This document shows positions 1 to 64,000 of a DNA stretch of 64,000 bases, in pieces. Both the position numbers and the translations under genes were made by a program. The stretch covers positions 689,966 through 753,965 of the forward strand of contig NZ_KB235914.1 of the NCBI RefSeq assembly GCF_000332175.1. The letters are read 5' to 3'. The notes below the pieces were generated by a model that saw only the letters and a list, made by a program, of their open reading frames with translations, searched no databases and had not been told where the DNA came from. Source of the DNA: Pseudanabaena sp. PCC 6802 (GTDB taxonomy: Bacteria > Cyanobacteriota > Cyanobacteriia > Pseudanabaenales > Pseudanabaenaceae). Numbering within the stretch: position 1 is the first letter of the stretch; each line of letters starts with the position of its first letter.

Positions 1-347
1 GGCAAGGCTTGAGCGATCAAGTGTTCTGTAAATGCCTCGGCGATCGCGGCTCGGGTCGCTTCTCGATCGATCAATGTGAGGATATCAGCAGGATTAAAGC
101 CAAATCGGTGCATGAGTAACTCGCGCTGTAGATCTACGTCAGTCACGCAGCCATTGAGGGGCAACCAATCACCCTTAGCATCGTACTGATTGATGCCAAT
201 CAGCAGTGCTAGCTTGCGTTTGGTAGATTGGTTCAATTTTTTAGCGTACAACTCGGCTGCCCTAGCCATTTGCTGCGGTGGCACGATCTGCCAGCCTAAG
301 AGGCCAGCCGAAACCATTTGTAAGAACTGCCGCCGCGCAAGTCCCAT
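1..347 (-). CDS. Caspase-family (peptidase C14) protein, N-terminal part, cut by window edge
   Basis: The minus-strand frame opens with ATG at 347 and stays open for 115 codons to the left edge, so only the N-terminus is seen. It starts MGLARRQFLQM, a twin-arginine-like signal (RRQFL) followed by a hydrophobic stretch, which suggests Tat export. Then comes KLALLIGINQYD and LNGCVTDVDLQ, the first strand and helix typical of caspase/metacaspase p20 domains, which are common in filamentous cyanobacteria. The His-Cys dyad would lie outside the window. Substrate is unknown. Family assignment rests on the opening motif only. Confidence 0.75.
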   Translation of the reverse strand, partial: MGLARRQFLQMVSAGLLGWQIVPPQQMARAAELYAKKLNQSTKRKLALLIGINQYDAKGDWLPLNGCVTDVDLQRELLMHRFGFNPADILTLIDREATRAAIAEAFTEHLIAQAL

Positions 348-461
348 TTTTGCTACCCAAACTTTTGTATGCCTATCAAGACTATTAAAACCCAAACCGA
401 TAGCCACTAACCAAGAAATCAATTATTTCAGGGCAGGCACGGAGGTACCAATCAGATGTTG

Positions 462-1082
462 TTAATCCGATCCCAAGTTGCTTGCTAAATTGGACTCTAC
501 AAATCGTAAGTCGCGTTTTAAAAAAGTTTGCTCGCCCGCATCCGTCTGCACAGTTGCTCTGATTATCCCTACGGCGCTTATACGCAGGTGTTCCATATAG
601 TGCGGGCTATCAGGATCCCTTACTTGCACGAGATCGCCGATTTGTAGTTGCCTAATCTGGGAAGATGAAGCAGTTTCTGCCTTCTTCCGATCGCATGACA
701 CAGCAGAAGTATCTGCTACCCCTGACTCCACGATCGGTGCGGGGTTAGCTGGCTCGGCTTTAAGGTTAGCTTGAAGATTGGCGATCGCTTCTAACTGCGA
801 TTTCATATGACTTTGAAGGTTCTGTAACAGCGATCGCATTGGCTGCATTTGCGCTTCAACTTGAGCCTGGACTCGTTGCATAATCGCGGACTCTAGTTCT
901 GCCAAACGAGTCTCGATCTGGTTCGGCGCATCGTTACCACAGCCAAGGTAGCTGCAAAGACTTTGTTGGACCAGTTCGCTAGCACTACTGCCAGATAATT
1001 GTGCCCGAGCCATTAAGGCATCGTAAATTTCTGCAGTTAACTCGATCTGCAAAAACTTTGTCCCTCGGTCTGTTGGTGGCAT
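462..1082 (-). CDS. Hypothetical protein, coiled coil with C-terminal small beta domain
   Basis: A 206-residue soluble protein with no signal or membrane segment. Residues 10-50 (LQIELTAEIYDALMARAQ, then SASELVQQSL) resemble a ribbon-helix-helix-like N-terminus. Residues 58-110 are a Gln/Glu/Leu-rich coiled coil. The C-terminal 60 residues (IGDLVQVRDPDSPHYMEHL) look like a short SH3-like or KOW-like beta module. It is divergent from guaA with a 109-bp shared upstream region. A DNA- or RNA-binding role is only inference from the RHH-like start; I do not recognise a named family. Confidence 0.6.
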   Translation of the reverse strand: MPPTDRGTKFLQIELTAEIYDALMARAQLSGSSASELVQQSLCSYLGCGNDAPNQIETRLAELESAIMQRVQAQVEAQMQPMRSLLQNLQSHMKSQLEAIANLQANLKAEPANPAPIVESGVADTSAVSCDRKKAETASSSQIRQLQIGDLVQVRDPDSPHYMEHLRISAVGIIRATVQTDAGEQTFLKRDLRFVESNLASNLGSD

Positions 1083-1191
1083 TATGCGATCGCTCGCTCA
1101 AAACAACACAGATATTAATGATACCTAATATGTCAGGTTTGCTAGGATTGTGGGAATAACTTTTGCTCTCTGGTACGCGAGGGTTTAAATT

Positions 1192-2820
1192 TTGGTTTCT
1201 ACTACACAAGCTCCATCCATAATTAATAGCAATTTGGGCAGCAATATGTCTGCCCCTGGGAATCGTCCCACGATCGCTATTCTTGACTTTGGCTCCCAGT
1301 ACTCTGAACTGATTGCTAGGCGCATTCGCGAGACCAAGGTTTATTCCGAGGTATTGCCCTATTACACGGAGATCGAGCACATTGTCCAGCTCAATCCCAA
1401 AGGCATTATCCTCTCTGGCGGGCCTAATTCCGTCTACGATGAGGGTGCTCCCACTTGTCACCCGGCTATCTTCGATCTAGGCATTCCTATCCTGGGCGTT
1501 TGCTATGGGATGCAACTGATGGTGAAGCAACTGGGGGGCGTAGTAGAACGTGCCGAGCATGGCGAGTACGGCAAAGCCGAACTGATTATCGACGACCCTA
1601 CGGATCTGCTCACTAACGTAGAGGATGGCACGACCATGTGGATGAGTCACGGTGACTCTGTCTTGAGGACACCATCGGGCTTCTCCACCTTAGCGCATAC
1701 CGCGAATACCCCCTGCGCCGCCATCGCCGATCCGTTACGACGCATCTATGGCGTGCAATTTCACCCCGAGGTAGTTCACTCTATTGGCGGTATTGCCTTG
1801 ATTCGCAACTTTGTCTACCACATCTGCGAGTGCGAGCCGACCTGGACGACCGACACGTTTATCGAAGAAGCGATCCGCGAGGTGCGGGCGCAGGTGGGAC
1901 ATAAAAGAGTCCTGCTGGCGTTGTCCGGTGGTGTGGACTCTTCTACCCTGGCGTTTTTGTTACATAAGGCGATTGGAGAGCAGCTTACCTGCATGTTTAT
2001 CGATCAAGGTTTCATGCGCAAACACGAGCCGGAACGCCTGCTCAAGCTTTTCCAAGAACAATTTCACATCCCCGTCGAATATATCAATGCTAGCGATCGC
2101 TTCATCGCCGAAGTAAAAGGCATTACCGAGCCGGAAGAAAAACGAAAGCGCATCGGACATGAATTTATTCGCGTGTTTGAAGAGGAATCTCAGCGACTGG
2201 GACCATTTGATTTTCTCGCCCAGGGTACGCTTTATCCTGACGTGATCGAATCCGCCGATACCAATATCGACCCCGCTACGGGTAAGCGCATTGCCGTCAA
2301 AATTAAAAGCCACCACAATGTCGGCGGTCTACCGCCCAACCTGCGCTTTACCCTGATCGAACCGCTCCGCAAGCTATTTAAAGATGAAGTGCGCAAAGTT
2401 GGTTCGGCACTGGGGCTACCAGAAGAAATCGTGAAGCGTCAACCATTCCCAGGCCCAGGCTTGGCAATTCGCATCATTGGCGAAATCACACCCGATCGCC
2501 TGGAAATTTTGCGAGATGCGGATTTAATCGTGCGCCAGGAAATTAATCGCAGCGGCACCTACGATCGCCTGTGGCAAGCATTTGCCGTCCTCCTACCCAC
2601 AATTAGAAGCGTGGGGGTAATGGGCGATCAGCGTACCTATGCCTATCCAGTCGTGTTGCGCCTGGTCACGAGCGAAGATGGGATGACTGCCGACTGGGCG
2701 CGAGTGCCCTACGATCTGCTCGAAATTATCTCCAATCGCATCGTCAACGAAGTCAAAGGTGTCAATCGCGTCGTTCTAGATATTACGTCCAAACCACCCG
2801 GCACGATCGAATGGGAATAG
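1192..2820 (+). CDS. guaA: GMP synthase (glutamine-hydrolysing)
   Basis: Converts XMP, glutamine and ATP to GMP in purine synthesis. From the TTG at 1192 the protein has 542 residues. The class I glutamine amidotransferase domain comes first: oxyanion SGGPNSVYD, nucleophile Cys104 in GVCYGMQ, His-x-Glu in QFHPEV. The ATP-pyrophosphatase domain follows ([11 protein letters not shown] near 245), then the dimerisation domain ending KPPGTIEWE, as usual for GuaA. ATG 1246 is an alternative start, but cyanobacterial GuaA commonly has a similar N-terminal extension. The 3' end overlaps the next gene by 10 bases. Confidence 0.97.
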
Positions 2821-4766
2821 ATGCAAAGAAAGTAGCACCCTATGGTGCGTGGAAATCGCCAATTACGTCGGAGTTAATTGTCTCCACCAGTATCGGTCTC
2901 GGACAGGTGGCTCTCGTCGGCACAGAAATTTACTGGAGTGAAAGTCGTCCATCTGAAGGTGGCAGGAACGCGATCGTCCGCTACGCGCACGGACAAACCG
3001 CAGACGTGCTGCCTCTGCCCTATAATGCCCGTAGTCGCGTCCATGAATACGGTGGTGGTTCGTTCCTGGTTGTAGATGGCAAAGTTTACTTTGCTAATTT
3101 TGCCGACCAGCGCATCTATTGCCAGTGGTTGCAAGTAAATCCCAATAACGAACCCACTGCCTTAACGAGTGCAGGCGCATTTCGCTATGCTGATGGGGTA
3201 TTCGATCGCGTTCGCAATCGCTTGATTTACGTGCGCGAAGAACAGCAAGACCCCAACTGCGAACCGATTAATACTCTAGTTAGTATTAATGTTCTCAATG
3301 GTGAAGATGTGAAAGTTTTGGCGAGGGGTGCGGATTTCTATGCTGCGCCGCAACTCAATGCCGATGGCACCAAACTGGCCTGGTTGAGTTGGAATCATCC
3401 CAATATGCCTTGGGATGGTACGGAATTATGGGTTGCCGATCTAGCAGAGACAGAACTACACAACTGTCAGCTAGTGGCAGGTGGAATGGAGGAATCGATC
3501 TTTCAACCACAATGGTCGCCGCATGGCGTGTTGCATTTTGTCAGCGATCGCAGTGGTTGGTGGAATCTCTATCGCTGGCACGGCGATCGCATCGAGCCGC
3601 TATGCAAGATGGAGGCAGAATTTGGGATGCCGCAGTGGGTATTTGGCATGTCCACCTATGCTTTCCTGTCGAGCGATCGGATTATCTGTGCCTACAATCG
3701 CAATGGCGAATGGCAACTGGCTACCTTAGATACGTCAGGATCTGGACAATCGGTATTAACTCCAATCCCCACACCCTACACGGATATCTCATCGCTGCAA
3801 GCTCATGGCGATCGCGCTGTCTTTATTGCTGGCTCGCCCACGGAACCGACAGCGATCGTGCAACTGGATCTAAACAGCGATCGTATAGAAGTATTGCGCT
3901 CCTCAACGGAATTACAAGTAGATAAAGCATATTTATCCATCCCGCAAACTATTGAATTTCCCACTGAAAACGGTCAGACTGCCTATGCCTTTTTCTATCC
4001 GCCCACCAACGGCGACTTCGTCGCGCCTAACCATGAGAAACCACCTTTACTGGTAAAAAGTCATGGCGGCCCCACGGCAGCCGCATCGAGTTCGTTCAGC
4101 CTCCGTACCCAATATTGGACAAGTAGAGGCTTTGCGATTTTGGATGTGAACTACGGCGGTAGTACTGGTTATGGCCGCGCCTATCGACAACGACTGCATA
4201 ATAACTGGGGCATAGTTGACGTTGACGATTGCGCGAATGGGGCGAAATATCTAGCGGACAGGGGACTGGTAGATGGGAACCGTTTAGCCATCTCAGGTGG
4301 CAGTGCCGGAGGCTATACCACGCTCTGTGCCCTCACGTTTAAGGATATCTTTAAAGCAGGAGCTAGCTACTATGGAGTCAGCGATCTAGAGGCTTTAGCT
4401 AGCGACACTCACAAATTTGAGGCGCGTTATTTGGACGGTCTAATTGGCGCATATCCAGAGAGAAAGGATTTATATGTGGCGCGATCGCCCATCCACTTCA
4501 CCGAGCAACTATCCTGTCCGGTAATCTTCTTTCAGGGACTGGAGGATAGAGTAGTGCCGCCCAATCAAGCTGAGATGATGGTCGATGCCTTGAGAACGAA
4601 GGGATTGCCCGTAGCATACGTGGCATTTGCAGGAGAGCAACATGGTTTTCGCAAAGCCGAAAATATCAAACGCGCTCTTGACGGTGAATTTTATTTCTAC
4701 TCTCGTATTTTCGGCTTTGAACCTGCTGATATTCTGGAACCTGTAGAGATCGATCGTCTTGACTAG
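2811..4766 (+). CDS. S9 family peptidase (acylaminoacyl/dipeptidyl peptidase type)
   Basis: A 651-residue serine peptidase of the prolyl oligopeptidase clan. An N-terminal beta-propeller-like region (about 1-390, with repeats such as [13 protein letters not shown] and FQPQWSPHG) precedes an alpha/beta hydrolase domain. The triad is visible: Ser498 in GGSAGGYT, Asp579 in GLEDRVVPP, His611 in GEQHGF. It should cleave short or acylated peptides in the cytoplasm; no signal peptide is seen. The ATG lies inside the end of guaA (10-base overlap), so the two genes are probably translationally coupled, although no functional link is obvious. Confidence 0.93.
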
Positions 4767-4775
4767 AAGAGGCAC

Positions 4776-5369
4776 TTAGATGATTTCGATCGCCGAGCCT
4801 TTAGTTGCTGCGAGGTCGTAACCGTTTTTCGCCCAGTCTAAATAGTCGGCAACAAGACGTTGGACTAAACGCCTCTTCATGGTGAGTAAAACGCTTCTGA
4901 GCAAGCTATTCCCCGTAGCTTCCAAAACTACTGCGGGAGTCATGAAGAAAATAGGTGGTAGCTCGACATTAACTTTTAACTCGACCCTGCCAACTAACCT
5001 GGTGCGACTGTGGCGATCGACTTGAGGTGCGATCTTGCCTGCTAGCTTAAGGGCAAACCTGCGATCGATCCAGTCGGTGCCGCGAATTTGCGTGCGCATG
5101 GAACGCATGTGGACGGTACCGTCGGGATCTGCCCAAACATCCAGGTCAACCGTAGGCTGAATAGTAACCTGGAGAAAGCCAAGCGGCTGCATTTTGAGGC
5201 GGAAAATGCTATGACCATCCGTAGTGCTATGCTTGATTAACTCTACCCTGGACTTTTCAGTTACGGCATTTACCACTCGTTGCGGTTGGCGCAAATAATG
5301 CGCGATCGGTATAGAGCGCGATGGCACGGCAATAGAAGTCGACTCAGAAGCATAGAACTCCGCAACCAT
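4776..5369 (-). CDS. DUF1997 family protein
   Basis: A 197-residue protein matching the cyanobacterial and plastid DUF1997 family: LKMQPLGFLQVTIQPTVDL, a central charged beta region, then SLLRSVLLTMKRRLVQRLV and DYLDWA near the end. The family is widespread in oxygenic phototrophs and has no firmly established function. It is convergent with the S9 peptidase (9 bases apart) and starts at ATG 5369 with a 700-base gene-free region upstream. Confidence 0.85.
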   Translation of the reverse strand: MVAEFYASESTSIAVPSRSIPIAHYLRQPQRVVNAVTEKSRVELIKHSTTDGHSIFRLKMQPLGFLQVTIQPTVDLDVWADPDGTVHMRSMRTQIRGTDWIDRRFALKLAGKIAPQVDRHSRTRLVGRVELKVNVELPPIFFMTPAVVLEATGNSLLRSVLLTMKRRLVQRLVADYLDWAKNGYDLAATKGSAIEII

Positions 5370-5616
5370 AAATAAAATTCAAACTATTTGTTAAGTCTAA
5401 GTCTCGATCTTAACCTTTAAGCGGGATAACTGGTATAGCTTTACAGGTAGATAAATTTTGGGTGGGGGAGGTTTGGGGTATTAGCGATCGAGATCGCAGG
5501 TTAGCAGTGAGCAGGATCACCCACGCATGGAATTTGAGCGCTTAGCATAATGGCAGTGTAGTGGACGAGCAATTATGCAAGCCCAACAGCACTTCTAGTC
5601 ATAACTCCTAATATTT

Positions 5617-5644
5617 GGGGCAGGAATACCTCCTACCCCTTTTT
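5617..5644 (+). terminator. Intrinsic terminator without an upstream ORF
   Basis: GGGGCAGGA pairs with TCCTACCCC (one C-A mismatch, five-base loop) and is followed directly by TTTTT. The flanking DUF1997 gene runs the other way, so the terminator must belong to a plus-strand non-coding transcript or be cryptic. Confidence 0.6.
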
Positions 5645-5697
5645 ATTATGACAATTGTTGCGTCATCACAAATCTGCGTTAATTATCCCTAATATTG

Positions 5698-5750
5698 CCT
5701 GGCGACTGAAGTCGCGGCTGCACGAGCAAAGTCCGCGCAGGCGGGCTTCA
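5698..5750 (+). repeat. Dispersed repeat, GCGACTGAAGTCGC type, copy 1
   Basis: Contains GGCGACTGAAGTCGCGGCTG and AAGTCCGCGCAGGCGG. An inverse-oriented relative is at 47691-47746. The element resembles a dispersed repeat common in cyanobacterial genomes, with two small palindromes, CGACTGAAGTCG and GTCCGCGCAGGCGGGC. Confidence 0.7.
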
Positions 5751-6069
5751 AGACCGCTGATGTTGTTCGATTTCACGATGTTCAACCCAACCCACAAAAG
5801 AAATTTGCCAGTCAATTAGAATCGAATAGAAAGTCTTGAAGATAAATCTATGGATGGGGATTTGATATCTTTCCCACTTTATTAGAGTCTATTTGAGAAG
5901 TTGTTCGTATTTTGCCGTGTTTCCCTAAGCTCGCAAGTTTCAGGAAACCTAGGGAGGCTAATATAGAAATTTGGGAACCTTTCCAAACATCCACTTAGAA
6001 TCAACATCGCTTGCGGTAAATTGTTTTAATAGGTATCATTGCCTGTAATGTTGTTATACCAAAAAACAG

Positions 6070-7638
6070 ATGAAACCACATTTAAATATAACTATAGCCA
6101 ACAGGCTGGGGACGGGATACAGGGGTGGAATCCCTGTATGGGGGCACAGCCTCCATACCTCCCGCACTAACAGAGATGCCTGCTGCTATACTGCGAATTT
6201 CAAAAAGGGAGCATACGGGCAATTAGCAATTGGTGTAGTTGCAGGGCTGATGGCAATTGCGACGGAGCCGTTGGTGAATTCAGCATTGACGGGACAATCG
6301 ATTGATGCCCGCACTCAAGCCATTGCTCAATCCACCGCGCCTGCTACAAAAAACCAGGATGTCATTCTCAAATGGAACAAGCTAGCATTAGAGATGATTC
6401 AGACTGAGAAGACATCTCCTCAAATGGCGGCAAGGAATCTCGCCCTTTTGCATACTGCTATGTACGATGCCGTCAATGCTATCTCTAAAAAATATAAAGT
6501 TTATCAAGTCAATATCGAAGCTCCAGATGGTACATCCGAAGAGGCTGCCGCGATCGCTGCTGCCCACCGCGTACTGACTGCTCTATATCCGAAGCAGGTA
6601 GCCAAGCTCGATGCTGCCAAAGCCGAAGCTCTCACCGCACTTGCGAGCAGTCAACCCACTGCCAACAATAACTCAGTATCTATTGGGTTATCAATCAATC
6701 CTGCCGATCTATTTAGCGGCAAAAGTCCCATTGCCGAACCCAAAGTCTCAATTAGCCGACCTCAAACTGATGGCATCAAACTGGGCGAATCTGTTGCAGA
6801 TCGGATCCTGGCACTGCGTAAAGATGATGGCGTAGATGCCAAAGTAGAATATAAACCCAGAGAGCAAGTTGGCTTCTGGCAACCAATTCCACCGGATCTC
6901 AAACCAGCTTCCATGCCGCAATGGAAAAATGTTAAACCATTTAGCATGAGCAGTAGCTCTCAATTTCGCATTGCTAACGTTCCAAGTTTGATTAGCCCTG
7001 AGTACCTTCAGGAATATCGGATTACTAAAGACATTGGTAGCAAAGACAGTAAAGTGCGTACGCCAGATCAAACTGTAATTGCCAAGTTCTGGCTTGATGA
7101 ATCTGGAACAGTCACGCCTCCAGGACGATGGAATCAAATTGCAGCCGATCTCGCTGTCCAACGAGGTAACACGCTCCTGCAAAACGCTCGTTTGTTTGCA
7201 TTGTTAAATATTGCGCTAGCCGATGCCAGTATTATTGATGCCGATCAGAAATACACGTTTAGCCGCTGGCGACCGATTACTGCTATCCGTGCTGCTGACA
7301 AGGACGACAACGCCAGAACAATTCCAGATCCAAACTGGACACCGTTACTCAAAACACCATCTTCGCCCTCGTATGTATCGGGACACAGTACGTTCGGCGG
7401 TGCAGCAGAGATAGTACTAACCAGCGTCTTTGGTCGCAATACAGGGTTTACTACCAATGCTGACCCATCCTTAAATCTTGCGCCGCGCACTTTCCGTAAC
7501 TTTAAAGAGGCTGCAGAAGAAGCTGGCATGAGTCGCATCTATGGTGGCGTGCACTGGATGTCTGACAATCGCGATGGTCTGATGGCAGGCAGAAATCTTG
7601 GCAGGTATGTGATTCAGAACTTCCTGACACCCCGCTAG
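6070..7638 (+). CDS. Vanadium haloperoxidase / PAP2-like protein with repeat-derived leader
   Basis: 522 residues from ATG 6070. The C-terminal half carries the vanadate/phosphate pocket of the haloperoxidase-PAP2 superfamily: FSRWRPITAIR, SPSYVSGHSTFGGA, then GGVHWMSDNRDGLMAGR. A hydrophobic signal-like segment (KKGAYGQLAIGVVAGLMAIA, residues 45-64) predicts export. Residues 8-41 are encoded by a family A repeat (6092-6190). No start codon lies in frame between the repeat and the KK before the signal. The next ATG (6250) would delete the basic n-region. So either the repeat now supplies the N-terminus or the gene is damaged. Halogenating versus phosphatase activity cannot be decided. Confidence 0.85.
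   Translation: MKPHLNITIANRLGTGYRGGIPVWGHSLHTSRTNRDACCYTANFKKGAYGQLAIGVVAGLMAIATEPLVNSALTGQSIDARTQAIAQSTAPATKNQDVILKWNKLALEMIQTEKTSPQMAARNLALLHTAMYDAVNAISKKYKVYQVNIEAPDGTSEEAAAIAAAHRVLTALYPKQVAKLDAAKAEALTALASSQPTANNNSVSIGLSINPADLFSGKSPIAEPKVSISRPQTDGIKLGESVADRILALRKDDGVDAKVEYKPREQVGFWQPIPPDLKPASMPQWKNVKPFSMSSSSQFRIANVPSLISPEYLQEYRITKDIGSKDSKVRTPDQTVIAKFWLDESGTVTPPGRWNQIAADLAVQRGNTLLQNARLFALLNIALADASIIDADQKYTFSRWRPITAIRAADKDDNARTIPDPNWTPLLKTPSSPSYVSGHSTFGGAAEIVLTSVFGRNTGFTTNADPSLNLAPRTFRNFKEAAEEAGMSRIYGGVHWMSDNRDGLMAGRNLGRYVIQNFLTPR
6092..6190 (-). repeat. Family A repeat inside the haloperoxidase reading frame
   Basis: Matches the reverse orientation of family A: CTATAGCCAACAGGCTGGGG, a CAGGGGTGGAATCCCTG hairpin, GGGGGCACAGCCTCC, then ACTAACAGAGATG. 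It is more diverged than other copies, as expected if it is old or constrained by being translated. Confidence 0.75.
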
Positions 7639-7652
7639 CAGCCCTAAAACAT

Positions 7653-7689
7653 AGAAATTGCGGGATAGTTTCACTATCCCGCAATTTCT
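7653..7689. terminator. Perfect 16-bp hairpin, probable bidirectional terminator
   Basis: AGAAATTGCGGGATAG, loop TTTCA, then the exact complement. It lies between the convergent haloperoxidase and SDR genes, followed immediately by a family A repeat. There is no clear T-tract, so termination is inferred from stem strength and location. Confidence 0.55.
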
Positions 7690-7696
7690 GACGACA

Positions 7697-7800
7697 TATA
7701 GCCGTAGACAGATCTGTTAGGACAGGGGGTGTGGGGGCTATGCCCCCACGCAGGGGTTCCACCCCTGCACCTCGTTCTAAGCCTATTGGCTATAGCTATA
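7697..7800 (+). repeat. Family A repeat
   Basis: Full copy: TATAGCCGTAGACAGATCTG at the left end, GGGGGCTATGCCCCC and GGGGTTCCACCCC hairpins in the core, GGCTATAGCTATA at the right end. It abuts the stop codon of the minus-strand SDR gene (7801). Confidence 0.9.
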
Positions 7801-8460
7801 CTAGGCTACGCTGGCAAATAGGCGATCGCTAGTCTGCTCTTCCAAACCAGACTTGGCAACAATTTCTACCACCTTATTGCGCGCATCCGGTTGGGTTAGG
7901 GCATCAACGCAGATCTGAGCCACCTTAATGCGTGGAATACTACCTTCAAACAGCGTATCAGCCGCTGACATTACTACTGCTCCGCCTGAATCTTCATTCT
8001 TTAAACCACCAGGGCGGACGATCGTGTAGGTCAAACCGCTGGCTTTGAGATATTTTTCCGCCTGTTTCTTCCAAAACAACACCAGCCAGAATAAATTAAG
8101 CGGATGGAAGAACAAGGAAGTACAAAGCGAGGTAACTATAACAAAATGCTCGATCTGCTTGGCTTTGGCAACGTCGATCAGGTTCTTCGTTCCCAAATAA
8201 TCCACCTGCAAGGGGCCAAAAGGATCGAGGCTCGGTCTGGCACCAGTGGCACAAAGGATGACATTACAGTCAGCGATCGCCTCCTCAATCGCTGCTTTTT
8301 GCAATACATTGCCTACTACCAATTCGGCTTCTGGAGGCAGAATTGCCTGTGCCGTCTTAAGATCGCGCACCATTGCTCTGACAGGGATACCGCGCTTTAT
8401 AAGTTCGGCGACGATGTGACGACCTGTACCGCCCGTTGCACCTGCGACAAATGCTTTCAT
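7801..8460 (-). CDS. NAD(P)-binding atypical SDR oxidoreductase
   Basis: A 219-residue Rossmann protein. The N-terminal dinucleotide motif is GATGGTGRHIV (residues 7-17), followed by IPVRAMVRDL and LVVGNVL. The later YTIVRPGGL replaces the usual YxxxK of classical SDRs, as in NmrA-like/atypical SDRs common in cyanobacteria and plastids. A short hydrophobic patch, FFHPLNLFWLVLFW, around residues 117-130 is unusual. The substrate is unknown. The stop codon touches a family A repeat. Confidence 0.88.
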   Translation of the reverse strand: MKAFVAGATGGTGRHIVAELIKRGIPVRAMVRDLKTAQAILPPEAELVVGNVLQKAAIEEAIADCNVILCATGARPSLDPFGPLQVDYLGTKNLIDVAKAKQIEHFVIVTSLCTSLFFHPLNLFWLVLFWKKQAEKYLKASGLTYTIVRPGGLKNEDSGGAVVMSAADTLFEGSIPRIKVAQICVDALTQPDARNKVVEIVAKSGLEEQTSDRLFASVA

Positions 8461-8530
8461 AAAATCGTTTTGCCAATACTTAAATTTTCTTAATCTTACT
8501 TAATATTTTACAGCAATAGCTAACAGTCAT

Positions 8531-8580
8531 AACGAGGTGCAGGGTGGAACCCCTGCGTGGGGTACAGCCCCCCACCCTGT
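8531..8580 (-). repeat. Partial family A repeat
   Basis: Only the core is left: GAGGTGCAGGGTGGAACCCC, then GTGGGGTACAGCCCC. The TATAG/CTATA arms are missing, so it is a decayed or truncated copy upstream of the HEAT-repeat gene. Confidence 0.65.
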
Positions 8581-8679
8581 TTTAAATAATCTGTTTATCG
8601 CAATAACTTGGCAGCAGAAATGACGTGTAAGTGCTATTTTCGTCAGAGAATAGGAAATTGTTGAATTGGGAGTCTTGCT

Positions 8680-9840
8680 ATGAGCGGGTTAGAAATCTTA
8701 CTGCTGTTGGTAGGTGCTGTCGTTGGTGCAGGTCTAATGTTCTGGTGGCAAGAAGACCGCATCAAGCAACTCAAAATCGACCATAAAAGAGCTTTGCGCA
8801 AAGTAATCGAAACTACTGAGAGGCAGAACTTTGCTTCCCGTAGCTCAAGTAGCTCAAATACTGTCGATCGACTGACTCCCCCTCCCATTGCAGATAAGGG
8901 GTTATCCCCAACCATTATGCAAGCGGCAACCGAGTCAGCGATCGCACCGACCGAGCAGTTTGTGCCTGCATCGCGATCGCCAGAAGTTTCGAGCGAGCCA
9001 GTAATTGAGCCAGTAATCGAGCCAACGATGGACGAGACGATCGTCAACGAGACAACAATCGACGAAGCGATCTTTAACGAAGCGATCGTCGACGAGGCAA
9101 TTATCGAGCCACTTACTGAGCCAACGAGCGACGAAGCGATCGTCAACGAGACAATTGACGAGCCACTTACTGAGCCTGTAGTCGAGCCGATTGGCAAGCC
9201 AGAAATTGCCAGCGCGTCAACGGAATCGATCGGTTTATCTGAGGTGCCTCCCGCTCCTGCCCAAATTACCGAACCCTCATTGCCACTACCCACACAAATC
9301 CAAGCGGAACCGCCGCTGGTCACGCAAATCTTTGACGAGCCACCGATCGCACCCGATTGGGTTGCCGCTTCTACCCAGCAACAACTTGCTACAGTGCCAA
9401 ATCAACCTTTTAGACAACCTTTAAAAGACAAAATTGCTGCATGGGGGCAGGTTGCCAGCCCTACTTACATTCCCCAGCTATTGCCATATGTCAATCATCC
9501 CAGCCCTAACGTGCGCGCGGATGTGGCAAAAGCATTGGGGCAAATTGCTGCCATCCACAATCTGCATGCCTACGAGCCACAGGTTATACCAGTTTTAGAG
9601 CAGCTTAGCCGCGATCGCCACCTGGAGATCCGCTACCAAGCGATCGTTGCCCTCGGGCACCTTAAGTCCGATCGAGCCATACCAATACTGACAGCAGCTC
9701 TGCACGATCCGTCCAGCAAGTTGGTCAAAGCTGCCAGTAGCGCTCTAGCTCGGCTCAAATACTATGCTCTACCCTCGGCTCCTCAAACAATTAAACCGCC
9801 CAAAAGAGTTATATACAAGAAGCCCATTCGTTTCGTTTAG
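8680..9840 (+). CDS. Membrane-anchored HEAT-repeat protein with acidic linker
   Basis: 386 residues. An N-terminal membrane helix (LEILLLLVGAVVGAGLMFWW, about 4-23) is followed by a basic patch. A low-complexity linker (about 100-225) is built from units such as DEAIVNET, EPLTEP and DEAIVDEA. The C-terminal part (about 240-370) has HEAT/PBS-lyase-like repeats: PSPNVRADVAKALGQI, DRHLEIRYQAIVALGHL, PSSKLVKAASSALARL. It probably acts as a membrane-tethered scaffold; phycobilin-lyase activity is not implied. A GGGAG ribosome site precedes ATG 8680. It is convergent with tsaE, three bases apart. Confidence 0.85.
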   Translation: MSGLEILLLLVGAVVGAGLMFWWQEDRIKQLKIDHKRALRKVIETTERQNFASRSSSSSNTVDRLTPPPIADKGLSPTIMQAATESAIAPTEQFVPASRSPEVSSEPVIEPVIEPTMDETIVNETTIDEAIFNEAIVDEAIIEPLTEPTSDEAIVNETIDEPLTEPVVEPIGKPEIASASTESIGLSEVPPAPAQITEPSLPLPTQIQAEPPLVTQIFDEPPIAPDWVAASTQQQLATVPNQPFRQPLKDKIAAWGQVASPTYIPQLLPYVNHPSPNVRADVAKALGQIAAIHNLHAYEPQVIPVLEQLSRDRHLEIRYQAIVALGHLKSDRAIPILTAALHDPSSKLVKAASSALARLKYYALPSAPQTIKPPKRVIYKKPIRFV

Positions 9841-9843
9841 AGA

Positions 9844-10359
9844 CTATCCGGGTTGCGATCGGGGCTGCCATCCTCGACTGGTGGCAGCATCAGCCAATTT
9901 CTCAAGCAATTTAGTATGCGCCTCGCCCCGAGCTGAAAATTTAATTTTACGCTCGTCCGTATCAATAGATAGGGGGATAGGCTCGATTTGCAGGTAATCT
10001 TGCAGTGATGTAGGCAACCTTTCCGCCCACTCGATCGCTACTACCCCCAACGGAAAATCTGCGCCACGCCAATACTCCTGCAAGTGCAACGAACCTACCT
10101 GCGAGCTTTCCAGCCGATAGAGATCGATGTGGTAGAGGGGTAGCCGCCCGCAGTGGTATTCATCAATCAGGGTAAATGTGGGGCTAGTAATCCCAGCTTT
10201 AATATTTAACCCTCGACCTAACCCCTGCACAAACGTAGTTTTGCCACTGCCTAAGTTACCCTTGAGCAACAAGATCGCGCCCGGTTCTAGCAACTGAGCC
10301 AGTACCTCGGCAATTGTTTGAGTAGCCTCGGCATTGACAGCATATAATTCCACCTGCAT
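9844..10359 (-). CDS. tsaE: tRNA threonylcarbamoyladenosine synthesis ATPase TsaE
   Basis: 171 residues. With TsaB and TsaD, TsaE makes t6A37 in ANN-decoding tRNAs. Walker A is GNLGSGKTT (34-42), followed by TSPTFTLIDEYH and LYHIDLYRL, then VAIEWAERLP, all diagnostic of TsaE. The length is slightly above the family norm because of a C-terminal tail after SIDTDERKIKF. It stands alone, convergent with the HEAT gene. Confidence 0.95.
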   Translation of the reverse strand: MQVELYAVNAEATQTIAEVLAQLLEPGAILLLKGNLGSGKTTFVQGLGRGLNIKAGITSPTFTLIDEYHCGRLPLYHIDLYRLESSQVGSLHLQEYWRGADFPLGVVAIEWAERLPTSLQDYLQIEPIPLSIDTDERKIKFSARGEAHTKLLEKLADAATSRGWQPRSQPG

Positions 10360-10637
10360 CCGGCTTAAAACTCCACGTTACAACTTCATTAAGCAATTTG
10401 GCTTAGCCTATAGGAATCCTAAGATATTTGTAGAATAGGACACAATCATATGTGTTATTGACGAAGCACTATGATTTAATCTATGCGATCGCAAACTCAC
10501 ACCAATTTAAAAAGCAACGAGGACAACTTGTATGGAGTGAAGGGGCAGCCTCCGCGTGGAGCAACCCGCCCGCACTGCCATCCGCAACCTCGACTGTTTA
10601 AGTTGGCAATACCTATTTCTGCATACTAAGGCGCGGA

Positions 10638-11978
10638 ATGACTTCAAGTTTTAACAATCCACTGCAGGCGATCCTAACTAGGGCAACTCAATGGTTTAAA
10701 AAAACCCCAGAAAGAGCTATTAATGAAGCCTATCAAGCGGCTACGAACATTAAGAGGATCGAAGACGAGTATTTTGGTGGTAACCCTATATCAGAGAATT
10801 CAGGATACAGCGACAATACATTTAGCCTTTTCAATATCCAATTGCAAAAGCATCTCAGGACTATTGACACCAGGCTGGCAGAATATAAACTGAGTGCCAG
10901 GGTTCCTTACCTTTTACCGCCTAATCCTGTGGAGCCGATTGTCAGACCGCTTGGCAATCCAAACATTTCAGATACTAATCCTTCCATTACGCAAAAGCTG
11001 GCTTTTATTGACTTTATTTTATCGAGATATCGAGCTAAACCAGCTCAAGGTGTGGCGACTCAACCAGATACGATTCAACTACTCGACGTTGAGGCACTAG
11101 AACCACAGGATAAACATAAATTTGTCCTATTTCCGCATTCAGATAAAAAAGAAGAACATAGCCGCGTCACTCCTATTGAGAAGAGTATTTTACCTGGATC
11201 CTTTACCCGTGCCTTCGATCGCGTCAGACGCAACCTTACCCGCTCGTATAGCTCCTATGAAAAGGATGTAGTTGACGAATTAAGACAATCGCGCCGTCGC
11301 ACCAATGCTGCCATTAGATATTGCGTAATTTTGGTACTGGCAACTATTGCCGTACAAATAGTTTCTAAAAATCTGATTTACAGCCCAATCGTTGACTACT
11401 GGACTGCGCAGAAACCTTCCGAAATTCAATTAAATCCTGAATTTGACGAAGAAGCCCTCAAACGCTTTGCTATGGTTAAGCAAAGAATAGAATTTGAAAG
11501 ACTAATTGGAAAAACTCCAAATCTCACCCAAGCGGAAATAGATAATCAGTTACGCAGTGAGGCGATCGAGATCGTCAAGTTTTACAGAAATGCTAGCTTT
11601 GAGGGGGTCAAAAACCTACTGGCGGATTTTACAGCGGTCATGGCCTTCAATATCATCCTGGTGGCGGGCAAGAAGCAAATCATGGTGATCAAGGATTTTA
11701 TCGATGAAGTGCTATACAGCCTCACTGACAATGCTAAAGCCTTTCTGATTATTGTTTCTACAGATACCTTTGTCGGGTTTCATTCCAGTGAAGGGTGGGA
11801 TGCGCTGCTAACCTCGCTATTCCAGCACTTTGGCATCCATGAAAACCGTATTTTCGTCATGGCCTTTATTGCCACAATTCCAGTATTCCTAGACGGTCTA
11901 TTTAAGTTCTGGATCTTCCAATATCTGCGTCAGTCATCACCATCTACTGCTGCCATTTACGGCGAAATGAATGACTAA
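10638..11978 (+). CDS. pcxA: Proton extrusion protein PcxA (CemA/CotA family)
   Basis: 446 residues. PcxA is an inner-membrane protein needed for light-induced proton efflux in cyanobacteria and is related to plastid CemA. The N-terminal 220 residues are soluble. Membrane segments follow: YCVILVLATIAVQIV (about 230), DFTAVMAFNIILVAG (about 330), AFLIIVSTDTFVGFHSSEGW, and FVMAFIATIPVFLDGLFKFW near the end. The motif DTFVGFHSSEGWDALL is highly characteristic. Length matches long cyanobacterial PcxA proteins. Confidence 0.95.
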   Translation: MTSSFNNPLQAILTRATQWFKKTPERAINEAYQAATNIKRIEDEYFGGNPISENSGYSDNTFSLFNIQLQKHLRTIDTRLAEYKLSARVPYLLPPNPVEPIVRPLGNPNISDTNPSITQKLAFIDFILSRYRAKPAQGVATQPDTIQLLDVEALEPQDKHKFVLFPHSDKKEEHSRVTPIEKSILPGSFTRAFDRVRRNLTRSYSSYEKDVVDELRQSRRRTNAAIRYCVILVLATIAVQIVSKNLIYSPIVDYWTAQKPSEIQLNPEFDEEALKRFAMVKQRIEFERLIGKTPNLTQAEIDNQLRSEAIEIVKFYRNASFEGVKNLLADFTAVMAFNIILVAGKKQIMVIKDFIDEVLYSLTDNAKAFLIIVSTDTFVGFHSSEGWDALLTSLFQHFGIHENRIFVMAFIATIPVFLDGLFKFWIFQYLRQSSPSTAAIYGEMND

Positions 11979-12199
11979 TCTATTGCAGCCAGAAACAGAT
12001 AACATAACAATTCTCCAACTAAACACCTCACTTTTTATCACTTTTTATTGCTGACACTCACAGCGAGCGATCGTAAAGTTAAGGCAAAGAGAGTTTCTGC
12101 ACGATAACTAGCTAGCTGGCTCCATATCCAACCTTCTGCTTGTTTCCGCAGAGATATTAATTTAAGGCAAATTTAAAGAGATTTGAGGATTTTGTTTTT

Positions 12200-13501
12200 A
12201 TGACTAATTCAATGGCATCGCCAGAAACAACAGGGCGCTACCTGATTCTTTTACCAGAAGGAAATATCGACTCTGGCATCAGAGCTTTTACAGATTCCAC
12301 GGGAATTAGCGCGGTTGCCAGATCTGCGGACTTCGCGGGTCGTACGTTTACTGCCGAACAGTTAGAGAGTACAGGCGCTTCCGTCTTTGATACCTTGGGA
12401 GTTGCAGTTGTCGCTTTAGATCCCGATCAAGTTCAGTCGCTTGGAGCCGCTACAGTTGCAGGAGGAATGGGATTAGCGATCGAACCAGAGCGCGTTGTTT
12501 ATGCGATCGCAACTAGTTTAAATACAAGTCTTACATTTGATTATTTGAAAGGATATCGAGATGCGATCGACAATTTAGTCGATCGCGCAGCTCCATCAGA
12601 AAGTCAACTAGATACTGCTGCCGCATTTGCGAATGGCTCAGCTACCTGGGGTTTGCAAGCTACTAAAGTTGTAAATAGTCCTTACAGCGGTCTTGGTATT
12701 AAAGTGGCAGTATTAGATACTGGTCTAGATCTTACTCATCCCGATTTCGCTGGACGCAGGATTACCAGTCAGTCATTTATCAGTGGTGAAGCAGTTCAAG
12801 ACCAAAATGGGCACGGAACCCATTGTATTGGAACCGCATGTGGACCACGAAATCCGTCTGCTTTACCGCGTTATGGGATTGCTTACAATGCCGAAATCTT
12901 TGCTGGCAAAGTTCTAAGCAACAGAGGATCTGGCTCTGATGGAGGTATTTTAGCGGGAATTGATTGGGCTATTACTAATGGGTGTCAAGTCATATCGATG
13001 TCGCTAGGTGCACCAACAAGACCTGGAGATACTTACTCCCGAGTTTACGAACAAATCGGACAGCGCGCGCTTCGTCAAGGAACTCTGATTGTCGCTGCGG
13101 CTGGGAATGAGAGTATGGATCGAAGCACTGGCAAGCGCTTCTCCCCCCCAAATCCGGTAGGCTATCCGGCCAACGCCCCCTCCCTAATGGCCGTAGCTGC
13201 TCTAGATTCCCAACTGCAAATAGCTGCTTTCTCTAATGGCTCAATTAATCCTAATGGCGGACAAGTGGATATTGCAGGTCCTGGAGTTGATGTCTACTCA
13301 ACCTGGCCGATGTCAACTCGCTATCGATCCATTAGCGGTACGAGTATGGCTACTCCTCATGTTGCAGGGATTGCTGCTCTCTATGCTGAAGCAACAAAAC
13401 TAAGCGGCTACGCTCTTTGGGGATATTTACTGCGCGATGCTCAGCGGCTACCACTGCCCTCCGTTGATGTTGGTGTTGGTTTAGTTCAAGCCCCCCTATA
13501 G
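12200..13501 (+). CDS. S8 family serine peptidase (subtilisin-like)
   Basis: 433 residues. The catalytic triad is complete: Asp173 in VAVLDTGLDLTHPDF, His205 in NGHGTHCIGT, Ser382 in SGTSMATPHVAG, with the oxyanion Asn in AAAGNES. The first about 150 residues resemble a propeptide or accessory domain, not a classical Sec signal, so localisation is uncertain. A small gene 200 bases downstream encodes an inhibitor-I9-like peptide that could be a separate chaperone or inhibitor. A family A repeat starts 10 bases after the stop codon. Confidence 0.95.
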   Translation: MTNSMASPETTGRYLILLPEGNIDSGIRAFTDSTGISAVARSADFAGRTFTAEQLESTGASVFDTLGVAVVALDPDQVQSLGAATVAGGMGLAIEPERVVYAIATSLNTSLTFDYLKGYRDAIDNLVDRAAPSESQLDTAAAFANGSATWGLQATKVVNSPYSGLGIKVAVLDTGLDLTHPDFAGRRITSQSFISGEAVQDQNGHGTHCIGTACGPRNPSALPRYGIAYNAEIFAGKVLSNRGSGSDGGILAGIDWAITNGCQVISMSLGAPTRPGDTYSRVYEQIGQRALRQGTLIVAAAGNESMDRSTGKRFSPPNPVGYPANAPSLMAVAALDSQLQIAAFSNGSINPNGGQVDIAGPGVDVYSTWPMSTRYRSISGTSMATPHVAGIAALYAEATKLSGYALWGYLLRDAQRLPLPSVDVGVGLVQAPL

Positions 13502-13511
13502 AATCTTACCT

Positions 13512-13615
13512 TATAGCCACTGACAGATCTTTGAGGACAGAGGGTGTGGGGGCTGCGCCCCCACGCAGGGGTGGAACCCCTGCACCCCATCCTAAGCCTG
13601 TTGACTATAGCTATA
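13512..13615 (+). repeat. Family A repeat
   Basis: Full copy with TATAGCCACTGACAGATCT at the left end, GGGGGCTGCGCCCCC and GGGGTGGAACCCC hairpins, and GACTATAGCTATA at the right end. It lies 10 bases downstream of the S8 peptidase stop codon. Confidence 0.9.
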
Positions 13616-13631
13616 AGTGAAATTCCAGCTT

Positions 13632-13665
13632 GCTCGCAAACAGTGGATTTGCGAGCATGTTTTTA
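13632..13665 (+). terminator. Intrinsic terminator after the S8 peptidase gene
   Basis: GCTCGCAAA, a seven-base loop, then TTTGCGAGC (nine perfect base pairs), followed by ATGTTTTT. The family A repeat separates it from the stop codon, so the repeat has probably inserted between gene and terminator. Confidence 0.75.
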
Positions 13666-13704
13666 TACCAATTTAAACAGTAAACAAGACGGATCTAACT
13701 GAAT

Positions 13705-13944
13705 ATGTCTAAGGTGAAAGTATCTATCTCTATTGACGATGCCCATATCGATCGCATTTCCGAAATTGCCAAAAGCTTGCAGGCTATGGGTGTGGATGTC
13801 GAGCAAACTTTACCAAGTATTGGCATTATAAGTGGCTCCGTTAGCTCGGAGCAAGTACATCGCCTCAACCAGATTGAAGGAATACAACATGTAGAAACTG
13901 AGCGTGACTATCAACTACCTCCCCCAGATGCTGACATACAGTAA
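13705..13944 (+). CDS. Small propeptide/inhibitor-I9-like protein
   Basis: 79 residues: a beta-alpha-beta pattern (KVKVSISIDD, a helix ISEIAKSLQAMG, then VDVEQTLPSIGIISGSV), followed by LNQIEGIQHVETERDYQLPP. This resembles a subtilisin propeptide (inhibitor I9 fold) as a stand-alone gene. Related short cyanobacterial proteins have, as I recall, often been named ketohydroxyglutarate aldolase in databases, which the sequence does not support. Its position directly after an S8 peptidase gene fits a chaperone or inhibitor, though a terminator separates the two. Confidence 0.75.
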   Translation: MSKVKVSISIDDAHIDRISEIAKSLQAMGVDVEQTLPSIGIISGSVSSEQVHRLNQIEGIQHVETERDYQLPPPDADIQ

Positions 13945-14043
13945 TACCAATTCTTCAAAATCAAACTACATATCAATCTAAGTACGGGCGAACGGCCGTT
14001 CGCCCCTCCAGCAATCTGTAATTTTACTTTAGAGAATTGGTAT
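13944..14043. repeat. Palindromic repeat with ATACCAATTCT ends
   Basis: An 11-bp perfect terminal inverted repeat (ATACCAATTCT and AGAATTGGTAT) encloses a central GGGCGAACGGCCGTTCGCCC palindrome. Size and form are those of a miniature inverted-repeat element. Its left end overlaps the TAA of the I9-like gene by one base. Confidence 0.75.
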
Positions 14044-14202
14044 AACTATATTTCTACTTGCAACTTTTGCATATTCATGTTGACTATCTTGCCACCGATC
14101 CTAAAAACAAACTGCAATTTCCTGAGAAGCGATCGCATAGGTCTTACCCTCTATAGTTTGCTAGTGTCGTAAATTAGCCATAGATTTTTTAAAGAGGTAT
14201 TC

Positions 14203-15351
14203 ATGGGTAAGCCAAAACGGATCGGCATTTTGACTAGTGGTGGTGATTGCGGTGGGCTTAATGCAGTGACTAGAGCCGTAGTACGCCGCGCCCAAGCCTA
14301 TGACATCGAAGTTATGGGCATCCAGGATTCAACCCTCGGACTGCTCAGCCGCCCGGTAAGGGCAGAATTGCTCGACCTCAAACGTGTTTCAGGCATTCTG
14401 CGCTATGGTGGCACTATCCTCGGTACGACAAATAAAGGTAATCCATTTGCTTTTCCCATGCCCGATGGTAGCGTAATCGATCGCTCTCAAGAGATTATCG
14501 ACGGCTATCACGAATTAGGGCTGGATGCGCTGATTGGCGTAGGCGGTGATGGTAGTCTGGCAATCCTGCGCAAACTGGCTCAGCAGGGTAACTGGAATCT
14601 AGTTGCCGTTCCCAAGACTATTGATAACGACCTGGGAGCAACGGAAAGTTCGGTCGGCTTTATTACCGCTGTCAACGTGGCAACCGAGGCACTGGATCGG
14701 CTGAATTACACCGCTGCCAGCCACAGCCGCGTCATGATCCTGGAAGTAATGGGTAGAGATGCGGGGCATATTGCCATCAGCGCTGGAATTGCAGGCGGCG
14801 CGCACGTAATCTTAATTCCCGAAATTCCCTATAGCATTGCTCGCGTTTGCCAGACCCTTGACGAGCGCCAGCGCACGGGGCGCAATTTTAGCCTCATTGT
14901 TGTGGCAGAAGCAGTTAAAACCGAGACGGGCGAACCAGTTAAATTTACCAATAGTTTGGGACAGACGCTCTATGGAGGTATCGGGCAATATTTAGCCGAT
15001 CGCATCAGTACGTGTATGGGTGCTGAGACCAGAGTGACTAGCCTGGGACACCTGCAACGGGGCGGTACGCCCTCCGCCTTCGATCGCCTGATTGCCTCCG
15101 CCTTTGGGGTTAGTGTGGTTGACCTGATCGTCCAGGGGAAGTTCGATCGCATGGTGGCCTGGCAAAACCGCGAAGTGATAGATGTCCCGATCGCCGATGC
15201 GATCGCCCAGTATCGCGCTGTCGAACTAGATGACACGCTGGTAAAAACTGCAGTTGGCTTGGGTATTTATGTTGGCGATCTTGAAACCGATAATAATGGC
15301 AAAACGAACTACAACCAAAACCTAGCTATCCCTTCCATTGCCTGTGCCTAA
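14203..15351 (+). CDS. pfkA: 6-phosphofructokinase
   Basis: 382 residues; phosphorylates fructose 6-phosphate in glycolysis. GGDCGGLNAVTRA (13-25) binds the phosphoryl donor, PKTIDND (137-143) carries the catalytic Asp, and MGRDAGHIA follows. Gly117 in GGDGS indicates use of ATP, while Lys138 in PKTIDND is the residue of PPi-type enzymes. This mixed state is known in ATP-dependent X-type (group III) PFKs. AGAGG lies six bases before ATG 14203. No operon partners. Confidence 0.95.
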   Translation: MGKPKRIGILTSGGDCGGLNAVTRAVVRRAQAYDIEVMGIQDSTLGLLSRPVRAELLDLKRVSGILRYGGTILGTTNKGNPFAFPMPDGSVIDRSQEIIDGYHELGLDALIGVGGDGSLAILRKLAQQGNWNLVAVPKTIDNDLGATESSVGFITAVNVATEALDRLNYTAASHSRVMILEVMGRDAGHIAISAGIAGGAHVILIPEIPYSIARVCQTLDERQRTGRNFSLIVVAEAVKTETGEPVKFTNSLGQTLYGGIGQYLADRISTCMGAETRVTSLGHLQRGGTPSAFDRLIASAFGVSVVDLIVQGKFDRMVAWQNREVIDVPIADAIAQYRAVELDDTLVKTAVGLGIYVGDLETDNNGKTNYNQNLAIPSIACA

Positions 15352-15399
15352 TGTCAATTTGGCGACATATGATAGGGGATGTTGATAGCTAATAGCTAC

Positions 15400-15503
15400 T
15401 ATAGCCGTAGACAGATCTGTTAGGACAGGGGGTGTGGGGGCTGCGCCCCCACGCAGGGGTGGAACCCCTGCACCCCGTCCTAAGCCTATTGGATATAGCT
15501 ATA
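15400..15503 (+). repeat. Family A repeat
   Basis: Full copy: TATAGCCGTAGACAGATCTG, GGGGGCTGCGCCCCC and GGGGTGGAACCCC, then GGATATAGCTATA. It lies between pfkA and the sulfurtransferase gene, 28 bases before the latter's start. Confidence 0.9.
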
Positions 15504-15531
15504 ATAGCTAGCTAAAGGAGTAAGTAGCTCT

Positions 15532-16392
15532 ATGGTCTATAGCCCCGATCGACCTGTGGTTTCCGTGCAGTGGTTGCACGAGCATCTTGACGATCCGCAG
15601 GTTGCGATCGCGGACTGTCGATTCGCACTGATGCAACCCGAACTAGGTCGCCAGCAATATGAGAACGGTCATATTCCTGGTGCTTACTACCTCGATTTAA
15701 ATCTCGATCTGTCGGGGCCAGTTAGCAAGCATGGCGGTCGCCATCCCCTGCCCGATCCCGATCTATTAGCAACTAAATTATCGGCGATGGGGATTAACTC
15801 ATCGCCCTCAGATGGCTCTGAGCCAACTCTGGTAATTGCCTACGATGACTCCCGTTTTGCCTTTGCCTCCAGATTATGGTGGCTGCTCTCATATCTCGGT
15901 CACGAGCGCGTTGCGGTTTTGGATGGTGGATTTAAAGCATGGATCGATGCTGATTACGCGATCGCCACAGAACTGCCAGAACCAAGATCGGGAACGTTCG
16001 TGCCGCGCCCTAACCCCGAGCGCATCGTCGATATTAACTATGTCAAAGCGAGGAAAGATTTACCCAGCGTAGTATTAATTGACTCCCGCGAGGCAGAACG
16101 CTATCGGGGCGAACGAGAACCAATAGACCCGATCGCAGGGCATATTCCTGGAGCCGTTAACTATCCCTGGCAAGACGCATCCGATCCTCAAGGATATCTC
16201 CAGAAAGATCGACAAGCTCGCTGGATATCGTTAGAATTAGATAAATCAGATAAATCGGATGAGGTAGTTGTTTACTGCGGTTCGGGTGTTACTGCCTGCG
16301 TCAATCTGCTGTCTTTACACATTGCAGGCATTAATGCCAAGCTCTATCCAGGCAGTTGGAGCGATTGGTGTTCTTACCTAGTGGGAGACTAG
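15532..16392 (+). CDS. Two-domain sulfurtransferase (rhodanese/3-mercaptopyruvate type)
   Basis: 286 residues with tandem rhodanese domains. The N-terminal inactive domain has NGHIPGAYYLDLNLDL. The C-terminal domain has GHIPGAVNYPWQ and the active-site loop CGSGVTA. CGSGVT is the loop of mercaptopyruvate-type enzymes, while classical rhodaneses have CRKGVT-like loops, so 3-mercaptopyruvate is the better substrate guess. Cytoplasmic. The upstream GGAG is 11 bases from ATG 15532, and a family A repeat sits just before it. Confidence 0.93.
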   Translation: MVYSPDRPVVSVQWLHEHLDDPQVAIADCRFALMQPELGRQQYENGHIPGAYYLDLNLDLSGPVSKHGGRHPLPDPDLLATKLSAMGINSSPSDGSEPTLVIAYDDSRFAFASRLWWLLSYLGHERVAVLDGGFKAWIDADYAIATELPEPRSGTFVPRPNPERIVDINYVKARKDLPSVVLIDSREAERYRGEREPIDPIAGHIPGAVNYPWQDASDPQGYLQKDRQARWISLELDKSDKSDEVVVYCGSGVTACVNLLSLHIAGINAKLYPGSWSDWCSYLVGD

Positions 16393-16442
16393 CAAGTCTG
16401 CGCGCTCGTTTCTTAACCTCGCGAGTCTAGAGGAGATTTTGC

Positions 16443-18548
16443 ATGAGCCAGAGGGAGGATACGACAGTTGTTGAGGTCAAACAGCAATATCACTACTTGA
16501 TAATTGAGGATGCAGAGGGGCAGCGCAAGTTTTTACTGGATGCAGCCACATATTCTATAGGGCGCAATCCTACAAATGGGATAGTACTGCGATCGCAATT
16601 GGTATCTCGTCAACACGCCATTTTGCTGAGAGTACCCGTGCCAAAGCTCTCATCTCATATGTTTCGGATTATTGATGGTAACCTGCAAGGGAAACGGAGT
16701 AAAAACGGCATATTAATCGACGGCAAGCGCTGTTTTTCTCACATATTGGCGCATGGAAACGAAATCGTATTTAGCAGCGATACTAGAGCCTACTATCAAG
16801 TTGTCTCCCATCCTAGTGAATTGGTCGTGCCGGGCGATACGGATGCCGACGAGCCTTATATAGGGACGCAGCACAATTACAAGGTCAATATTTCCGATAC
16901 GGATTTCGCTAACTATAATGCCGAAGCCCTAGCGCGCTTAGCCTCCTTTCCCGAACTCAATCCTAACCCCATCCTGGAAATCAACTTCTCCGGCGCAATT
17001 ACCTATCTCAATCCTGCTGCTACTAAGCAGTTTCCCGAGTTATACGAACTAGGTTCTTACCATCCTCTACTCAAAGACTTACTTGCCTCCGCCACCGAGT
17101 TGCAAAACGGAGATCGAGAGATGTTTACGCGCGAAGTAGAAGTAAATGGACTAACTTTCGAGCAGTTCGTTCACTACCTGAGTGGTAGTAACCTGATCAG
17201 GTGCTACGTTATTGATATTACCGAACGCAAGCGATCTCAAGAGATTATTCAATACCAGGCGTACCACGACGCGCTCACGGGGCTACCCAACCGCAAGCAC
17301 TTTAGCGATTACCTCACAAATGCGTTGGCCGAGTCTGCCACTAGCAACGAACAACTGGCAGTGATTTTTATCGACCTGGATCGCTTTAAGTCGATCAATG
17401 ACTCGCTGGGACATGATTTTGGCGATCTGCTGCTGCGCGGCATATGCCATCGCTTGCGCGAATTTCTCCATGACGACGATATGCTGTCGCGTTGGGGTGG
17501 AGATGAGTTTATCTTGTTGGTGCGCAATGTGGCATCCGCAGATCTTGCTTTCAGGCTAGCGCAAAAGATGCTGAAAGCATTTGAGCAACCCTTTATCTGC
17601 GCTGGGCGCGAACTATATGTTAGTGCCAGCATGGGAATTAGCCTCTATCCATTTGATGGCGATCGAGTGGATAGCCTGATCAAAAATGCTGATACAGCCA
17701 TGTACCGAGCTAAGCAAAGCGGACGTAATAGCTGCCAGCTCTACGCACCGCAAATGAACGAATCTGCTTTTGCAAAACTATCGCTAGAAAACAGTTTATG
17801 CCAAGCGATCGAGCGCGATGAATTGGTGGTCTACTACCAGGTGCAGGTAGACATGGCGAGCGCGCGAATTAGTGGGGTAGAGGCACTCATTCGGTGGCAA
17901 CATCCAGAATTCGGCCTGTTATCTCCAGATCGGTTTGTGCCCCTAGCGGAAGAGACAGGCTCGATCGTTACGATCGGTAATTGGTTATTGCGCGCCGCGT
18001 GCATGCAAAGCCGCGCTTGGCAGCTAGAGGGATTGCCAACATTACACTTAGGGGTCAATATTTCCACGCATCAGTTTAAACAGCCTGATTTTATCGATCG
18101 CCTGACTGACATTTTGACAGAGACGCAACTGGATCCGCATTACCTGGATTTGGAGCTAACCGAAAGCATCATTATGGAGGATATCCCAGAAAATATTCAA
18201 AAGCTACATAAACTTAGGGATATGGGGATTAACCTTTCAATTGATGACTTCGGTACTGGCTATTCATCTCTAAGTTATCTCAAGCGCCTTCCCATCAATG
18301 TCTTGAAGATAGATCGCTCCTTCATCAAAGACATAAATACCAATAATGGCGATCGGGCGATCGCCATCTCCGCGATCGCGCTCGCCCATAACCTGAACCT
18401 GCGGGTAGTAGCCGAGGGAGTGGAAACGCGGGAACAGATGGAATTATTGCGATCGCTAAAATGCAACGAAATGCAGGGTTATCTGTTCAACAAACCACTC
18501 CCTGCCAACGAGTTAGCAATTCTGCTAGCTAACCAGAAAGACTCGTAA
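16443..18548 (+). CDS. FHA-PAS-GGDEF-EAL cyclic-di-GMP protein
   Basis: 701 residues. Domains in order: FHA (about 18-120; SIGRNPTNG, SRQHA), a PAS-like segment (about 165-265; ELNPNPILEINFSGAITYLN), GGDEF (about 270-435), EAL (about 445-700). GGDEF is intact (SRWGGDEF); I see no RxxD inhibitory site just before it. EAL residues are intact: GVEALIRW, ELTES, DDFGTGYSS, LKID, AEGVET. Both synthase and phosphodiesterase activity are therefore possible. The FHA domain implies recruitment by phosphothreonine proteins. No membrane segment is seen. Confidence 0.95.
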   Translation: MSQREDTTVVEVKQQYHYLIIEDAEGQRKFLLDAATYSIGRNPTNGIVLRSQLVSRQHAILLRVPVPKLSSHMFRIIDGNLQGKRSKNGILIDGKRCFSHILAHGNEIVFSSDTRAYYQVVSHPSELVVPGDTDADEPYIGTQHNYKVNISDTDFANYNAEALARLASFPELNPNPILEINFSGAITYLNPAATKQFPELYELGSYHPLLKDLLASATELQNGDREMFTREVEVNGLTFEQFVHYLSGSNLIRCYVIDITERKRSQEIIQYQAYHDALTGLPNRKHFSDYLTNALAESATSNEQLAVIFIDLDRFKSINDSLGHDFGDLLLRGICHRLREFLHDDDMLSRWGGDEFILLVRNVASADLAFRLAQKMLKAFEQPFICAGRELYVSASMGISLYPFDGDRVDSLIKNADTAMYRAKQSGRNSCQLYAPQMNESAFAKLSLENSLCQAIERDELVVYYQVQVDMASARISGVEALIRWQHPEFGLLSPDRFVPLAEETGSIVTIGNWLLRAACMQSRAWQLEGLPTLHLGVNISTHQFKQPDFIDRLTDILTETQLDPHYLDLELTESIIMEDIPENIQKLHKLRDMGINLSIDDFGTGYSSLSYLKRLPINVLKIDRSFIKDINTNNGDRAIAISAIALAHNLNLRVVAEGVETREQMELLRSLKCNEMQGYLFNKPLPANELAILLANQKDS

Positions 18549-18550
18549 CC

Positions 18551-18663
18551 TATAGCGGTTTTCAGATCGGAAAGAGTAGGGGGTTTGGGGGCGTTGCCCC
18601 CAAGAAGGGGTTCCACCCCTTCACCCCAAAAATAAAACCCGTTCTCAAGTGAAAACCGCTATA
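18551..18663 (+). repeat. Family B repeat
   Basis: TATAGCGGTTTTCA at the left end and TGAAAACCGCTATA at the right end form a perfect 14-bp terminal inverted repeat. The core has GGGGGCGTTGCCCCC and GGGGTTCCACCCC hairpins. It starts two bases after the stop codon of the GGDEF-EAL gene. Confidence 0.9.
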
Positions 18664-18747
18664 TCTGCTTTATCGCATCCTCCATAATCAAAAAATCAGG
18701 GTAAAATTTCAAAGTTGAATTGCAAGGCAATGAGCGATCGCCTGAAA

Positions 18748-18851
18748 TATAGCCATTGACAGATCTGTTAGGACAGGGGGTGTGGGGGCTGCGCCCCCAC
18801 ACAGGGGTGAACCCCCTGCACCCCGTCCTGAGCCTGTTGGCTATAGCTGTA
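18748..18851 (+). repeat. Family A repeat upstream of the DNA methyltransferase
   Basis: Full copy from TATAGCCATTGACAGATCTG to GGCTATAGCTGTA. It lies 14 bases before the methyltransferase ATG, so ribosome binding and the promoter region are likely influenced by the repeat. The methyltransferase frame stays open back through part of it. Confidence 0.88.
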
Positions 18852-18865
18852 CTTATGGTTGGTAT

Positions 18866-21800
18866 ATGAATGCAGTCGAAATCGAAGAAGCCGTTTCCCG
18901 GCTGGCTGAGGCTCCCTTTGATCCAGAGGAGTTCCCCTTTGCTTTTTTGGAAGCTTTCGGTAACAAGCCAACAACCCTCAAGCGGCTCAAAAGCAATAGC
19001 TCAAACCAATCTGACCTACCTGGTGGGGTACTCCAGCGGAATAATATTCATTTGAAGGTGTGTGCTGAGGGGGAGGTGACTGCGACCCTGACGGAGTTGC
19101 GGCAGAGTCCGGCGACAGCGCGGCAGAAGGCGAAGTTTATTTTGTCGACGGATGGCAAGAGCTTTGAGGCAGAAAACCTGGCGGATGGCGAGACGATCGC
19201 CTGCGACTACCCCAATTTCCCTGACCACTTTGGTTTTTTCTTGCCCTTGGCGGGGATTACAACGGTTAAGCAGATTCGGGAGAATGCTTTTGATATTAAG
19301 GCAACGGGTCGTCTGAATCGGCTCTATGTAGAGTTGTTGAAAGATAATCCCGACTGGGACAAGGCAGAGCGTCGGGAAGATTTTAACCATTTTATGGCGC
19401 GACTGATTTTCTGCTTTTTTGCGGAGGATACGAATATTTTTCCCACTACCCCAAAAGGTGAGGGGTTGTTTACGAATACGATCGCGCAGATGAGCGATGC
19501 CTCGAATACCCATGAGGTGCTGTCGGAGGTGTTTCGGGCGATGTGTACGCCGCCCAAGGATCGCGAGGCGGCGGAGATTCGCAATTGGGCGGATAAGTTT
19601 CCCTATGTGAATGGGGGGTTGTTTAGCCCTCATCCTGACCCTCATCCCCTAACCCCTTCTCCCAAGCAGGGAGAAGGGGAACAAGAGGCTGTTTCTCCCC
19701 TCTCCCGACCTGGGAGAGGGGCTGGGGGCGAGGGTCTTCAGACTAGTGAAGGGGGACAAGAGGTTGAATACTGGGAAATTTCACCTGCCCTTAAGCAGAA
19801 AATGACTGAAGTTGCCCGTCAATTTCGCAAAGAACCTACTCCCAGTGAAATAATCCTCTGGCAAGCCCTGCGCGGACGCAAGCTAGAAGGACGGAAATTC
19901 AGACGACAACAACCGATTGGAGCGTTCGTTGTTGATTTCTTCTGTGGTGCAGAACGGCTGATTGTGGAAGTGGATGGGGGGGTGCATGAATCGCAGCAGG
20001 AAGCGGATCGACAACGGCAAGAATTGCTGGAGTCGTTGGGGTTGAGGGTTGTTCGGATATCGAGTGAGCTAGTTGAAACGAGGCTAGACGAGGTATTGGC
20101 TGTCGTGCGACAAGCGTTTGACCCTCATCCCCTAACCCCTTCTCCCAAGCTGGGAGAAGGGGGACAAGATCCGGCTCCCCTCTCCCTTTCTGGGAGAGGG
20201 GCTGGGGGTGAGGGTCTTATGGTGCCGCGTTTTAGTAAAGTAGCCCGATCGTACCTCCTCCACGTCGGCAATCTGGACTGGAAGCAGATCAATCCCGACA
20301 TTTTCGGCTCGATGATTCAGGCGATCGCCGAGGACGAAGAACGCGGGGCGTTGGGGATGCACTATACCAGCGTGCCGAATATCCTCAAGGTGTTGAATCC
20401 GCTGTTTTTGGACGATTTGCGCGCTCAACTAGAAGCAGCGGGGGATAATGGCCGCAAGTTGCTGAATTTACGTCAACGGATGGCAAAAATTCGGGTGTTC
20501 GATCCGGCTTGTGGGTCGGGGAATTTTTTGGTGATTGCTTATAAGGAGATGCGGGCGATCGAAGCGGAAATCAATCAGCGGCGGGGGGAGAGCGATCGCA
20601 AATCCGAGATTCCGCTGACGAATTTTCGGGGGATTGAGATTCGCCATTTTGCCACGGAGATTGCGCGGTTAGCGTTGATTATTGCGGAGTATCAGTGTGA
20701 TGTGTTGTATCGGGGGGCAAGGCTGGCGCTGGCGGAGTTTTTGCCGCTGAAGAATGAGAACTGGATTACTTGCGGGAATGCGTTGCGGTTGGATTGGTTG
20801 AGTTTATGTCCGCCGACAGGAACGGGGGTGAAGGTGCAGCGTGAGGATCTAGATTTATTTAGTACGCCGCTGGAGCAGACGGAAATTGATTTTGAGAATG
20901 AGGGTGGGGAAACGTATATTTGTGGGAATCCGCCTTATCTCGGATCGACTTGGCAATCGAACGAGCAGAAGGACGATCTAAAACTCATTTTTGATAGACG
21001 CACCAAAACCTGGAAGTCGCTGGATTATGTGGCGGGCTGGTTTATGAAAGCAGCGGATTATGGCACACAAACCCAATCTGCGGCAGCGTTTGTGTCTACG
21101 AATTCCATTTGTCAGGGACAACAAGTGCCGATTCTATGGCCGCTAATTTTTGCAACAGGACACGAAATTGCTTTTGCCCATACCAGTTTTAAGTGGGCAA
21201 ATCTGGCGAGCCATAATGCTGGGGTCACGGTAGCGATCGTTGGGATTTCTAATCACGCTGGTAAAGTTCGACAGTTGTTTTCAGTTGAAGATAACGGTGA
21301 GACAGTCGCGAAAGAGGCTGACAACATAAACGCTTATTTAGTCGCTGGGTCTAATGTTGAGATTTCAAAGCAAGCAGAACCTCTAGCCAAAACAGACGAA
21401 ATGCTACGAGGGAACATGCCCTATGACGGTGGAAACTTGCTCCTTTCCGCTAACGATGTGAATGAGCTTGATTTGACCAAAGAACAACGCGATCGCTTTA
21501 TTCGGCGAATTTATGGATCGGCGGAATTCATTCGGGGGCTATCTCGATATTGTCTTTGGATTGAAGATGATGAGCTTGAGGAAGCATTAGCTATCGAACC
21601 GATCCAACAGCGAATTGCAGGAGTGCGAGCAATGCGGCTGGCAAGTCGTGACAAGAGCGCGAACGAAATGGCGGCACGTTCTCACCAGATGCGTGAGATG
21701 AATATCGGTAAAAAGCAGACAGTTGCAGTAGCTGCTATTTCATCTGAAAATCGCCAATTCCTACCGTGTGGATTGCTTAGTCCTCATGAAACCATTACGA

Positions 21801-22258
21801 ATAAGGTCTACGCTCTCTACGATGCCCCCCTCTGGAATATGGCACTGATCGCCTCCCGCCTCCATTGGGTCTGGATCGGCACGGTCTGCGTCCGCATGAG
21901 AACCGATTTCTCCTACTCCAACACCCTTGGCTGGAATACCTTCCCCGTCCCCACCCTGACCGAGCAAAACAAAACCGACCTCACCCGCTGCGCCGAAGAC
22001 ATCCTCCTCGCCCGCGAACGCTACTTCCCCGCCACGATCGCCGACATGTACGACCCCGATCGCATGGATAGCGAATTCCCGTTAGTCAGGGAAGCCCACG
22101 ATCGCAACGACGAAATCCTGGAGCGCATCTACATTGGTCGCCGCTTCAAAAACGACACCGAACGTCTCGAAAAACTATTTGAGTTATATACCAAAATGAC
22201 CAGTCAGCAGGCTTCATCCCAAAAGTCTTCCAATCGTAAACCTAAAGGACGTAAGTGA
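18866..22258 (+). CDS. MmeI-like DNA adenine methyltransferase with in-frame DUF559 insertion
   Basis: 1130 residues from ATG 18866. MNAVEIEEAVSRLAEAPFDP is the usual family start; the frame upstream is repeat sequence. Large class I SAM-dependent N6-adenine methyltransferase: motif I DPACGSGNFLV (about 544), motif IV GNPPYLGS (about 687), then recognition-domain segments and a C-terminal helical region with WNTFPVP and DRMDSEFP. It resembles type IIG/IIL enzymes, but I cannot identify the PD-(D/E)xK nuclease residues in the N-terminus. Between PYVNGGLFS and VPRFSKVARSYLL, residues about 258-451 are a foreign cassette: repeat C, DUF559, repeat C. Core of a restriction-like island with the helicase and GIY-YIG genes downstream. 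Confidence 0.9.
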   Translation: MNAVEIEEAVSRLAEAPFDPEEFPFAFLEAFGNKPTTLKRLKSNSSNQSDLPGGVLQRNNIHLKVCAEGEVTATLTELRQSPATARQKAKFILSTDGKSFEAENLADGETIACDYPNFPDHFGFFLPLAGITTVKQIRENAFDIKATGRLNRLYVELLKDNPDWDKAERREDFNHFMARLIFCFFAEDTNIFPTTPKGEGLFTNTIAQMSDASNTHEVLSEVFRAMCTPPKDREAAEIRNWADKFPYVNGGLFSPHPDPHPLTPSPKQGEGEQEAVSPLSRPGRGAGGEGLQTSEGGQEVEYWEISPALKQKMTEVARQFRKEPTPSEIILWQALRGRKLEGRKFRRQQPIGAFVVDFFCGAERLIVEVDGGVHESQQEADRQRQELLESLGLRVVRISSELVETRLDEVLAVVRQAFDPHPLTPSPKLGEGGQDPAPLSLSGRGAGGEGLMVPRFSKVARSYLLHVGNLDWKQINPDIFGSMIQAIAEDEERGALGMHYTSVPNILKVLNPLFLDDLRAQLEAAGDNGRKLLNLRQRMAKIRVFDPACGSGNFLVIAYKEMRAIEAEINQRRGESDRKSEIPLTNFRGIEIRHFATEIARLALIIAEYQCDVLYRGARLALAEFLPLKNENWITCGNALRLDWLSLCPPTGTGVKVQREDLDLFSTPLEQTEIDFENEGGETYICGNPPYLGSTWQSNEQKDDLKLIFDRRTKTWKSLDYVAGWFMKAADYGTQTQSAAAFVSTNSICQGQQVPILWPLIFATGHEIAFAHTSFKWANLASHNAGVTVAIVGISNHAGKVRQLFSVEDNGETVAKEADNINAYLVAGSNVEISKQAEPLAKTDEMLRGNMPYDGGNLLLSANDVNELDLTKEQRDRFIRRIYGSAEFIRGLSRYCLWIEDDELEEALAIEPIQQRIAGVRAMRLASRDKSANEMAARSHQMREMNIGKKQTVAVAAISSENRQFLPCGLLSPHETITNKVYALYDAPLWNMALIASRLHWVWIGTVCVRMRTDFSYSNTLGWNTFPVPTLTEQNKTDLTRCAEDILLARERYFPATIADMYDPDRMDSEFPLVREAHDRNDEILERIYIGRRFKNDTERLEKLFELYTKMTSQQASSQKSSNRKPKGRK
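19637..19738 (+). repeat. Family C repeat, left flank of the DUF559 cassette
   Basis: GACCCTCATCCCCTAACCCC, a TTCTCCCAAGCAGGGAGAAG hairpin, a CTCTCCCGACCTGGGAGAG hairpin, and GGCTGGGGGCGAGGGTCTT. It is translated as DPHPLTPSPKQGEG and PLSRPGRGAGGEG within the methyltransferase. The copy at 20120-20218 is in the same orientation and frame. Confidence 0.9.
19739..20119 (+). other. DUF559 endonuclease-like domain inserted in the methyltransferase
   Basis: 127 codons between two direct family C repeats. LKQKMTEVARQFRKEPTPSE, LWQALRGRKLEGRKFRRQQP, VVDFFCGAERLIVEVDGG and LGLRVVRIS are the conserved blocks of DUF559 proteins, a Vsr/PD-(D/E)xK-like nuclease family usually encoded as stand-alone genes of about 115-125 residues. 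The whole domain seems complete, with the D-x(n)-E-V-D core visible. The offset from repeat start to repeat start is 483 bases, a multiple of three, so the host frame is kept. Confidence 0.85.
20120..20218 (+). repeat. Family C repeat, right flank of the DUF559 cassette
   Basis: Direct repeat of 19637-19738: GACCCTCATCCCCTAACCCC, TTCTCCCAAGCTGGGAGAAG, CTCTCCCTTTCTGGGAGAG, GGCTGGGGGTGAGGGTCTT. Translated as DPHPLTPSPKLGEG and LSLSGRGAGGEG. Confidence 0.9.
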
Positions 22259-22312
22259 TTGTTGCAGAAGTCTAAATATTAAAATTAGAACCAATAATTG
22301 GAGGGTACAACA

Positions 22313-22915
22313 ATGTTTGCAGTTTCAAGTCAGCCAATCAAACTAACACCTATTGAATATTTCGCTTGGGAAGAGCAGCAACTCTGTCGCCACGAATACA
22401 TCAACGGTGAAGTCTACGCCATGAGCGGCGGCACTCAAAATCATAGCCGCATTGGTCTAAAATTCGGTGCTTTGCTAGATAGCCACCTATCTAATGGCAA
22501 CTGTCGGGTCTTTAACGCTGATTGTCGGGTGAAAATTGTCGAGACTAATGACTATACCTACCCCGATGTCAGCGTTAGCTGCGATCGTCGAGATAAAACC
22601 ACAACTCAATATATTACCTATCCTTGTTTGATCGTTGAAGTCTTATCGGATAGTACAGAAGGCTATGACCGTGGCAACAAGTTCTTTCGCTATCGTCAGA
22701 ATCCGCAATTACAAGATTATGTATTGGTCAGTTCTCAGGAAATTGCGATCGATCTTTATCGTAAAACAGAAAATGGACGATGGGAAATTATCAACTATCG
22801 AGCCGGAGATATAGTCGAGCTGCAATCCGTAAACTTGAGCTTCCCCATTGAGCAAGTGTATCGCGGGATTGATTTTTCGGAAGTTTCTGTTGAACCGACC
22901 ACGCCTGAACAATAG
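22313..22915 (+). CDS. Uma2 family (DUF820) endonuclease-like protein
   Basis: 200 residues from ATG 22313, preceded by GGAGGG at good spacing; a TTG further upstream is not needed. Uma2 proteins have the PD-(D/E)xK nuclease fold. The core is visible: Asp in YPDVSV, Glu in IVEVLSDST, Lys in NKFFRY, then DYVLVSS. It lies between the methyltransferase and helicase of the restriction-like island and may be either part of the system or a passenger. First of five Uma2 genes in the window. Confidence 0.92.
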   Translation: MFAVSSQPIKLTPIEYFAWEEQQLCRHEYINGEVYAMSGGTQNHSRIGLKFGALLDSHLSNGNCRVFNADCRVKIVETNDYTYPDVSVSCDRRDKTTTQYITYPCLIVEVLSDSTEGYDRGNKFFRYRQNPQLQDYVLVSSQEIAIDLYRKTENGRWEIINYRAGDIVELQSVNLSFPIEQVYRGIDFSEVSVEPTTPEQ

Positions 22916-22926
22916 CTAAAAATCCT

Positions 22927-24387
22927 ATGAGTAATCCGAACGCTAAAGGCGCGCTTTCAGCGAACGCCATTCCCGCCGTTTCCGTCACCTACGCCCAGGA
23001 TGGCACCTCCACCACAGCCAACGCCCTGGGGATGCGCCCCATGCAAGAACGCGCCTACCAAAAACGCGGCGAACAATACCTGCTGATCAAATCACCCCCC
23101 GCCTCTGGCAAAAGTCGGGCACTGATGTTTATCGCCCTAGACAAACTAGAGAACCAGAAGCTCAAACAAGCCATCATCGTCGTCCCCGAAAAGGCTATCG
23201 GCTCTAGCTTCCACAACGAACCCCTCAGTAAATTTGGCTTTTGGGCAGATTGGCAGGTCGAACCCAAATGGAACCTCTGCGACGCTCCAGGAGGAGACAA
23301 TGGCGGCAAAGTGGATGCAGTCAAGAAATTCCTCGCAAGTGATGACAAAGTGCTGGTCTGTACCCACGCCACCTTTCGGTTTGCCGTGGACAAGTTTGGG
23401 GTAGAAATTCTGGACGATCGCCTGATCGCCGTAGACGAATTTCACCACGTTTCCGCCAACCCCGATAACAAGCTGGGCGATCGCGTCCGCCAACTCATGA
23501 CCCGCGACAAAACCCACATCGTGGCGATGACTGGCTCCTACTTTCGCGGTGATGCCGAGGCTGTTTTGCATCCTAACGATGAGTCTCGCTTTGAGACCGT
23601 CACCTACACCTACTACGAACAACTCAACGGCTACCAATACCTCAAACAACTCGACATCGGCTACTACTTCTACGCTGGTCGATACACCGACGAAATCATT
23701 CAGGTGCTCAACCCCAACGAAAAGACCATCCTGCACATTCCCAACGTCAACTCCCGCGAGAGCACCAAGGACAAAATCCGCGAAGTAGAGCACATCATCG
23801 AAGAATTAGGCGAATGGCAGGGTATCGATCCCCAAACAGGGTTTCAACTCGTCAAAACCACCGATGGCAAGATTCTCAAAATTGCTGACCTCGTAGACGA
23901 CGATTTCACCAAGCGCGATAAAGTCGCCGCTGCCCTCAAAGACCCCACCCACAAGGACGATCGCGACCATGTGGACATCATCATTGCCCTCGGCATGGCA
24001 AAAGAAGGCTTCGACTGGATCTGGTGCGAACATACCCTAACGATCGGCTACCGCTCCAGTTTGACCGAGATTATTCAGATTATCGGTCGCGCCACCCGCG
24101 ATGCGCCAGGGAAGACCCGTGCCCGATTCACCAACCTGATTGCCGAACCCGATGCTAGCGAAGCCGCCGTCACCGAAGCCGTGAATGATACGTTGAAAGA
24201 GATCGCGGCCAGTCTGCTGATGGAACAGGTGCTCGCGCCGCGTTTCGAGTTCAAACCCAAGCACCCCGACAATCAACCCACACCCGGCTTTGACTACGGC
24301 GAAGGCGGCTACGATCCGCTCAAGTGTAACGTGGGCGTTAATCCCGCAACGGGTCAAATCCAACTAGAAATTAAGGGGGTTAGCTAA
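22927..24387 (+). pseudogene. SF2 DEAD/DEAH-type helicase, N-terminal part before frameshift
   Basis: 486 readable residues. Walker A SPPASGKSRALM (about 57-68), motif II VDEFHH (about 168), motif III MTGSYF, and the C-terminal RecA motif VI IIGRATRDAPGKTRARF are all present, so both RecA lobes are intact. The frame ends IKGVS-stop, while the next frame continues ...GLAKPKSKEAERICRED directly into the downstream ORF. Removing one G from the GGGGG run at 24375-24379 fuses them into one protein of about 712 residues (22927-25066). It starts 11 bases after the Uma2 gene. Probable motor subunit of the restriction-like system. Confidence 0.88.
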
Positions 24388-25066
24388 ACCCAAGAGCAAG
24401 GAAGCCGAGCGCATCTGCCGCGAGGACTTGACTGAACTAGTGACGGCTTTTGTCCAGGACAAGCCCACAATCGAACGCGGTCTATTCGACGAGGAACTGG
24501 TGCCCGAAGAACTGACCCAAGTACGAATGGGCAAAATCGTCAAAGAAAAATTCCCGAATTTAGACGAAGAAGATCGAGAAGCAGTGCGTCAACATGCGAT
24601 CGTCGCCCTCAACCTCGTGCAACAAGCCAAGCAAACCGTCAACGAATCCGGTGGTAACTATAATATTCTTCCCCCCTCTCCCAGGAAGGGAGAGGGGTTG
24701 GGGGTGAGGGAGGAAAAAGAAGCGCCCAAAAACACCGCCCTCATCGATGGAGTTCGGCAGTTTGCCCTATCGGTGACAGAACTCGACATGGATCTGATTG
24801 ATCGCATCAACCCCTTTGGCGAAGCCTATGCCATTCTAGCTAAGTCCATGAGCGAAGAACGACTGCGGCAGGTCGCAGAAGTGATTGCTGCCAAACGGAT
24901 TACCCTGAGCGTGGAAGAAGCACGGGAATTGGCTAAACGGGCACTGCGGTTCAAGCAAGAAAAAGGCAGGTTGCCCTCTCTCACAGCAGTCGATCCTTGG
25001 GAAAAACGGATGGCAGAGGGGGTTGCCTTCCTGCAACGCAAAGTAAAGGAGGAAAACGATGCCTAA
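24388..25066 (+). pseudogene. C-terminal part of the frameshifted SF2 helicase
   Basis: The +1 frame runs without a stop from before the helicase stop codon: AKPKSKEAERICREDLTELV, then a helical domain (RMGKIVKEKFPNLDEEDREA, FGEAYAILAKSMSEERLRQV) ending KVKEENDA. There is no good start codon with a ribosome site (TTG 24428 is the first), which supports a broken gene and not a separate one. Residues NYNILPPSPRKGEGLGVREE come from a family C repeat at 24667-24713. The segment PWEKRMAEGVAFLQRKVKEE resembles C-terminal regions of related helicases. Confidence 0.82.
24667..24713 (+). repeat. Partial family C repeat inside the helicase C-terminal region
   Basis: CCCCCCTCTCCCAGGAAGGG, then AGAGGGGTTGGGGGTGAGGG. 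A half-element with one hairpin, kept in frame and encoding PPSPRKGEGLGVRE. Confidence 0.85.
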
Positions 25067-25069
25067 GTC

Positions 25070-25170
25070 TACCCTCATCCCCCAGCCCCTTTCTCCCAAA
25101 ACGGGAGAAGGGGAGCAAGACTTCTTCAAAGTCCCTCTCCCCTTCTGGGAGAGGGATTTAGGGTGAGGGA
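25070..25170 (+). repeat. Family C repeat between helicase and nuclease genes, with flanking duplication
   Basis: ACCCTCATCCCCCAGCCCC, hairpin CTTTCTCCCAAAACGGGAGA, hairpin CCCCTTCTGGGAGAGGG, ending GGGTGAGGG. It is flanked by near-identical 21-base segments, 25046-25066 and 25179-25199 (20 of 21 match; AAGGAGGAAA-CGATGCCTAA), each containing ribosome site, ATG and TAA. This suggests an insertion that duplicated the stop/start junction. Confidence 0.88.
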
Positions 25171-25191
25171 ATCCAACTAAGGAGGAAAGCG

Positions 25192-25847
25192 ATGCCTAAA
25201 TACACAACTGATGAAGATTTGGAATTGCTCGGTGAGTTGGGTGTAGACCTTGCCCCCGATCCATCAAGTCAGCGTTCCGCCAGAGAAGAGCGAATTATTG
25301 CGGGCTTCGAGGAAATCGAACGGTTTGTGGAGGAACAGGGCAAACTGCCCCAGCACGGAGACGATCGCGATATCTTTGAACGGCTTTACGCAGTACGTCT
25401 GGATCGCCTGCGCGAATCCGAGGAATGTCGTGCGCTCTTGGAACCACTTGACTCTCGCGGATTGCTAACTGCGGTCGCCAATACCAGCCTCACCCCAGAA
25501 GCAGACCTTGATGATGAAGCGCTGTTGGCGACCCTTGGCGTTAATGCCGCAGAAAACGATATCATGCAGCTTACCCATGTGCGATCGCGCAGCGAAATCA
25601 AAGCCGCAGAGGAAATCGCCCAGCGTACTCCCTGTCAGGACTTTGACCGATTCAAACCGATCTTTGACCAAGTACAGCGCGATTTGGAGACAGGGGTACG
25701 GCAAACCCTGAAATACCAAGATAATGCCCAAATTAACCAGGGCGATCTATTTATCCTCAATGGTCAGAAGACACTGGTAGCAGAGATGGACAAACCCTTC
25801 ATCACCGATTCCGGTTTGCCAAATTGCCGCCTGCGAGTTGTTTATGA
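25192..25847 (+). pseudogene. GIY-YIG nuclease gene, 5' part, interrupted by an IS element
   Basis: 218 codons from ATG 25192 (GGAGGAAA seven bases upstream). The N-terminal domain is DLELLGELGVDLAPDPSSQR, then FEEIERFVEEQGKLPQHGDD, typical of a large family of GIY-YIG (T5orf172) proteins in which a helical N-terminus precedes the nuclease. It continues LRVVYD and then enters the IS at 25848; the frame ends within the IS at 25863. Joining 25847 to 27338 restores ...VVYD-NGTEGDYLLRSLQ in frame. Confidence 0.85.
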
Positions 25848-27331
25848 CTGGAGTTTAGACTAAAAAGTGGTAAAAAGCAGCCAGCCATTGCAGACTGACC
25901 GCTTGATGATGGAAGCTGAAAAGACTATAAAATCAACAGCTTCATCATGATTAGTTTGGATAAACTTGAGCAATTTCGCAAGTACACGTACGAAATTATA
26001 GGGAACGGGAGAGATGCGCTGTTCGACTTGATGGATGCGGTACTGACGAGTCGGAGTGTTTCATCGTTTGTGGAACTTTCGTTAAGCCCATTATTTCGGA
26101 GGGAGTGGTCGAGTATCTATGAAGCACTGCAAGATAGTCATCCTCCACGTGAAGACTTGATGAAGCAATACATACAGCAAATGCCGGCAGCAGAGGTGAC
26201 GATATTGGCGGGCGACCATACAGCCTGGTCGCGTCCCTATGCGGTGACATTACAAGAACGCACCTACGAACATCAACCTCAACCGGGAGTAGGAAGCAAA
26301 CCTGTTACGGTGGGGCAAGGATACAGCACAATTGCCTGGATTCCAGAGTCAGAAGGGAGTTTTGCCTTACCGTTGCGGCATGAGCGGATCACCAGTTTCG
26401 AGAACCCGATTCAGAAAGCCGCTAGTCAGTTACGCTTGGTTTGTGCGGAAATTCCTGGGACTGTGCTTTTCCTGGGGGATGGCGAGTATGGGTGCGCACC
26501 ATTTTTGCAGCAAACAGCAGACATCCCGTGTATCAAGCTGCTCAGGCTACGCCCCAACCGGGTTCTGTATCATGCCCCAAAGGATTACGAGGGGCATGGG
26601 CGACCCCATAAGCATGGAGAGAAATTTAGCCTCAAAGACTCTGACACTTGGTCTATTCCCCAAGCAGACATCACAATTGCAGAGCCTAAACTGGGACGAT
26701 TGCAAATTCGTCGATGGCCAAACCTGCACTTAAAGCAAGCCGCAGACCATCCCTTTACACTCATTCTGGTCGAACGTCTTGATATGCCTGAATCGAAACC
26801 CCTGTGGTTGATTTGGGTCGCTAAAGACGAGCCAATCTTGAGTGAGGTATGGCAAAAATATCTGCGCAGATTTGCCATTGAGCATTGGTATCGCTTGGTG
26901 CGTCAACGTCTCCATTGGACAATCCCTCAGCTTTCTACCCCTGCTCAGATGGAGACTTGGTCGGACTTGATGCCTTTACTTACTTGGCAATTGTGGCTCG
27001 CTCGTGAACTTGTCCAAGACTCTCCTCTGCCTTGGCAGAAACCGATGACTAAATTGTCTCCTGGTCGAGTTGCAAATGCTTTTGCTTTAGTTTTGGTCAG
27101 GATTGGCTCTCCTTCCCCTGACCCTAAACCTCGCGGTAAGTCTCCAGGTTGGCCTCTTGGGAAAAAACGAACCCAACGGATTCGTTATCCTACTGTCAAA
27201 AAACGCTATGCCAAGCCCCTCAAAAAAGCTTCCGCTGCAACTGCTTAGCTCAACTTCTTCCCTTTTATCCTCTCTCTCGCTAGTTTCTATCTAGCGAGAT
27301 GCTTCTTGTTGCCTTTTAGTCTAAACTCCAG
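25848..27331 (+). mobile_element. Insertion sequence, 1484 bp, DDE transposase, 6-bp target duplication
   Basis: The left end CTGGAGTTTAGACTAAAA is matched exactly by the inverted right end (18 bp). The target duplication is TTATGA at 25842-25847 and 27332-27337. One transposase ORF fills the element. The perfect TSD and exactly restorable host frame indicate a recent insertion. The IS4/IS701 group is suggested by the transposase, but the 6-bp duplication is not the 4 bp of typical IS701, so the family is left open. Confidence 0.93.
25947..27248 (+). CDS. IS transposase (DDE, IS4/IS701-like)
   Basis: 433 residues, intact. Acidic residues of a DDE core: Asp90 in LAGDHTAWSR, Asp178 in LGDGEYG, Glu312 in IEHWYRLVRQRLHW (the Y-(2)-R-(3)-E-like signature region). 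The C-terminus is basic (PLGKKRTQRIRYPTVKKRYA). It belongs to a transposase type frequent in cyanobacteria. Start ATG 25947 lies 99 bases inside the element. It is probably active because no stop or frameshift is seen. Confidence 0.9.
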   Translation: MISLDKLEQFRKYTYEIIGNGRDALFDLMDAVLTSRSVSSFVELSLSPLFRREWSSIYEALQDSHPPREDLMKQYIQQMPAAEVTILAGDHTAWSRPYAVTLQERTYEHQPQPGVGSKPVTVGQGYSTIAWIPESEGSFALPLRHERITSFENPIQKAASQLRLVCAEIPGTVLFLGDGEYGCAPFLQQTADIPCIKLLRLRPNRVLYHAPKDYEGHGRPHKHGEKFSLKDSDTWSIPQADITIAEPKLGRLQIRRWPNLHLKQAADHPFTLILVERLDMPESKPLWLIWVAKDEPILSEVWQKYLRRFAIEHWYRLVRQRLHWTIPQLSTPAQMETWSDLMPLLTWQLWLARELVQDSPLPWQKPMTKLSPGRVANAFALVLVRIGSPSPDPKPRGKSPGWPLGKKRTQRIRYPTVKKRYAKPLKKASAATA

Positions 27332-27875
27332 TTATGATAATGGTACAGAAGGCGATTACCTGCTGCGATCGCTCCAACGGGCTTTAAACAAAGACAAAGC
27401 CAGCCGCCGCATCACCAACCCAGACTTAGGATCGCTCCCATTATTTTCGCAAGTTGAAACAGCCGACGATTTGCCGACTGGCTACATCTACGTGCTGAGG
27501 AGCCAATCAGATCATCCGTTCATTACTGAAAATCGATCTGTCATTCACAAGATCGGTGTTACGGTCGGCGATGTCAAAAGCCGGATTGCCAATGCCAAAA
27601 AAGACACCACCTATTTGCTGGCAGACGTGGAAATTGTCGCTACCTTCAAGCTGGCAAATGTCAACCCAAAGAAACTGGAGTCACTCCTTCACAGGGTTTT
27701 CGACAACGCCCGATTGGAATTGGCGTTGCCCGATCGCTTCGGTATACCCGTGCAGCCGAGGGGGTGGTTCCTTGTGCCCCTAGAAGCGATCGAGGCAGTG
27801 ATTGAAAAAATCAAGGCAGGAACCCTCGACCGATTTCGATACGATCCCAAAACAGCCCGTCTCACGCAATTGTAG
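27332..27875 (+). pseudogene. GIY-YIG nuclease gene, 3' part
   Basis: Continues the gene broken at 25847: YDNGTEGDYLLRSLQRALNK, a linker, then the GIY-YIG/T5orf172 domain with GYIYVLRSQSDHP (GIY strand), VIHKIGVTVGDVKSRI (YIG-like strand and catalytic Arg region), and ESLLHRVFDNAR with the conserved Glu helix. It ends at TAG 27875. Without excision of the IS there is no native start, so this half is probably silent. Confidence 0.88.
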
Positions 27876-27990
27876 TGTCCCCCAAGGAAAATAACTGCTA
27901 CTAAGACGATGCCTGCTATCTGTCGATAACCAAAAAGTCTGGTTGTCCCTAATTAGAAAGTAAACGAAATGTACTTGCCAAGCAAGATAA

Positions 27991-28146
27991 TATAGCGGTT
28001 TTCAGATGAAAACGAGAAGGGGGTTTGGGGGCGTTGCCCCAAGAAGGGGAGGCAGGGCGGTCTTGGGGGTTCCCCGCTAGAGCCACTGCCGTGTTCCACC
28101 CCTTCACCCCGTCAATAAAACCTGTTCTCAATTGAAAACCGCTATA
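27991..28146 (+). repeat. Family B repeat carrying a nested insertion
   Basis: TATAGCGGTTTTCAGATGAA at the left end and TTGAAAACCGCTATA at the right end. The core GGGGGCGTTGCCCC is followed by AAGAAGGGG, where a 44-base foreign segment interrupts before TTCCACCCCTTC. Total length is 156 instead of about 113. The gap 27876-28194 holds nothing else that I recognise. Confidence 0.88.
28050..28093 (+). repeat. Small repeat nested in the family B copy
   Basis: AGGCAGGGCGGTCTTGGGGG, then TTCCCCGCTAGAGCCACTGCC, GTG. GGCAG at one end and CTGCC at the other are complementary, and GGGGG/CCCC form an inner stem. It resembles a short repeat seen in many cyanobacteria; only this copy is in the window. 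Confidence 0.65.
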
Positions 28147-28194
28147 TAAATCGATGGAGCCGACCGCCGAAAGGTTATCTGCGTGCAGCAGAAG

Positions 28195-28674
28195 TTATCT
28201 ACTTTTACGACCATCATTTTGATGGGCAGAATTGCGCGTGAGAGCCACTACTAAGCAAGCTAGCCCCACGTTGATCGATACATCAGCTAAATTAAACACC
28301 GGGAAGTTAATCAACTTAAAATCCAGGAAATCAATCACGACCCCATTGGCAAACCTATCAATCCCATTACCAATTGCTCCCCCCAGGATGCAGCCATAGC
28401 CAATTTTTTCCCATGCATCGAGCTTATTACTGACGCAGCCCAACACAATTAATCCTAAACTGACAGCGAGAGATACCCACTTTAACCAATCACCGGACTG
28501 ATGGAACAGGCTAAAAGCCGCACCTGAATTAGTAATGTATGTGAGATGGAATACACCCTGCCAGATTGCTATAGAGTCATAAAGCTGAAGGTTCTGCATG
28601 ACCATATGCTTGCTGGTTTGGTCGAGACACAGGCAAATTAGCGCCGCAACCCAAAATAAAGTGTTTTTGATCAT
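28195..28674 (-). CDS. lspA: Lipoprotein signal peptidase (signal peptidase II)
   Basis: 159 residues, four membrane segments. Cleaves the signal peptide of diacylglyceryl-prolipoproteins. Conserved boxes: CLDQTSKHMV at the N-terminus, TNSGAAFSLF (NxGAAF), GNGIDRFANGVVIDFLDF with the first catalytic Asp, FNLADVSINVG with the second. The C-terminus is short and basic (NDGRKSR). The hli gene begins 34 bases upstream on the same strand, so hli may be cotranscribed. Confidence 0.95.
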   Translation of the reverse strand: MIKNTLFWVAALICLCLDQTSKHMVMQNLQLYDSIAIWQGVFHLTYITNSGAAFSLFHQSGDWLKWVSLAVSLGLIVLGCVSNKLDAWEKIGYGCILGGAIGNGIDRFANGVVIDFLDFKLINFPVFNLADVSINVGLACLVVALTRNSAHQNDGRKSR

Positions 28675-28707
28675 GCCAAAGACTGAAGAGCCTCACTATA
28701 TTTTTAT

Positions 28708-28881
28708 CTATGTAGCATTAATTATCCCCAACCAGGCCAATACTCCTTGACCTGTAAAAAATTCGATCGCGACAGCCAATAAAAAGCCAATCATGGCAGC
28801 GCGACCGTTAAGGCGTTCGGCATAGGTGTTAAAACCGAAGGTTGGGTCTTTTGCCTGAGGAGTTTGTGCGGGTTCGGTCAT
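28708..28881 (-). CDS. High-light-inducible protein (Hli/Scp, one-helix)
   Basis: 57 residues, with an AGGAGG ribosome site upstream of ATG 28881. The chlorophyll-binding helix is AERLNGRAAMIGFLLAVAIE, containing the ExxNGRxAMxGF signature of the CAB/ELIP/HLIP family, followed by GQGVLAWLG. Hli proteins are thylakoid-bound and protect photosystem assembly under excess light. It is divergent from rpaB. RpaB is a known controller of hli genes through HLR1 sites, so this neighbourhood is meaningful. Too short for most ORF cut-offs. Confidence 0.93.
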   Translation of the reverse strand: MTEPAQTPQAKDPTFGFNTYAERLNGRAAMIGFLLAVAIEFFTGQGVLAWLGIINAT

Positions 28882-29145
28882 GACTCAAGGTGCCTCCTTA
28901 GCGTTAGAAAATTAAGCAAAGTTTTGTCAACAATTGAAACCATTTATTAAAACATCATAAATGAAAATTAAGTTTTACAACATTTTTGAAGCTTAACTTT
29001 TGTTTTTGAATTGTCTAAGCCGATTTCTTGTAAGCTTAGTAAAATAAGGATAAAAAGCTTAATAAGAAGTTTGAAAACCTTCATAAATTTATGCTACGCA
29101 GCTTAACTTATTTAAACGATCGGATTAATCAATCCGATTAATTAA
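28882..29145. promoter_or_regulatory. AT-rich intergenic region between hli and rpaB
   Basis: Divergent regulatory region of very low GC. TTGACA is present for the hli direction (reverse complement of 28925-28930), but no good -10 follows at standard spacing. TTTACAA at 28974-28980 resembles one HLR1 half-site, and I cannot find a clear second half at the usual two-base spacing. Promoter and operator assignment is therefore tentative. Confidence 0.4.
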
Positions 29146-29251
29146 TATAGCCCTAAGCGATCTGGTCTAAGCTGGGGGTGTGGGGACTATGCTCCACGCA
29201 GTGGTTCTACCTCTGCACCCCACCCTAAAGCGATTTCGCAGTGCTGCTATA
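29146..29251 (+). repeat. Diverged family A repeat upstream of rpaB
   Basis: TATAGCCCTAAGCGATCTGG, GGGGGTGTGGGGACTATG, TGGTTCTACCTCTGCACCCC, then GTGCTGCTATA. Arms and core are recognisable but worn, with several mismatches in both hairpins. Confidence 0.75.
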
Positions 29252-29306
29252 CACGTTGCGGAGCAGAAGGAAAACTAAATTTTGCAAATTGACTAGGGTA
29301 ACTGGA

Positions 29307-30050
29307 GTGTCAGGTAGCTTGGAGAGTCATAAGGAAAAAATACTGGTAGTTGACGATGAGGCTAGTATTCGCCGCATCCTGGAAACCAGGCTTTCAATGA
29401 TCGGCTATGAAGTGGTAACCGCAGCCGATGGGGAGGAAGCTATTAGTATGTTTCATCAGGAAGCTCCCGATCTGGTGGTGCTAGATGTCATGATGCCCAA
29501 ATTAGATGGTTATGGCGTTTGTCAAGAGCTGCGCAAGGAATCGGATATTCCCATTATCATGCTCACTGCGCTTGGCGATGTTGCAGATCGAATTACAGGA
29601 CTGGAACTAGGTGCCGATGACTACGTTGTTAAGCCATTCTCGCCAAAGGAACTAGAAGCGCGAATCCGCTCCGTACTGCGCCGCTTTGAACGCAATGGTT
29701 CCTCGGGCATCCCTAGTTCTGGCGTGATCCATGTTGGCAACATTCGGATCGATACCAACAAGCGTCAGGTGTATAAGGGTGACGAACGCATTCGGCTGAC
29801 CGGCATGGAATTTAGTTTATTGGAATTACTCGTGGGTAAATCTGGCGATGCTTTTTCGCGCTCCGATATTCTCCAGGAAGTATGGGGCTACACGCCCGAG
29901 CGTCATGTCGATACCCGTGTAGTTGACGTGCACATATCCCGCCTCCGTGCCAAGCTCGAAGAAGACCCCAGCAATCCCGAGCTTATCCTCACTGCCAGAG
30001 GGACTGGTTACCTGTTTCAGCGTATCATCGAACCAGGAGAAGACGCATAA
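29307..30050 (+). CDS. rpaB: Response regulator RpaB (OmpR family)
   Basis: 247 residues from GTG 29307 (TAGGG eight bases upstream); TTG 29319, giving MESHKEKILVVDDE, is equally in line with family starts. The frame further upstream runs into repeat sequence and is not used here. Receiver domain with KILVVDDEAS, phosphoacceptor Asp in VVLDVMMPKLDGYG and Lys in YVVKPFSP; winged-helix domain from about 145 (SRSDILQEVWGYTPERHVDT, ARGTGYLFQRI). The near-invariant sequence identifies RpaB, the essential high-light and photosynthesis regulator paired with Hik33/NblS, which is not in the window. Confidence 0.95.
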   Translation: MSGSLESHKEKILVVDDEASIRRILETRLSMIGYEVVTAADGEEAISMFHQEAPDLVVLDVMMPKLDGYGVCQELRKESDIPIIMLTALGDVADRITGLELGADDYVVKPFSPKELEARIRSVLRRFERNGSSGIPSSGVIHVGNIRIDTNKRQVYKGDERIRLTGMEFSLLELLVGKSGDAFSRSDILQEVWGYTPERHVDTRVVDVHISRLRAKLEEDPSNPELILTARGTGYLFQRIIEPGEDA

Positions 30051-30138
30051 ACCCGAAATAGCGACAATCCTCAGTCACGTTAACATTTAGGGTTTTCTCT
30101 GTATTGTGGATTGTCGTTTAAAAGACGAGGAGATGGAC

Positions 30139-30621
30139 ATGGAAATTAAGTCAGTTGCAATGGAAATTCCTGACGGTAGCAATATCATCATCGGCCATAC
30201 CCACTTTATTAAAAGCGTTGAAGATTTATACGAAATCATGGTGGGTACGTCGGCTCAGGTTAAATTCGGCATTGCCTTTTGCGAAGCCTCCGGCCCTTGT
30301 CTGATCCGCGTGGCGGGTAATGACGACGCGCTGCAAGCAGTGGCGACTAAAAACGCGCAGGCATTGGCGGCAGGCCACAGTTTTAACATTCTGTTGAAAG
30401 AGGCATATCCCATCAACTTCCTCAATGCCATCAAACAATGCCCGGAAGTTTGCACGATCTATTGCGCTACAGCCAACCCGGTACAGGCGATCGTAGCCGA
30501 GACAGAGCAGGGACGAGGTATTCTGGGTGTCGTGGATGGTTTTTCACCTAAAGGGATAGAAAGCGAAACCGATGCGATCGCGCGGCGAGATTTTCTACGT
30601 CAAATTGGCTACAAGCTGTAA
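30139..30621 (+). CDS. Adenosine-specific kinase
   Basis: 160 residues from ATG 30139, with GAGGAG seven bases upstream; ATG 30133 is too close to that site. Small single-domain protein of the adenosine-specific kinase family (formerly DUF355): VAMEIPDGSNIIIGHTHFIK, FGIAFCEASGPCLIR, NPVQAIVAETEQGRGILGVV. The family was assigned from an archaeal structure and ligand binding; its role in cyanobacteria is not settled. Monocistronic between rpaB and the CrtISO-like gene. Confidence 0.9.
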   Translation: MEIKSVAMEIPDGSNIIIGHTHFIKSVEDLYEIMVGTSAQVKFGIAFCEASGPCLIRVAGNDDALQAVATKNAQALAAGHSFNILLKEAYPINFLNAIKQCPEVCTIYCATANPVQAIVAETEQGRGILGVVDGFSPKGIESETDAIARRDFLRQIGYKL

Positions 30622-30803
30622 ATGATTATTGCAAAACGGATTTGGGACGAGAGGGTGAGGGATAATAATTATGTAACAGAGTGTCCTCAAGTACTTTCCC
30701 TGCTTTCAAAACGAACGTTATGACTTTCTAACTCAATTGGCTTCCATAGGTATTGGCGGAAACTAAGAAAGCAGGAAGGGTTGGCTTGTCATAGGAGGCT
30801 ACG

Positions 30804-32390
30804 ATGGAAAGCTTCGATTATGTAGTTCTAGGAGCTGGTTTGGGCGGACTTTCAGCGGCAGCGTGTTTGGCACGGCAGGGGAATCGAGTTGCTGTGTTAG
30901 AAAAGCACTACTTACCCGGTGGGTGCTGCCACACGTTTGACTACGGCGATTACCGCTTCTGTGCTGACGTGCACTATGTCTCGGAATATGGCGCGCATCA
31001 GCCTCTCAAGCAATTTTTAAACTATATCGAGCGGGATGTTCCATTCAACTCCCTCGACCCTGACTGCATTGACTGGGTAATTACACCGGAAGCCAATCTC
31101 AGAATTCCATTGGGGTGGGAGAACCTGCGCGCGCGATTGCTGTCAAACTTCCCAGAGGAGTCGCACGCGATCGCTCGCTATTGCGACGAGATCGAACATT
31201 TTCACTGGCAGGTGCACGATTTAATGCAGGAAGTGAAATGGTTTGATATTAAGCGATGGGATTGGCTGAAACTGCCGAAATATTGGGATCTGTTTTGGAA
31301 ACAGCACTGGACTTTACAAGACCTTTACGATCGCGTCGGTCTTTCCCCTAAACTGCAAGCTTTGCTAGCAGGTCAGAGTGGCGATTATGCTTTGCCGCCC
31401 AATGAAATCGCTCTGTTGAGCCATACTGCGATTGTTTGGGATTATTCAGAAGGGGCTTACTATCCCAAGCATCACTTCAAGCATCTGGTCGATACGATCG
31501 TAGAAGCGATCGTCGCAGGTGGCGGTGTAGTGAAATACTCCACGCCGGTCGAGCATATTGAAGTTCGCGATCGCAAGGTGTTGAGCGTTACGGCTGGAGG
31601 CGAAAAATACATAGCCACTAAAGCTTACATCAGCGATCTCGATCCTAAACTAACCGTTCAATTGATGGGCAATCCAGAAGTATTGAGCAAAAAAGAATTG
31701 CAACGCTTGACTGGTTATGAATACTCAGCCAGCGCCTTCAATATCTATTTGGGATTGCATCGTACGTTCGAGCCACAAAAGTACGGCATTGGCAATTGGA
31801 ATATCTGGTACTATCCCGACAGCGATCTGAACCGAGCTTATCAGCGACAACTGGCAGGAGATTTGCACCATCCCTGGATTTTCCTGTCTTGTCCGACCAT
31901 GAAATCCAACGAGCCGGGCATGGCTCCAGAGGGCAATCACGTTCTAGAGATCGCAACCATCTGCCCGTACGAACCTTTTAAACACCTGCGAGAAACCGAT
32001 CCTCAAGCATACAAAGCTCAAAAACGAGAAGTCTATCGGGAAATTATGGCCAGCGTGCGAGATTTGATTCCCGACGTGGACGCGCACGCCCGCATGAAGA
32101 TCTACGGCACGCCTACTACGAGCGAGCACTATCTGGGACAACCGCAGGGCAACATTTACGGTGCCAAATTGATACCCCAAAACGTTGGCCTGCATCGCAT
32201 GGGCTATTGTACGGAATTACCTAACCTCTTCCTGGTGGGAGCCACCGCGGGCTATCCTGGCGTGCCGGGCGTGATTAGTAATGGGATGAATGTTGTCGAA
32301 CTGATTACGGGGCGATCGATTCGGCACAAAACCGAGATCCAAAGGCGATCGGTCGAGTGGCGTGTCGAGGAACGAACCGGAGCGCGATAA
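30804..32390 (+). CDS. FAD-dependent oxidoreductase, CrtISO / retinol-saturase-like
   Basis: 528 residues. N-terminal FAD-binding VVLGAGLGGLSAAACLARQG (7-26), then LEKHYLPGGCCHTFDYG, the marker of the CrtISO/RetSat branch of the phytoene desaturase superfamily. The C-terminal flavin motif is LVGATAGYPGVPGVISNGMN. It probably acts on a carotenoid or other polyene lipid (isomerisation, saturation or desaturation); the exact substrate cannot be told from sequence. A GGAGG site lies before ATG 30804. Confidence 0.9.
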   Translation: MESFDYVVLGAGLGGLSAAACLARQGNRVAVLEKHYLPGGCCHTFDYGDYRFCADVHYVSEYGAHQPLKQFLNYIERDVPFNSLDPDCIDWVITPEANLRIPLGWENLRARLLSNFPEESHAIARYCDEIEHFHWQVHDLMQEVKWFDIKRWDWLKLPKYWDLFWKQHWTLQDLYDRVGLSPKLQALLAGQSGDYALPPNEIALLSHTAIVWDYSEGAYYPKHHFKHLVDTIVEAIVAGGGVVKYSTPVEHIEVRDRKVLSVTAGGEKYIATKAYISDLDPKLTVQLMGNPEVLSKKELQRLTGYEYSASAFNIYLGLHRTFEPQKYGIGNWNIWYYPDSDLNRAYQRQLAGDLHHPWIFLSCPTMKSNEPGMAPEGNHVLEIATICPYEPFKHLRETDPQAYKAQKREVYREIMASVRDLIPDVDAHARMKIYGTPTTSEHYLGQPQGNIYGAKLIPQNVGLHRMGYCTELPNLFLVGATAGYPGVPGVISNGMNVVELITGRSIRHKTEIQRRSVEWRVEERTGAR

Positions 32391-32598
32391 AGAAAATAGT
32401 ATTTTGGTATTACACCTGAAACAGTGGTATATCTCTCCATTGCCACAGGGCATAAGGTCAATCTCGAATCGGTGCGATCGCATGTCAGTATTCTCAAACA
32501 AGTTCCCCATAGCATTCTGCTCCATAAGGGATTTTGCGATATGGAGGTCGTGCGATCGCTTTACCAACAAGAAGCTCAAAAACAAGCGATCCTCCACT

Positions 32599-33990
32599 GT
32601 GGAACCTGACGTAATAGAAGGCAAAATAGCCGCAGAACCTCATCCCTCACTTACCGCGATCGATGCCGTGGCGACGATTGTCGGGATCGTTGTGGGGGCG
32701 GGGATTTTTAAAACTCCTGCGATCGTCGCTGCCAGTACGGGTAGCGAAGTGGGCTTTCTCTCAATCTGGCTGGTAGGTGGCTTGATATCGCTGGTGGGGG
32801 TCTTGTGCTATGCCGAACTCGCCACCGCTTACCCGCATCCTGGTGGAGAATACCACTACTTAACTCGCGCGTTTGGTGGGAAGATGGCCTGGTTATTTGC
32901 CTGGGCGCGACTCAGCGTCATGCAGACTGGGTCTATCGCACTCCTGGCGTTTGTATTTGGCGATTACTTTTCTCAGTTGTTGCCTTTAGGAGAAGATACC
33001 GATCGCTCTGCTTCCATTTATGCTGCCTGTGCCGTTATCTTACTGACCGCGCTCAACGCTATGGGAATTCAATTCAGTAGATGGGTGCAAAACGGTTTGA
33101 CTGCTGCAAAAATCCTGGGTTTAGCTTGCGTTTGCCTTGCAGGATTTACCCTGGCTAGAACTCAAACTCCCGTGCTAGATGCGATGCAAAGCACCTCGAA
33201 AAGTTATGGTTTGGCAGCTATCTTTGTATTGCTAACCTATGGAGGCTGGAGCGAAGCTGCGTATATTTCGGCAGAACTTCGCGACGCGCAACGCAATATG
33301 ACCGGAGTACTAGTTTGGAGTATTGCCGCGATCGCCAGTATCTTTATGCTCGTCAACCTCGCCTACCTTAAAGGATTGGGTCTAACGGCGATCGCGAGAT
33401 CGGATGTGGTGGCAGCGGAGTTGATGCGACGGTTGCTTGGCGAAACTGGAGCGCAGTTTATTAGTTTGCTTATTGCAGTTTCAGTACTGGGAGCTATGAA
33501 CGGCACGATCTTTACGGGCGCTCGAACTACTTATGCATTGGGGCGGGATTTCGCTCTATTCAGTTGGCTCGGACGCTGGCATCCCAAGATCGATGCACCA
33601 ATCAACGCTTTGCTCGTTCAGGGCGCGATCGCCTTAGCTCTAGTCGGTCTCGGTACCCTGACCCGCCAGGGGTTTAGCAGTATGGTGGACTACACCGCGC
33701 CCGTCTTCTGGTTTTTCCTGTTACTGGTCGGTCTGTCGCTTTTAGTACTGCGATCGCGCGAACCAGAAGTAACTCGACCGTTTCGCGTGCCTCTCTATCC
33801 GCTGACACCGTTGCTGTTCTGCGCGACGTGCATTTACATGCTACAGGCTAGTTGCACCCAGACTGGCATTGGCGCAGGGGTAGGAATTGCAGCACTGCTG
33901 GTCGGTCTGCCAATTTTGCTGCTGTCACGAGCGATCGCAGGAGAAGATAAGAAACCGGAACCAATCGCTAGAGCTAACAACGGGGATTAA
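32599..33990 (+). CDS. APC-superfamily amino acid permease
   Basis: About 463 residues from GTG 32599. The first membrane segment is AIDAVATIVGIVVGAGIFKT, with the GxGIF signature of the APC fold, and about twelve hydrophobic helices follow (e.g. LSIWLVGGLISLVGVLCYAE, FWFFLLLVGLSLLVL). The open frame extends upstream to 32362, overlapping the previous gene, and ATG 32482 is possible, but that leader is hydrophilic and lacks family similarity. The 3' end overlaps the convergent pcm gene by four bases. Amino acid specificity is unknown. Confidence 0.85.
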   Translation: MEPDVIEGKIAAEPHPSLTAIDAVATIVGIVVGAGIFKTPAIVAASTGSEVGFLSIWLVGGLISLVGVLCYAELATAYPHPGGEYHYLTRAFGGKMAWLFAWARLSVMQTGSIALLAFVFGDYFSQLLPLGEDTDRSASIYAACAVILLTALNAMGIQFSRWVQNGLTAAKILGLACVCLAGFTLARTQTPVLDAMQSTSKSYGLAAIFVLLTYGGWSEAAYISAELRDAQRNMTGVLVWSIAAIASIFMLVNLAYLKGLGLTAIARSDVVAAELMRRLLGETGAQFISLLIAVSVLGAMNGTIFTGARTTYALGRDFALFSWLGRWHPKIDAPINALLVQGAIALALVGLGTLTRQGFSSMVDYTAPVFWFFLLLVGLSLLVLRSREPEVTRPFRVPLYPLTPLLFCATCIYMLQASCTQTGIGAGVGIAALLVGLPILLLSRAIAGEDKKPEPIARANNGD

Positions 33991-34766
33991 TGCCGCGCTT
34001 GCGCTTGCCCTGTTATCGAAGGCAGATGGGAGGGCTTGCCCGTCATTGGTACAAACCGAACGGGGATGGTTCTTTTTTCGACGAGACCGTTATTCGTTCT
34101 GGCGATCGTGACAATATCCTGTTCCCATGTGCCCACCGGAATGACGAGTTTCCCATCCACTGCCAGTTGCTCGACTAAAGCTGGGGGAACGCGATCGGGG
34201 GCGGCAGTGGCGACGATCGCATCGTAGGGGGCGTATTCCGGCCAACCTTCGTAGCCATTCCCCATCTTGACATGGACGTTCTGGTAGCCCAGCCGCTCTA
34301 GAATTTGACGCGCGTGCTCAGCTAGGGCGGGTACGATTTCCACCGTGTAAACTTCTTTTGCCAACCGACTCAAAACAGCCGCCTGATATCCCGAACCAGT
34401 ACCGATCTCCAGCACCTTGTCATTAGGGGAAATTTCAGCCGCCTCGGTCATGTAGGCAACGACGTAGGGCTGCGAGATGGTTTGAGCGTAGCCGATCTCC
34501 AGGGGATAGTCTTCGTAGGCCAGGTGGGTTTCAGATGGATTGACGAAATAGTGGCGGGGCACTTCGGACATAGCCTTCAGAACGGCTGCGTTCTGGATAC
34601 CGCGCGATCGCAATTGTCGGTCTACCATGTGCAACCGCTGACTGTGAAATTCATCGATGCCTGCACCGTGCGCGTGCGTGCCAGCCAGCATGGGAAACTG
34701 CATCATCGCCCAGGCGGGCAAGATTACAAGTACGATGCATAGAAAAATAACGAGGGATACGTGCAT
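33987..34766 (-). CDS. pcm: Protein-L-isoaspartate O-methyltransferase with N-terminal signal/anchor
   Basis: 259 residues from ATG 34766, with GGAGG six bases upstream. The methyltransferase core is normal: VPRHYFVNP, QTISQPYVVAYM (substrate loop), LEIGTGSGYQAAVLS (SAM motif I), YDAIVATAA. It repairs isoaspartyl residues in damaged proteins. Unusually, residues 1-25 (VSLVIFLCIVLVILPAWAMM) form a membrane or signal segment, so this copy is probably exported or membrane-attached, where SAM supply would be a question. DUF1614 gene lies upstream on the same strand. Confidence 0.93.
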   Translation of the reverse strand: MHVSLVIFLCIVLVILPAWAMMQFPMLAGTHAHGAGIDEFHSQRLHMVDRQLRSRGIQNAAVLKAMSEVPRHYFVNPSETHLAYEDYPLEIGYAQTISQPYVVAYMTEAAEISPNDKVLEIGTGSGYQAAVLSRLAKEVYTVEIVPALAEHARQILERLGYQNVHVKMGNGYEGWPEYAPYDAIVATAAPDRVPPALVEQLAVDGKLVIPVGTWEQDIVTIARTNNGLVEKRTIPVRFVPMTGKPSHLPSITGQAQARH

Positions 34767-34833
34767 AGAACCTCCTTCCAAGGCTGGGATAAAGGCGCGT
34801 GCGGACTGGCTCGTTCGGCTTCGAGTTGGGGTT

Positions 34834-35502
34834 TCAAGTCAGCAGCAAGGCCAGCAGACCGCACAGCGCGATGCCGTCAAACACACCCGCTCCACCGATG
34901 CTGAGTACGCCCGCGCTCATTTTGCTGATGTCTTTGAGATGGAGTATGTCCGCTCCAATCAGAGTGCCCAGGATACCACCTGCAAAGGCGATCGCTGAAG
35001 CATGGCTGTTGCTAATTAACATGGCAGATAAAGCAGCAGCAAGAGGAGGAACTAGAGGATTCAACTGAATGCCGATGCCTGGTACGATATGGGCGGCATA
35101 GTAGGACACAACTGATACCACGGCTGTAACCGCTAGAATTGACATGGGAGGAGCTTGCCGAAACTGATATAGAGCAAGCACGATGGGAATCAGACCACCC
35201 CCCACATTCAGAGCAACTACAGTCGTACGTTGGATTCTGTGGAAGGGAATCCCCAAAAACTGTCTCCGATAGAGCAAGACAAAGTCATCGATCAAATCCT
35301 CCTCCGACTCTATGCGATAGAGGGGGATATTAATGGCACTGCCCAGGATAATTAGCGCCAACAGGAGCAACCCGATAGGGCGGGCAAACCCCAACTTCGC
35401 CACCGCTATCTGCACGACATCGATTGCGAGCGCAAACCAGAGGAAGGGTAAGAGCAGCAGGAATAAAAGGAATAGCAGTAGGGTAACTGGAAGGTAGATC
35501 AT
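34834..35502 (-). CDS. DUF1614 membrane protein
   Basis: 222 residues with about six hydrophobic segments, beginning LPVTLLLFLLFLLLLPFLWF. Family marks: GSAINIPLYRIE, VALNVGGGLIPIVLALY, HIVPGIGIQLNPLVPPLAAA, and a Gly/Ala-rich end GVLSIGGAGVFDGIALCGLL. DUF1614 is found in archaea and bacteria and has no proven function; the pattern is transporter-like. It lies 67 bases upstream of pcm in the same direction. Confidence 0.88.
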   Translation of the reverse strand: MIYLPVTLLLFLLFLLLLPFLWFALAIDVVQIAVAKLGFARPIGLLLLALIILGSAINIPLYRIESEEDLIDDFVLLYRRQFLGIPFHRIQRTTVVALNVGGGLIPIVLALYQFRQAPPMSILAVTAVVSVVSYYAAHIVPGIGIQLNPLVPPLAAALSAMLISNSHASAIAFAGGILGTLIGADILHLKDISKMSAGVLSIGGAGVFDGIALCGLLALLLT

Positions 35503-35636
35503 GGCACGAAATTAATAATGCGATCGCTGAGCAACACCAACACCAGGTAACTCAAACACCAGACACTCCCTAGATTTTAAGCCCTTCCAACCCCAGATAC
35601 CAGCAGACGTAACTATTCCTCACCAAAACCAAACAC

Positions 35637-35744
35637 CTATTTCTTCCAGGGAAACTTCGTTCCCATTTCAGTCAAAGCGGAGAAAACAAGATAAGCAGCC
35701 AGCAAACCAACGCCCATCAGAAAAGCCAGTAAATCGTTGTCCAT
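35637..35744 (-). CDS. Very small membrane protein, 35 residues
   Basis: ATG 35744 to TAG 35637: a single hydrophobic helix, LLAFLMGVGLLAAYLVFSAL, with an acidic start (MDND) and a Lys-rich end (KFPWKK). This size and layout match the low-molecular-weight subunits of photosynthetic or NDH-1 complexes, but I do not recognise a named one. A GGAGGA lies 17 bases upstream, further than usual. The call depends on the amphipathic, tail-polarised composition only. Confidence 0.55.
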   Translation of the reverse strand: MDNDLLAFLMGVGLLAAYLVFSALTEMGTKFPWKK

Positions 35745-35810
35745 ACGCGAGATCGGTCAATCCTCCGCTCATATTAGCATCCGTGGTTTGAGCTTAAGAA
35801 TTCAGTCAAC

Positions 35811-35911
35811 AGCTATAGTCAACAGGCTTAGGACGGGGTGCAGGGGTGAAACCCCTGCGTGGGGGCGCAGCCCCCACACCCCCTGTCCTAACAGATCTGT
35901 CTATAGCTATA
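35811..35911 (-). repeat. Family A repeat, reverse orientation
   Basis: AGCTATAGTCAACAGGCTTA, GGGGTGAAACCCC and GGGGGCGCAGCCCCC hairpins, then CTAACAGATCTGTCTATAGC, TATA. A well-conserved full copy. Confidence 0.9.
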
Positions 35912-36029
35912 ACTGGCAAGGAATAGGGAAAAAGTAGCCTTGCTCGTAATACTCCGCCAGCAAAGAAACGGAGAGCGCTCGATAATCTGACGAGCTACCC
36001 TCGGTTTCTGTAGTTATGCTTGCGATCGC

Positions 36030-36143
36030 TATAGCGTTTTTCAATGTGAGAACAGATTTTATTGACGGGGTGAAGGGGTGGTACCCCTTCTTGGGGGCAA
36101 CGCCCCCAAACCCCCTTCTCGTTTTCATCTGAAAACCGCTATA
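36030..36143 (-). repeat. Family B repeat, reverse orientation
   Basis: TATAGCGTTTTTCAATGTGA at the left, GGGGTGGTACCCC and GGGGGCAACGCCCCC hairpins, CATCTGAAAACCGCTATA at the right. It lies 34 bases beyond the psbU stop codon. Confidence 0.9.
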
Positions 36144-36177
36144 AACACCTAAATTGCCAACTGTAAAAGCAAGCCTA

Positions 36178-36555
36178 TTAGCGGATGACTGGCTTTGGCG
36201 GCATCCTCATTTCCAGAGGCACTGTGGCTTCTGCCACCATAAAGTGACCTAAATTAGCTTTTAACAGATCCTTTTGCATATCGCTCAGCCCCTCAATTTT
36301 CAACACATCCTCAACCTTGACGTAGGGGCCGTGCGTGACGATCGATTTTGCCAGAGATGGATAAAATCCCGGACAGTCTGTAAAAGCAGCCATATTAGCG
36401 TTGTTCAGATCGATTTTCACGTCGGATGCAACGCATAACCCTATACCCGCAACGCCAGGTTCTACAGCGATCGCGGGTTGAATCCAGCCAATTAAACCAA
36501 TCCATGTAGCGATCGCTAAAATTAACGCGCTCAACCATATGACTAATCGCTTCAT
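36178..36555 (-). CDS. psbU: Photosystem II 12 kDa extrinsic protein PsbU
   Basis: 125 residues. A signal peptide (VIWLSALILAIATWIGLIGW, cut after AIA near residue 31) sends it to the thylakoid lumen, where PsbU caps the oxygen-evolving complex. The mature part has a helix-hairpin-helix-like fold: IDLNNANMAAFTDCPGFYPS, AKSIVTHGPYVKVEDVLKIE, DLLKANLGHF. Length and sequence fit the family well. Monocistronic. Confidence 0.96.
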   Translation of the reverse strand: MKRLVIWLSALILAIATWIGLIGWIQPAIAVEPGVAGIGLCVASDVKIDLNNANMAAFTDCPGFYPSLAKSIVTHGPYVKVEDVLKIEGLSDMQKDLLKANLGHFMVAEATVPLEMRMPPKPVIR

Positions 36556-36729
36556 AACTTAACCCTCCACATCGCAAAATTCGTCCGCGCCCCCTGGGGA
36601 AATTGCACGTCAAGCACCTTCCACCCTGGAGCAACCATAACAAAGTGGAAAATCGGCTAGTCTAGCCCTAATATCTAGCGTAAAGGAATAATGTGAGGAA
36701 TTTGTGAGATATCTCTGTAAAATTTTTGG

Positions 36730-36847
36730 CATTGTTAAGGCTTTGTTGCATAATAATTCCGCCAGCAAAGGCTTTGTCAATAAAGCGCCATAAAAGACGA
36801 TCCTTGCTACACCAGGTTTTGAGATATTCATGCCACAACGCCCATTG
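36730..36847 (-). pseudogene. Transposase C-terminal remnant
   Basis: On the minus strand one frame reads QWALWHEYLKTWCSKDRLLW, then RFIDKAFAGGIIMQQSLNNA, without a stop, preceded by TAA. The WHEYLKTW, KDRLLWRFIDKAF pattern looks like a cyanobacterial transposase segment, and GCTTTGTTGCATAAT at its end is a typical IS-terminal sequence. No other part of the element is left. The rest of 36556-37000 is AT-rich spacer and probably contains promoters for psbU and the small gene at 37001. Confidence 0.55.
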
Positions 36848-37000
36848 TTACGCTAAGTTGCCAATATCGATCGCATCGAATTTTTTGAGAGAGAATATGG
36901 TTGTGGGGAGGTAGAGGTAAAATAAAAGTGCAACCGAATCGCGCGATCGATTGCTCCATACCTCAGAAAATTCTGCAAGCCGCGCATTGAGGTAAAGGTT

Positions 37001-37111
37001 ATGGAAATTATCCCAGTCACTGACGATGTTATCTATCTAATTGTCAAGCTCGGTTTACTAATTCTAGTACTGCTGCTGTGGCTAGCACTCAGCAAAACTC
37101 CTGCCGTGTAG
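37001..37111 (+). CDS. Very small membrane protein, 36 residues
   Basis: ATG 37001 to TAG 37111, with GAGG eight bases upstream. Sequence: acidic start (MEIIPVTDD), a single strongly hydrophobic helix (YLIVKLGLLILVLLLWLAL), then SKTPAV. It has the form of a low-molecular-weight thylakoid subunit, but I cannot assign it to Pet, Psb, Psa or Ndh subunits. A good ribosome site and clean helix make it likely real. Confidence 0.6.
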   Translation: MEIIPVTDDVIYLIVKLGLLILVLLLWLALSKTPAV

Positions 37112-37229
37112 GCACCAGATCGATATAATTTGTTGACGGTCTGAATAACCTGTCAAGCTCTGTAGAATGAGAATGGGTGTTTGCGACAGTCTTCTGCTGC
37201 TTGGCAGCGCATCAAACCACTTGAGGCAT

Positions 37230-37883
37230 CTACATAAGACCAGTTAGCAAATTTGGCGCAGATGTTTTCAGTACGTCGATTGAACCATCAGCAATAAGTT
37301 GGACTGCGATCGCTAAAATCAAAAAACCCAGGATGCGGTTGAGCGCTCCCATGTTGGTCTCCCCTAACCTCTCAATGAGGGACTCACCTAAAACGAGACA
37401 CAGGTAGAGAACGACTCCCAGTAAAACGATCCCGACTAAACAACTCACAATATCAAACCACTGACTTGTTTTGGTGGAAAGACCTATGACCACTCCAATT
37501 GCTCCAGGGCCACTAACAATCGGTACGGCCATCGGCGTGAAAGATATATCTTCTTTATCGATTGCTTCTTGATGCTCTTGAACAGTCAGTCGTCGCCGCG
37601 CAGTTAACATTTCCCAAGCCGTATGCGCGACGATCAGGCCGCCTGCAATTTTGAGAACGCCTAGGGAAATACCAAAAAAACTGAGGATTACTTTACCTCC
37701 GAGTAAAAATACTGCCAGTACCAGGATGACATGCAAAGACGTTTTTTGAGCCAGCCGAAGACGATATCTCGGAGTATCGGTTGCTGTCAGGCTGTAAAAG
37801 ATCGGCACTGCCCCTAGAGGGTTGGCAATGGGAAACAGCGTAATTAAAGTGCCAACGGCATAAGCAATCAAGTTTTGTATCAT
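37230..37883 (-). CDS. MarC family membrane protein
   Basis: 217 residues with six predicted membrane helices. LFPIANPLGAVPIFYSLT and LGVLKIAGGLIVAHTAWEML are family blocks, as is FTPMAVPIVSGPGAIGVVIG. MarC proteins are of unknown function; the original link to antibiotic resistance has been withdrawn for E. coli. The start codon ATG (37883) touches the TATAG end of a repeat, and no ribosome-binding site is visible upstream, so the repeat may have replaced the native leader. Confidence 0.92.
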   Translation of the reverse strand: MIQNLIAYAVGTLITLFPIANPLGAVPIFYSLTATDTPRYRLRLAQKTSLHVILVLAVFLLGGKVILSFFGISLGVLKIAGGLIVAHTAWEMLTARRRLTVQEHQEAIDKEDISFTPMAVPIVSGPGAIGVVIGLSTKTSQWFDIVSCLVGIVLLGVVLYLCLVLGESLIERLGETNMGALNRILGFLILAIAVQLIADGSIDVLKTSAPNLLTGLM

Positions 37884-37987
37884 ATAGCAATCACAAATGA
37901 TTTGTGAGAAAGGTGGTGTGGGGGCGCAGCCCCCACGCAGGGGTGAAACCCCTGCACCCCATTCATAACTGATTTAGGATTGCTATA
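37883..37987. repeat. Variant repeat with A-type core and TATAGCAATC arms
   Basis: TATAGCAATC at the left and GATTGCTATA at the right form a 10-bp perfect inverted repeat. The core has GGGGGCGCAGCCCCC and GGGGTGAAACCCC as in family A. It fills the space between marC's start codon and 12 bases before the SulP stop codon. Confidence 0.88.
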
Positions 37988-37999
37988 ATATAGACTACT

Positions 38000-39808
38000 C
38001 TAACAACACCCTAGAGCCAGCATTGCCTGATGGGTAGTCAAAAAAATGCGATCGCTACCCAAGCGCTGGACAAAGCCAATTTCTTGCAATCGATCCATCA
38101 CGGGGCCCTTCACCTCTGACAGGTAGAGATGAATCCCCGCTGCTTCGAGATCCTCGCGCAGATTTTCCAGGGTTTCTAAAGCACTAGCATCGATGAAGTC
38201 GATCGCGCTGCAAATCAGAACGAGATGTTGGATGTCGGGGCGATCGGCGATCGCGCGCAGCAAGAAATCTTCCAAGTACTTTGTATTCGCAAAATAGAGA
38301 CTTCCATCTACCCGTACTGCTATTACGTGCGGGTAGGTTTTGACCGCATGTCGCAATACATTACGAAAATGTTCGGTATCGCCAACCCGCCCCACCACGG
38401 CAATATGGGGACGGCTGGTTCGCCACAAGTAGAGCAGCAGCGATGCTACAACACCTACGATAATGCCAATTTCCACGCCCAATCCCAGTACGGCGAAGAA
38501 GGTAACGAGTAGAGAAATGGCATCGGTTTTGTCGTATACCCACATCCGCTTGAAGGTCGCCACATCCAGCAGGCCGAATACGGCAACGATAATTGTGGCT
38601 GCTAGAGTCGTCTGAGGCAAGAAGTAAAACAAAGGGGTTAAAAAGATTAAGGTCGCGGCAATCAGCACGGCGGTGACGATCGAGGCCAGGCCGGTATTGG
38701 CTCCCGCCGCAAAGTTCACCACCGAACGGCTGAAACCTCCAGTGACAGGAAATCCACCTGTAAAGGCGGCTCCTAAGTTGGCAGCGCCCAATCCGATCAA
38801 CTCGCGATCGGCATCAATTTTTTGACGGCGCTTGCTGGCAAGAGATTTAGCAACGGCGATACTCTCAACAAAACCAACCAAGCTGACGATCGCTGCCGTC
38901 GGCAAGAGGGCTTGCCAAGTAGCCCAATCAAACTGAGGCATGGAGATCGGCGGCAACCCAGTGGGAATCGCACCGACAATTTTGACCTGGGCAAAGCGAT
39001 CGAGTCGTAATAGCCAGACTAATAGGGTGCTGCCAACGACCACCAGGAGGGGCCCGCTTCGCACAATGGGGACGATCCAATGCGACGCTATTTGCCGCTG
39101 CTTGAGAAAGTTACCCAGGAATTGCTGGAAGTAAATCAGCAGGAGCATACTGCCCAGTCCAATCCCCAAAGTTACCGAATTCGCGGCATGTATTTGTTGG
39201 GCGATCGCCGCTAACATCCCCGCAAAAGACTCGGCTGATGGCAGTTGAATGCCCAGCAGATGCTTCAATTGCCCCAGCCCAATAATCAAAGCAGAAGCGC
39301 TAATAAACCCAGAGATAACGGCATGACTGAGAAAATTGGCGACAAACCCCAATCGCACCAGCCCCATCCCAATTTGCAACAAGCCCACCACAAATGCCAG
39401 CGTCATCGCCAGTAGCAGGTAGGTTGGCGTATTCGGTGTCGCCAGTTGTCCCACACCAGCAGCAACGAGCAGGGAAACAATCGCTACGGGACCCACAGAC
39501 AGGACTCGACTCGTGCCCAATAAAGCATAGAGAACGAGCGGCAGAATACTGGCATAGAGACCGACCTGAACTGGCAACCCCGCCAGGAGAGCATAGGCCA
39601 TGCTCTGGGGTACCAGCATAACCGCAGCGATCGCTCCAGCGGTCAAATCGCCCGCCAGGTCTTGGGAGCGGTAATGGAATAGCCAACTGAGAAATGGGAA
39701 ATAGCGGCTCAGCCGGTCGATTGTATTCCCAGGTGAAACTTTTGGTTCTGAGTGTCGATCTGACATCGATTTATCCCGCGTTAAGTTTAGCCAGCCTGCG
39801 TTTCTCAT
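38000..39808 (-). CDS. SulP family anion transporter with STAS domain
   Basis: 602 residues. Transmembrane part: DLAGDLTAGAIAAVMLVPQS, MAYALLAGLPVQVGLYASIL, ending about residue 440, followed by a STAS domain (about 465-590; HLVLICSAIDFIDASALETL). SulP members carry sulfate, bicarbonate or other anions; the substrate cannot be told here. ATG 39808 overlaps the stop of the upstream ETHE1-like gene as ATGA-type coupling, so sulfite or sulfate export is a reasonable guess. Met15 is an alternative start. Confidence 0.92.
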   Translation of the reverse strand: MRNAGWLNLTRDKSMSDRHSEPKVSPGNTIDRLSRYFPFLSWLFHYRSQDLAGDLTAGAIAAVMLVPQSMAYALLAGLPVQVGLYASILPLVLYALLGTSRVLSVGPVAIVSLLVAAGVGQLATPNTPTYLLLAMTLAFVVGLLQIGMGLVRLGFVANFLSHAVISGFISASALIIGLGQLKHLLGIQLPSAESFAGMLAAIAQQIHAANSVTLGIGLGSMLLLIYFQQFLGNFLKQRQIASHWIVPIVRSGPLLVVVGSTLLVWLLRLDRFAQVKIVGAIPTGLPPISMPQFDWATWQALLPTAAIVSLVGFVESIAVAKSLASKRRQKIDADRELIGLGAANLGAAFTGGFPVTGGFSRSVVNFAAGANTGLASIVTAVLIAATLIFLTPLFYFLPQTTLAATIIVAVFGLLDVATFKRMWVYDKTDAISLLVTFFAVLGLGVEIGIIVGVVASLLLYLWRTSRPHIAVVGRVGDTEHFRNVLRHAVKTYPHVIAVRVDGSLYFANTKYLEDFLLRAIADRPDIQHLVLICSAIDFIDASALETLENLREDLEAAGIHLYLSEVKGPVMDRLQEIGFVQRLGSDRIFLTTHQAMLALGCC

Positions 39809-40560
39809 ACCATTGATAGATTAACAATGGCAACAGCTCGACCGCAAAGTTCATTGGCTGGCACTGCTTCCATCATCTTTTTCGGATCCGGTAGGTTGAG
39901 AGCATTCATGAATTCGATGAAATTTTGCCGATCGCGACCAACAAAACGAGGATTCCACCGTTTTTCTTCGCCGATTGTAGAAACGGTATGTCCGCGATAG
40001 TCGTGGGCGGGATAAACGAGCGTTTCGTCGGGCAAGGCAAACAGTCGTTGGGTGACGGAGTCGTAGAGGATGCCAGCGTTACCGCTCTGGAAGTCCGTGC
40101 GCCCGCAGCCGCGAATCAGCAGCGCATCTCCGGTCAAAACCAGATGAGGCTCGACATTTGCGGTCTGGCGGTTGAGCTTGAGGCGATCGCTGCCGACCAG
40201 ATATGCCATATGGCTGTCGGTATGACCGGGAGTAGCAATGGCTTGAATGGTAATGGCTCCCAATTCCAGAATCTCCCCATCTTTGATGTGGCGATCGGCG
40301 CAACTAACATGGGCGCGTTCGGGAACGACACCCAAGCAGCCGGTATCCGCCCGCAAGCGATCGGTGCCCGTAATGTGATCCGCATGAACGTGGGTTTCCA
40401 AACAATAGCGCAAGGTCAACCCCAGTTGATTCAGGAGCGCGCGATCGCGTTCGACCTGTTCCAACACCGGATCGACCAGAATTGCCTCCTGCAAATTTGG
40501 ATCGGCGATTAGATACGTATAGGTACTGGATTCTAAATCGAATAATTGGCGAAATAGCAT
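39805..40560 (-). CDS. Metallo-beta-lactamase-fold persulfide dioxygenase-like protein (ETHE1 family)
   Basis: 251 residues. Metal ligands: His-x-His-x-Asp-His in THVHADH (about 56-62), His in TPGHTDSH, Asp in LTGDALLIRG, His in PAHDYRG. CGRTDFQ and PAHDY are hallmark segments of ETHE1/Blh enzymes, which oxidise glutathione persulfide to sulfite. No rhodanese domain is fused. The last codons overlap the SulP transporter ATG by four bases. Confidence 0.92.
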   Translation of the reverse strand: MLFRQLFDLESSTYTYLIADPNLQEAILVDPVLEQVERDRALLNQLGLTLRYCLETHVHADHITGTDRLRADTGCLGVVPERAHVSCADRHIKDGEILELGAITIQAIATPGHTDSHMAYLVGSDRLKLNRQTANVEPHLVLTGDALLIRGCGRTDFQSGNAGILYDSVTQRLFALPDETLVYPAHDYRGHTVSTIGEEKRWNPRFVGRDRQNFIEFMNALNLPDPKKMMEAVPANELCGRAVAIVNLSMV

Positions 40561-40800
40561 ATTTCAAACCTCCTGTTCGGGCTACTGGCAAGATCGACTA
40601 AACTCGGCTTGCTCGAATAAAGAAGGCTAGCATGTGAATGTAACAGCCATAAAACACGACTTAGAAGAAGATAAAGTTGCGATCGCTAACCTCTTACTAC
40701 CATTTTAAACAAAAAGGCAATCCTACATTGTCCGCGATCTTCACAGGATCCTCAAAGAGTTGGCTTAAAGTAGGATTAGAAACTGCATTGGAGCACAACT

Positions 40801-41256
40801 GTGGAAAGTCCTATGCAATCTTTAAATGACTCGCGATCGCCAGGGTTTGCAGAGGTCGATCGCACGGCAGATTGGGCGTACCAGGTATGGGGAGAGACCT
40901 TAGCAGAGTTGTTTATTCAAGCCGCGATCGCTCTGTATGCCCTAGCAGGAGTTCACCTGGAAACCGCCCCTCCAGTCGTGCGAGATATCGACTTGCAGGG
41001 CATAGATTATGAAAGCCTCCTTGTTGCCTGGTTAAACGAGCTGCTGTATCTACGCGAAAGTGAAAACCTAGGCTTCGATCGCTTTGAGATTCTCCAGCTC
41101 GATCCCCAGCACTTGAAAGTGCAGATCCAGGGAGCGCCCGTCCGGAGCTGGTCGAAATTCATTAAATGGGAACGGAGAGTTGGATTTTGGTGGGAACTGC
41201 CGAGAGCGATCGCCTATCCTTTGGGTCGAGCTGTCACGGTGCGGGACGGGTCATGA
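40801..41256 (+). pseudogene. Archease, 3'-truncated and fused out of frame to an rtcB remnant
   Basis: Starts GTG 40801 (ATG 40813 is possible). Residues 18-122 match archease, the cofactor of the RNA ligase RtcB: VDRTADWAYQVWGETLAELF, YESLLVAWLNELLYL, then VRSWSKFIK. At 41165 normal archease stops: the expected AVTYH and the final metal-binding beta strand with Asp are gone. The frame then reads [20 protein letters not shown], which is rtcB sequence in the wrong frame. The C-terminus is therefore nonsense and activity is unlikely. Confidence 0.85.
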
Positions 41257-41471
41257 GTCGAGCAAAAGCAAAACGAGAAGTACGGGGCGATCGCCTGCGT
41301 GGAGAACTGGAAAAAGAAGGGATTTCCGTGCGGGCTGGTTCTATGTCGGGTTTAGCTGAAGAAGCTCCCCAAGCTTACAAAAACGTCAGTCGCGTCGTAG
41401 AAGTTGTCAGTCGGGCAGGGATTGCCCGCAAGGTAGCTCGCCTGCGCCCTGTAGCAGTAGTAAAGGGCTAA
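41166..41471 (+). pseudogene. C-terminal remnant of RNA ligase RtcB
   Basis: 101 codons in a different frame from the archease part: [59 protein letters not shown], and the terminal [15 protein letters not shown]. These match the last about 100 residues of RtcB, which is normally about 480 residues long; the catalytic N-terminal part is absent. TAA lies immediately upstream in this frame, so there is no independent start except ATG 41166 itself. Left by a deletion of about 1.2 kb between adjacent archease and rtcB genes. Confidence 0.87.
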
Positions 41472-41482
41472 TTCTAATCAAT

Positions 41483-41908
41483 TTAACGAACGTGTAGCTC
41501 TAACCGTTTTCCTAACACCCGCAAAGCTTGTTCGATCGTAGGTATTTTTGTGCCATGATGCGGATCCAAAATTCTCCGAATCTCCTTCTCATCTTTGCCT
41601 AGCAACTCGCCTAATTGAGTTTTTGCCATGCCGCTCTCGTTTAGGGCTGAATACAAAGCGCCTTTTAGAGCGATCTGCATGGGAACGGCGACAAGATACT
41701 CGCCTGCTTCTAAATCACTGGATTCTGGGATCTCTCGCCCATCATCAATCCGCGCAGCAATTGCTTCTGCCAGACAATCCACAGCCTCCTCTAAACTTTC
41801 TTCGATACTCTCACCCTGTGTTATTGCTTCTGGGAAGTCTCGAAAGGTTATCACATAGCCACCTTCATCTGCTGCTTCTAGCTTCACTGGATAGGAAAAT
41901 CGTTTCAT
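41483..41908 (-). CDS. hicB: HicB family antitoxin
   Basis: 141 residues. N-terminal HicB partial-RNase-H fold: YPVKLEAADEGGYVITFRDF, then ITQGESIEESLEEAVDCLAE. C-terminal helix-turn-helix region: MAKTQLGELLGKDEKEIRRI. It neutralises HicA and should repress the operon through the HTH. ATG overlaps hicA by four bases. Order hicA-hicB is the usual one. Confidence 0.93.
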   Translation of the reverse strand: MKRFSYPVKLEAADEGGYVITFRDFPEAITQGESIEESLEEAVDCLAEAIAARIDDGREIPESSDLEAGEYLVAVPMQIALKGALYSALNESGMAKTQLGELLGKDEKEIRRILDPHHGTKIPTIEQALRVLGKRLELHVR

Positions 41909-42135
41909 ATATCCCCCTTTTCAAGGCCAAGTTGTTTCAATATTGCGCTCGACGTTCCTGTTTTTAACTCCTTTTTCAGGTCTGGAATAACCGCATAATT
42001 TTCTCCAAAGTACAGTGTGACGTGACTTCCTTTCCCACGCTTGCTCTCGATACGCATCTCAATTTGACGCAATTTAGACAGCTTCTGTAACCTTTTTACT
42101 AATTCTTTGCCAGTCATTTTTTTATTTTCGGACAT
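41905..42135 (-). CDS. hicA: HicA family mRNA interferase toxin
   Basis: 76 residues with a dsRNA-binding-like fold: TGKELVKRLQKLSKLRQIEM, then RGKGSHVTLYF with the catalytic His in GSHVTL, and AVIPDLKKELKTGTSSAILK. HicA cleaves mRNA and is held by HicB. Translationally coupled to hicB by a four-base overlap. Its start codon lies inside a 24-base palindrome (42125-42148), a good operator candidate. Confidence 0.93.
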   Translation of the reverse strand: MSENKKMTGKELVKRLQKLSKLRQIEMRIESKRGKGSHVTLYFGENYAVIPDLKKELKTGTSSAILKQLGLEKGDI

Positions 42136-42148
42136 TTGTGTCCGAAAA
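42125..42148. promoter_or_regulatory. Palindrome over the hicA start, candidate HicB operator
   Basis: TTTTCGGACA, loop TTTG, TGTCCGAAAA: ten base pairs, perfect. It covers the hicA ATG (42133-42135). HicB antitoxins with HTH domains usually bind such inverted repeats to repress hicAB. No T-tract on the side needed for a terminator of hicA. Confidence 0.5.
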
Positions 42149-42176
42149 GCAAGCGGCAGATAATGACTCTACAAGC

Positions 42177-42263
42177 GCACTCTTTCTAGGAGAGCCGCTA
42201 ACATGGCGATCGCTCTTGGGCATTGCCCTAATCGTCGGGGGTACGCTGGCGATCGTGCTCTAG
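42177..42263 (+). pseudogene. Possible 3' remnant of a membrane transporter gene
   Basis: The frame ending at TAG 42261-42263 reads ALFLGEPLTWRSLLGIALIV, then GGTLAIVL, which resembles the last helix of EamA/DMT-type transporters (FLGEPLT, LLGxALIVGG). Upstream in the same frame the sequence is unrelated and enters hicA. It is short, so chance similarity is possible. Confidence 0.35.
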
Positions 42264-42321
42264 TTCCATAATTTGGGGAGATGAAATAATACAATAGGGT
42301 CAGTATCGGGAGGTAATTCGC

Positions 42322-42948
42322 ATGGTACAAGCAATTCCCCAACTCATGACCTTTGATGAGTTTATTGCCTGGTATCCAGAGGACGGACGGTATGAGTTAA
42401 TTAATGGGAGAGCGTGCGAAGTGAAACCAACTGGCCTCCACGAACAGATCGGAGCCTATTTGAACCGGAGACTGCTGGTGGAAATCGATCGCCTGCAAAT
42501 GCCCTACTTTATCCCCAAAAGTTGTACCGTTAAGCCCTTTAGCGAGTTGTCGGGCTATTTGCCGGATCTCGTCGTTATCGATCGCACCAAATTGAATAAC
42601 GAACCTCACTGGCAACGGGAATCAACCCTGATTTACAGTTCCTCTATGCCATTGGTAGTCGAAGTAGCAAGTACCAATTGGCGAGACGATTATCAGCGCA
42701 AAGCCGCAGATTACGAAGAAATGGGCATTCCGGAATTCTGGATTGCGGATTATTTGGGGATTGGCGGACGGCGATACATTGGCACCCCCAAGCAACCGAC
42801 GTTCTCGGTCTATCAATTGGTCGATGGCGAATACCAGGTGAACTTGTTTCGAGGATCGGAACGGATTGTTTCACCCACATTTCCAGAACTCAATTTAACA
42901 TTGGAGCAGTTATTGAATGCAGCCAAGATTGGAGATGGAGAAGTATAG
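42322..42948 (+). CDS. Uma2 family (DUF820) endonuclease-like protein
   Basis: 208 residues; MVQAIPQLMTFDEFIAWYPE opening, then the nuclease core: Asp in GYLPDLVVID, Glu in LVVEVASTNW, Lys in RKAADYEEMGIPEFWIADY. The PD-(D/E)xK fold is preserved. The P-type ATPase gene starts three bases after its stop, so both are probably on one transcript, though a functional link is doubtful. GGGAGG precedes ATG 42322. Confidence 0.92.
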   Translation: MVQAIPQLMTFDEFIAWYPEDGRYELINGRACEVKPTGLHEQIGAYLNRRLLVEIDRLQMPYFIPKSCTVKPFSELSGYLPDLVVIDRTKLNNEPHWQRESTLIYSSSMPLVVEVASTNWRDDYQRKAADYEEMGIPEFWIADYLGIGGRRYIGTPKQPTFSVYQLVDGEYQVNLFRGSERIVSPTFPELNLTLEQLLNAAKIGDGEV

Positions 42949-42950
42949 TA

Positions 42951-45545
42951 ATGATATCTCAAGCCAATCGCAATACCATGACAGGTTTATCCGAACAAGA
43001 AGCGATCGCGCGGCTCAAACGCGATGGCTACAACGAACTCCCTTCAGCTCAAGCCCGAAGCCTCTGGTCGATTGCGTGGGAAACAGTTCAAGACCCCATC
43101 TTCCTATTGTTGCTCGGAGGTGGTGCGATCTATTGGATTTTAGGCGACCTCCAGGAAGCCCTGATTCTGCTTGGTTTTGTCCTGTTTATTATGGGGATTA
43201 GCCTCTATCAGGAAGGCAAAACCGAACGCGCTCTGGAAGCTTTGCGCGATCTGTCCAGTCCTCGTGCCCTGGTAATTCGCGACGGGCAGCGCCAACGGAT
43301 TGCGGGGCGCGAAGTCGTGCGGGGCGATCTGTTGGTGCTGGCGGAAGGCGATCGCGTGCCCGCCGATGCGATCGTCCTGGAATGTACCAACTTTTCAACT
43401 GACGAGTCGTTATTAACCGGCGAATCTATCCCCGTTCGCAAAGTGGCGGCGGCGGGCAACGAAGAGATGGCGCGTCCGGGCGGCGATGGCTTGCCGTTCG
43501 TGTATTCGGGAACTCTGGTGGTGCAGGGGCAAGGCGTAGCCCGAGTCCGGGAGATTGGCGCTCGAACCGAGATGGGCAAAATTGGCAAAGCCCTGCAAAC
43601 CGTGCAACCTGAGGCGACCCCCTTGCAACAGGAAATGACGCGCCTGGTCGGTCGGTTATTTGGTATTGCCTTGTCCTTGTGCGTGACGATCGTTGCGATC
43701 TACGGCATCACGCGCGGCGATTGGCTTAAAGGCGTGCTGGCAGGTATTACTCTAGCGATGGCAATTTTACCGAATGAATTTCCGGTGGTCGTGACCATCT
43801 TCTTAGCGTTGGGAGCCTGGCGCATTTCCCAAAAACAGGTCTTAGCCCGTCGGACTTCCGCCGTCGAAACCTTGGGATCGGCGACGGTGCTGTGCGTTGA
43901 TAAAACTGGAACGCTGACCCTGAATCAAATGAGCGTTCAGCAACTCTATCCCTATCCCCATGCAGCAACAGCTTACGATGTCGCATTGCACGCACGAGAA
44001 CCCCTCCCGGAAGCGGTACACGAGTTGGTAGAGTTTTGCATTCTCGCCAGCCAGCGCGATCCGTTTGACCCCATGGAAAAAGCGTTTAAGCAACTGGGCG
44101 ATCGCTATCTGGCGCACACGGAACACTTGCACCAGGATTGGAATTTGCTGCGAGAATATCCGCTCTCTCCGGATCTATTAGCCATGTCGCACGTTTGGCA
44201 GTCCGCCGACGGTCAGCGGTACGAGATTGCCGCTAAAGGCGCGCCAGAAGCGATCGCGGATCTCTGCCATTTTACGCCCCCACAACTGGAAGCTTTGGCA
44301 GCGCAGGTTCGGGAAATGTCCGAGCGTGGCTTGCGGGTTTTGGGAGTTGCCAAAGCCTCTTTGCTTGAAGCGCCCCCTCCGTTTTTGCCCCCGCATCCGT
44401 CGCTCGATCCCGTGCGTTTACCCGAGCAACAACACGACTTTCCGTTTCAATTTCTGGGATTGGTCGGCCTGTCCGATCCCGTGCGCCCGACCGTGGCGGC
44501 GGCAATTCAAGAATGTTATAGCGCAGGCGTTCGCGTGGTTATGATTACGGGCGATTATCCAGGTACGGCTCAAGCCATTGCGCGGCAAATCGGATTGATG
44601 CAAATGGGGCCAATTCTCACCGGAGCGGAATTGGATCGGATGAGCGAGGCCGACCTGCAACAGTGCATTCAAAGTACGAATGTTTTCGCGCGCGCCGTTC
44701 CCGAACAAAAATTGCGGTTAGTCAATGCCCTGAAAGCTCAGGGAGAAGTCGTGGCGATGACGGGGGATGGAGTAAACGATGCCCCTGCACTCAAAGCCGC
44801 TCAAATTGGGATTGCAATGGGACAGCGAGGCACGGATGTTGCCCGCGAGTCGGCGGCATTAGTGTTGTTGGACGATGATTTTTCGTCGATCGTGCAGGCG
44901 GTCAAGCTGGGACGGCGAATTTTTGATAATCTGCGCAAGGCGATGGCGTATCTGCTGGCGATTCACATTCCGATCGCTGGCATGTCTCTGATTCCCGTGG
45001 TATTCAAGCTGCCATTAGTCTTACTGCCAGTTCACGTAGCATTTCTGCATTTAATTATCGATCCCGCTTGTTCGATCGTGTTAGAAGCGGAACCTGCCGA
45101 AGCGACTGCGATGCAGCGTCCCCCCCGCCATCCCAAGGAACCGCTGTTCGGTCGGGAAACACTCGCTCTCGCCCTATGGCAAGGCATGGGAATCATGGCG
45201 ATCGTGCTGGCGATTTTTGTCATTGCGCTCGAACGCGGTCAGGGCGAACTCGACGCGCGGGCGTTAACATTTACGACATTGATTTTGGCAAACCTGGCCT
45301 TAATTCTGAGCGAACGGTCTTCAGCGCGGCTAAATCTGAAAGTGTTGCGATCGCCTAATTCTGCACTGTGGTGGGTAATTGGTGGAGGACTCGTATTTCT
45401 AGCACTCGCGCTGTACGTTCCTGCTTTACGTCACCTATTTAGCTTCTCATTTCTACATCCAATTGATATCGCCATCTGTCTGGCTGGAGGAGCGATTAGC
45501 TTGCTGTGGTTCGAGCAGTTGAAGTCCCTCCATCGTCGTCATTGA
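42951..45545 (+). CDS. Cation-translocating P-type ATPase (P2-like)
   Basis: 864 residues from ATG 42951; the open frame further upstream overlaps Uma2 and is discarded. N-terminal cation-ATPase region (GLSEQEAIARLKRDGYNELP), actuator TDESLLTGES, phosphorylation site Asp317 in CVDKTGTLTLNQM, MITGDYPGTA, and hinge VAMTGDGVNDAPALK. The membrane motif in M4 is ILPNEFPVVVT instead of the SERCA-type PEGLP, so the ion (Ca, Mn, Na or other) cannot be inferred safely. C-terminal helices complete a ten-helix layout. Confidence 0.94.
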   Translation: MISQANRNTMTGLSEQEAIARLKRDGYNELPSAQARSLWSIAWETVQDPIFLLLLGGGAIYWILGDLQEALILLGFVLFIMGISLYQEGKTERALEALRDLSSPRALVIRDGQRQRIAGREVVRGDLLVLAEGDRVPADAIVLECTNFSTDESLLTGESIPVRKVAAAGNEEMARPGGDGLPFVYSGTLVVQGQGVARVREIGARTEMGKIGKALQTVQPEATPLQQEMTRLVGRLFGIALSLCVTIVAIYGITRGDWLKGVLAGITLAMAILPNEFPVVVTIFLALGAWRISQKQVLARRTSAVETLGSATVLCVDKTGTLTLNQMSVQQLYPYPHAATAYDVALHAREPLPEAVHELVEFCILASQRDPFDPMEKAFKQLGDRYLAHTEHLHQDWNLLREYPLSPDLLAMSHVWQSADGQRYEIAAKGAPEAIADLCHFTPPQLEALAAQVREMSERGLRVLGVAKASLLEAPPPFLPPHPSLDPVRLPEQQHDFPFQFLGLVGLSDPVRPTVAAAIQECYSAGVRVVMITGDYPGTAQAIARQIGLMQMGPILTGAELDRMSEADLQQCIQSTNVFARAVPEQKLRLVNALKAQGEVVAMTGDGVNDAPALKAAQIGIAMGQRGTDVARESAALVLLDDDFSSIVQAVKLGRRIFDNLRKAMAYLLAIHIPIAGMSLIPVVFKLPLVLLPVHVAFLHLIIDPACSIVLEAEPAEATAMQRPPRHPKEPLFGRETLALALWQGMGIMAIVLAIFVIALERGQGELDARALTFTTLILANLALILSERSSARLNLKVLRSPNSALWWVIGGGLVFLALALYVPALRHLFSFSFLHPIDIAICLAGGAISLLWFEQLKSLHRRH

Positions 45546-45561
45546 GAACTGAATGAGGATT

Positions 45562-45674
45562 TATAGCGTTTTTCAATTGAGAACAGGTTTTATTGACGGG
45601 GTGAAGGGGTGAAACCCCTTCTTGGGGGCGTTGCCCCCAAACCCCCTTCTCGTTTTCATCTGAAAACCGCTATA
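45562..45674 (-). repeat. Family B repeat, reverse orientation
   Basis: TATAGCGTTTTTCAATTGAG at the left, GGGGTGAAACCCC and GGGGGCGTTGCCCCC hairpins, then CATCTGAAAACCGCTATA. It starts 16 bases after the ATPase stop codon. About 40 bases on, at 45715-45730, ATAGCGGTTTTCAT is a lone family B arm. Confidence 0.9.
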
Positions 45675-45781
45675 TGCAAAAGCCGTGCGATTGCTCTCCA
45701 GTCCATAGCGGTTTTCATATGGGAAGGGAGTGAGAAATTCCCTTCTCGACCCGCTTCTGCGGCGATCGCTCACCAACAAGC

Positions 45782-46234
45782 TCATACAACGAATTGCCAG
45801 TCCAACGCTGTAATAAAGCGAGACAAATGAGCTACGTTCGTTGTCGCAACGATTACCTCAGTCACCTCACCACAGAGAAGACGGGCTTGAGCACACAGAA
45901 TCATATCTCCATCTAACGCTTTGGGATCTGCGGTAGGCTGTCCAGTCTTCCTAGCTTCTGCCCACAATTCAGCCGCTAGGAGCATCGTATCTGTCTGAAT
46001 CGGAATGTAATCGAGAGGTTGCTTCAAACTATCAAGCCGACGCAAACTTCGTAACAAATCTGCGCGAAGGAGTTCGCGGCGAACTTCATAATCTGAGATT
46101 TCAGGAATGGCAACCCGTTCTCCACGTTGTAAGAGAGCCTTTAGCCATAGTTGACAATCAAGGAGAATGCCTGCGGCTTTTGGATTCGTGACCATTCCCA
46201 GTGACCCAGAATCCAGCAAAATCAGACGATTCAT
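45782..46234 (-). CDS. PIN-domain ribonuclease, VapC-like
   Basis: 150 residues. PIN acidic residues: Asp8 in LILLDSGSLG, Glu in ISDYEVRREL, Asp pair in ALDGDMILCAQA, Asp/Asn region in IVATTNVAHLSRF. Such proteins are usually toxins of type II TA pairs that cleave RNA. ATG overlaps the stop of the upstream small gene by four bases, the typical antitoxin-toxin arrangement. Confidence 0.85.
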   Translation of the reverse strand: MNRLILLDSGSLGMVTNPKAAGILLDCQLWLKALLQRGERVAIPEISDYEVRRELLRADLLRSLRRLDSLKQPLDYIPIQTDTMLLAAELWAEARKTGQPTADPKALDGDMILCAQARLLCGEVTEVIVATTNVAHLSRFITALDWQFVV

Positions 46235-46533
46235 GGGAATAAGGGGCGATCGGATAACCGATCTTCGTCAAGAGCAGTCTTCAGGAAATCCCATGCTTGC
46301 TGATGCTCTGAAGCATCTTCCGTGTCATCTAGCCACGAATCTAGGAGGTCGATCGCCGCTTGATTTTTCTGGGCTTGTTCAGCATCAATCACAGGTAGGG
46401 CTGTTGATGGAATTTTCTGTCGAAACTGGCGCAAGATATCCAGTAAATCTGTCCAATATTCTCTGGGTGTTGCCTCAATTTCATGAAGCAGCAATTCGAG
46501 AGACGCTGAAGATGAGTTAGAGTGGGTTGCCAT
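46231..46533 (-). CDS. Putative antitoxin partner of the PIN-domain protein
   Basis: 100 residues, acidic and helical: LELLLHEIEATPREYWTDLL, IDLLDSWLDDTEDASEHQQA, ending DEDRLSDRPLF. I see no clear DNA-binding fold. Assigned as antitoxin from its position, size and four-base overlap with the PIN gene. Related small proteins are often seen before PIN genes in cyanobacteria. Confidence 0.65.
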   Translation of the reverse strand: MATHSNSSSASLELLLHEIEATPREYWTDLLDILRQFRQKIPSTALPVIDAEQAQKNQAAIDLLDSWLDDTEDASEHQQAWDFLKTALDEDRLSDRPLFP

Positions 46534-46673
46534 ATCTGTAGGCTTGTCGTCAGAGGTTATAACCCAATTTTAATGCAGAAGTTACTGGAGCTATAGTAAG
46601 GTTGGCATAAAACTAAAGGCGATCGCAATTCCTTGCCCTCAGCACTATGGCAAGCAGTCGCTCCCGAACGGGG

Positions 46674-47555
46674 TTAAAACTCCTGAGATTGGAGATCGAC
46701 TTCTTGCAGTTCTCCCAACCCATATCCACAGGCCATTAATTCCTGCAATCGCCTGATGAAACGTGCCACTGGCGCACCGTCTGTGATGTCGTGGTCAAAC
46801 AGCACGGTTAGCCCTACATATTCGCACGCGACTATCCGATCGTCCACGATGCCGGGTCGTTTTGCGATCGCTCCCACCGCAACAATCAAGGGATGGATGC
46901 CGATGGGAATGCCCCAACTCATCCCACTCTGGCTCGCCATTCCCAGGGCAGTCACCGAGACCGTACCCATCATGCGCTTGAATAGAAAAGGATTGCGCAA
47001 TAAGGGTTGCCAGAAGAACCAATCGCGCACAAATCGCGGCAGCATGGTTGCAATTGTTGTCATCCAGGCAGTGCGAGTCGAACCAATTTGCACTTCTCCT
47101 GCTGCGACGGGCAGTCGTTGCGCGGCGCGGATTTCGGAATTGATAACTGCAACGTTTTTCTCATTTGCTTTCCGAATGATATAAGGCATCGGTAGCGTCT
47201 CGCTTGTCCCAGGTTGACCGATCGCTCTTTCCACAATAACTGTTACATCCACATCATCAAAGATCGCTAACCGCTGTTTTCCCTTGCGGAGTGCGTGGAC
47301 GAACTTGTGCTCACTGACGGCCTGAGCGAGGCACTTCACAATCCAACCCGTAAAGCTGATGCTTTGACCCGTCTTTGTCTTCCGATCGCGGATGGCCTCG
47401 CGTGCTGTCGTCACGTCAATTTCTAGCAGGACGGGAATATGATGCCGTTTGCTGCCCCAAATCAGCGTATCGATTGTGGGGTTTCGGAAATCTGGAAATT
47501 TGCGCTCCTCAAAGCTCCCAATTAGATCTGGTTGGTGCATCTCTCGCCTCCTCAA
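46674..47555 (-). CDS. 2-oxo acid dehydrogenase E2-type acyltransferase domain protein
   Basis: 293 residues. The catalytic acyltransferase core is recognisable: PVLLEIDVTTAREAIRDRKT, ISFTGWIVKCLAQAVSEHKF, and the His-x3-Asp-Gly active site in DHDITDGAPVARF. It has no lipoyl or E1/E3-binding domain, so it cannot be a normal pyruvate dehydrogenase E2. A CoA-dependent acyltransferase on another substrate is probable. The first ATG (47555) follows a GAGG site. A family A repeat lies 29 bases upstream. Confidence 0.85.
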   Translation of the reverse strand: MRRREMHQPDLIGSFEERKFPDFRNPTIDTLIWGSKRHHIPVLLEIDVTTAREAIRDRKTKTGQSISFTGWIVKCLAQAVSEHKFVHALRKGKQRLAIFDDVDVTVIVERAIGQPGTSETLPMPYIIRKANEKNVAVINSEIRAAQRLPVAAGEVQIGSTRTAWMTTIATMLPRFVRDWFFWQPLLRNPFLFKRMMGTVSVTALGMASQSGMSWGIPIGIHPLIVAVGAIAKRPGIVDDRIVACEYVGLTVLFDHDITDGAPVARFIRRLQELMACGYGLGELQEVDLQSQEF

Positions 47556-47583
47556 ATGGTATGACTTTTCATTTACTCCCTTT

Positions 47584-47687
47584 TATAGCCGTAGACAGAT
47601 CTGTTAGGACAGGGGGTATGGGGGCTGCGCCCCCACGCAGGGGTTTCACCCCTGCACCCCGTCCTAAGCCTATTGGCCATAGCTATA
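47584..47687 (+). repeat. Family A repeat
   Basis: TATAGCCGTAGACAGATCTG, GGGGGCTGCGCCCCC, GGGGTTTCACCCC, and GGCCATAGCTATA. A full copy in the region between the E2-like gene and the kinase gene. Confidence 0.9.
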
Positions 47688-47690
47688 CTT

Positions 47691-47746
47691 TAAGTCCGCG
47701 CAGGCGGACTTTGTTTGTGTAGCCGCAACTTTCAGTCGCCAGGCAA
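47691..47746 (-). repeat. Dispersed repeat, GCGACTGAAGTCGC type, copy 2
   Basis: TAAGTCCGCGCAGGCGGACT, TTGTTTGTGTAGCCGCAACT, then TTCAGTCGCCAGG: the reverse orientation of the copy at 5698. It directly follows a family A repeat. Confidence 0.75.
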
Positions 47747-47798
47747 CTCCAGATGCATCCGTATCGCCTACAGACAATCGCTCGCATCAAAAACGATC

Positions 47799-50700
47799 TT
47801 AACGCTGCTGTTGGGAGATGCTGTTTAAGAGTTCTACCACGTTGAACGGTTTGGTTAATACGATCGCGATGCCGAGCGATCGCAGAGTTTGTCGATAGTT
47901 GTCTGCCAGTCCGCTAGTAGCGATTACTCTGACGTTGGGATTTATTGCTTGCAATGCCTGAACTACAGCGATGCCATCCATATCCGGCATCATCATGTCC
48001 AACAGCACGGCATGAATTTCACCCTGGTATTTGCGATAAATTTCGATCGCGTCGGCTCCACGACTAGCAGTAATAACTCGATAATTGTAGGTTTCCAGAA
48101 TGGCCTGAGCGGACTGGAGAATGGCGTTCTCATCATCGACGATTGAAATCAATTCTCCATGCCCTTGGGGTAGGTCGGTTTGAGCCTTTGTGGGAGTAAC
48201 TGCCGTTTCCACCATTGCGGGTAGATATACCTTAAACTGGCTGCCTTCACCTGGTTGGCTCTGTACTTCAATAAATCCACCATAGGTTTTGACAATGCCC
48301 AAGACGCTGGAAAGTCCCAAGCCACTGCCTTTCCCGGTCGCCTTAGTGGTAAAAAACGGATCGAAGATGCGATCGCGAACCTCCGGGACAATCCCACAGC
48401 CGGTATCGGCAACGGTAATTACTACATAGTTACCCGCACGAGCCTCCAAATGCATTTGGGCAAATCGTTCGTCAACGGGGAAATTTTCGGCAGACAGCGT
48501 GAGTAACCCACCGTCTGGCATGGCATCGCGAGCGTTGATGCAGAGGTTCATCAAAATCTGATGCAAGTAAGTGGGATCGGCAGAAACTAGCCAGAGTTCG
48601 GGATCGGACGCGATCGCATCAACGGCGATCGATTTGGGAAACGTTTGTTGGATAACAGCGATCGCTTCTTGCAATAGAGACGCAACCTGGACGGGGCGGC
48701 AATCGCCTTCGGTGCCTCTGGTAAAGGCTAGAATTTGTTTGATGATATTTGTACCGCGTTTGGCACTTTCTTCTAAAACCTTCAACATATCCTGCGATCG
48801 TTTATCCAGATTGGGTTGGTGCATCCGCAAGAGTTGAGACAGCGCCACAACGGGTGTAAGGACGTTGTTGAGATCGTGGGCAATGCCGCTAGCCAGTGTA
48901 CCCAGGCTTTCCAAGCGTTGCGCGTGATAAAACTGGGCTTCCAGGTTTTTCTTGTCCGTAATGTCAGTATTGACGGTGAGAATGAATTTGGGTTGACCGG
49001 CTTCGTTGCGAACCAGCGTCCAACGTCCCTCGACAATGACTTCGTTGCCCGCTTTCGTGAATTTATGCAGCTCGCCGTGCCACTCTCCTCGCTCCACCAC
49101 CGTTTGGGTAATTTCTGGAATTAAAGAGGCATCTTCTCGTAACAAGTCACTGGCTTTCTGAGCGATCGCTTCGGTTGCCGTCCAGCCATACAGGCGCTCG
49201 GCACCTCGATTCCAGAAGAGAATGCGATGGTCTAAGTCGCGCACAAAAATGGCATCGGTAGCAATATCTAATAAAGTGGCCTGTTCGCGAATTTTTCGTT
49301 CGGCGTGCTCGCGCTCGACAAGTTCCATTTGCAGGCTTTGCAACAGTTCGGATTGTTGAATGGCAATGCCAGCCTGTGTTGCTATTTGTTGGAATAGATC
49401 GATCTCCTCGGGCTGCCACATGCGCGGCGCGGCACACTGATTCGCCACTAACAAGCCCCACAACCGTTCGCCTTGCAAGATCGGAACGACTAAGTTAGCT
49501 TTGATGTGAAACTGCGCCAGCATGTCGATATGACATGGGGTCAAGTTAGATGCATGAATATCGGCAACCGCCTGAATGCGTCCCTGCCGATAGTCTTCGC
49601 CGTGGGTTTCCATAAAATACAGGTCTTCGACTTCCGCCTGTAATGCGGCGGGATAGCGATCGCTAACCGACTCGATCGCAATCGTGCCGCTCCAGTCGGC
49701 ATGAAAGCGATAGATAAAAACGCGATCGCAATTAAGCACCTCTCTGATGCGCTCCACCGTGCGGGATAATACGTCGTTTAACTTGAGGGATTGCCGGATA
49801 TCCCCAGCAATATCTGCAATCAGTTGTTCTCGCCGCAGTTGTTGTTGGAGCGCTAATTCAGCTTGTTGGCGTTTGGCTTCGAGCTGCTTTCGCTCGCTGA
49901 TATCAAAGGCAACGCCGAGCATCCGCACGGGTTGACCCGCCTCGTTGTAAAGCCCTCGCCCTTTGCCCAGCAGCCAGTGCATGCTGCCATCGCGCCGCAC
50001 CACTCGAAGCTCCGCTTCATAATCTGTCTGAGTCTCCAGGGCTTGAGCGGTTTTCCGGTCAAACTCAGCCACATCATCGGGGTGAATATGACTGTGCCAG
50101 AATTGATAGCTTGGTTCGACTTCTCCTGGCTGATAGCCTAACAAACGGTAGTTGTAGTCATTCCAGGTCACGTCTCCGGTCGCAACCTGCCACTCCCACA
50201 TGCCGATACGGTTCAAATCGAGGGCCAAGCGAAGCTGTTCTGCGCTTTCCTGGAGAGTGGTTTCTAGTTGCTCGCGATCGCTTATTTCTTGTCTTAATTG
50301 CGCGTTTGTTGCAGTTAGTTCTATGGTGCGCTGCCGAGCAATTTCCAATTCCCGATCTTTTTGAAGCATTTCTGCTTGAGTCGATCGCAGTTCTTCCAGG
50401 GTGGCGCGTAATTGTGCGTTCGCCGCATTCAGTTCCGCAATTTGAGGCGCGGTTAGCTGCCCGTCTGTCTGCAAAACTGGTGGGGATGTATAGAGGGGAT
50501 TTAATCGATAACCCCGCCGATTCTGGTTGTCAATGAAATCTTTAGGCGCGCCAAGTTTAGTTAATTTCTGCCGTAAGCCTCTAATGTGAACTCGAACCGT
50601 TTCCTCTCCAGGTGCTTCCAACGAAGTCCAGACATGTTCCAGAATCGTCCTGGCACTAAATGCATTTTCAGGATCGCGCAACAGCAACTCCAGAATGGCA

Positions 50701-51164
50701 TATTCCTTGGGGGTGACGACCAACAGGCGATCGCCGTAGGCAACCTGGCAGCGACTCGGGTCTACGGATAAATGACCGAAGGTTAAGACTGGTTGGTTGG
50801 TTAAATTGCCGCGCCGCAATAATGCTTGCACCCGCGCAATCAATTCTTCCGGATCGAAAGGTTTAGTCACGTAGTCGTCAGCTCCCGCATTGAGGGCATT
50901 GGCTTTTTGCCATCCTTCTCCTTGCCCCGTTAGCAACAGGATCGGACTCTGAAATCCCTTAGCGCGCAATTGTTTGCAGAGGCTCACCCCATGTAATTTG
51001 GGCAGGATCGCGTCCAGCAAGATCAGATCGTATGCAAAAGCTTCAGCCATCTGCAGCCCCACTTCCCCATCAGCAGCAATATCGACCGCGTAGTTATAGG
51101 CTGAAAACAGAAACTCCAGGCTTTGGGCAACAGCGCGATCGTCTTCTACAACTAAAATTTTCAT
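47799..51164 (-). CDS. Hybrid sensor kinase with N-terminal OmpR-type response regulator
   Basis: 1121 residues. Order: receiver (1-120; [10 protein letters not shown]), winged-helix DNA-binding domain (about 130-225; [15 protein letters not shown]), coiled coil (about 235-305), PAS/PAC (about 310-430), GAF (about 455-610; [20 protein letters not shown]), PAS (about 625-745), HisKA with His in [13 protein letters not shown], HATPase ([33 protein letters not shown]), and a C-terminal receiver ([13 protein letters not shown]). A transcription factor fused ahead of a whole kinase is rare. The GAF domain has Cys-His in LTPCHIDML, where bilin-binding GAFs carry their Cys. Cytoplasmic; no membrane segment seen. 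Confidence 0.92.
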
Positions 51165-51542
51165 CGGAGTTTACCGAGCCAACTGCTCTCAACATAAACA
51201 TACTAGTGTTGCAAATCATAAATTTTGCAACATGGGGGAATGGGGGCAGAGCCCCCAGAAGGGGATTTCACCCCCTCCACCCCCTCCAAAACTTTTGTTT
51301 TGGTGTACTAGCTATGCAATTTTTGATGGCGAAACCCGAAAAACAAACTTTCCGGCAGAAAATCCTATAAACTAACAGTCTCGCGATTAAATTCAGTCTA
51401 TTTACTTATTCTTAACTATTTCTTTACGCTCGAACCGAGAGAATAATGAGTTAGGATGTAGTTGCTGTGACATCGGTGTTCGCAACTTACAGTATTGCAC
51501 TTTTGCAGCACTACCTGGGTCGTTTTTAAAAACGAGGTCATC
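51165..51542. other. Gene-free stretch with a variant repeat
   Basis: 378 bases. It holds a repeat at 51202-51310 and an AT-rich segment before the zinc-ribbon gene. No other coding sequence or RNA gene is recognised. Confidence 0.6.
51202..51310. repeat. Variant repeat with GTTGCAAA-type arms
   Basis: ACTAGTGTTGCAAATCATAA at the left and TTTTGTTTTGGTGTACTA at the right; core GGGGGCAGAGCCCCC and GGGGATTTCACCCC. The same double-hairpin core as families A and B but other arms. Confidence 0.7.
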
Positions 51543-51719
51543 ATGAGTTATTGCCCTTGTTGTTCCTATCCAATGCTCCAACAATTTCGAGACCATCAAG
51601 TTTATTGGTTTTGCCGTCACTGTTGGGCAGAAATGCCCGACCTGGAGAATAAACTGGATACTTTATCTTGCGAGCGCCTATCTAGAAATCGGCTGGAGCG
51701 GCTGTTTGAGCGCATCTGA
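51543..51719 (+). CDS. Small zinc-ribbon protein
   Basis: 58 residues from ATG 51543, with GAGG seven bases upstream. MSYCPCCSYPML and YWFCRHCWAEMPDL give two CxxC pairs, a probable zinc ribbon, followed by a short charged helix (CERLSRNRLERLFERI). No named family comes to mind; similar short proteins are common in cyanobacteria. Could bind RNA or DNA or act as a protein-interaction module. Confidence 0.8.
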   Translation: MSYCPCCSYPMLQQFRDHQVYWFCRHCWAEMPDLENKLDTLSCERLSRNRLERLFERI

Positions 51720-51744
51720 GATTCCGACTATCAGCCCATAAGTT

Positions 51745-52917
51745 ATGCAACGAAAGCCTTACTGGTATGTGAAATGGATAGGTGGAGCGATCGCTTTAGC
51801 GATCGCTGGCTTAGCAGTTGCCGTCTATCTTAACCAAACTGAGGCTGTTCCCCGAGACTCTAAGGCTAATAAAGTAACGGTATTAAGCGGTCTAGAGCAT
51901 CCCTGGAGTATGGCGTGGCTGCCAGATGGTACCCTATTGATTACGGAGCGGCCAGGGCGACTGCGCGTCGCGCGTAACGGCACGCTCGATCCCACCCCAA
52001 TTACTGGAGTACCGCCAGTTTTTGCGGAAGGACAGGGCGGGCTGATGGAGGTGTCGATTCATCCCAACTTCGCGAAGAATCGTTTCATCTATCTCACCTA
52101 CTCCCACGGTACGGATCGAGCAAATCGCACCCGCCTTGCCAGGGCAACATTTGACGGTAAAGCATTGAGCGACGTGCAGGTCATCTTTGAAGTTTCTCAG
52201 GCAAAGTCAGGAACGCAACATTTTGGCTCGCGGATCGTGTGGTTGCCAGACAATACTATGCTGGTGGCGATCGGGGATGGCGGCAATCCGCCCGTGCAAT
52301 TGGATGGCGACTTGATTCGCAAACAAGCTCAGAACCTGCGCAGTCAACTGGGGAAGATCGTGCGACTGAACGATGACGGTTCCATTCCCAGTAATAATCC
52401 GTTTGCGAACGATCCTAATGCAAATCCATCTGTGTGGAGTTACGGACATCGTAATACTCAAGGGCTTACCTTTGATGCCCCAACTGGTCGAGTTTGGCAA
52501 ACAGAACACGGCGCGCGCGGGGGCGATGAAGTCAATCTCGTGCGATCGGGCAAGAACTATGGTTGGCCGATCGTGACCTATAGCCGCGAATACTTTGGCC
52601 CAGAGATTTCTGCAGAACGCTCTCGTCCTGGGATGGAAGATCCAAAGCTAGTCTGGACACCGTCAATCGCTCCTTCGGGTTTAGCGTTTTACAGTGGAGA
52701 TCGCTTCCCTGCTTGGAAAGGAAATCTGTTTGCTGGCGGCCTAGTCTCCAAAGATGTGCGTCGGATTACCCTGGATGCCACAGGTAATGTTGTCAACCAG
52801 CAGTCCATCGATATTGGACAACGAGTGCGAGATGTCCGACAAGGGCCGGACGGCCTGCTATACGTTCTCACAGACGAACAAAACGGACAACTGATCCGCC
52901 TCGATCCCAAATCCTAG
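51745..52917 (+). CDS. PQQ-dependent sugar dehydrogenase (soluble GDH/YliI family)
   Basis: 390 residues. N-terminal membrane/signal segment (WIGGAIALAIAGLAVAVYL, 11-29), then a six-bladed beta-propeller: LEHPWSMAWLPDGTLLITER, GQGGLMEVSIHPNFAKNRFI, YGHRNTQGLTFD, WQTEHGARGGDEVN. These are the hallmark blocks of aldose sugar dehydrogenases that use PQQ. Whether this organism makes PQQ is not shown here. Probably periplasmic. 25 bases after the zinc-ribbon gene. Confidence 0.93.
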   Translation: MQRKPYWYVKWIGGAIALAIAGLAVAVYLNQTEAVPRDSKANKVTVLSGLEHPWSMAWLPDGTLLITERPGRLRVARNGTLDPTPITGVPPVFAEGQGGLMEVSIHPNFAKNRFIYLTYSHGTDRANRTRLARATFDGKALSDVQVIFEVSQAKSGTQHFGSRIVWLPDNTMLVAIGDGGNPPVQLDGDLIRKQAQNLRSQLGKIVRLNDDGSIPSNNPFANDPNANPSVWSYGHRNTQGLTFDAPTGRVWQTEHGARGGDEVNLVRSGKNYGWPIVTYSREYFGPEISAERSRPGMEDPKLVWTPSIAPSGLAFYSGDRFPAWKGNLFAGGLVSKDVRRITLDATGNVVNQQSIDIGQRVRDVRQGPDGLLYVLTDEQNGQLIRLDPKS

Positions 52918-52920
52918 AGC

Positions 52921-53034
52921 TATAGCGTTTTTCGATTGAGAACAGGTTTTATTGACGGGGTGAAGGGGTTCCACCGCATTCTTGGGGGCGTTGCCCCCAC
53001 CCCCCCTACTATTTCCGATCTGAAAACCGCTATA
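52921..53034 (-). repeat. Family B repeat, reverse orientation
   Basis: TATAGCGTTTTTCGATTGAG at the left, GGGGGCGTTGCCCCC hairpin, a weakened GGGGTTCCACCGC hairpin, and GATCTGAAAACCGCTATA. It starts three bases after the dehydrogenase stop codon. Confidence 0.88.
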
Positions 53035-53094
53035 ACTCTTTCGTGTAAGATGAGTTAGTTACTTTTAGTTATTTGAATTTTGGTGCTTCTGTCT

Positions 53095-53607
53095 ATGCCA
53101 CCGATCGCGATTGATTTTGCGCTAATTGCTCAGAAACTTAGCATTTTTGTCTTGTTTTGCGCGCTGGCAACCGGTATAGCCTTTGCACGGCAGTGGAAAT
53201 GGCGATTTCGCATGGTAGGGGTTACCTCTTTTTCAGTTCTCCTTACCATTGGTTGCTTCACGCTGAGCCTTAACCCTTTGATCCATGAGAGCGTACCTGA
53301 TGCCATACGCTACTCATTGGTCTACGATCGCATGGGGCCGCAGGCAGTAATTGCCGTTCCTCAAGATATTACTGAAACTCAGCTAGAGGCTACGCTCAGG
53401 CAGGCGGCAGCCAATTTGTTTTCGCCCGGACGGAATGGAGGGGGCGTGTCTGAAGACTTGACTATTCGCGCCCGTACGGTTTTGCATCCCGTTGAAGGGG
53501 TATCGCAGCCTTTGTACATTGGACAAATCAAGCGATCGCTGCGTCTGCGCAACGATCCAGACATGCAGATCGAAATTTTTCGCGACAATTTCGCAAGCAT
53601 CCAATGA
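53095..53607 (+). CDS. ycf51: Ycf51 family protein
   Basis: 170 residues from ATG 53095. Two membrane helices (LSIFVLFCALATGIAFA; VGVTSFSVLLTIGCFTLSL), then a soluble domain: YSLVYDRMGPQAVIAVPQDI, TETQLEATLRQAAANLFSPG, LYIGQIKRSLRLRNDP. This matches Ycf51 (DUF2518), conserved in cyanobacteria and some plastids, function unknown. A DUF3326 gene follows after nine bases, probably in one operon. Confidence 0.9.
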   Translation: MPPIAIDFALIAQKLSIFVLFCALATGIAFARQWKWRFRMVGVTSFSVLLTIGCFTLSLNPLIHESVPDAIRYSLVYDRMGPQAVIAVPQDITETQLEATLRQAAANLFSPGRNGGGVSEDLTIRARTVLHPVEGVSQPLYIGQIKRSLRLRNDPDMQIEIFRDNFASIQ

Positions 53608-53616
53608 GGCAAAAGC

Positions 53617-54654
53617 GTGATGCATAGGCGATCGCTAACCGTACTCCTGTTAATTCCGACAGGTATTAATGCAGCGATTGGCGGCTATGCTGGCGATGCT
53701 TTGCCAGTGGCACGGGCGATCGCTGCCGTATCCGACACTTTAATTACACATCCGAACGTGTTGAACGGTGCCAGCCTATTTTGGCCGATGCCCAACGTTT
53801 TGTATGTGGAAGGCTATGCTATAGATCGCGTCGCGCAGGGCGAGTGGGGCTTGCGTCCCGTGCATGGCAATCGCATCGGCGTAATTTTAGATCGCGCTAT
53901 CGAACCGGACTTGGAACTGCGCCATCGACAGGCGATCGCAGCAGCACGGGCAACTTTAGGTTTAAATATTAGCGATATTGTCATTACCGATCTCCCGCTG
54001 GGGGTAGAGATCGCTCAGGGGAAATCGGGGGCAACTTGGGGCACGATCGCGCAGCCGGATAGCTTACTGCGCGCAGCATCCAAACTGATATGCGATGCGA
54101 AGGTATCCGCGATCGCCGTAGTGGCTAGATTTCCCGACGATCCCGATAGTTTGGCGCTGCGCAACTATCGTCAGGGTAAAGGAGTTGATGCGCTGGCAGG
54201 GGCTGAAGCTGTCATCAGTCATTCGATTGTGCGGGAATTTGCCATTCCCTGCGCCCACGCCCCCGCCCTGCAACCGTTACCGCTCGATCCAGATATATCG
54301 CCGCGATCGGCAGCGGAGGAGTTGGGGTACACATTTCTGCCGTGCGTATTGGCAGGTCTGAGTCGCGCCCCCCAATTGATTGCGGATCGATCGCAGATAC
54401 GCTCTGGCGATCTCTCAGTTGACGATATTGATGTGGCGATCGCGCCCGCCAGTGCCTGCGGTGGCGCAGGTTTGCTGGTATTGGGAAGATCGTCAACCAC
54501 CCAGCTCATTTTTATCGAAGAGAATACTACGGCTCTAAATGTCTCTCCCGAGGCAATGGGATTAAATGGGATGCGAGTGAGAAATTATTTAGAAGCGATT
54601 GGAGTTCTCGCTGCGATTCGCGCAGGCTTAGAACCTAAGAGTTTAGGTCGTTAG
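53617..54654 (+). CDS. DUF3326 family protein
   Basis: 345 residues. Begins LTVLLLIPTGINAAIGGYAG; further family blocks are LITHPNVLNGASLFWPMPNV, LYVEGYAIDRV, and AVVARFPDD. The C-terminal part has SACGGAGLLVLG. DUF3326 is typical of cyanobacteria and plants; no proven biochemical role. GTG 53617 and ATG 53620 are both possible starts, with GAGG eight or eleven bases away. Its end overlaps the convergent Uma2 gene by 20 bases. Confidence 0.88.
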   Translation: MMHRRSLTVLLLIPTGINAAIGGYAGDALPVARAIAAVSDTLITHPNVLNGASLFWPMPNVLYVEGYAIDRVAQGEWGLRPVHGNRIGVILDRAIEPDLELRHRQAIAAARATLGLNISDIVITDLPLGVEIAQGKSGATWGTIAQPDSLLRAASKLICDAKVSAIAVVARFPDDPDSLALRNYRQGKGVDALAGAEAVISHSIVREFAIPCAHAPALQPLPLDPDISPRSAAEELGYTFLPCVLAGLSRAPQLIADRSQIRSGDLSVDDIDVAIAPASACGGAGLLVLGRSSTTQLIFIEENTTALNVSPEAMGLNGMRVRNYLEAIGVLAAIRAGLEPKSLGR

Positions 54655-55213
54655 TTTGAGGTCGCAACATTTCACGTACGTTCAAATTCACATCTGGGAA
54701 AGCGATCGGGGCAAGCGCGTCGCGATCTGAAAGAACTTCATGAGTTCGATATCCATCTAGATCGGGATCTCGAAATACGTGCAATTGACGGCTATTAATA
54801 TCCAGCACCCAATAATCGCTAATACCTGCCTGCCCGTAGGAGATCGCTTTGACCTGGCAATCTTTGTTGAGCGTCGTATCGGCAACTTCGATTAAAAGGT
54901 AAATGTCTGATGGAATGGGATGGCGATCTTCGTAGTACAGCGGCTCTGGTCTGAGTACGGCAATATCCGGCTCTGGTTCGGAATAGTCGCTCAGTTGCAC
55001 TGGTTCCTGCGAACGGACTAGTACGCGATCGCCCAAGCGGGCTTCTAGCAATTTCCACAAACGAGTAACAGTGGCACAATGAGGGGCACCTTTTGCTGCC
55101 ATTTTAATAATTTGTCCTGCAATCAACTCAACTCGTTCGCTATCGCTGAGAATACCGGCATCAAACATTTGATGGAATTCTTTAACTGTAATTAATCGTA
55201 TATCTGTCAGCAT
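54635..55213 (-). CDS. Uma2 family (DUF820) endonuclease-like protein
   Basis: 192 residues. Nuclease core: Asp in EPEPDIAVLRP, Glu in LLIEVADTTL, Lys in CQVKAISYGQAGISDYWVLD. The N-terminus (TVKEFHQMFDAGILSDSERV) is a common Uma2 start. Convergent and slightly overlapping with the DUF3326 gene. Confidence 0.92.
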   Translation of the reverse strand: MLTDIRLITVKEFHQMFDAGILSDSERVELIAGQIIKMAAKGAPHCATVTRLWKLLEARLGDRVLVRSQEPVQLSDYSEPEPDIAVLRPEPLYYEDRHPIPSDIYLLIEVADTTLNKDCQVKAISYGQAGISDYWVLDINSRQLHVFRDPDLDGYRTHEVLSDRDALAPIAFPDVNLNVREMLRPQTNDLNS

Positions 55214-55261
55214 AATTACCTCTCAGCAACTACGAATTGGGCGAGCGATCGAGAAACTAAC

Positions 55262-56302
55262 TTAAGAAATTAATAGAGTACCCTGTAGACTAGCAGCATT
55301 GTTATTATCCGCAAAGGTGAGATTTGCTGACAATAGATTACCCGTAGTAACCAGGGGAACCTCCACAATGGGTATAAACGATATCCCAGGGGGAAGTAGA
55401 TAGCCGTAGCTTGACGCTGCGAATCTCAAGCCACCTGAATTAGATGGATCTATGTTTAATGAGATCTGTTCAAAACCATTACCGTCTGGTTTATAAGAGA
55501 AAACTAAACTTTCACTAGTAGTGGTGATAAATCCATCCGCCGACCAACCCGTCCCAGGAGTGACAGAGGCGTTGCTCCATTGACCGGTGGGATTGAGCGA
55601 CGGAGATGTAATACCGCCAGCCGTCGCACCTGAGTCTGCAATCACTCGCAATCTGCGCGTAGCAGTACTACCTTGCAGTTGACTTTGAACTGTACCGACA
55701 TCTACGCCCTGCACTACGGCAATAGTTTGACCTGAGATTTTGTCAACAATCAAGGAATCGCCACCGCTCGCAGTGATATTAAGATTTGCTACATCAAGGT
55801 CGCCCGCAATGACTCCAAATGAATCCTCGGTTCGGAAGTCGGTAATGATATCAGTCCCCCTATTAGCCTGGAGGACGAACACATCGGCACCGGAGCCACC
55901 AGTCAGGGTGTCAACACCGATATCGCCATAGATGGTGTCATCCCCATCGCCGCCATTGATAATATCCTCATTTTGCCCGCCGCGTACGACATCGTTACCA
56001 CCGCCACCATCAACTGTGTCATTGCCAATGTTGCCGTTGACTTGATCGTTACCATCATTACCTTGCACGACATCGTTACCCTGTCCGCCGCGCATGAAGT
56101 CATCGCCACCAGCCCCAGCCACATTGTCATTACCGAGGTTGCCATTAATATCATCGTTTGCCTCGGAACCAGTGGTGTTATCGTTACCTTCGAGCGATCG
56201 CACGGCATTACCCGGCGCGTAGGGGGCACCATTGGCAGGCGATGCAAAACCAGGGAATAGCGTGACGTTGTCGTCACCAGTCGTTAGATCGAAAAATTCC
56301 AT
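55262..56302 (-). CDS. RTX (hemolysin-type calcium-binding) repeat protein
   Basis: 346 residues, no Sec signal. Residues about 35-140 hold nonapeptide-like GGxGxDxxx repeats (GNDGNDQVNGNIGNDTVDGG, GGDGDDTIYGD), which fold as a calcium-loaded beta roll; then ADVFVLQANRGTDIITDF, the usual end of such blocks. The C-terminal 150 residues contain FSYKPDGNGFEQISLNID and look like a beta-sandwich. Probably exported by type I secretion; surface or S-layer-like role is a guess. Acidic, Gly/Asp/Asn-rich. Confidence 0.9.
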   Translation of the reverse strand: MEFFDLTTGDDNVTLFPGFASPANGAPYAPGNAVRSLEGNDNTTGSEANDDINGNLGNDNVAGAGGDDFMRGGQGNDVVQGNDGNDQVNGNIGNDTVDGGGGNDVVRGGQNEDIINGGDGDDTIYGDIGVDTLTGGSGADVFVLQANRGTDIITDFRTEDSFGVIAGDLDVANLNITASGGDSLIVDKISGQTIAVVQGVDVGTVQSQLQGSTATRRLRVIADSGATAGGITSPSLNPTGQWSNASVTPGTGWSADGFITTTSESLVFSYKPDGNGFEQISLNIDPSNSGGLRFAASSYGYLLPPGISFIPIVEVPLVTTGNLLSANLTFADNNNAASLQGTLLIS

Positions 56303-56477
56303 GACTTTTTAGTATTTGCTTATGTTGTTTGAGCGAGACGAGCACCCAGTTACTTTTTCTCCCCTAGGGATACCAAGTCTAGCGAAACGACATTAGCCAC
56401 CCAATTGCGTCAGTATTATTCTAGACAAGCATAGTTATAACTATTCTATATTCTAGGTCAGCGAGTTGGAGATAGGC

Positions 56478-57173
56478 ATGAAAGGTAAACAGGTATTACT
56501 AACAGGTGGGACGGGTGGTTTGGGCACGGGTGTAACCAGGGTATTACTAGCACGAGAGGCTAAGATTACGATTCCCTACGTGAATCTAGCGGAGGTGGAG
56601 CGCCTGAAACAAAGCTTGTCTGCTTCGGAGTTCGAGCAATTACGGTTGGTAGCAACAGATCTGACTGACGAGCGCGAAATTGCTCAGCTAGTCGATGACA
56701 TGGGGCACTTGGACGTACTTATTCACCTTGTGGGTGGTTTTGCCATGGGCAAGACCCACGAATTTAGCTTTGCCGACTGGAAGCAGCAACTCGACCTGAA
56801 CCTGAATACTACGTTCCTGACCTGCAAGCACAGCTTGCGCAAGATGCTGGAGCATAACTACGGTCGGATCGTGACGGTTGGGTCTCGCGGGGCGGTACAG
56901 CCTGCCGGACAGCTAGCTGCCTATTGCGCTGCCAAAGCAGGTGTGGTGGCTCTGACACAGGCGATCGCCGATGAAACCAAAGGTACAAATATTACCGCCA
57001 ACGTGGTTTTGCCCAGCGTCATCGATACACCTATGAATCGGCGGGCCATGGGTGAAGCTAATGCCGATCTTTGGGTTAAGCCGGAGTCGTTGGGGCAAGT
57101 AATTTGCTTTCTTGCCTCCGAAGCCGCCAAGGATATACGGGGGGCAGCCATTCCCGTGTTTGGCAGCGTTTAA
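56478..57173 (+). CDS. SDR family NAD(P)-dependent oxidoreductase
   Basis: 231 residues from ATG 56478, with GGAG six bases upstream; the upstream TTG is not needed. Classical SDR: cofactor motif LLTGGTGGLGTGV, LDVLIHLVGGF (NNAG equivalent), catalytic Ser in VTVGSRGAV and Tyr-x3-Lys in AAYCAAKAG. C-terminal VLPSVIDTPMNRRAM. The substrate is unknown. Convergent with a Uma2 gene, four-base overlap. Confidence 0.93.
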   Translation: MKGKQVLLTGGTGGLGTGVTRVLLAREAKITIPYVNLAEVERLKQSLSASEFEQLRLVATDLTDEREIAQLVDDMGHLDVLIHLVGGFAMGKTHEFSFADWKQQLDLNLNTTFLTCKHSLRKMLEHNYGRIVTVGSRGAVQPAGQLAAYCAAKAGVVALTQAIADETKGTNITANVVLPSVIDTPMNRRAMGEANADLWVKPESLGQVICFLASEAAKDIRGAAIPVFGSV

Positions 57174-57904
57174 ACCGCATCAGGATCGATTCCTAGTGCC
57201 AGCAGGCGATCGCGCAAACGTTGTGCTTCTTGCTCTGCCGCTTCAGCGCGTTGACGCTCTTGCTCGATAATTTGTTTTTGCGCTTGCCATGCCTCAGACA
57301 ATTCGCTAGGAATCAGTAACTTTTCACCTGTATCTTGTCGATAAAACCCGATCGAACCGTCCTCCACTTCTAGTCGCAAACCCAATACTTGACTGGATTT
57401 GTCGGCGATCGCGACGTAAACGGGATCTAGATCTGGATCGGTTTCTTGCAATCGGTAGCCGCGCAACTGTTCGGCGATCCATTCGCCTTTGGGGTCAAAC
57501 AGCCAATATTCCCGAACGCCGATGCTTTCATACAGCATCTTTTTGTGGTCTCGATCTTGGGTTTGCGTCCCGGCTGATGTCATCTCAAAAATGACGCTGG
57601 GTACTTTTCCTGTTTCCCAAATTTTGTAGTTGTCGTAGGGAATTTGCGGGATCTCAAAAATCACCATTACGTCGGGGGCAACGCGCAGGCGCGGGAAACC
57701 CTGGGCGTAGTACAAAAACTGGTCGGCAAGCACGACGGGGGATTTTTCGGGGAAAGCAGCCAGATAATTGCGCAGCACGGCAACGGTGGTAATAATGGCA
57801 TCGGCATGCATGGAGGTTTCTGCCAAGGGTTCACCATCCTCAGAAGGGTAAAAAATGTCTGGTTCGGATTGCTGCGATCGCGTGCTTTCAGCGGCTAGAG
57901 TCAT
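57170..57904 (-). CDS. Uma2 family endonuclease-like protein with C-terminal coiled coil
   Basis: 244 residues from ATG 57904. Nuclease core: Asp in VAPDVMVIFE, Glu in SVIFEMTSAG, Lys in HKKMLYESIGVREYWLFD. A C-terminal coiled coil of Glu/Gln/Arg repeats (QKQIIEQERQRAEAAEQEAQ, RLRDRLLALGIDPD) is a known extension in cyanobacterial Uma2 proteins. Last gene of the minus-strand run with the two ATPases; 118 bases downstream of the STAND-FGE gene. Confidence 0.93.
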   Translation of the reverse strand: MTLAAESTRSQQSEPDIFYPSEDGEPLAETSMHADAIITTVAVLRNYLAAFPEKSPVVLADQFLYYAQGFPRLRVAPDVMVIFEIPQIPYDNYKIWETGKVPSVIFEMTSAGTQTQDRDHKKMLYESIGVREYWLFDPKGEWIAEQLRGYRLQETDPDLDPVYVAIADKSSQVLGLRLEVEDGSIGFYRQDTGEKLLIPSELSEAWQAQKQIIEQERQRAEAAEQEAQRLRDRLLALGIDPDAV

Positions 57905-58022
57905 GACTTTGGCGGATGACAACGTGTATTTATTGTATCGTCAAAAAAATGCGATCGCCTGCGCCGAATAGGGGAGTTTAAAGGAGAAAGAGTAGAAGGT
58001 AAAAGCGCAAAAGTGTAAAGGT

Positions 58023-60776
58023 CTACAAGAGTTCTCGGGCGGAACAGACAACTCGAAAACCGATATCGTAGCTGCAGTAGCCGGCATAGTCGTTGACGCG
58101 ATACGCAGAGCGACAGAAACCAGGATAGTAGTTCCACGAACCGCCGCGCAGCGAATGTGAGGTTCTATTAGGTTCAATCCACGCACTGCCATCGATCGGC
58201 GCTCCCTGATAATTAGCCTTCCAAGTATCCGCACACCGTTCCCAGACATTGCCGTGCATATCGTACATTCCAAAAGCATTCGCTACTTGAAAGCTTCCTA
58301 CAACCGTAGTCTCTTGGCGATAGATGCCTTTTGGTGCCTTTCCATAGGAATGGTTAGCATTGTAATTAGCTATTTCTGGCGATATCGTTTCGCCAAAGTG
58401 GAAAGGTGTAGTCGTCCCTGCCCGACAGGCATATTCCCATTCTGCTTCGCTCGGCAAGCGATATTCCCGTCCCGTTCGTTGCGATAGCTTCTCGCAAAAT
58501 GCTACGGCATCGTTCCAAGAGATACTCTCTACCGGACGATTCTCCCCTTTAAAATGGGAAGGATTCTTTCCCACGATCGCTTGATATTGTGCCTGCGTCA
58601 CGGGGAATTTTCCCATCCAAAATGGATCGATTTGAACTCGGTGCTGAGGGCGTTCGCTATCTTGCTCTTGGCTTCCTGCTTCGGCTCTGGGAGCACCCAT
58701 AAGAAATTCACCACCGGGTATAGACATCATATGGAGACTGACACCATTACCTAAATCCTCGAAGAAGGATTTAGCATTGCCCATTTCGCGCCGAACAATT
58801 TTCCCTTGCGAATCTACATTGACAATATCAAACGTGACAATCTGTATTTTAGGCAAGCCTTCATGGATGTTGTCAAGAATTTCTCTTCCCGCGATCGCGG
58901 CTTGTTTTGTCTCTATTCGCGACTCAATTTCAGCGACATCTTCCGCTGCTAGTCCGAGAACTCGTTGCAGTTCTAGTAAATCCTCTCGCAGTTCACCACT
59001 GAGCGGATATTCGTACTGGATCGCCTCGCGAAATGCCTGTTCGTACTCACGCAGTTGGTAATCTCGATCTGTTTTCAGAATCTCTCGCTCGATCGCTTTG
59101 GCTTCTTCGGGCGATAATCCCAACTCTTCCCGTTGCTTTTCTAACACCCGCCTTCCTACGGGCGAAATTTTGCTGCCACGACTGGCAAAGCGCTCTACCG
59201 CTTCTCGATAAAGACTGCGTAAAGACTCTCTCTGACTCTCGATTTGCTGCGTTACCTGGTGCTCGATCCTGGCGGCATCTGCTAAGTCCAAACCGAGTTC
59301 CTGCCGCAGACTCATAGACTTATGTGCCGCAATCGCAGGCGAATAGGAACCTTGCGTCAGTAATTCCGCAAAACGAAGCTGGTATTGCTGTAACTGAAGG
59401 GCGCGATCGCGATGTTCCTTTGCTTTGAGAGGGTTGACTAAATAAGCGCGATCGAATAGCTCTACAGCGCGATCGATCTGGTACTCTTCCAAGTAGGCTT
59501 CAGCCAGATCGAACATAGCGCTAAAATGATTGGGATTAGCTGACAAAACGCTCTCGTACAAAGGTATTGCCCGATCTGGAGTACCATGCTGTCTCGCCTG
59601 AGTTGCCTCCTCGTACAATCGTTTAGCTTCTAAGTCAACTTCTTCTAATTCCTCAATTCCTCTACGTAAAGGATAGCGTTGGACTAGCCACCGCCTCACC
59701 AGTTCTACTTCTACCCTGTATCTGGGAATCTCAGTACGATCGACTTCTTGGATGTAACCACCAGACACGAGGCGATCGCCTGCCATGCGTAGTGATTCTG
59801 TCATCGCGACACCGTGGGACTCTAGCAATGTTACGGGATCTGAGTCCTGAACTTGAGACTCGGCAACAGCATAGAAAAACACGCGATCGCTAATGTGCAA
59901 TCCATCTCGAAACCAGGCCAGCCCACCTTCACCTAGCTCGATCGCGTCATCAACTGCATCGCGAACGTCCTCAGCCGTTACGACTTCTCTTTCTTCAGCG
60001 CGAGCGCGGTTAAAGACGGCAGCACACATCACTTGGGTAAAGTAAGGATGTCCAGATGTAAGTGCTAAGATCGCTTGAATGGCATCGGGTTCGTAGGTCA
60101 AAATTCCCTTGACGGGTTCGACGATCAGCCGCGTGGCACTGGTCCGATCGAGCAATCCAATTCTTTGATTGGGCGCTCTGCGAAATAGGTGAAGCAATTT
60201 ATCTAAATCTTCTGGCTGACGACCGATTACAGGAATGACAAATAAATCTTGGTATCGTTCTAAAAGCTCCTGCAAATGTGGAAAAAAATGCTCTACCGCT
60301 GCGTCAGGTTGGTAATTATTGAGAACGTCAAATTCGTCGAGCAATAATACAAGAGGTTTGCCTGCAAGAAGTTCAGAGATTCGTGGGAGAAAATCATCCG
60401 CAAAAATATTGTTGTTCGTCGCGATCTGGGATAGCATTTCCCCAGCAGCGTCCCTTGGCAACTCAGTCACATCCATGAGTCGATCCAGGATTTTTGTCGC
60501 CAGATTTTGCAATACCCGCTCTAAAGGTAACTTTGCTTTATCTTGCAGATCGAAGAGAACGAAAACAAATTCACCTTTGCCGACAAAATTAGGGATTTGA
60601 GCCAGCACGGACGATTTGCCAATCCGCCGCTGACCGTGTAGCAAAATTACTTGCTGGTGGTTTTCCAGTTGATCGTGGATAAACTCAAACAGCGATTCCC
60701 GCCCAAAAAATAACTCGGGTTCGGCGATCGGGCGACCGACAATGTAAGGATTTCTCAGTCTAGTAGCTGGATTCAT
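58023..60776 (-). CDS. STAND-like ATPase with TPRs and C-terminal FGE/C-type-lectin domain, candidate DGR target
   Basis: 917 residues. N-terminal ATPase: RNPYIVGRPIAEPELFFGRE, Walker A LLHGQRRIGKSS (48-56), Walker B PLVLLLDEFDVL. TPR-like helices about 385-480 (PDRAIPLYESVLSANPNHFS), a long helical region to about 660, then a formylglycine-generating-enzyme (SUMF1) fold from about 680: IPGGEFLMGAP, NRPVESISWNDAVAFCEKLS, RLPSEAEWEYACRAG, MHGNVWE. Near the end RGGSWNYYPGFCRSAYR lacks the first of the two catalytic FGE cysteines, so ligand binding and not catalysis is expected. The last 35 codons have DGR-variable-region features. Twelve bases follow the AAA partner gene. Confidence 0.92.
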   Translation of the reverse strand: MNPATRLRNPYIVGRPIAEPELFFGRESLFEFIHDQLENHQQVILLHGQRRIGKSSVLAQIPNFVGKGEFVFVLFDLQDKAKLPLERVLQNLATKILDRLMDVTELPRDAAGEMLSQIATNNNIFADDFLPRISELLAGKPLVLLLDEFDVLNNYQPDAAVEHFFPHLQELLERYQDLFVIPVIGRQPEDLDKLLHLFRRAPNQRIGLLDRTSATRLIVEPVKGILTYEPDAIQAILALTSGHPYFTQVMCAAVFNRARAEEREVVTAEDVRDAVDDAIELGEGGLAWFRDGLHISDRVFFYAVAESQVQDSDPVTLLESHGVAMTESLRMAGDRLVSGGYIQEVDRTEIPRYRVEVELVRRWLVQRYPLRRGIEELEEVDLEAKRLYEEATQARQHGTPDRAIPLYESVLSANPNHFSAMFDLAEAYLEEYQIDRAVELFDRAYLVNPLKAKEHRDRALQLQQYQLRFAELLTQGSYSPAIAAHKSMSLRQELGLDLADAARIEHQVTQQIESQRESLRSLYREAVERFASRGSKISPVGRRVLEKQREELGLSPEEAKAIEREILKTDRDYQLREYEQAFREAIQYEYPLSGELREDLLELQRVLGLAAEDVAEIESRIETKQAAIAGREILDNIHEGLPKIQIVTFDIVNVDSQGKIVRREMGNAKSFFEDLGNGVSLHMMSIPGGEFLMGAPRAEAGSQEQDSERPQHRVQIDPFWMGKFPVTQAQYQAIVGKNPSHFKGENRPVESISWNDAVAFCEKLSQRTGREYRLPSEAEWEYACRAGTTTPFHFGETISPEIANYNANHSYGKAPKGIYRQETTVVGSFQVANAFGMYDMHGNVWERCADTWKANYQGAPIDGSAWIEPNRTSHSLRGGSWNYYPGFCRSAYRVNDYAGYCSYDIGFRVVCSARELL
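58045..58150 (-). other. Candidate DGR variable region in the lectin domain
   Basis: Codons for N-Y-Y, F, Y, V-N-D-Y and Y-C-S-Y-D are all NNC or NNT, each reachable from AAC or AAT by changing only adenines. They alternate with fixed CRSA, AG and IGFRVV. This is the pattern of a variable repeat copied from a template with adenine mutagenesis. No template repeat or reverse transcriptase lies in the window. Confidence 0.55.
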
Positions 60777-60788
60777 ACTCCTACAGTC

Positions 60789-62072
60789 CTAAGTTTGGAT
60801 CGCTCCCTTGGGAATTGCTGCCAAAAGCTTGCCAACCCATTCCAAAATAGACGGAACCTTATCTCTATTCTGCCACAGCCATTGAATCGATCTGGTTAAT
60901 TGTTCTGCTTGCTTATGACTCATGAGGTTGAGAAATATTCTCTGGCGATCTTGCAAATCCTTATCGTTACTATTCAAAATCTTTTTGACTACCCACCATT
61001 CCATAATCGATGAGGCAAAACTATAGGAGGCAATATCTTCCTTTAAGGTTTGCTGAAGGATTCCACGCTCCACCAGCACTTTTAATTCGATTTCCTTCTG
61101 ACTGAAAATATTTTTAATATTTCCCAGATCGAAATTTTTGTTCGGCAGCTTCCCCTGCAGTTCTGTCAAAGCCACCAGCATCATCAAACTTTGCTCTAGA
61201 GGAGTGGATAAATCCCAAATCGCTTCAAAAATCTGGAGTGTGGAACCCTGGAAATCATTGGCAAAAGCAGTAGCATCGAGTCTGCCACCCTCTCTCAGCT
61301 TTTCGTATAGTAAGTACCCTGCATTTTGCAATAGCGTGGGATTACCACCCGCCATTTCGCGAATACCTTCCTGGATCGCAGGCGTAATTGGCATCCCTGC
61401 AAACAAAGCCGTGACTTCGCTTTCAGTCAAAGGCTTGAGTTGGCGAAACAGGTAATGGTTGTACCAGGGCGATTTGTCGGGCGTAAGCTTGGGCGATATG
61501 TCGCTAAGTCGTCTCGAAGAAGTCACGAGCATCGAGAGATACTGCCGCTCCTCAGCTAACGAGGCAATGCTGCGACACTCGCTCAAAAATGCTTCTACGT
61601 CTTCTTCAGTATGAGTAGGGTTAGAACGCAGCGCCGTATCGTAATCATCTGCCAGCAGCACCAAATACCTGTTGCATTTTCCTAACTCCCGCAATAAAGC
61701 CAGCACATCATCAGATGTATTACCCTCTTTTTGCAACAAAGTTTCTAAACAGGTTTGTAGCGTTACCTCACCATTTAACTGAGTTTGGATCGATCGCAAA
61801 ACAGTACGCCAAAATTTAGCTGCTGTAAATGGTTCTAGCGCGAGACAGTTAACCCTAGCGATCGCCGCGATCGAGATATTATGTCCCCGTAAATGCCAAG
61901 CTTCAGGCGATATCACATACTTGAGCAAAGAGGACTTGCCCATCCCTGTGCCGCCCCAAATCGCCAGATGGCTGCGGCTAAAAATTTGATCGAAAGCTGT
62001 TTCGACCTCAGACTTGCGCCCTATAAATCGGTCTAGAGCTACTGGTTTACCAACGGTAAAGGGATTGGTCAT
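60789..62072 (-). CDS. AAA/STAND-type ATPase, partner of the FGE-domain ATPase
   Basis: 427 residues. The opening NPFTVGKPVALDRFIGRKSE parallels the start of the neighbouring STAND-FGE protein (NPYIVGRP...FGRES). Walker A AIWGGTGMGKSSLLKY (about 36-51), Walker B YLVLLADDYDTAL, sensor-like LVTSSRRLS; then a helical/winged-helix C-terminal part (GNPTLLQNAGYLLYEKL, ASSIMEWWVVKKI). It has no recognisable effector. Twelve bases separate it from the next gene, so the two are most probably one operon and may form a heteromeric machine. Confidence 0.85.
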   Translation of the reverse strand: MTNPFTVGKPVALDRFIGRKSEVETAFDQIFSRSHLAIWGGTGMGKSSLLKYVISPEAWHLRGHNISIAAIARVNCLALEPFTAAKFWRTVLRSIQTQLNGEVTLQTCLETLLQKEGNTSDDVLALLRELGKCNRYLVLLADDYDTALRSNPTHTEEDVEAFLSECRSIASLAEERQYLSMLVTSSRRLSDISPKLTPDKSPWYNHYLFRQLKPLTESEVTALFAGMPITPAIQEGIREMAGGNPTLLQNAGYLLYEKLREGGRLDATAFANDFQGSTLQIFEAIWDLSTPLEQSLMMLVALTELQGKLPNKNFDLGNIKNIFSQKEIELKVLVERGILQQTLKEDIASYSFASSIMEWWVVKKILNSNDKDLQDRQRIFLNLMSHKQAEQLTRSIQWLWQNRDKVPSILEWVGKLLAAIPKGAIQT

Positions 62073-62152
62073 AGCGATCGCCTAATTTCCCCAAAATGTG
62101 TTCGCGAGGGAGACAAAAATTACTGGTTACTGCAAAAATAATACCGCCAAAA

Positions 62153-62800
62153 TCATTCAAGCTGTTCGCGAACCCAATGCAAAAATTCCCTTCTTACTGC
62201 ACTCATGGGTATTTCATTACTGCGAGCCAAACACTGTGAGATGCGATCGGCGATCGGCAAATTAGGGAATAGCAGGCTATGCGGCAATGTAACGTACTTG
62301 CCATCCTGCCAAACACTAATTGTTAACTTGCCATCTTTGTAGCGCCAAATCTCGGCAACACCCAGGGCTTCATAGGCGCTTATCTGAGTATTGGAAGTGA
62401 GATCGACCTCTATTACCAGATCGGGCGGTGGATCGATGTTTAGATCGAGCCGTTTTTTGCCGATCGCCGCCGCGTAGTTTTTGATGTAAAAGCAGTCATC
62501 CGGCTCGATGCCTGCTTTCATCATTTGTTTCTTAAAGGTGGAAGAACCCAGTGATTCCCACTCTTGCCCCAATTCGTCAAGCAAAATTTTGAGCAGATCG
62601 CCAATAATCACCTTAGCTCGCTCGTGTTCTGGTAGTGGCATCCGTATCTCTAGTGTTTCACCATAATAAGCAATGCGGGCGGCGCGGCGATCGCCTAATT
62701 CCTCTAGAATCTCTTCAAATTCCGACCATGTGATGTCGTGCAGGACGGCGCGCTGCCCTGGCAGCACTTCAATTTGACTGATTCGCACCTGCACGACCAT
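62153..62800 (-). CDS. Uma2 family endonuclease-like protein
   Basis: 215 residues. LHDITWSEFEEILEELGDRR start; core Asp in DPPPDLVIEVDLTSN, Glu in VIEVD, and AYEALGVAEIWRYKDGKL. The Lys normally found before the final helix is not obvious (NTQISAYEALG), so activity may be reduced. It is first of the four-gene minus-strand run (Uma2, AAA, STAND-FGE, Uma2), 80 bases upstream of the AAA gene and 14 bases after the UDP-glucose dehydrogenase gene. Confidence 0.9.
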   Translation of the reverse strand: MVVQVRISQIEVLPGQRAVLHDITWSEFEEILEELGDRRAARIAYYGETLEIRMPLPEHERAKVIIGDLLKILLDELGQEWESLGSSTFKKQMMKAGIEPDDCFYIKNYAAAIGKKRLDLNIDPPPDLVIEVDLTSNTQISAYEALGVAEIWRYKDGKLTISVWQDGKYVTLPHSLLFPNLPIADRISQCLARSNEIPMSAVRREFLHWVREQLE

Positions 62801-62814
62801 CTTGTTGTGGTTCC

Positions 62815-64000
62815 CTAGCGACCGATACCGACATAGTTGAAGCCAGCGGCTTCGAGGGCTTCGCGATCGCAGAAGTTACGAGCATCGACCATGACGTGAT
62901 TGGTCATCAGCTTTGCCATCTTCGCGTAGTCAAGGGTGCGAAACTCTTCCCAATCTGTCACTAAGACTAAAGCATCACAGCCGTCAGCGAGGCGTTCGGC
63001 ATCGGTTTCCACGATCACGTTGGAGAGCGCATCGCGAATACCAGACTGGGACACGATCGGATCGTAAGCCTTTACCTTAGCTCCCAAGCGGCTGAGTTGT
63101 TCGATTAAGGTTAGAGAAGGTGCATCGCGCATGTCATCGGTATCCGGCTTAAACGCTAAGCCCAGAAGTCCGATCGTTTTGCCCTTCAGAATCTTCAAAG
63201 TCTGCTGGAGTTTTAAGACAACTAAGTTACGCTGGTGCTGGTTGACCTGCACGCAAGCCTTGAGTAGCTCGGCAGTATAGCCGTAGTCAGTGGCCGTATG
63301 AATTAATGCCGATACGTCCTTGCCGAAGCAGGAGCCGCCCCAACCGATGCCCGCCTGGAGGAACTTGCTACCGATACGGGAATCTAGCCCTATGCCGCGA
63401 CTGACCTCTTTAATATCAGCACCAACGCGATCGCAAACATTGGCGACCTCGTTGACAAAGCTAATCTTTACGGCTAGGAAGGCATTGGCAGCATACTTAA
63501 TCATTTCTGCCGAGTTCAGATCGGTCACCACAACGGGAACTGGGGTACTGGTTTTGTCTGTAGCATATTTGCGGTTGATGATATCTGCATAGAGTGCGTG
63601 CATGACTTTGATGGCGCGATCGCTGCTACTGCCCAGAACGATGCGATCGGGGTTAAAAGTATCGTAAACGGCATTACCTTCGCGCAAGAATTCGGGATTG
63701 CTGACAATATCGAATTCCGCTTGCTTGTGATTGCCATGCTCTGCCATACCATCTAGCACCAGCATCCGCACCCAATCGCCAGAGCCGATTGGCACCGTGG
63801 ACTTATTCACGATTACCTTATAGCCATGCTTGAGGTGAGCGCCAATGCTGCGGGCTACGGCTTCTACATAACGGGTATCGCTTTGCCCGTCTGGTAACGG
63901 TGGCGTACCGACGGCAATAAACAGGACTTCGCCGTGTTCTACACCAGCCATAATATCCGTGGTAAAGCTGAGGTGACCTGCCGCGATCGCCTGCTGCATG
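62815..64000 (-). CDS. UDP-glucose/GDP-mannose dehydrogenase, N-terminus beyond window
   Basis: About 394 codons are visible and the frame is open to the right edge; the N-terminal GxGYVG NAD motif lies outside. Seen: EVLFIAVGTPPLPDGQSDTR, VNKSTVPIGSGD, SNPEFLREGNAVYD, DLNSAEMIKYAANAFLAVKI, the catalytic Cys in GGSCFGKD, GLAFKPDTDDMRDAPS and LVLVTDWEEF. The family oxidises UDP-glucose to UDP-glucuronate for polysaccharides. UDP-glucose is favoured by the overall pattern. The full protein would be about 460 residues. Confidence 0.95.
   Translation of the reverse strand, partial: MQQAIAAGHLSFTTDIMAGVEHGEVLFIAVGTPPLPDGQSDTRYVEAVARSIGAHLKHGYKVIVNKSTVPIGSGDWVRMLVLDGMAEHGNHKQAEFDIVSNPEFLREGNAVYDTFNPDRIVLGSSSDRAIKVMHALYADIINRKYATDKTSTPVPVVVTDLNSAEMIKYAANAFLAVKISFVNEVANVCDRVGADIKEVSRGIGLDSRIGSKFLQAGIGWGGSCFGKDVSALIHTATDYGYTAELLKACVQVNQHQRNLVVLKLQQTLKILKGKTIGLLGLAFKPDTDDMRDAPSLTLIEQLSRLGAKVKAYDPIVSQSGIRDALSNVIVETDAERLADGCDALVLVTDWEEFRTLDYAKMAKLMTNHVMVDARNFCDREALEAAGFNYVGIGR

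What the first reader, a model, noticed from the sequence alone, without database searches (positions are those of the whole stretch)
19637..20218. DUF559 nuclease module carried in frame into a DNA methyltransferase between direct repeats
A complete DUF559 domain (19739-20119) is bracketed by two direct family C repeats, and the 483-base offset keeps the reading frame. The host methyltransferase resumes at VPRFSKVARSYLL exactly where family members continue. A normally stand-alone nuclease gene has thus become a domain of a restriction-like enzyme. It may be a repeat-mobilised cassette and may have given a nuclease to a methyltransferase.
Basis: partly seen in the sequence, partly recalled or inferred. 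Interest (0 to 1): 0.72.

Follow-up and report, generated by a model that had tools for sequence, protein, structure and literature searches.

The report
In-frame mobile nuclease cassette in genes
A small DNA-cutting enzyme, framed by palindromic repeats, sits in frame in the middle of a bacterial DNA methyltransferase gene; the same kind of cassette turns up inside many unrelated genes, including essential ones, across bacteria and in an archaeon, and behaves like a selfish 'homing' element that seems not to have been described.

Summary
The window gene is an MmeI-like methyltransferase with a net 582-nt in-frame insert: palindromic BoxC/triplex-motif-like repeat, DUF559 nuclease, repeat. Homologues show three states at the same site: empty, repeat only, full cassette. 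The same cassette type is embedded in other methyltransferase/restriction genes of cyanobacteria, in PriA, and in LeuRS, IleRS, ValRS, MetRS, MetH and HsdR of other phyla. In 80 DUF559 loci from many phyla, BoxC-like motifs are about 60-fold enriched within 100 nt of the domain; 66% have matching flanks, against 0.2% of control windows. In PriA the cassettes form one DUF559 clade but are scattered on the host tree, as expected of homing (or repeated loss). The embedded nuclease is under purifying selection; its nearest characterised relative is homing endonuclease I-Bth0305I. Best reading: a homing-type element that needs no splicing because it is open end to end and tolerated in loops. Not shown: cleavage, target site, or that DUF559 moves the repeats. 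The 'nuclease given to a restriction enzyme' reading is secondary.

The parts
18866..22258 (+). Host gene: MmeI-like (type IIL/IIG family) DNA methyltransferase, 1130 aa with the insert
   Evidence: Pfam MmeI_N/hel/Mtase/TRD/C; start chosen by homologues beginning MNAVEIEEAV
19628..20218 (+). Inserted cassette (591 nt in place of 9 nt in most empty homologues; net 582 nt, in frame)
   Evidence: Empty-site comparison with 13 or more cyanobacterial homologues
19636..19738 (+). Left palindromic BoxC/triplex-motif-like repeat; peptide PHPLTPSPKQGEGEQEAVSPLSRPGRGAGGEGL
   Evidence: Direct repeats D1/D3, nested hairpins I2/I3
19653..19679 (.). Inner hairpin of left repeat (CCCCTTCTCCC-GGGAGAAGGGG)
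19697..19721 (.). Second inner hairpin of left repeat (CCCCTCTCCC-GGGAGAGGGG)
19799..20113 (+). DUF559 nuclease domain (PF04480), with the conserved D, E-x-D and H
   Evidence: Pfam E 7e-30; invariant columns; relatives 3HRL and 3R3P
20119..20218 (+). Right palindromic repeat; peptide PHPLTPSPKLGEGGQDPAPLSLSGRGAGGEGL
   Evidence: Direct repeats D1/D3
24690..24712 (-). Probable solo repeat in frame in a neighbouring ORF (24428-25066; peptide PPSPRKGEGLGVREE)
   Evidence: 3-mismatch motif hit and ORF translation; not compared with an empty homologue
25072..25089 (+). Start of another solo repeat copy just after that ORF
   Evidence: 1-mismatch hit

Best explanation
The insert is a selfish, homing-type mobile element that lives in frame inside protein-coding genes without splicing. 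It consists of a Vsr/I-Bth0305I-like nuclease (DUF559) between two BoxC/triplex-motif-like palindromic repeats, and the whole unit is an open reading frame from end to end. It is therefore translated as an extra domain in a tolerant loop of the host protein. Inferred mechanism: DUF559, made as part of the host fusion, cuts or nicks an empty (or repeat-only) allele. Repair off the cassette-bearing copy then installs the cassette, and rarer ectopic events move it to another gene. Recombination between the flanking repeats, or internal deletion, leaves repeat-only alleles. Shown: in-frame insertion; empty, repeat-only and full alleles at one site; repeat pairing across phyla; host switching within DUF559 clades; scattered distribution on a host tree against a single cassette clade; purifying selection on the nuclease. 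Inferred: cleavage, target, and that DUF559 itself drives movement.
For: (1) Three allele states at the MmeI site and again at a loop of PriA. (2) 80 DUF559 loci: BoxC-like 9-mers 7.7/kb within 100 nt, baseline 0.11-0.16/kb; flank-to-flank similarity in 66% of 74 loci against 0.2% of 444 control windows, p 5e-28. (3) Hosts of unrelated function by Pfam; in LeuRS the insert lies between T. thermophilus residues 236 and 243. (4) The window cassette is 89% identical to one in a gene that is not MmeI-like (L087) and 87-92% to those in same-site MmeI homologues. The DUF559 tree mixes host genes within a cyanobacterial clade (support 100/99) and a Bacteroidota clade (100/95). (5) PriA cassettes are one DUF559 clade (100/98) but need 7 changes, at least 4 forced, on the PriA host tree. 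(6) dN/dS 0.04-0.19. (7) By profile and by fold the nearest characterised relative is homing endonuclease I-Bth0305I (E 4e-4; 3e-5). (8) In the 2-Mb class, DUF559+ genomes have a median of 10.5 BoxC half-sites against 0; within-genus permutation reached 0 of 20000.
Against: No biochemical evidence of cleavage. No target-site duplication or defined target was found. DUF559 copies within one genome are at most 64% identical, so there is no sign of recent multiplication inside a genome. Scattered presence in PriA could be old presence with repeated loss. About a third of DUF559 loci show no matching flanks, and most stand-alone cyanobacterial DUF559 genes (20 of 24) have no BoxC-like repeats. Some embedded DUF559 (e.g. 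in the GHMP kinase gene) lack this motif. Some genomes have many repeats but no strong DUF559 match (G290, G250). The alignment used for the 80-locus search held several cassette-type sequences, which may favour them.
Confidence: 0.62

Rival explanations
1. DUF559 is a passenger. BoxC-like palindromes are moved by other machinery (for example a RAYT/Y1 transposase) or spread by replication errors, and DUF559 is carried between two copies as a composite.
For: Repeats are more numerous than DUF559 and often solo; the own genome has 26 repeat-like places but one DUF559; G290 has 78 half-sites and no strong DUF559 match.
Against: The six Y1 transposase loci of the own genome have no such repeat nearby, apart from one stray 9-mer. 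Repeats and DUF559 co-occur within genera. BoxC-like density is about 60 times higher next to DUF559 than 1-5 kb away. Other gene types between paired repeats were not sought.
Confidence: 0.2
2. Functional fusion: DUF559 was captured to give a methyltransferase a nuclease and make a new restriction enzyme; repeats are only linkers or capture scars.
For: All Pfam-tested embedded hosts in Cyanobacteriia are DNA methyltransferase/restriction enzymes; the window host and its empty homologues lack the N-terminal D..EXK motif; HsdR carries DUF559 at the junction between HSDR_N and SWI2/SNF2 in four lineages (Pfam for three; the fourth by sequence).
Against: Same type of cassette in LeuRS, IleRS, ValRS, MetRS, MetH, HisF and PriA; other MmeI-like hosts keep their own EXK motif (L135, L139); repeat-only alleles at the same site.
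Confidence: 0.1
3. Homologous recombination between widespread BoxC-like repeats shuffles DUF559 genes into repeats that already sit in loops of genes; the nuclease plays no part.
For: Repeat-only alleles at the same sites; BoxC/TM loci are reported to be unstable (PMC4666352); an MmeI gene truncated at a repeat in G474.
Against: Does not explain strong purifying selection on DUF559, nor matching flanks in lineages with other repeat sequences.
Confidence: 0.08

Closest known systems
Vsr-like (EDxHD) homing endonuclease I-Bth0305I (PDB 3R3P)
   Same: Sequence-profile and fold similarity of the nuclease; a mobile-element nuclease lodged in coding genes
   Different: I-Bth0305I is a mobile-intron protein; here no intron or intein was recognised and the cassette stays in the protein
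Inteins with homing endonuclease
   Same: In-frame nuclease domain inside conserved genes, patchy distribution
   Different: No splicing domain recognised by Pfam; hosts carry the domain permanently; ends are BoxC-like palindromes
Rickettsia palindromic elements (RPE)
   Same: Palindromic repeats inserted in frame in protein-coding genes, tolerated as extra peptide (recalled knowledge, not tested here)
   Different: RPE are recalled as carrying no nuclease gene; here a nuclease lies between two repeat copies
BoxC / intrastrand triplex motif (TM, PIT elements), Holder et al. 2015 (PMC4666352)
   Same: Same core type (CCCTCACCC..CCCTCTCCC/GGGAGAGGG) by comparison with the E. coli copies beside ycjD; the paper reports it abundant in Enterobacteria and Cyanobacteria and linked to instability
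   Different: A word search of the paper finds no DUF and no endonuclease
REP/RAYT elements
   Same: Palindromes flanking a nuclease gene
   Different: RAYT is a Y1 HUH enzyme; here a PD-(D/E)XK Vsr-type fold, and insertion is often inside genes
Caulobacter VsrA (contains DUF559), PMC12907096
   Same: Same domain family; reported to cause a DNA damage response in vivo
   Different: Stand-alone gene read there as mismatch repair; no mobility or repeats discussed in the passages read

Membership tests
MmeI-like methyltransferase (host) | MmeI_N, hel, MTase, TRD, C domains in order | tested here: met
   all above Pfam cut-off
MmeI-like restriction enzyme (host) | N-terminal PD-(D/E)XK nuclease motif D-X9-EXK | tested here: not met
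   No motif in the window protein or the empty homologues with a complete N-terminus; present in L135, L139 (regular expression only)
DUF559 (PF04480) | Profile score above cut-off and conserved D, E-x-D, H | tested here: met
   103.5 bits against 20.6; invariant columns
Homing endonuclease element | Empty and occupied alleles at one homologous site | tested here: met
Homing endonuclease element | Cassette tree incongruent with host tree | tested here: inconclusive
   PriA: one cassette clade but 7 changes, at least 4 forced, on the host tree; fits horizontal spread, but repeated loss is not excluded; MmeI tree too weak
Homing endonuclease element | Site-specific cleavage of the empty allele and copying into it | not testable with these tools
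   needs biochemistry and a two-allele assay
Intein / group I intron | Self-splicing domain or ribozyme around the nuclease | tested here: not met
   Only DUF559 and host domains in Pfam scans; frame is open from repeat to repeat; Rfam was not run
BoxC / triplex-motif repeat | CCCTCACCC-CCCTCTCCC type palindromic core | tested here: met
   Core shared by the 2-Mb class and E. coli copies next to ycjD; the window copies are a near variant (CCCTCATCCCCTAACCCC...); triplex formation not tested
REP/RAYT | Y1 transposase next to the repeat | tested here: not met
   six Y1 loci of own genome without paired repeats

The most novel reading that the evidence does not exclude
DUF559 is the autonomous engine of a class of palindrome-bounded mobile elements present in many phyla. 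These elements insert in frame into protein-coding genes, essential ones included, without any splicing, and BoxC/triplex-motif repeats, for which I know of no mobiliser, are their non-autonomous remnants.
Probability: 0.45. Interest if true: 0.93.

Novelty: new variant of a known kind. Interest (0 to 1): 0.85.

Why it matters
If right, it gives a role to a widespread domain of unknown function, offers a candidate mobiliser for BoxC/triplex repeats (described in the 1990s, no mobiliser known to me), and describes a homing strategy that needs no intron or intein: hide as a tolerated loop inside a protein the cell cannot lose. It would also explain odd 'DUF559 fusions' in aminoacyl-tRNA synthetases and restriction enzymes. 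It can be tested with a two-allele homing assay.

Tried and rejected
RAYT/Y1 transposase as mobiliser: no paired repeat near the six loci of the own genome. E. coli polymorphism test: ycjD, a DUF559 gene of E. coli, lies beside 2-3 BoxC copies, but strains without it have a different gene block there, so no clean empty site. Within-genome copies as proof of recent transposition: they are at most 64% identical. Reading frame of the repeat relative to DUF559: no single frame, uninformative. MmeI host tree: too weakly resolved to count gains. Target-site duplication: none obvious in the PriA sites, where TTGACCCC...GGGGTCAA-like edges are inverted, not duplicated. A family-wide LeuRS empty-site search could not be centred on the locus's genome, so the LeuRS empty state rests on the solved structures.

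Full report
WHAT IS THERE. The window carries an MmeI-like DNA methyltransferase gene (about 18866-22258) whose frame is interrupted, without loss of frame, by DUF559 between two ~100-nt repeats. Each repeat has two nested hairpins (CCCCTTCTCCC/GGGAGAAGGGG and CCCCTCTCCC/GGGAGAGGGG) and outer CCCTCATCCCC/GGGGGTGAGGG-like arms. Compared with homologues reading GGLFS-GGVE-VPRFSK, the net insert is 582 nt. DUF559 occurs once in this genome; 26 repeat-like places were found there with up to two mismatches.

ALLELE STATES. At this exact site most homologues read across it are empty (9-21 nt), two have one repeat and no nuclease (G427, 108 nt; G215, 102 nt) and three have the full cassette (window; G346, same family; G513, another family, whose gene carries one TGA), all in frame. 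Further homologues run into a repeat at the same point (G474, G391, G403, G407); in G474 the gene is truncated there and the others are broken or cut by a contig end. The host tree does not group the insert-bearing genes, but few of its branches are well supported.

THE SAME CASSETTE ELSEWHERE. A class-wide search returned the cassette alone inside many other long frames. In Cyanobacteriia every embedded host tested by Pfam is a methyltransferase or restriction enzyme of some family: MmeI-like at three different positions, Type ISP, Eco57I-like, DUF1156, TaqI-like, and HsdR in Acaryochloris. 32 of 34 embedded copies there have repeats on both sides, against 4 of 24 stand-alone DUF559 genes (the embedded set was partly collected through the cassette itself, so this contrast is not unbiased). 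In the 2-Mb sister class the hosts include PriA, a GHMP kinase, an M14 peptidase and a radical SAM gene. Elsewhere they include LeuRS, IleRS, ValRS, MetRS, MetH (two sites), HisF, HsdR, HsdM, Type ISP and a GATase domain. For LeuRS of Gillisia the alignment to T. thermophilus LeuRS has residues 236 and 243 nearly adjacent while the query carries 140 extra residues between them.

REPEATS AND DUF559. In 80 DUF559 loci from many phyla, not chosen for repeats, BoxC-like 9-mers occur at 7.7 per kb in the first 100 nt around the domain, 3.4 and 1.4 in the next two bins, and 0.1-0.3 beyond 300 nt. A test without any motif, local alignment of the 200 nt on either side, gives a score of 18 or more in 66% of 74 loci and in 0.2% of 444 control windows. 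In E. coli the DUF559 gene ycjD is followed by two or three BoxC copies. Among 165 genomes of the 2-Mb class, those with a strong DUF559 match have a median of 10.5 BoxC half-sites and those without have 0; a permutation within genera reached the observed value in 0 of 20000 (numbers were typed by hand from the two tables). In genus g88 the values are 5-85 against 0-1. Each element brings about two half-sites itself; the median excess over that is 3.5.

HOMING SIGNATURE. At a loop of PriA, 112 of 117 genomes sampled lack DUF559; full, repeat-only, degenerate and empty alleles coexist in related genomes, all in frame. The seven PriA cassettes form one clade of the DUF559 tree (100/98) but need seven changes, at least four forced by well-supported branches, on the PriA host tree. 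Horizontal spread at the allelic site explains this; old presence with many losses is the alternative. Host genes change within well-supported DUF559 clades. The window cassette is 89% identical to one in a gene that is not MmeI-like (L087; its 'type-III-like' label is from reading the sequence, not from Pfam).

THE NUCLEASE. Embedded copies have dN/dS 0.04-0.19 where dS could be estimated. The profile matches 3HRL (E 8e-36) and 3R3P, the homing endonuclease I-Bth0305I (E 4e-4); the predicted model (pLDDT 80) matches the same two first and E. coli Vsr further down. A DUF559 protein of Caulobacter, VsrA, has been reported to cause a DNA damage response in vivo (PMC12907096).

MECHANISM. My reading is a homing-type element that replaces splicing by tolerance: open end to end, it sits in a loop (inferred) as a domain. 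DUF559 would cut empty or repeat-only alleles, and repair would copy the cassette. Low identity among copies within a genome (at most 64%) speaks for spread between genomes at a site rather than bursts within a genome. Cleavage, target and the role of DUF559 in moving repeats are not shown.

NOVELTY. In the held open-access library 14 papers mention DUF559. I read two relevant papers in part (PMC4666352, PMC12907096) and judged the rest by title and abstract; none appears to describe this. Subscription papers were not searched. The repeat is known (BoxC / triplex motif), as are Vsr-like homing endonucleases and, from memory, in-frame palindromic elements; the combination appears new.

LIMITS. 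Many genomes are metagenome assemblies, but single-contig or isolate genomes show the same (G346, G513, Gillisia, Cellulophaga). The search alignment contained cassette-type members. Motif and regular-expression tests are simple.

Noticed in passing
L006, L010-L013, L016, L018 (own genome): Other repeat cores in the own genome sit inside MITE-like units with inverted ends of the type ACGCGATGTGCAACT, so the same core is nested in a different element.
   Followed up: no
window 24428-25066: A neighbouring ORF contains the repeat-type peptide PPSPRKGEGLGVREE in frame, probably a repeat-only insertion in the same gene cluster.
   Followed up: no
L237, L243, L221, L259: DUF559 sits between HSDR_N and the SWI2/SNF2 part of HsdR in Kryptoniota, a Methanophagales archaeon, Acaryochloris and Calditrichia; three of the four cluster in the DUF559 tree.
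   Followed up: partly
L271-L278 (E. coli): ycjD with BoxC copies lies between sapF and fabI in most strains; other strains have a TetR/efflux block there and no BoxC.
   Followed up: partly
L305-L334 (G025): Regions around the repeats of this genome are mosaics of several palindromic repeat families (CCCTCACCCTAGCCCTCTCCC, CCCACCCCxGCCCTCCCTT, GCATTCGCTCGCAATGACG).
   Followed up: no
window 18560-18660 and 18775-18835: Two further G-rich repeats (GGGTTTGGGGGCGTTGCCCCC; TAGGACAGGGGGTGTGGGGGCTGCGCCCCCAC) lie upstream of the methyltransferase gene; the second also occurs at L002.
   Followed up: no
L060 (G346): The MmeI homologue has two extra tandem repeat copies after DUF559, all in frame, so the insert also grows.
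   Followed up: no

Follow-up and report, generated by a model that had tools for sequence, protein, structure and literature searches.

The gene at 58023..60776 on the (-) strand of the stretch analysed here raises a question, namely whether its 3' end was written by a diversity-generating retroelement (DGR) and, if so, whether it is still being rewritten by one. The stretch (G000:C5:689966-753965, 64,000 nucleotides, hereafter the window) comes from the genome of Pseudanabaena sp. PCC 6802, which measures 5.62 Mb and is available as six contigs with 99.7% completeness. The gene is an intact ORF coding for a 917-aa protein that combines a STAND-type AAA ATPase, TPR repeats and an FGE domain with the C-type-lectin fold; the corresponding Pfam domains are AAA_16 (residues 23-181), TPR_19 (395-444) and FGE-sulfatase (682-910). 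The assignment to the STAND NTPases is based on the AAA_16 score (41.4 bits, cut-off 32.6) together with TPR_19; nSTAND1 scored 24.2 bits, under its 27.1 cut-off. At 60789..62072 (-), 12 bp upstream, a second AAA/STAND-like ATPase is encoded, with AAA_22 above cut-off and AAA_16 and nSTAND1 slightly under it, which is a probable operon partner. A scan of genome contigs gave no cyanobacterial orthologue of the window protein, the matches being mostly FGE proteins of Pseudomonas and planctomycetes. Three genes of the window (54635-55213, 57170-57922 and 62153-62800) look Uma2-type by eye, and one such gene sits directly downstream of the FGE gene; this family is common in cyanobacteria. The octamer GCGATCGC is present in 104 copies in the window, an abundance typical of cyanobacteria.

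The last ~32 codons of the gene resemble a DGR variable region (VR). The protein ends with ...LRGGSW NYY PGF CRSAY R VNDY AG YCSYD IGFRVVCSARELL* (tail sequence LRGGSWNYYPGFCRSAYRVNDYAGYCSYDIGFRVVCSARELL), and the VR-like core, GGSW...GFRV, covers 96 nt at 58050..58145 (-), where a third-base pattern and a concentration of template mismatches at A were observed. When the codons were read directly, all those named as variable in the initial annotation were NNC or NNT, and the fixed blocks were as it had claimed. As main evidence for a VR this property was rejected: given the residues of the window protein its probability is 0.34, and NNY codons alone are weak evidence, since codons of no other kind exist for N, Y, D, F and C. 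The choice between C and T was also considered. At 9 of the 10 columns that are AAC or AAT in 24 cyanobacterial templates the window gene repeats the consensus third base (P = 0.0055 in a synonymous-codon simulation), as compared to 2, 3, 5 and 6 of 10 in four FGE paralogues of the same genome and 0-6 of 10 in non-DGR FGE tails. The codon pattern is derivable from AAY template codons, and none of the variable sites holds K, E, Q, M or W. The replacement of the first FGE active-site cysteine, also pointed out in the annotation, is confirmed (GGSW-NY vs. GGSY-LC). The window protein does not have the two active-site cysteines of a catalytic formylglycine-generating enzyme, both of which are kept by another FGE of the same genome (KGGSYLCSPEYC, L047, C5:2723234).

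The sequences downstream of the core were compared with those of 145 FGE tails from cyanobacterial loci, which yielded 58 template/VR pairs selected at no more than 3 non-A mismatches (most had none); the counts of motif, tract and hairpin that follow include related sequences and are thus not independent. Templates carry the octamer [GC]AG[T/C]ACTC (24/24 of those with the motif), and the base that tells template from target is G (27) or A (3) in 30/31 cognate VRs, the sole exception, L220, being template-like by its downstream sequence. The window gene has an IMH-like motif of the VR class (G/A), GAGAACTC, at 58029..58036 (-), which differs from the template IMH*; this VR-type 8-mer is absent from the non-DGR FGE genes listed. 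The motif is found 13 nt past the core, one base short of the usual offset of 14, so that the reading frame of the last codons changes (SARELL vs. SAPRTL), with the DNA motif kept. Directly past the stop codon, at 57966..58022 (-), there is a pyrimidine-rich tract whose best 40 nt are 85% C+T on the coding strand; in the window as a whole, only 0.07% of 40-mers reach 0.80. Downstream tracts of at least 80% C+T were found for 36/45 cognate VRs, but for none of 32 templates and none of 11 non-DGR FGE genes. A literature search gave no pyrimidine tract at DGR targets among the matches listed, which does not prove its absence. Both features, that is the single 8-mer base that splits template (T/C) from target (G/A) and the pyrimidine tract past targets, were seen in many cyanobacterial families (L170-L265).

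The third element is a GC hairpin with a loop of 3-4 nt. It was seen after 28/44 VRs (shuffled mean for VRs 0.8) and is missing from the other 16 genuine VRs; the corresponding counts are 2/32 for templates and 2/11 for non-DGR genes. All three VRs that belong to the genome's own DGR templates (C5:192148, C5:194913 and C1:187894) have it, as GGCGC-GTTA/GAA-GCGCC, at offsets of 79, 79 and 84 nt. After the window gene only a remnant, GGCGCAGGCGATCGC, is present at 57951..57965 (-); its GGCGC has an offset of 84 nt, equal to that of the VR on contig C1, and no stem of at least 5 bp with a 3-4 nt loop was found after the window VR. In BPP-1 the hairpin strongly aids homing (PMC3240598), and in the reconstituted BPP-1 system it is not strictly required (PMC12875486). 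VR hairpins may act as terminators too.

According to the initial annotation, the gene would be served in trans by a DGR located elsewhere, and a DGR reverse transcriptase (RT) was indeed found, along with bAvd and templates. Among 13 RVT_1 matches in the genome, the protein encoded at C5:193346 combines YVDD with a DGR-type SQ motif, LPIGNLTSQ; of the solved structures, the reverse transcriptase 8ub7 matches it best (PDB, E 7.5e-53). The other full-length matches carry QG motifs like those of group II introns or retrons; spread over three contigs are five reverse transcriptases of group II intron type (L001-L005), each of 446 aa and nearly identical to one another. There is one DGR core only, 554 kb from the window gene, with one SQ-type RT, a template, two VRs and, directly upstream of the RT, the sole bAvd of the genome. 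L040 4539-9033 (G000:C5:190538-195032) is a complete DGR, in which template, bAvd and RT lie between two FGE targets; a gene at 3328-4542 of the same locus, without a Pfam match, looks caspase/CHAT-like by eye. The template TR1 (C5:192484) serves these two FGE genes: VR1 differs from it at 15/32 adenines and 0/64 other positions, VR2 at 13/32 and 1/64, with one codon inserted. A second template, TR2 (C1:187535), is located on an 882-kb contig, the second replicon, where it adjoins a caspase-FGE target with no RT nearby (L041 9355-9480 and 8996-9120 in reverse-complement coordinates; G000:C1:187512-187998); this VR differs from TR2 at 17/26 adenines and 1/70 other positions. Since TR1 and TR2 have a downstream spacer sequence in common, the single RT on C5 probably serves both, acting on the template and target of C1 in trans.

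The window gene is cognate to neither template. Mismatches to TR1 were counted at 18/32 adenines and 12/64 other positions, and those to TR2 at 14/26 and 20/70, as compared to 0-1 non-adenine mismatches between the own VRs and their cognate templates. The ~100-bp template with adenine-only mismatches that the annotation proposed to look for was not found in the genome, and its proposal that the tail originated by adenine mutation holds for the AAY third-base pattern, kept at 9/10 columns, and not for adenine-only change from a resident template. In fact, a search of the genome by DNA, template-like protein and 3' pattern returned two templates only; of the components of an active system, RT and bAvd are present and a cognate template is absent. 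The non-A differences from TR1 are mostly silent third positions, many of them within the CRSA block, where retrohoming from TR1 would overwrite them. For Thiohalocapsa, trans action was judged by a perfect match at all non-adenine sites (PMC10907252), and the window gene does not show such a match. Outside this genome, the nearest templates are those of G176 (14/29 A vs. 8/67 non-A mismatches, Fisher p 3e-4) and G159 (14/28 A, 9/68 non-A). No cognate template appeared among the matches listed from 390 sampled genomes of the class, 38 of the family and 11 chosen ones, and a query with the inferred template on the 38 family and 11 chosen genomes gave nothing nearer than the P-type templates of G159, G176 and G329.

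The explanation that best accounts for these observations, to which we assign a probability of about 0.74, is that the tail is an orphan VR, whose template was lost or left in a donor, and that it is now probably frozen. An unlikely alternative is that the gene is still the active target of a cognate template missing from the assembly, for instance on a small plasmid or in a collapsed repeat. The VR core is stop-free and keeps the third-base pattern of templates, the same family has P-type templates (G029, L205), and the ~0.3% of the genome absent from the assembly could hold one; this has to be set against the completeness of the assembly (99.7%, 6 contigs), the recovery of only two templates by sensitive searches at the protein, DNA and pattern level, and a broken hairpin. 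It is also quite improbable that the resident DGR (RT on C5, TR1 or TR2) still rewrites the window gene in trans. The genome has an intact RT, an intact bAvd and two intact templates, the lack of an RT near TR2 on C1 makes it plausible that the single RT works in trans, and the ~69-70% identity to TR1 passes the 50% rule of PMC7517822. However, the 12/64 and 20/70 non-adenine mismatches contrast with 0-1 in served VRs, the 3' ends of window gene and templates are unlike in length and sequence, and the hairpin is broken. Of the claim of service in trans, what stands is that the genome carries a DGR and that the tail is of VR type; the link between the two is not supported, neither template being cognate and the 3' hairpin being disrupted. 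Finally, a plain FGE/lectin tail without any DGR history, with a likeness due to common descent of FGEs and residue choice, would agree with the NNY codons expected from the residues (P 0.34) and with the CRSA and GFR blocks common to FGE paralogues, but is hardly probable, because non-DGR FGE tails have neither the third-base pattern (0-6/10) nor the 8-mer and pyrimidine tract, and their non-A mismatch to templates is 29-38%, as compared to 12% here.

With regard to the origin of the orphan VR, in a quick tree of the FGE body (VR excluded) the window gene groups weakly with FGE proteins of other cyanobacterial families (f11, f13 and f24; SH-aLRT 89), and the resident DGR targets are placed among sequences from their own family. 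On this tree, import or an origin in a DGR lineage now lost is weakly favoured over recent duplication from resident targets. Since neither template matches it, the window protein looks like a retired or imported target. A cyanobacterial DGR would have acted on a STAND ATPase and diversified its C-terminal lectin/FGE domain, adenine-mutated template cDNA replacing the last ~100 bp of a gene marked as target by the 3' [GC]AG[G/A]ACTC motif, the pyrimidine tract and the hairpin. The source template would lie outside this genome, either because it was lost or because it did not accompany the gene when this arrived or was duplicated. Erosion of the target appears to have begun, with the hairpin broken, the motif reading GAGAACTC and the last codons frame-shifted by one base, so that the present sequence would most likely be a frozen variant, possibly serving a cytosolic NTPase sensor as an unchanging surface for binding. 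Past retrohoming, present inactivity and ligand sensing are what we infer for this gene, the sensor function by analogy with the STAND-FGE targets of PMC10907252.

A template-less gene with scars of diversification would be evidence that a hypermutated receptor, when it has become useful, can be fixed and passed on. It is also a warning about the usual 50%-identity rule, under which the remote targets include genes beyond the reach of every template in the genome. We tentatively propose, at somewhat under even odds, that cyanobacterial DGR targets share a written address, made of a frame-independent 8-mer whose central base tells template (T/C) from target (G/A), followed by a ~40-nt pyrimidine tract and then a short GC hairpin, and that targets can outlast their template as frozen receptors, which this address would reveal, the window gene being one of them. 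With the shared elements, orphan VR genes could be searched for, and an explanation of how cyanobacterial DGRs discriminate target from template becomes open to testing.

Among known systems, DGR targets with the RT elsewhere in the genome are likewise multidomain genes whose 3' end holds a VR in a C-terminal lectin/FGE domain, but the window VR is cognate to neither template at non-adenine sites. TvpA of Treponema denticola (PDB 2y3c) is a variable protein with the same FGE-like C-type-lectin fold (sequence match E 2e-24), although it has no NTPase and belongs to another phylum. A precedent for a VR orphaned from its template is provided by T. denticola SP32, where a leftover VR resembles a type of template now missing from that strain (PMC4891356); the matching template of SP32 is known from other isolates, whereas none was found for the window gene in the genomes sampled. 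Similar in architecture are the STAND NTPase-FGE targets of Thiohalocapsa PB-PSB1 and clade 5D (Dore 2024, PMC10907252), in which an NTPase is likewise joined to a C-terminal FGE with a VR; the window gene differs from them in having a TPR linker, no recognised effector or adaptor domain and no cognate template. Such DGR-diversified STAND-FGE proteins have been proposed as antigen sensors of multicellular bacteria (PMC10907252). STAND-FGE targets and leftover VRs are thus already known, and less familiar are the rule by which the 3' motif separates template from target and the pyrimidine tract.
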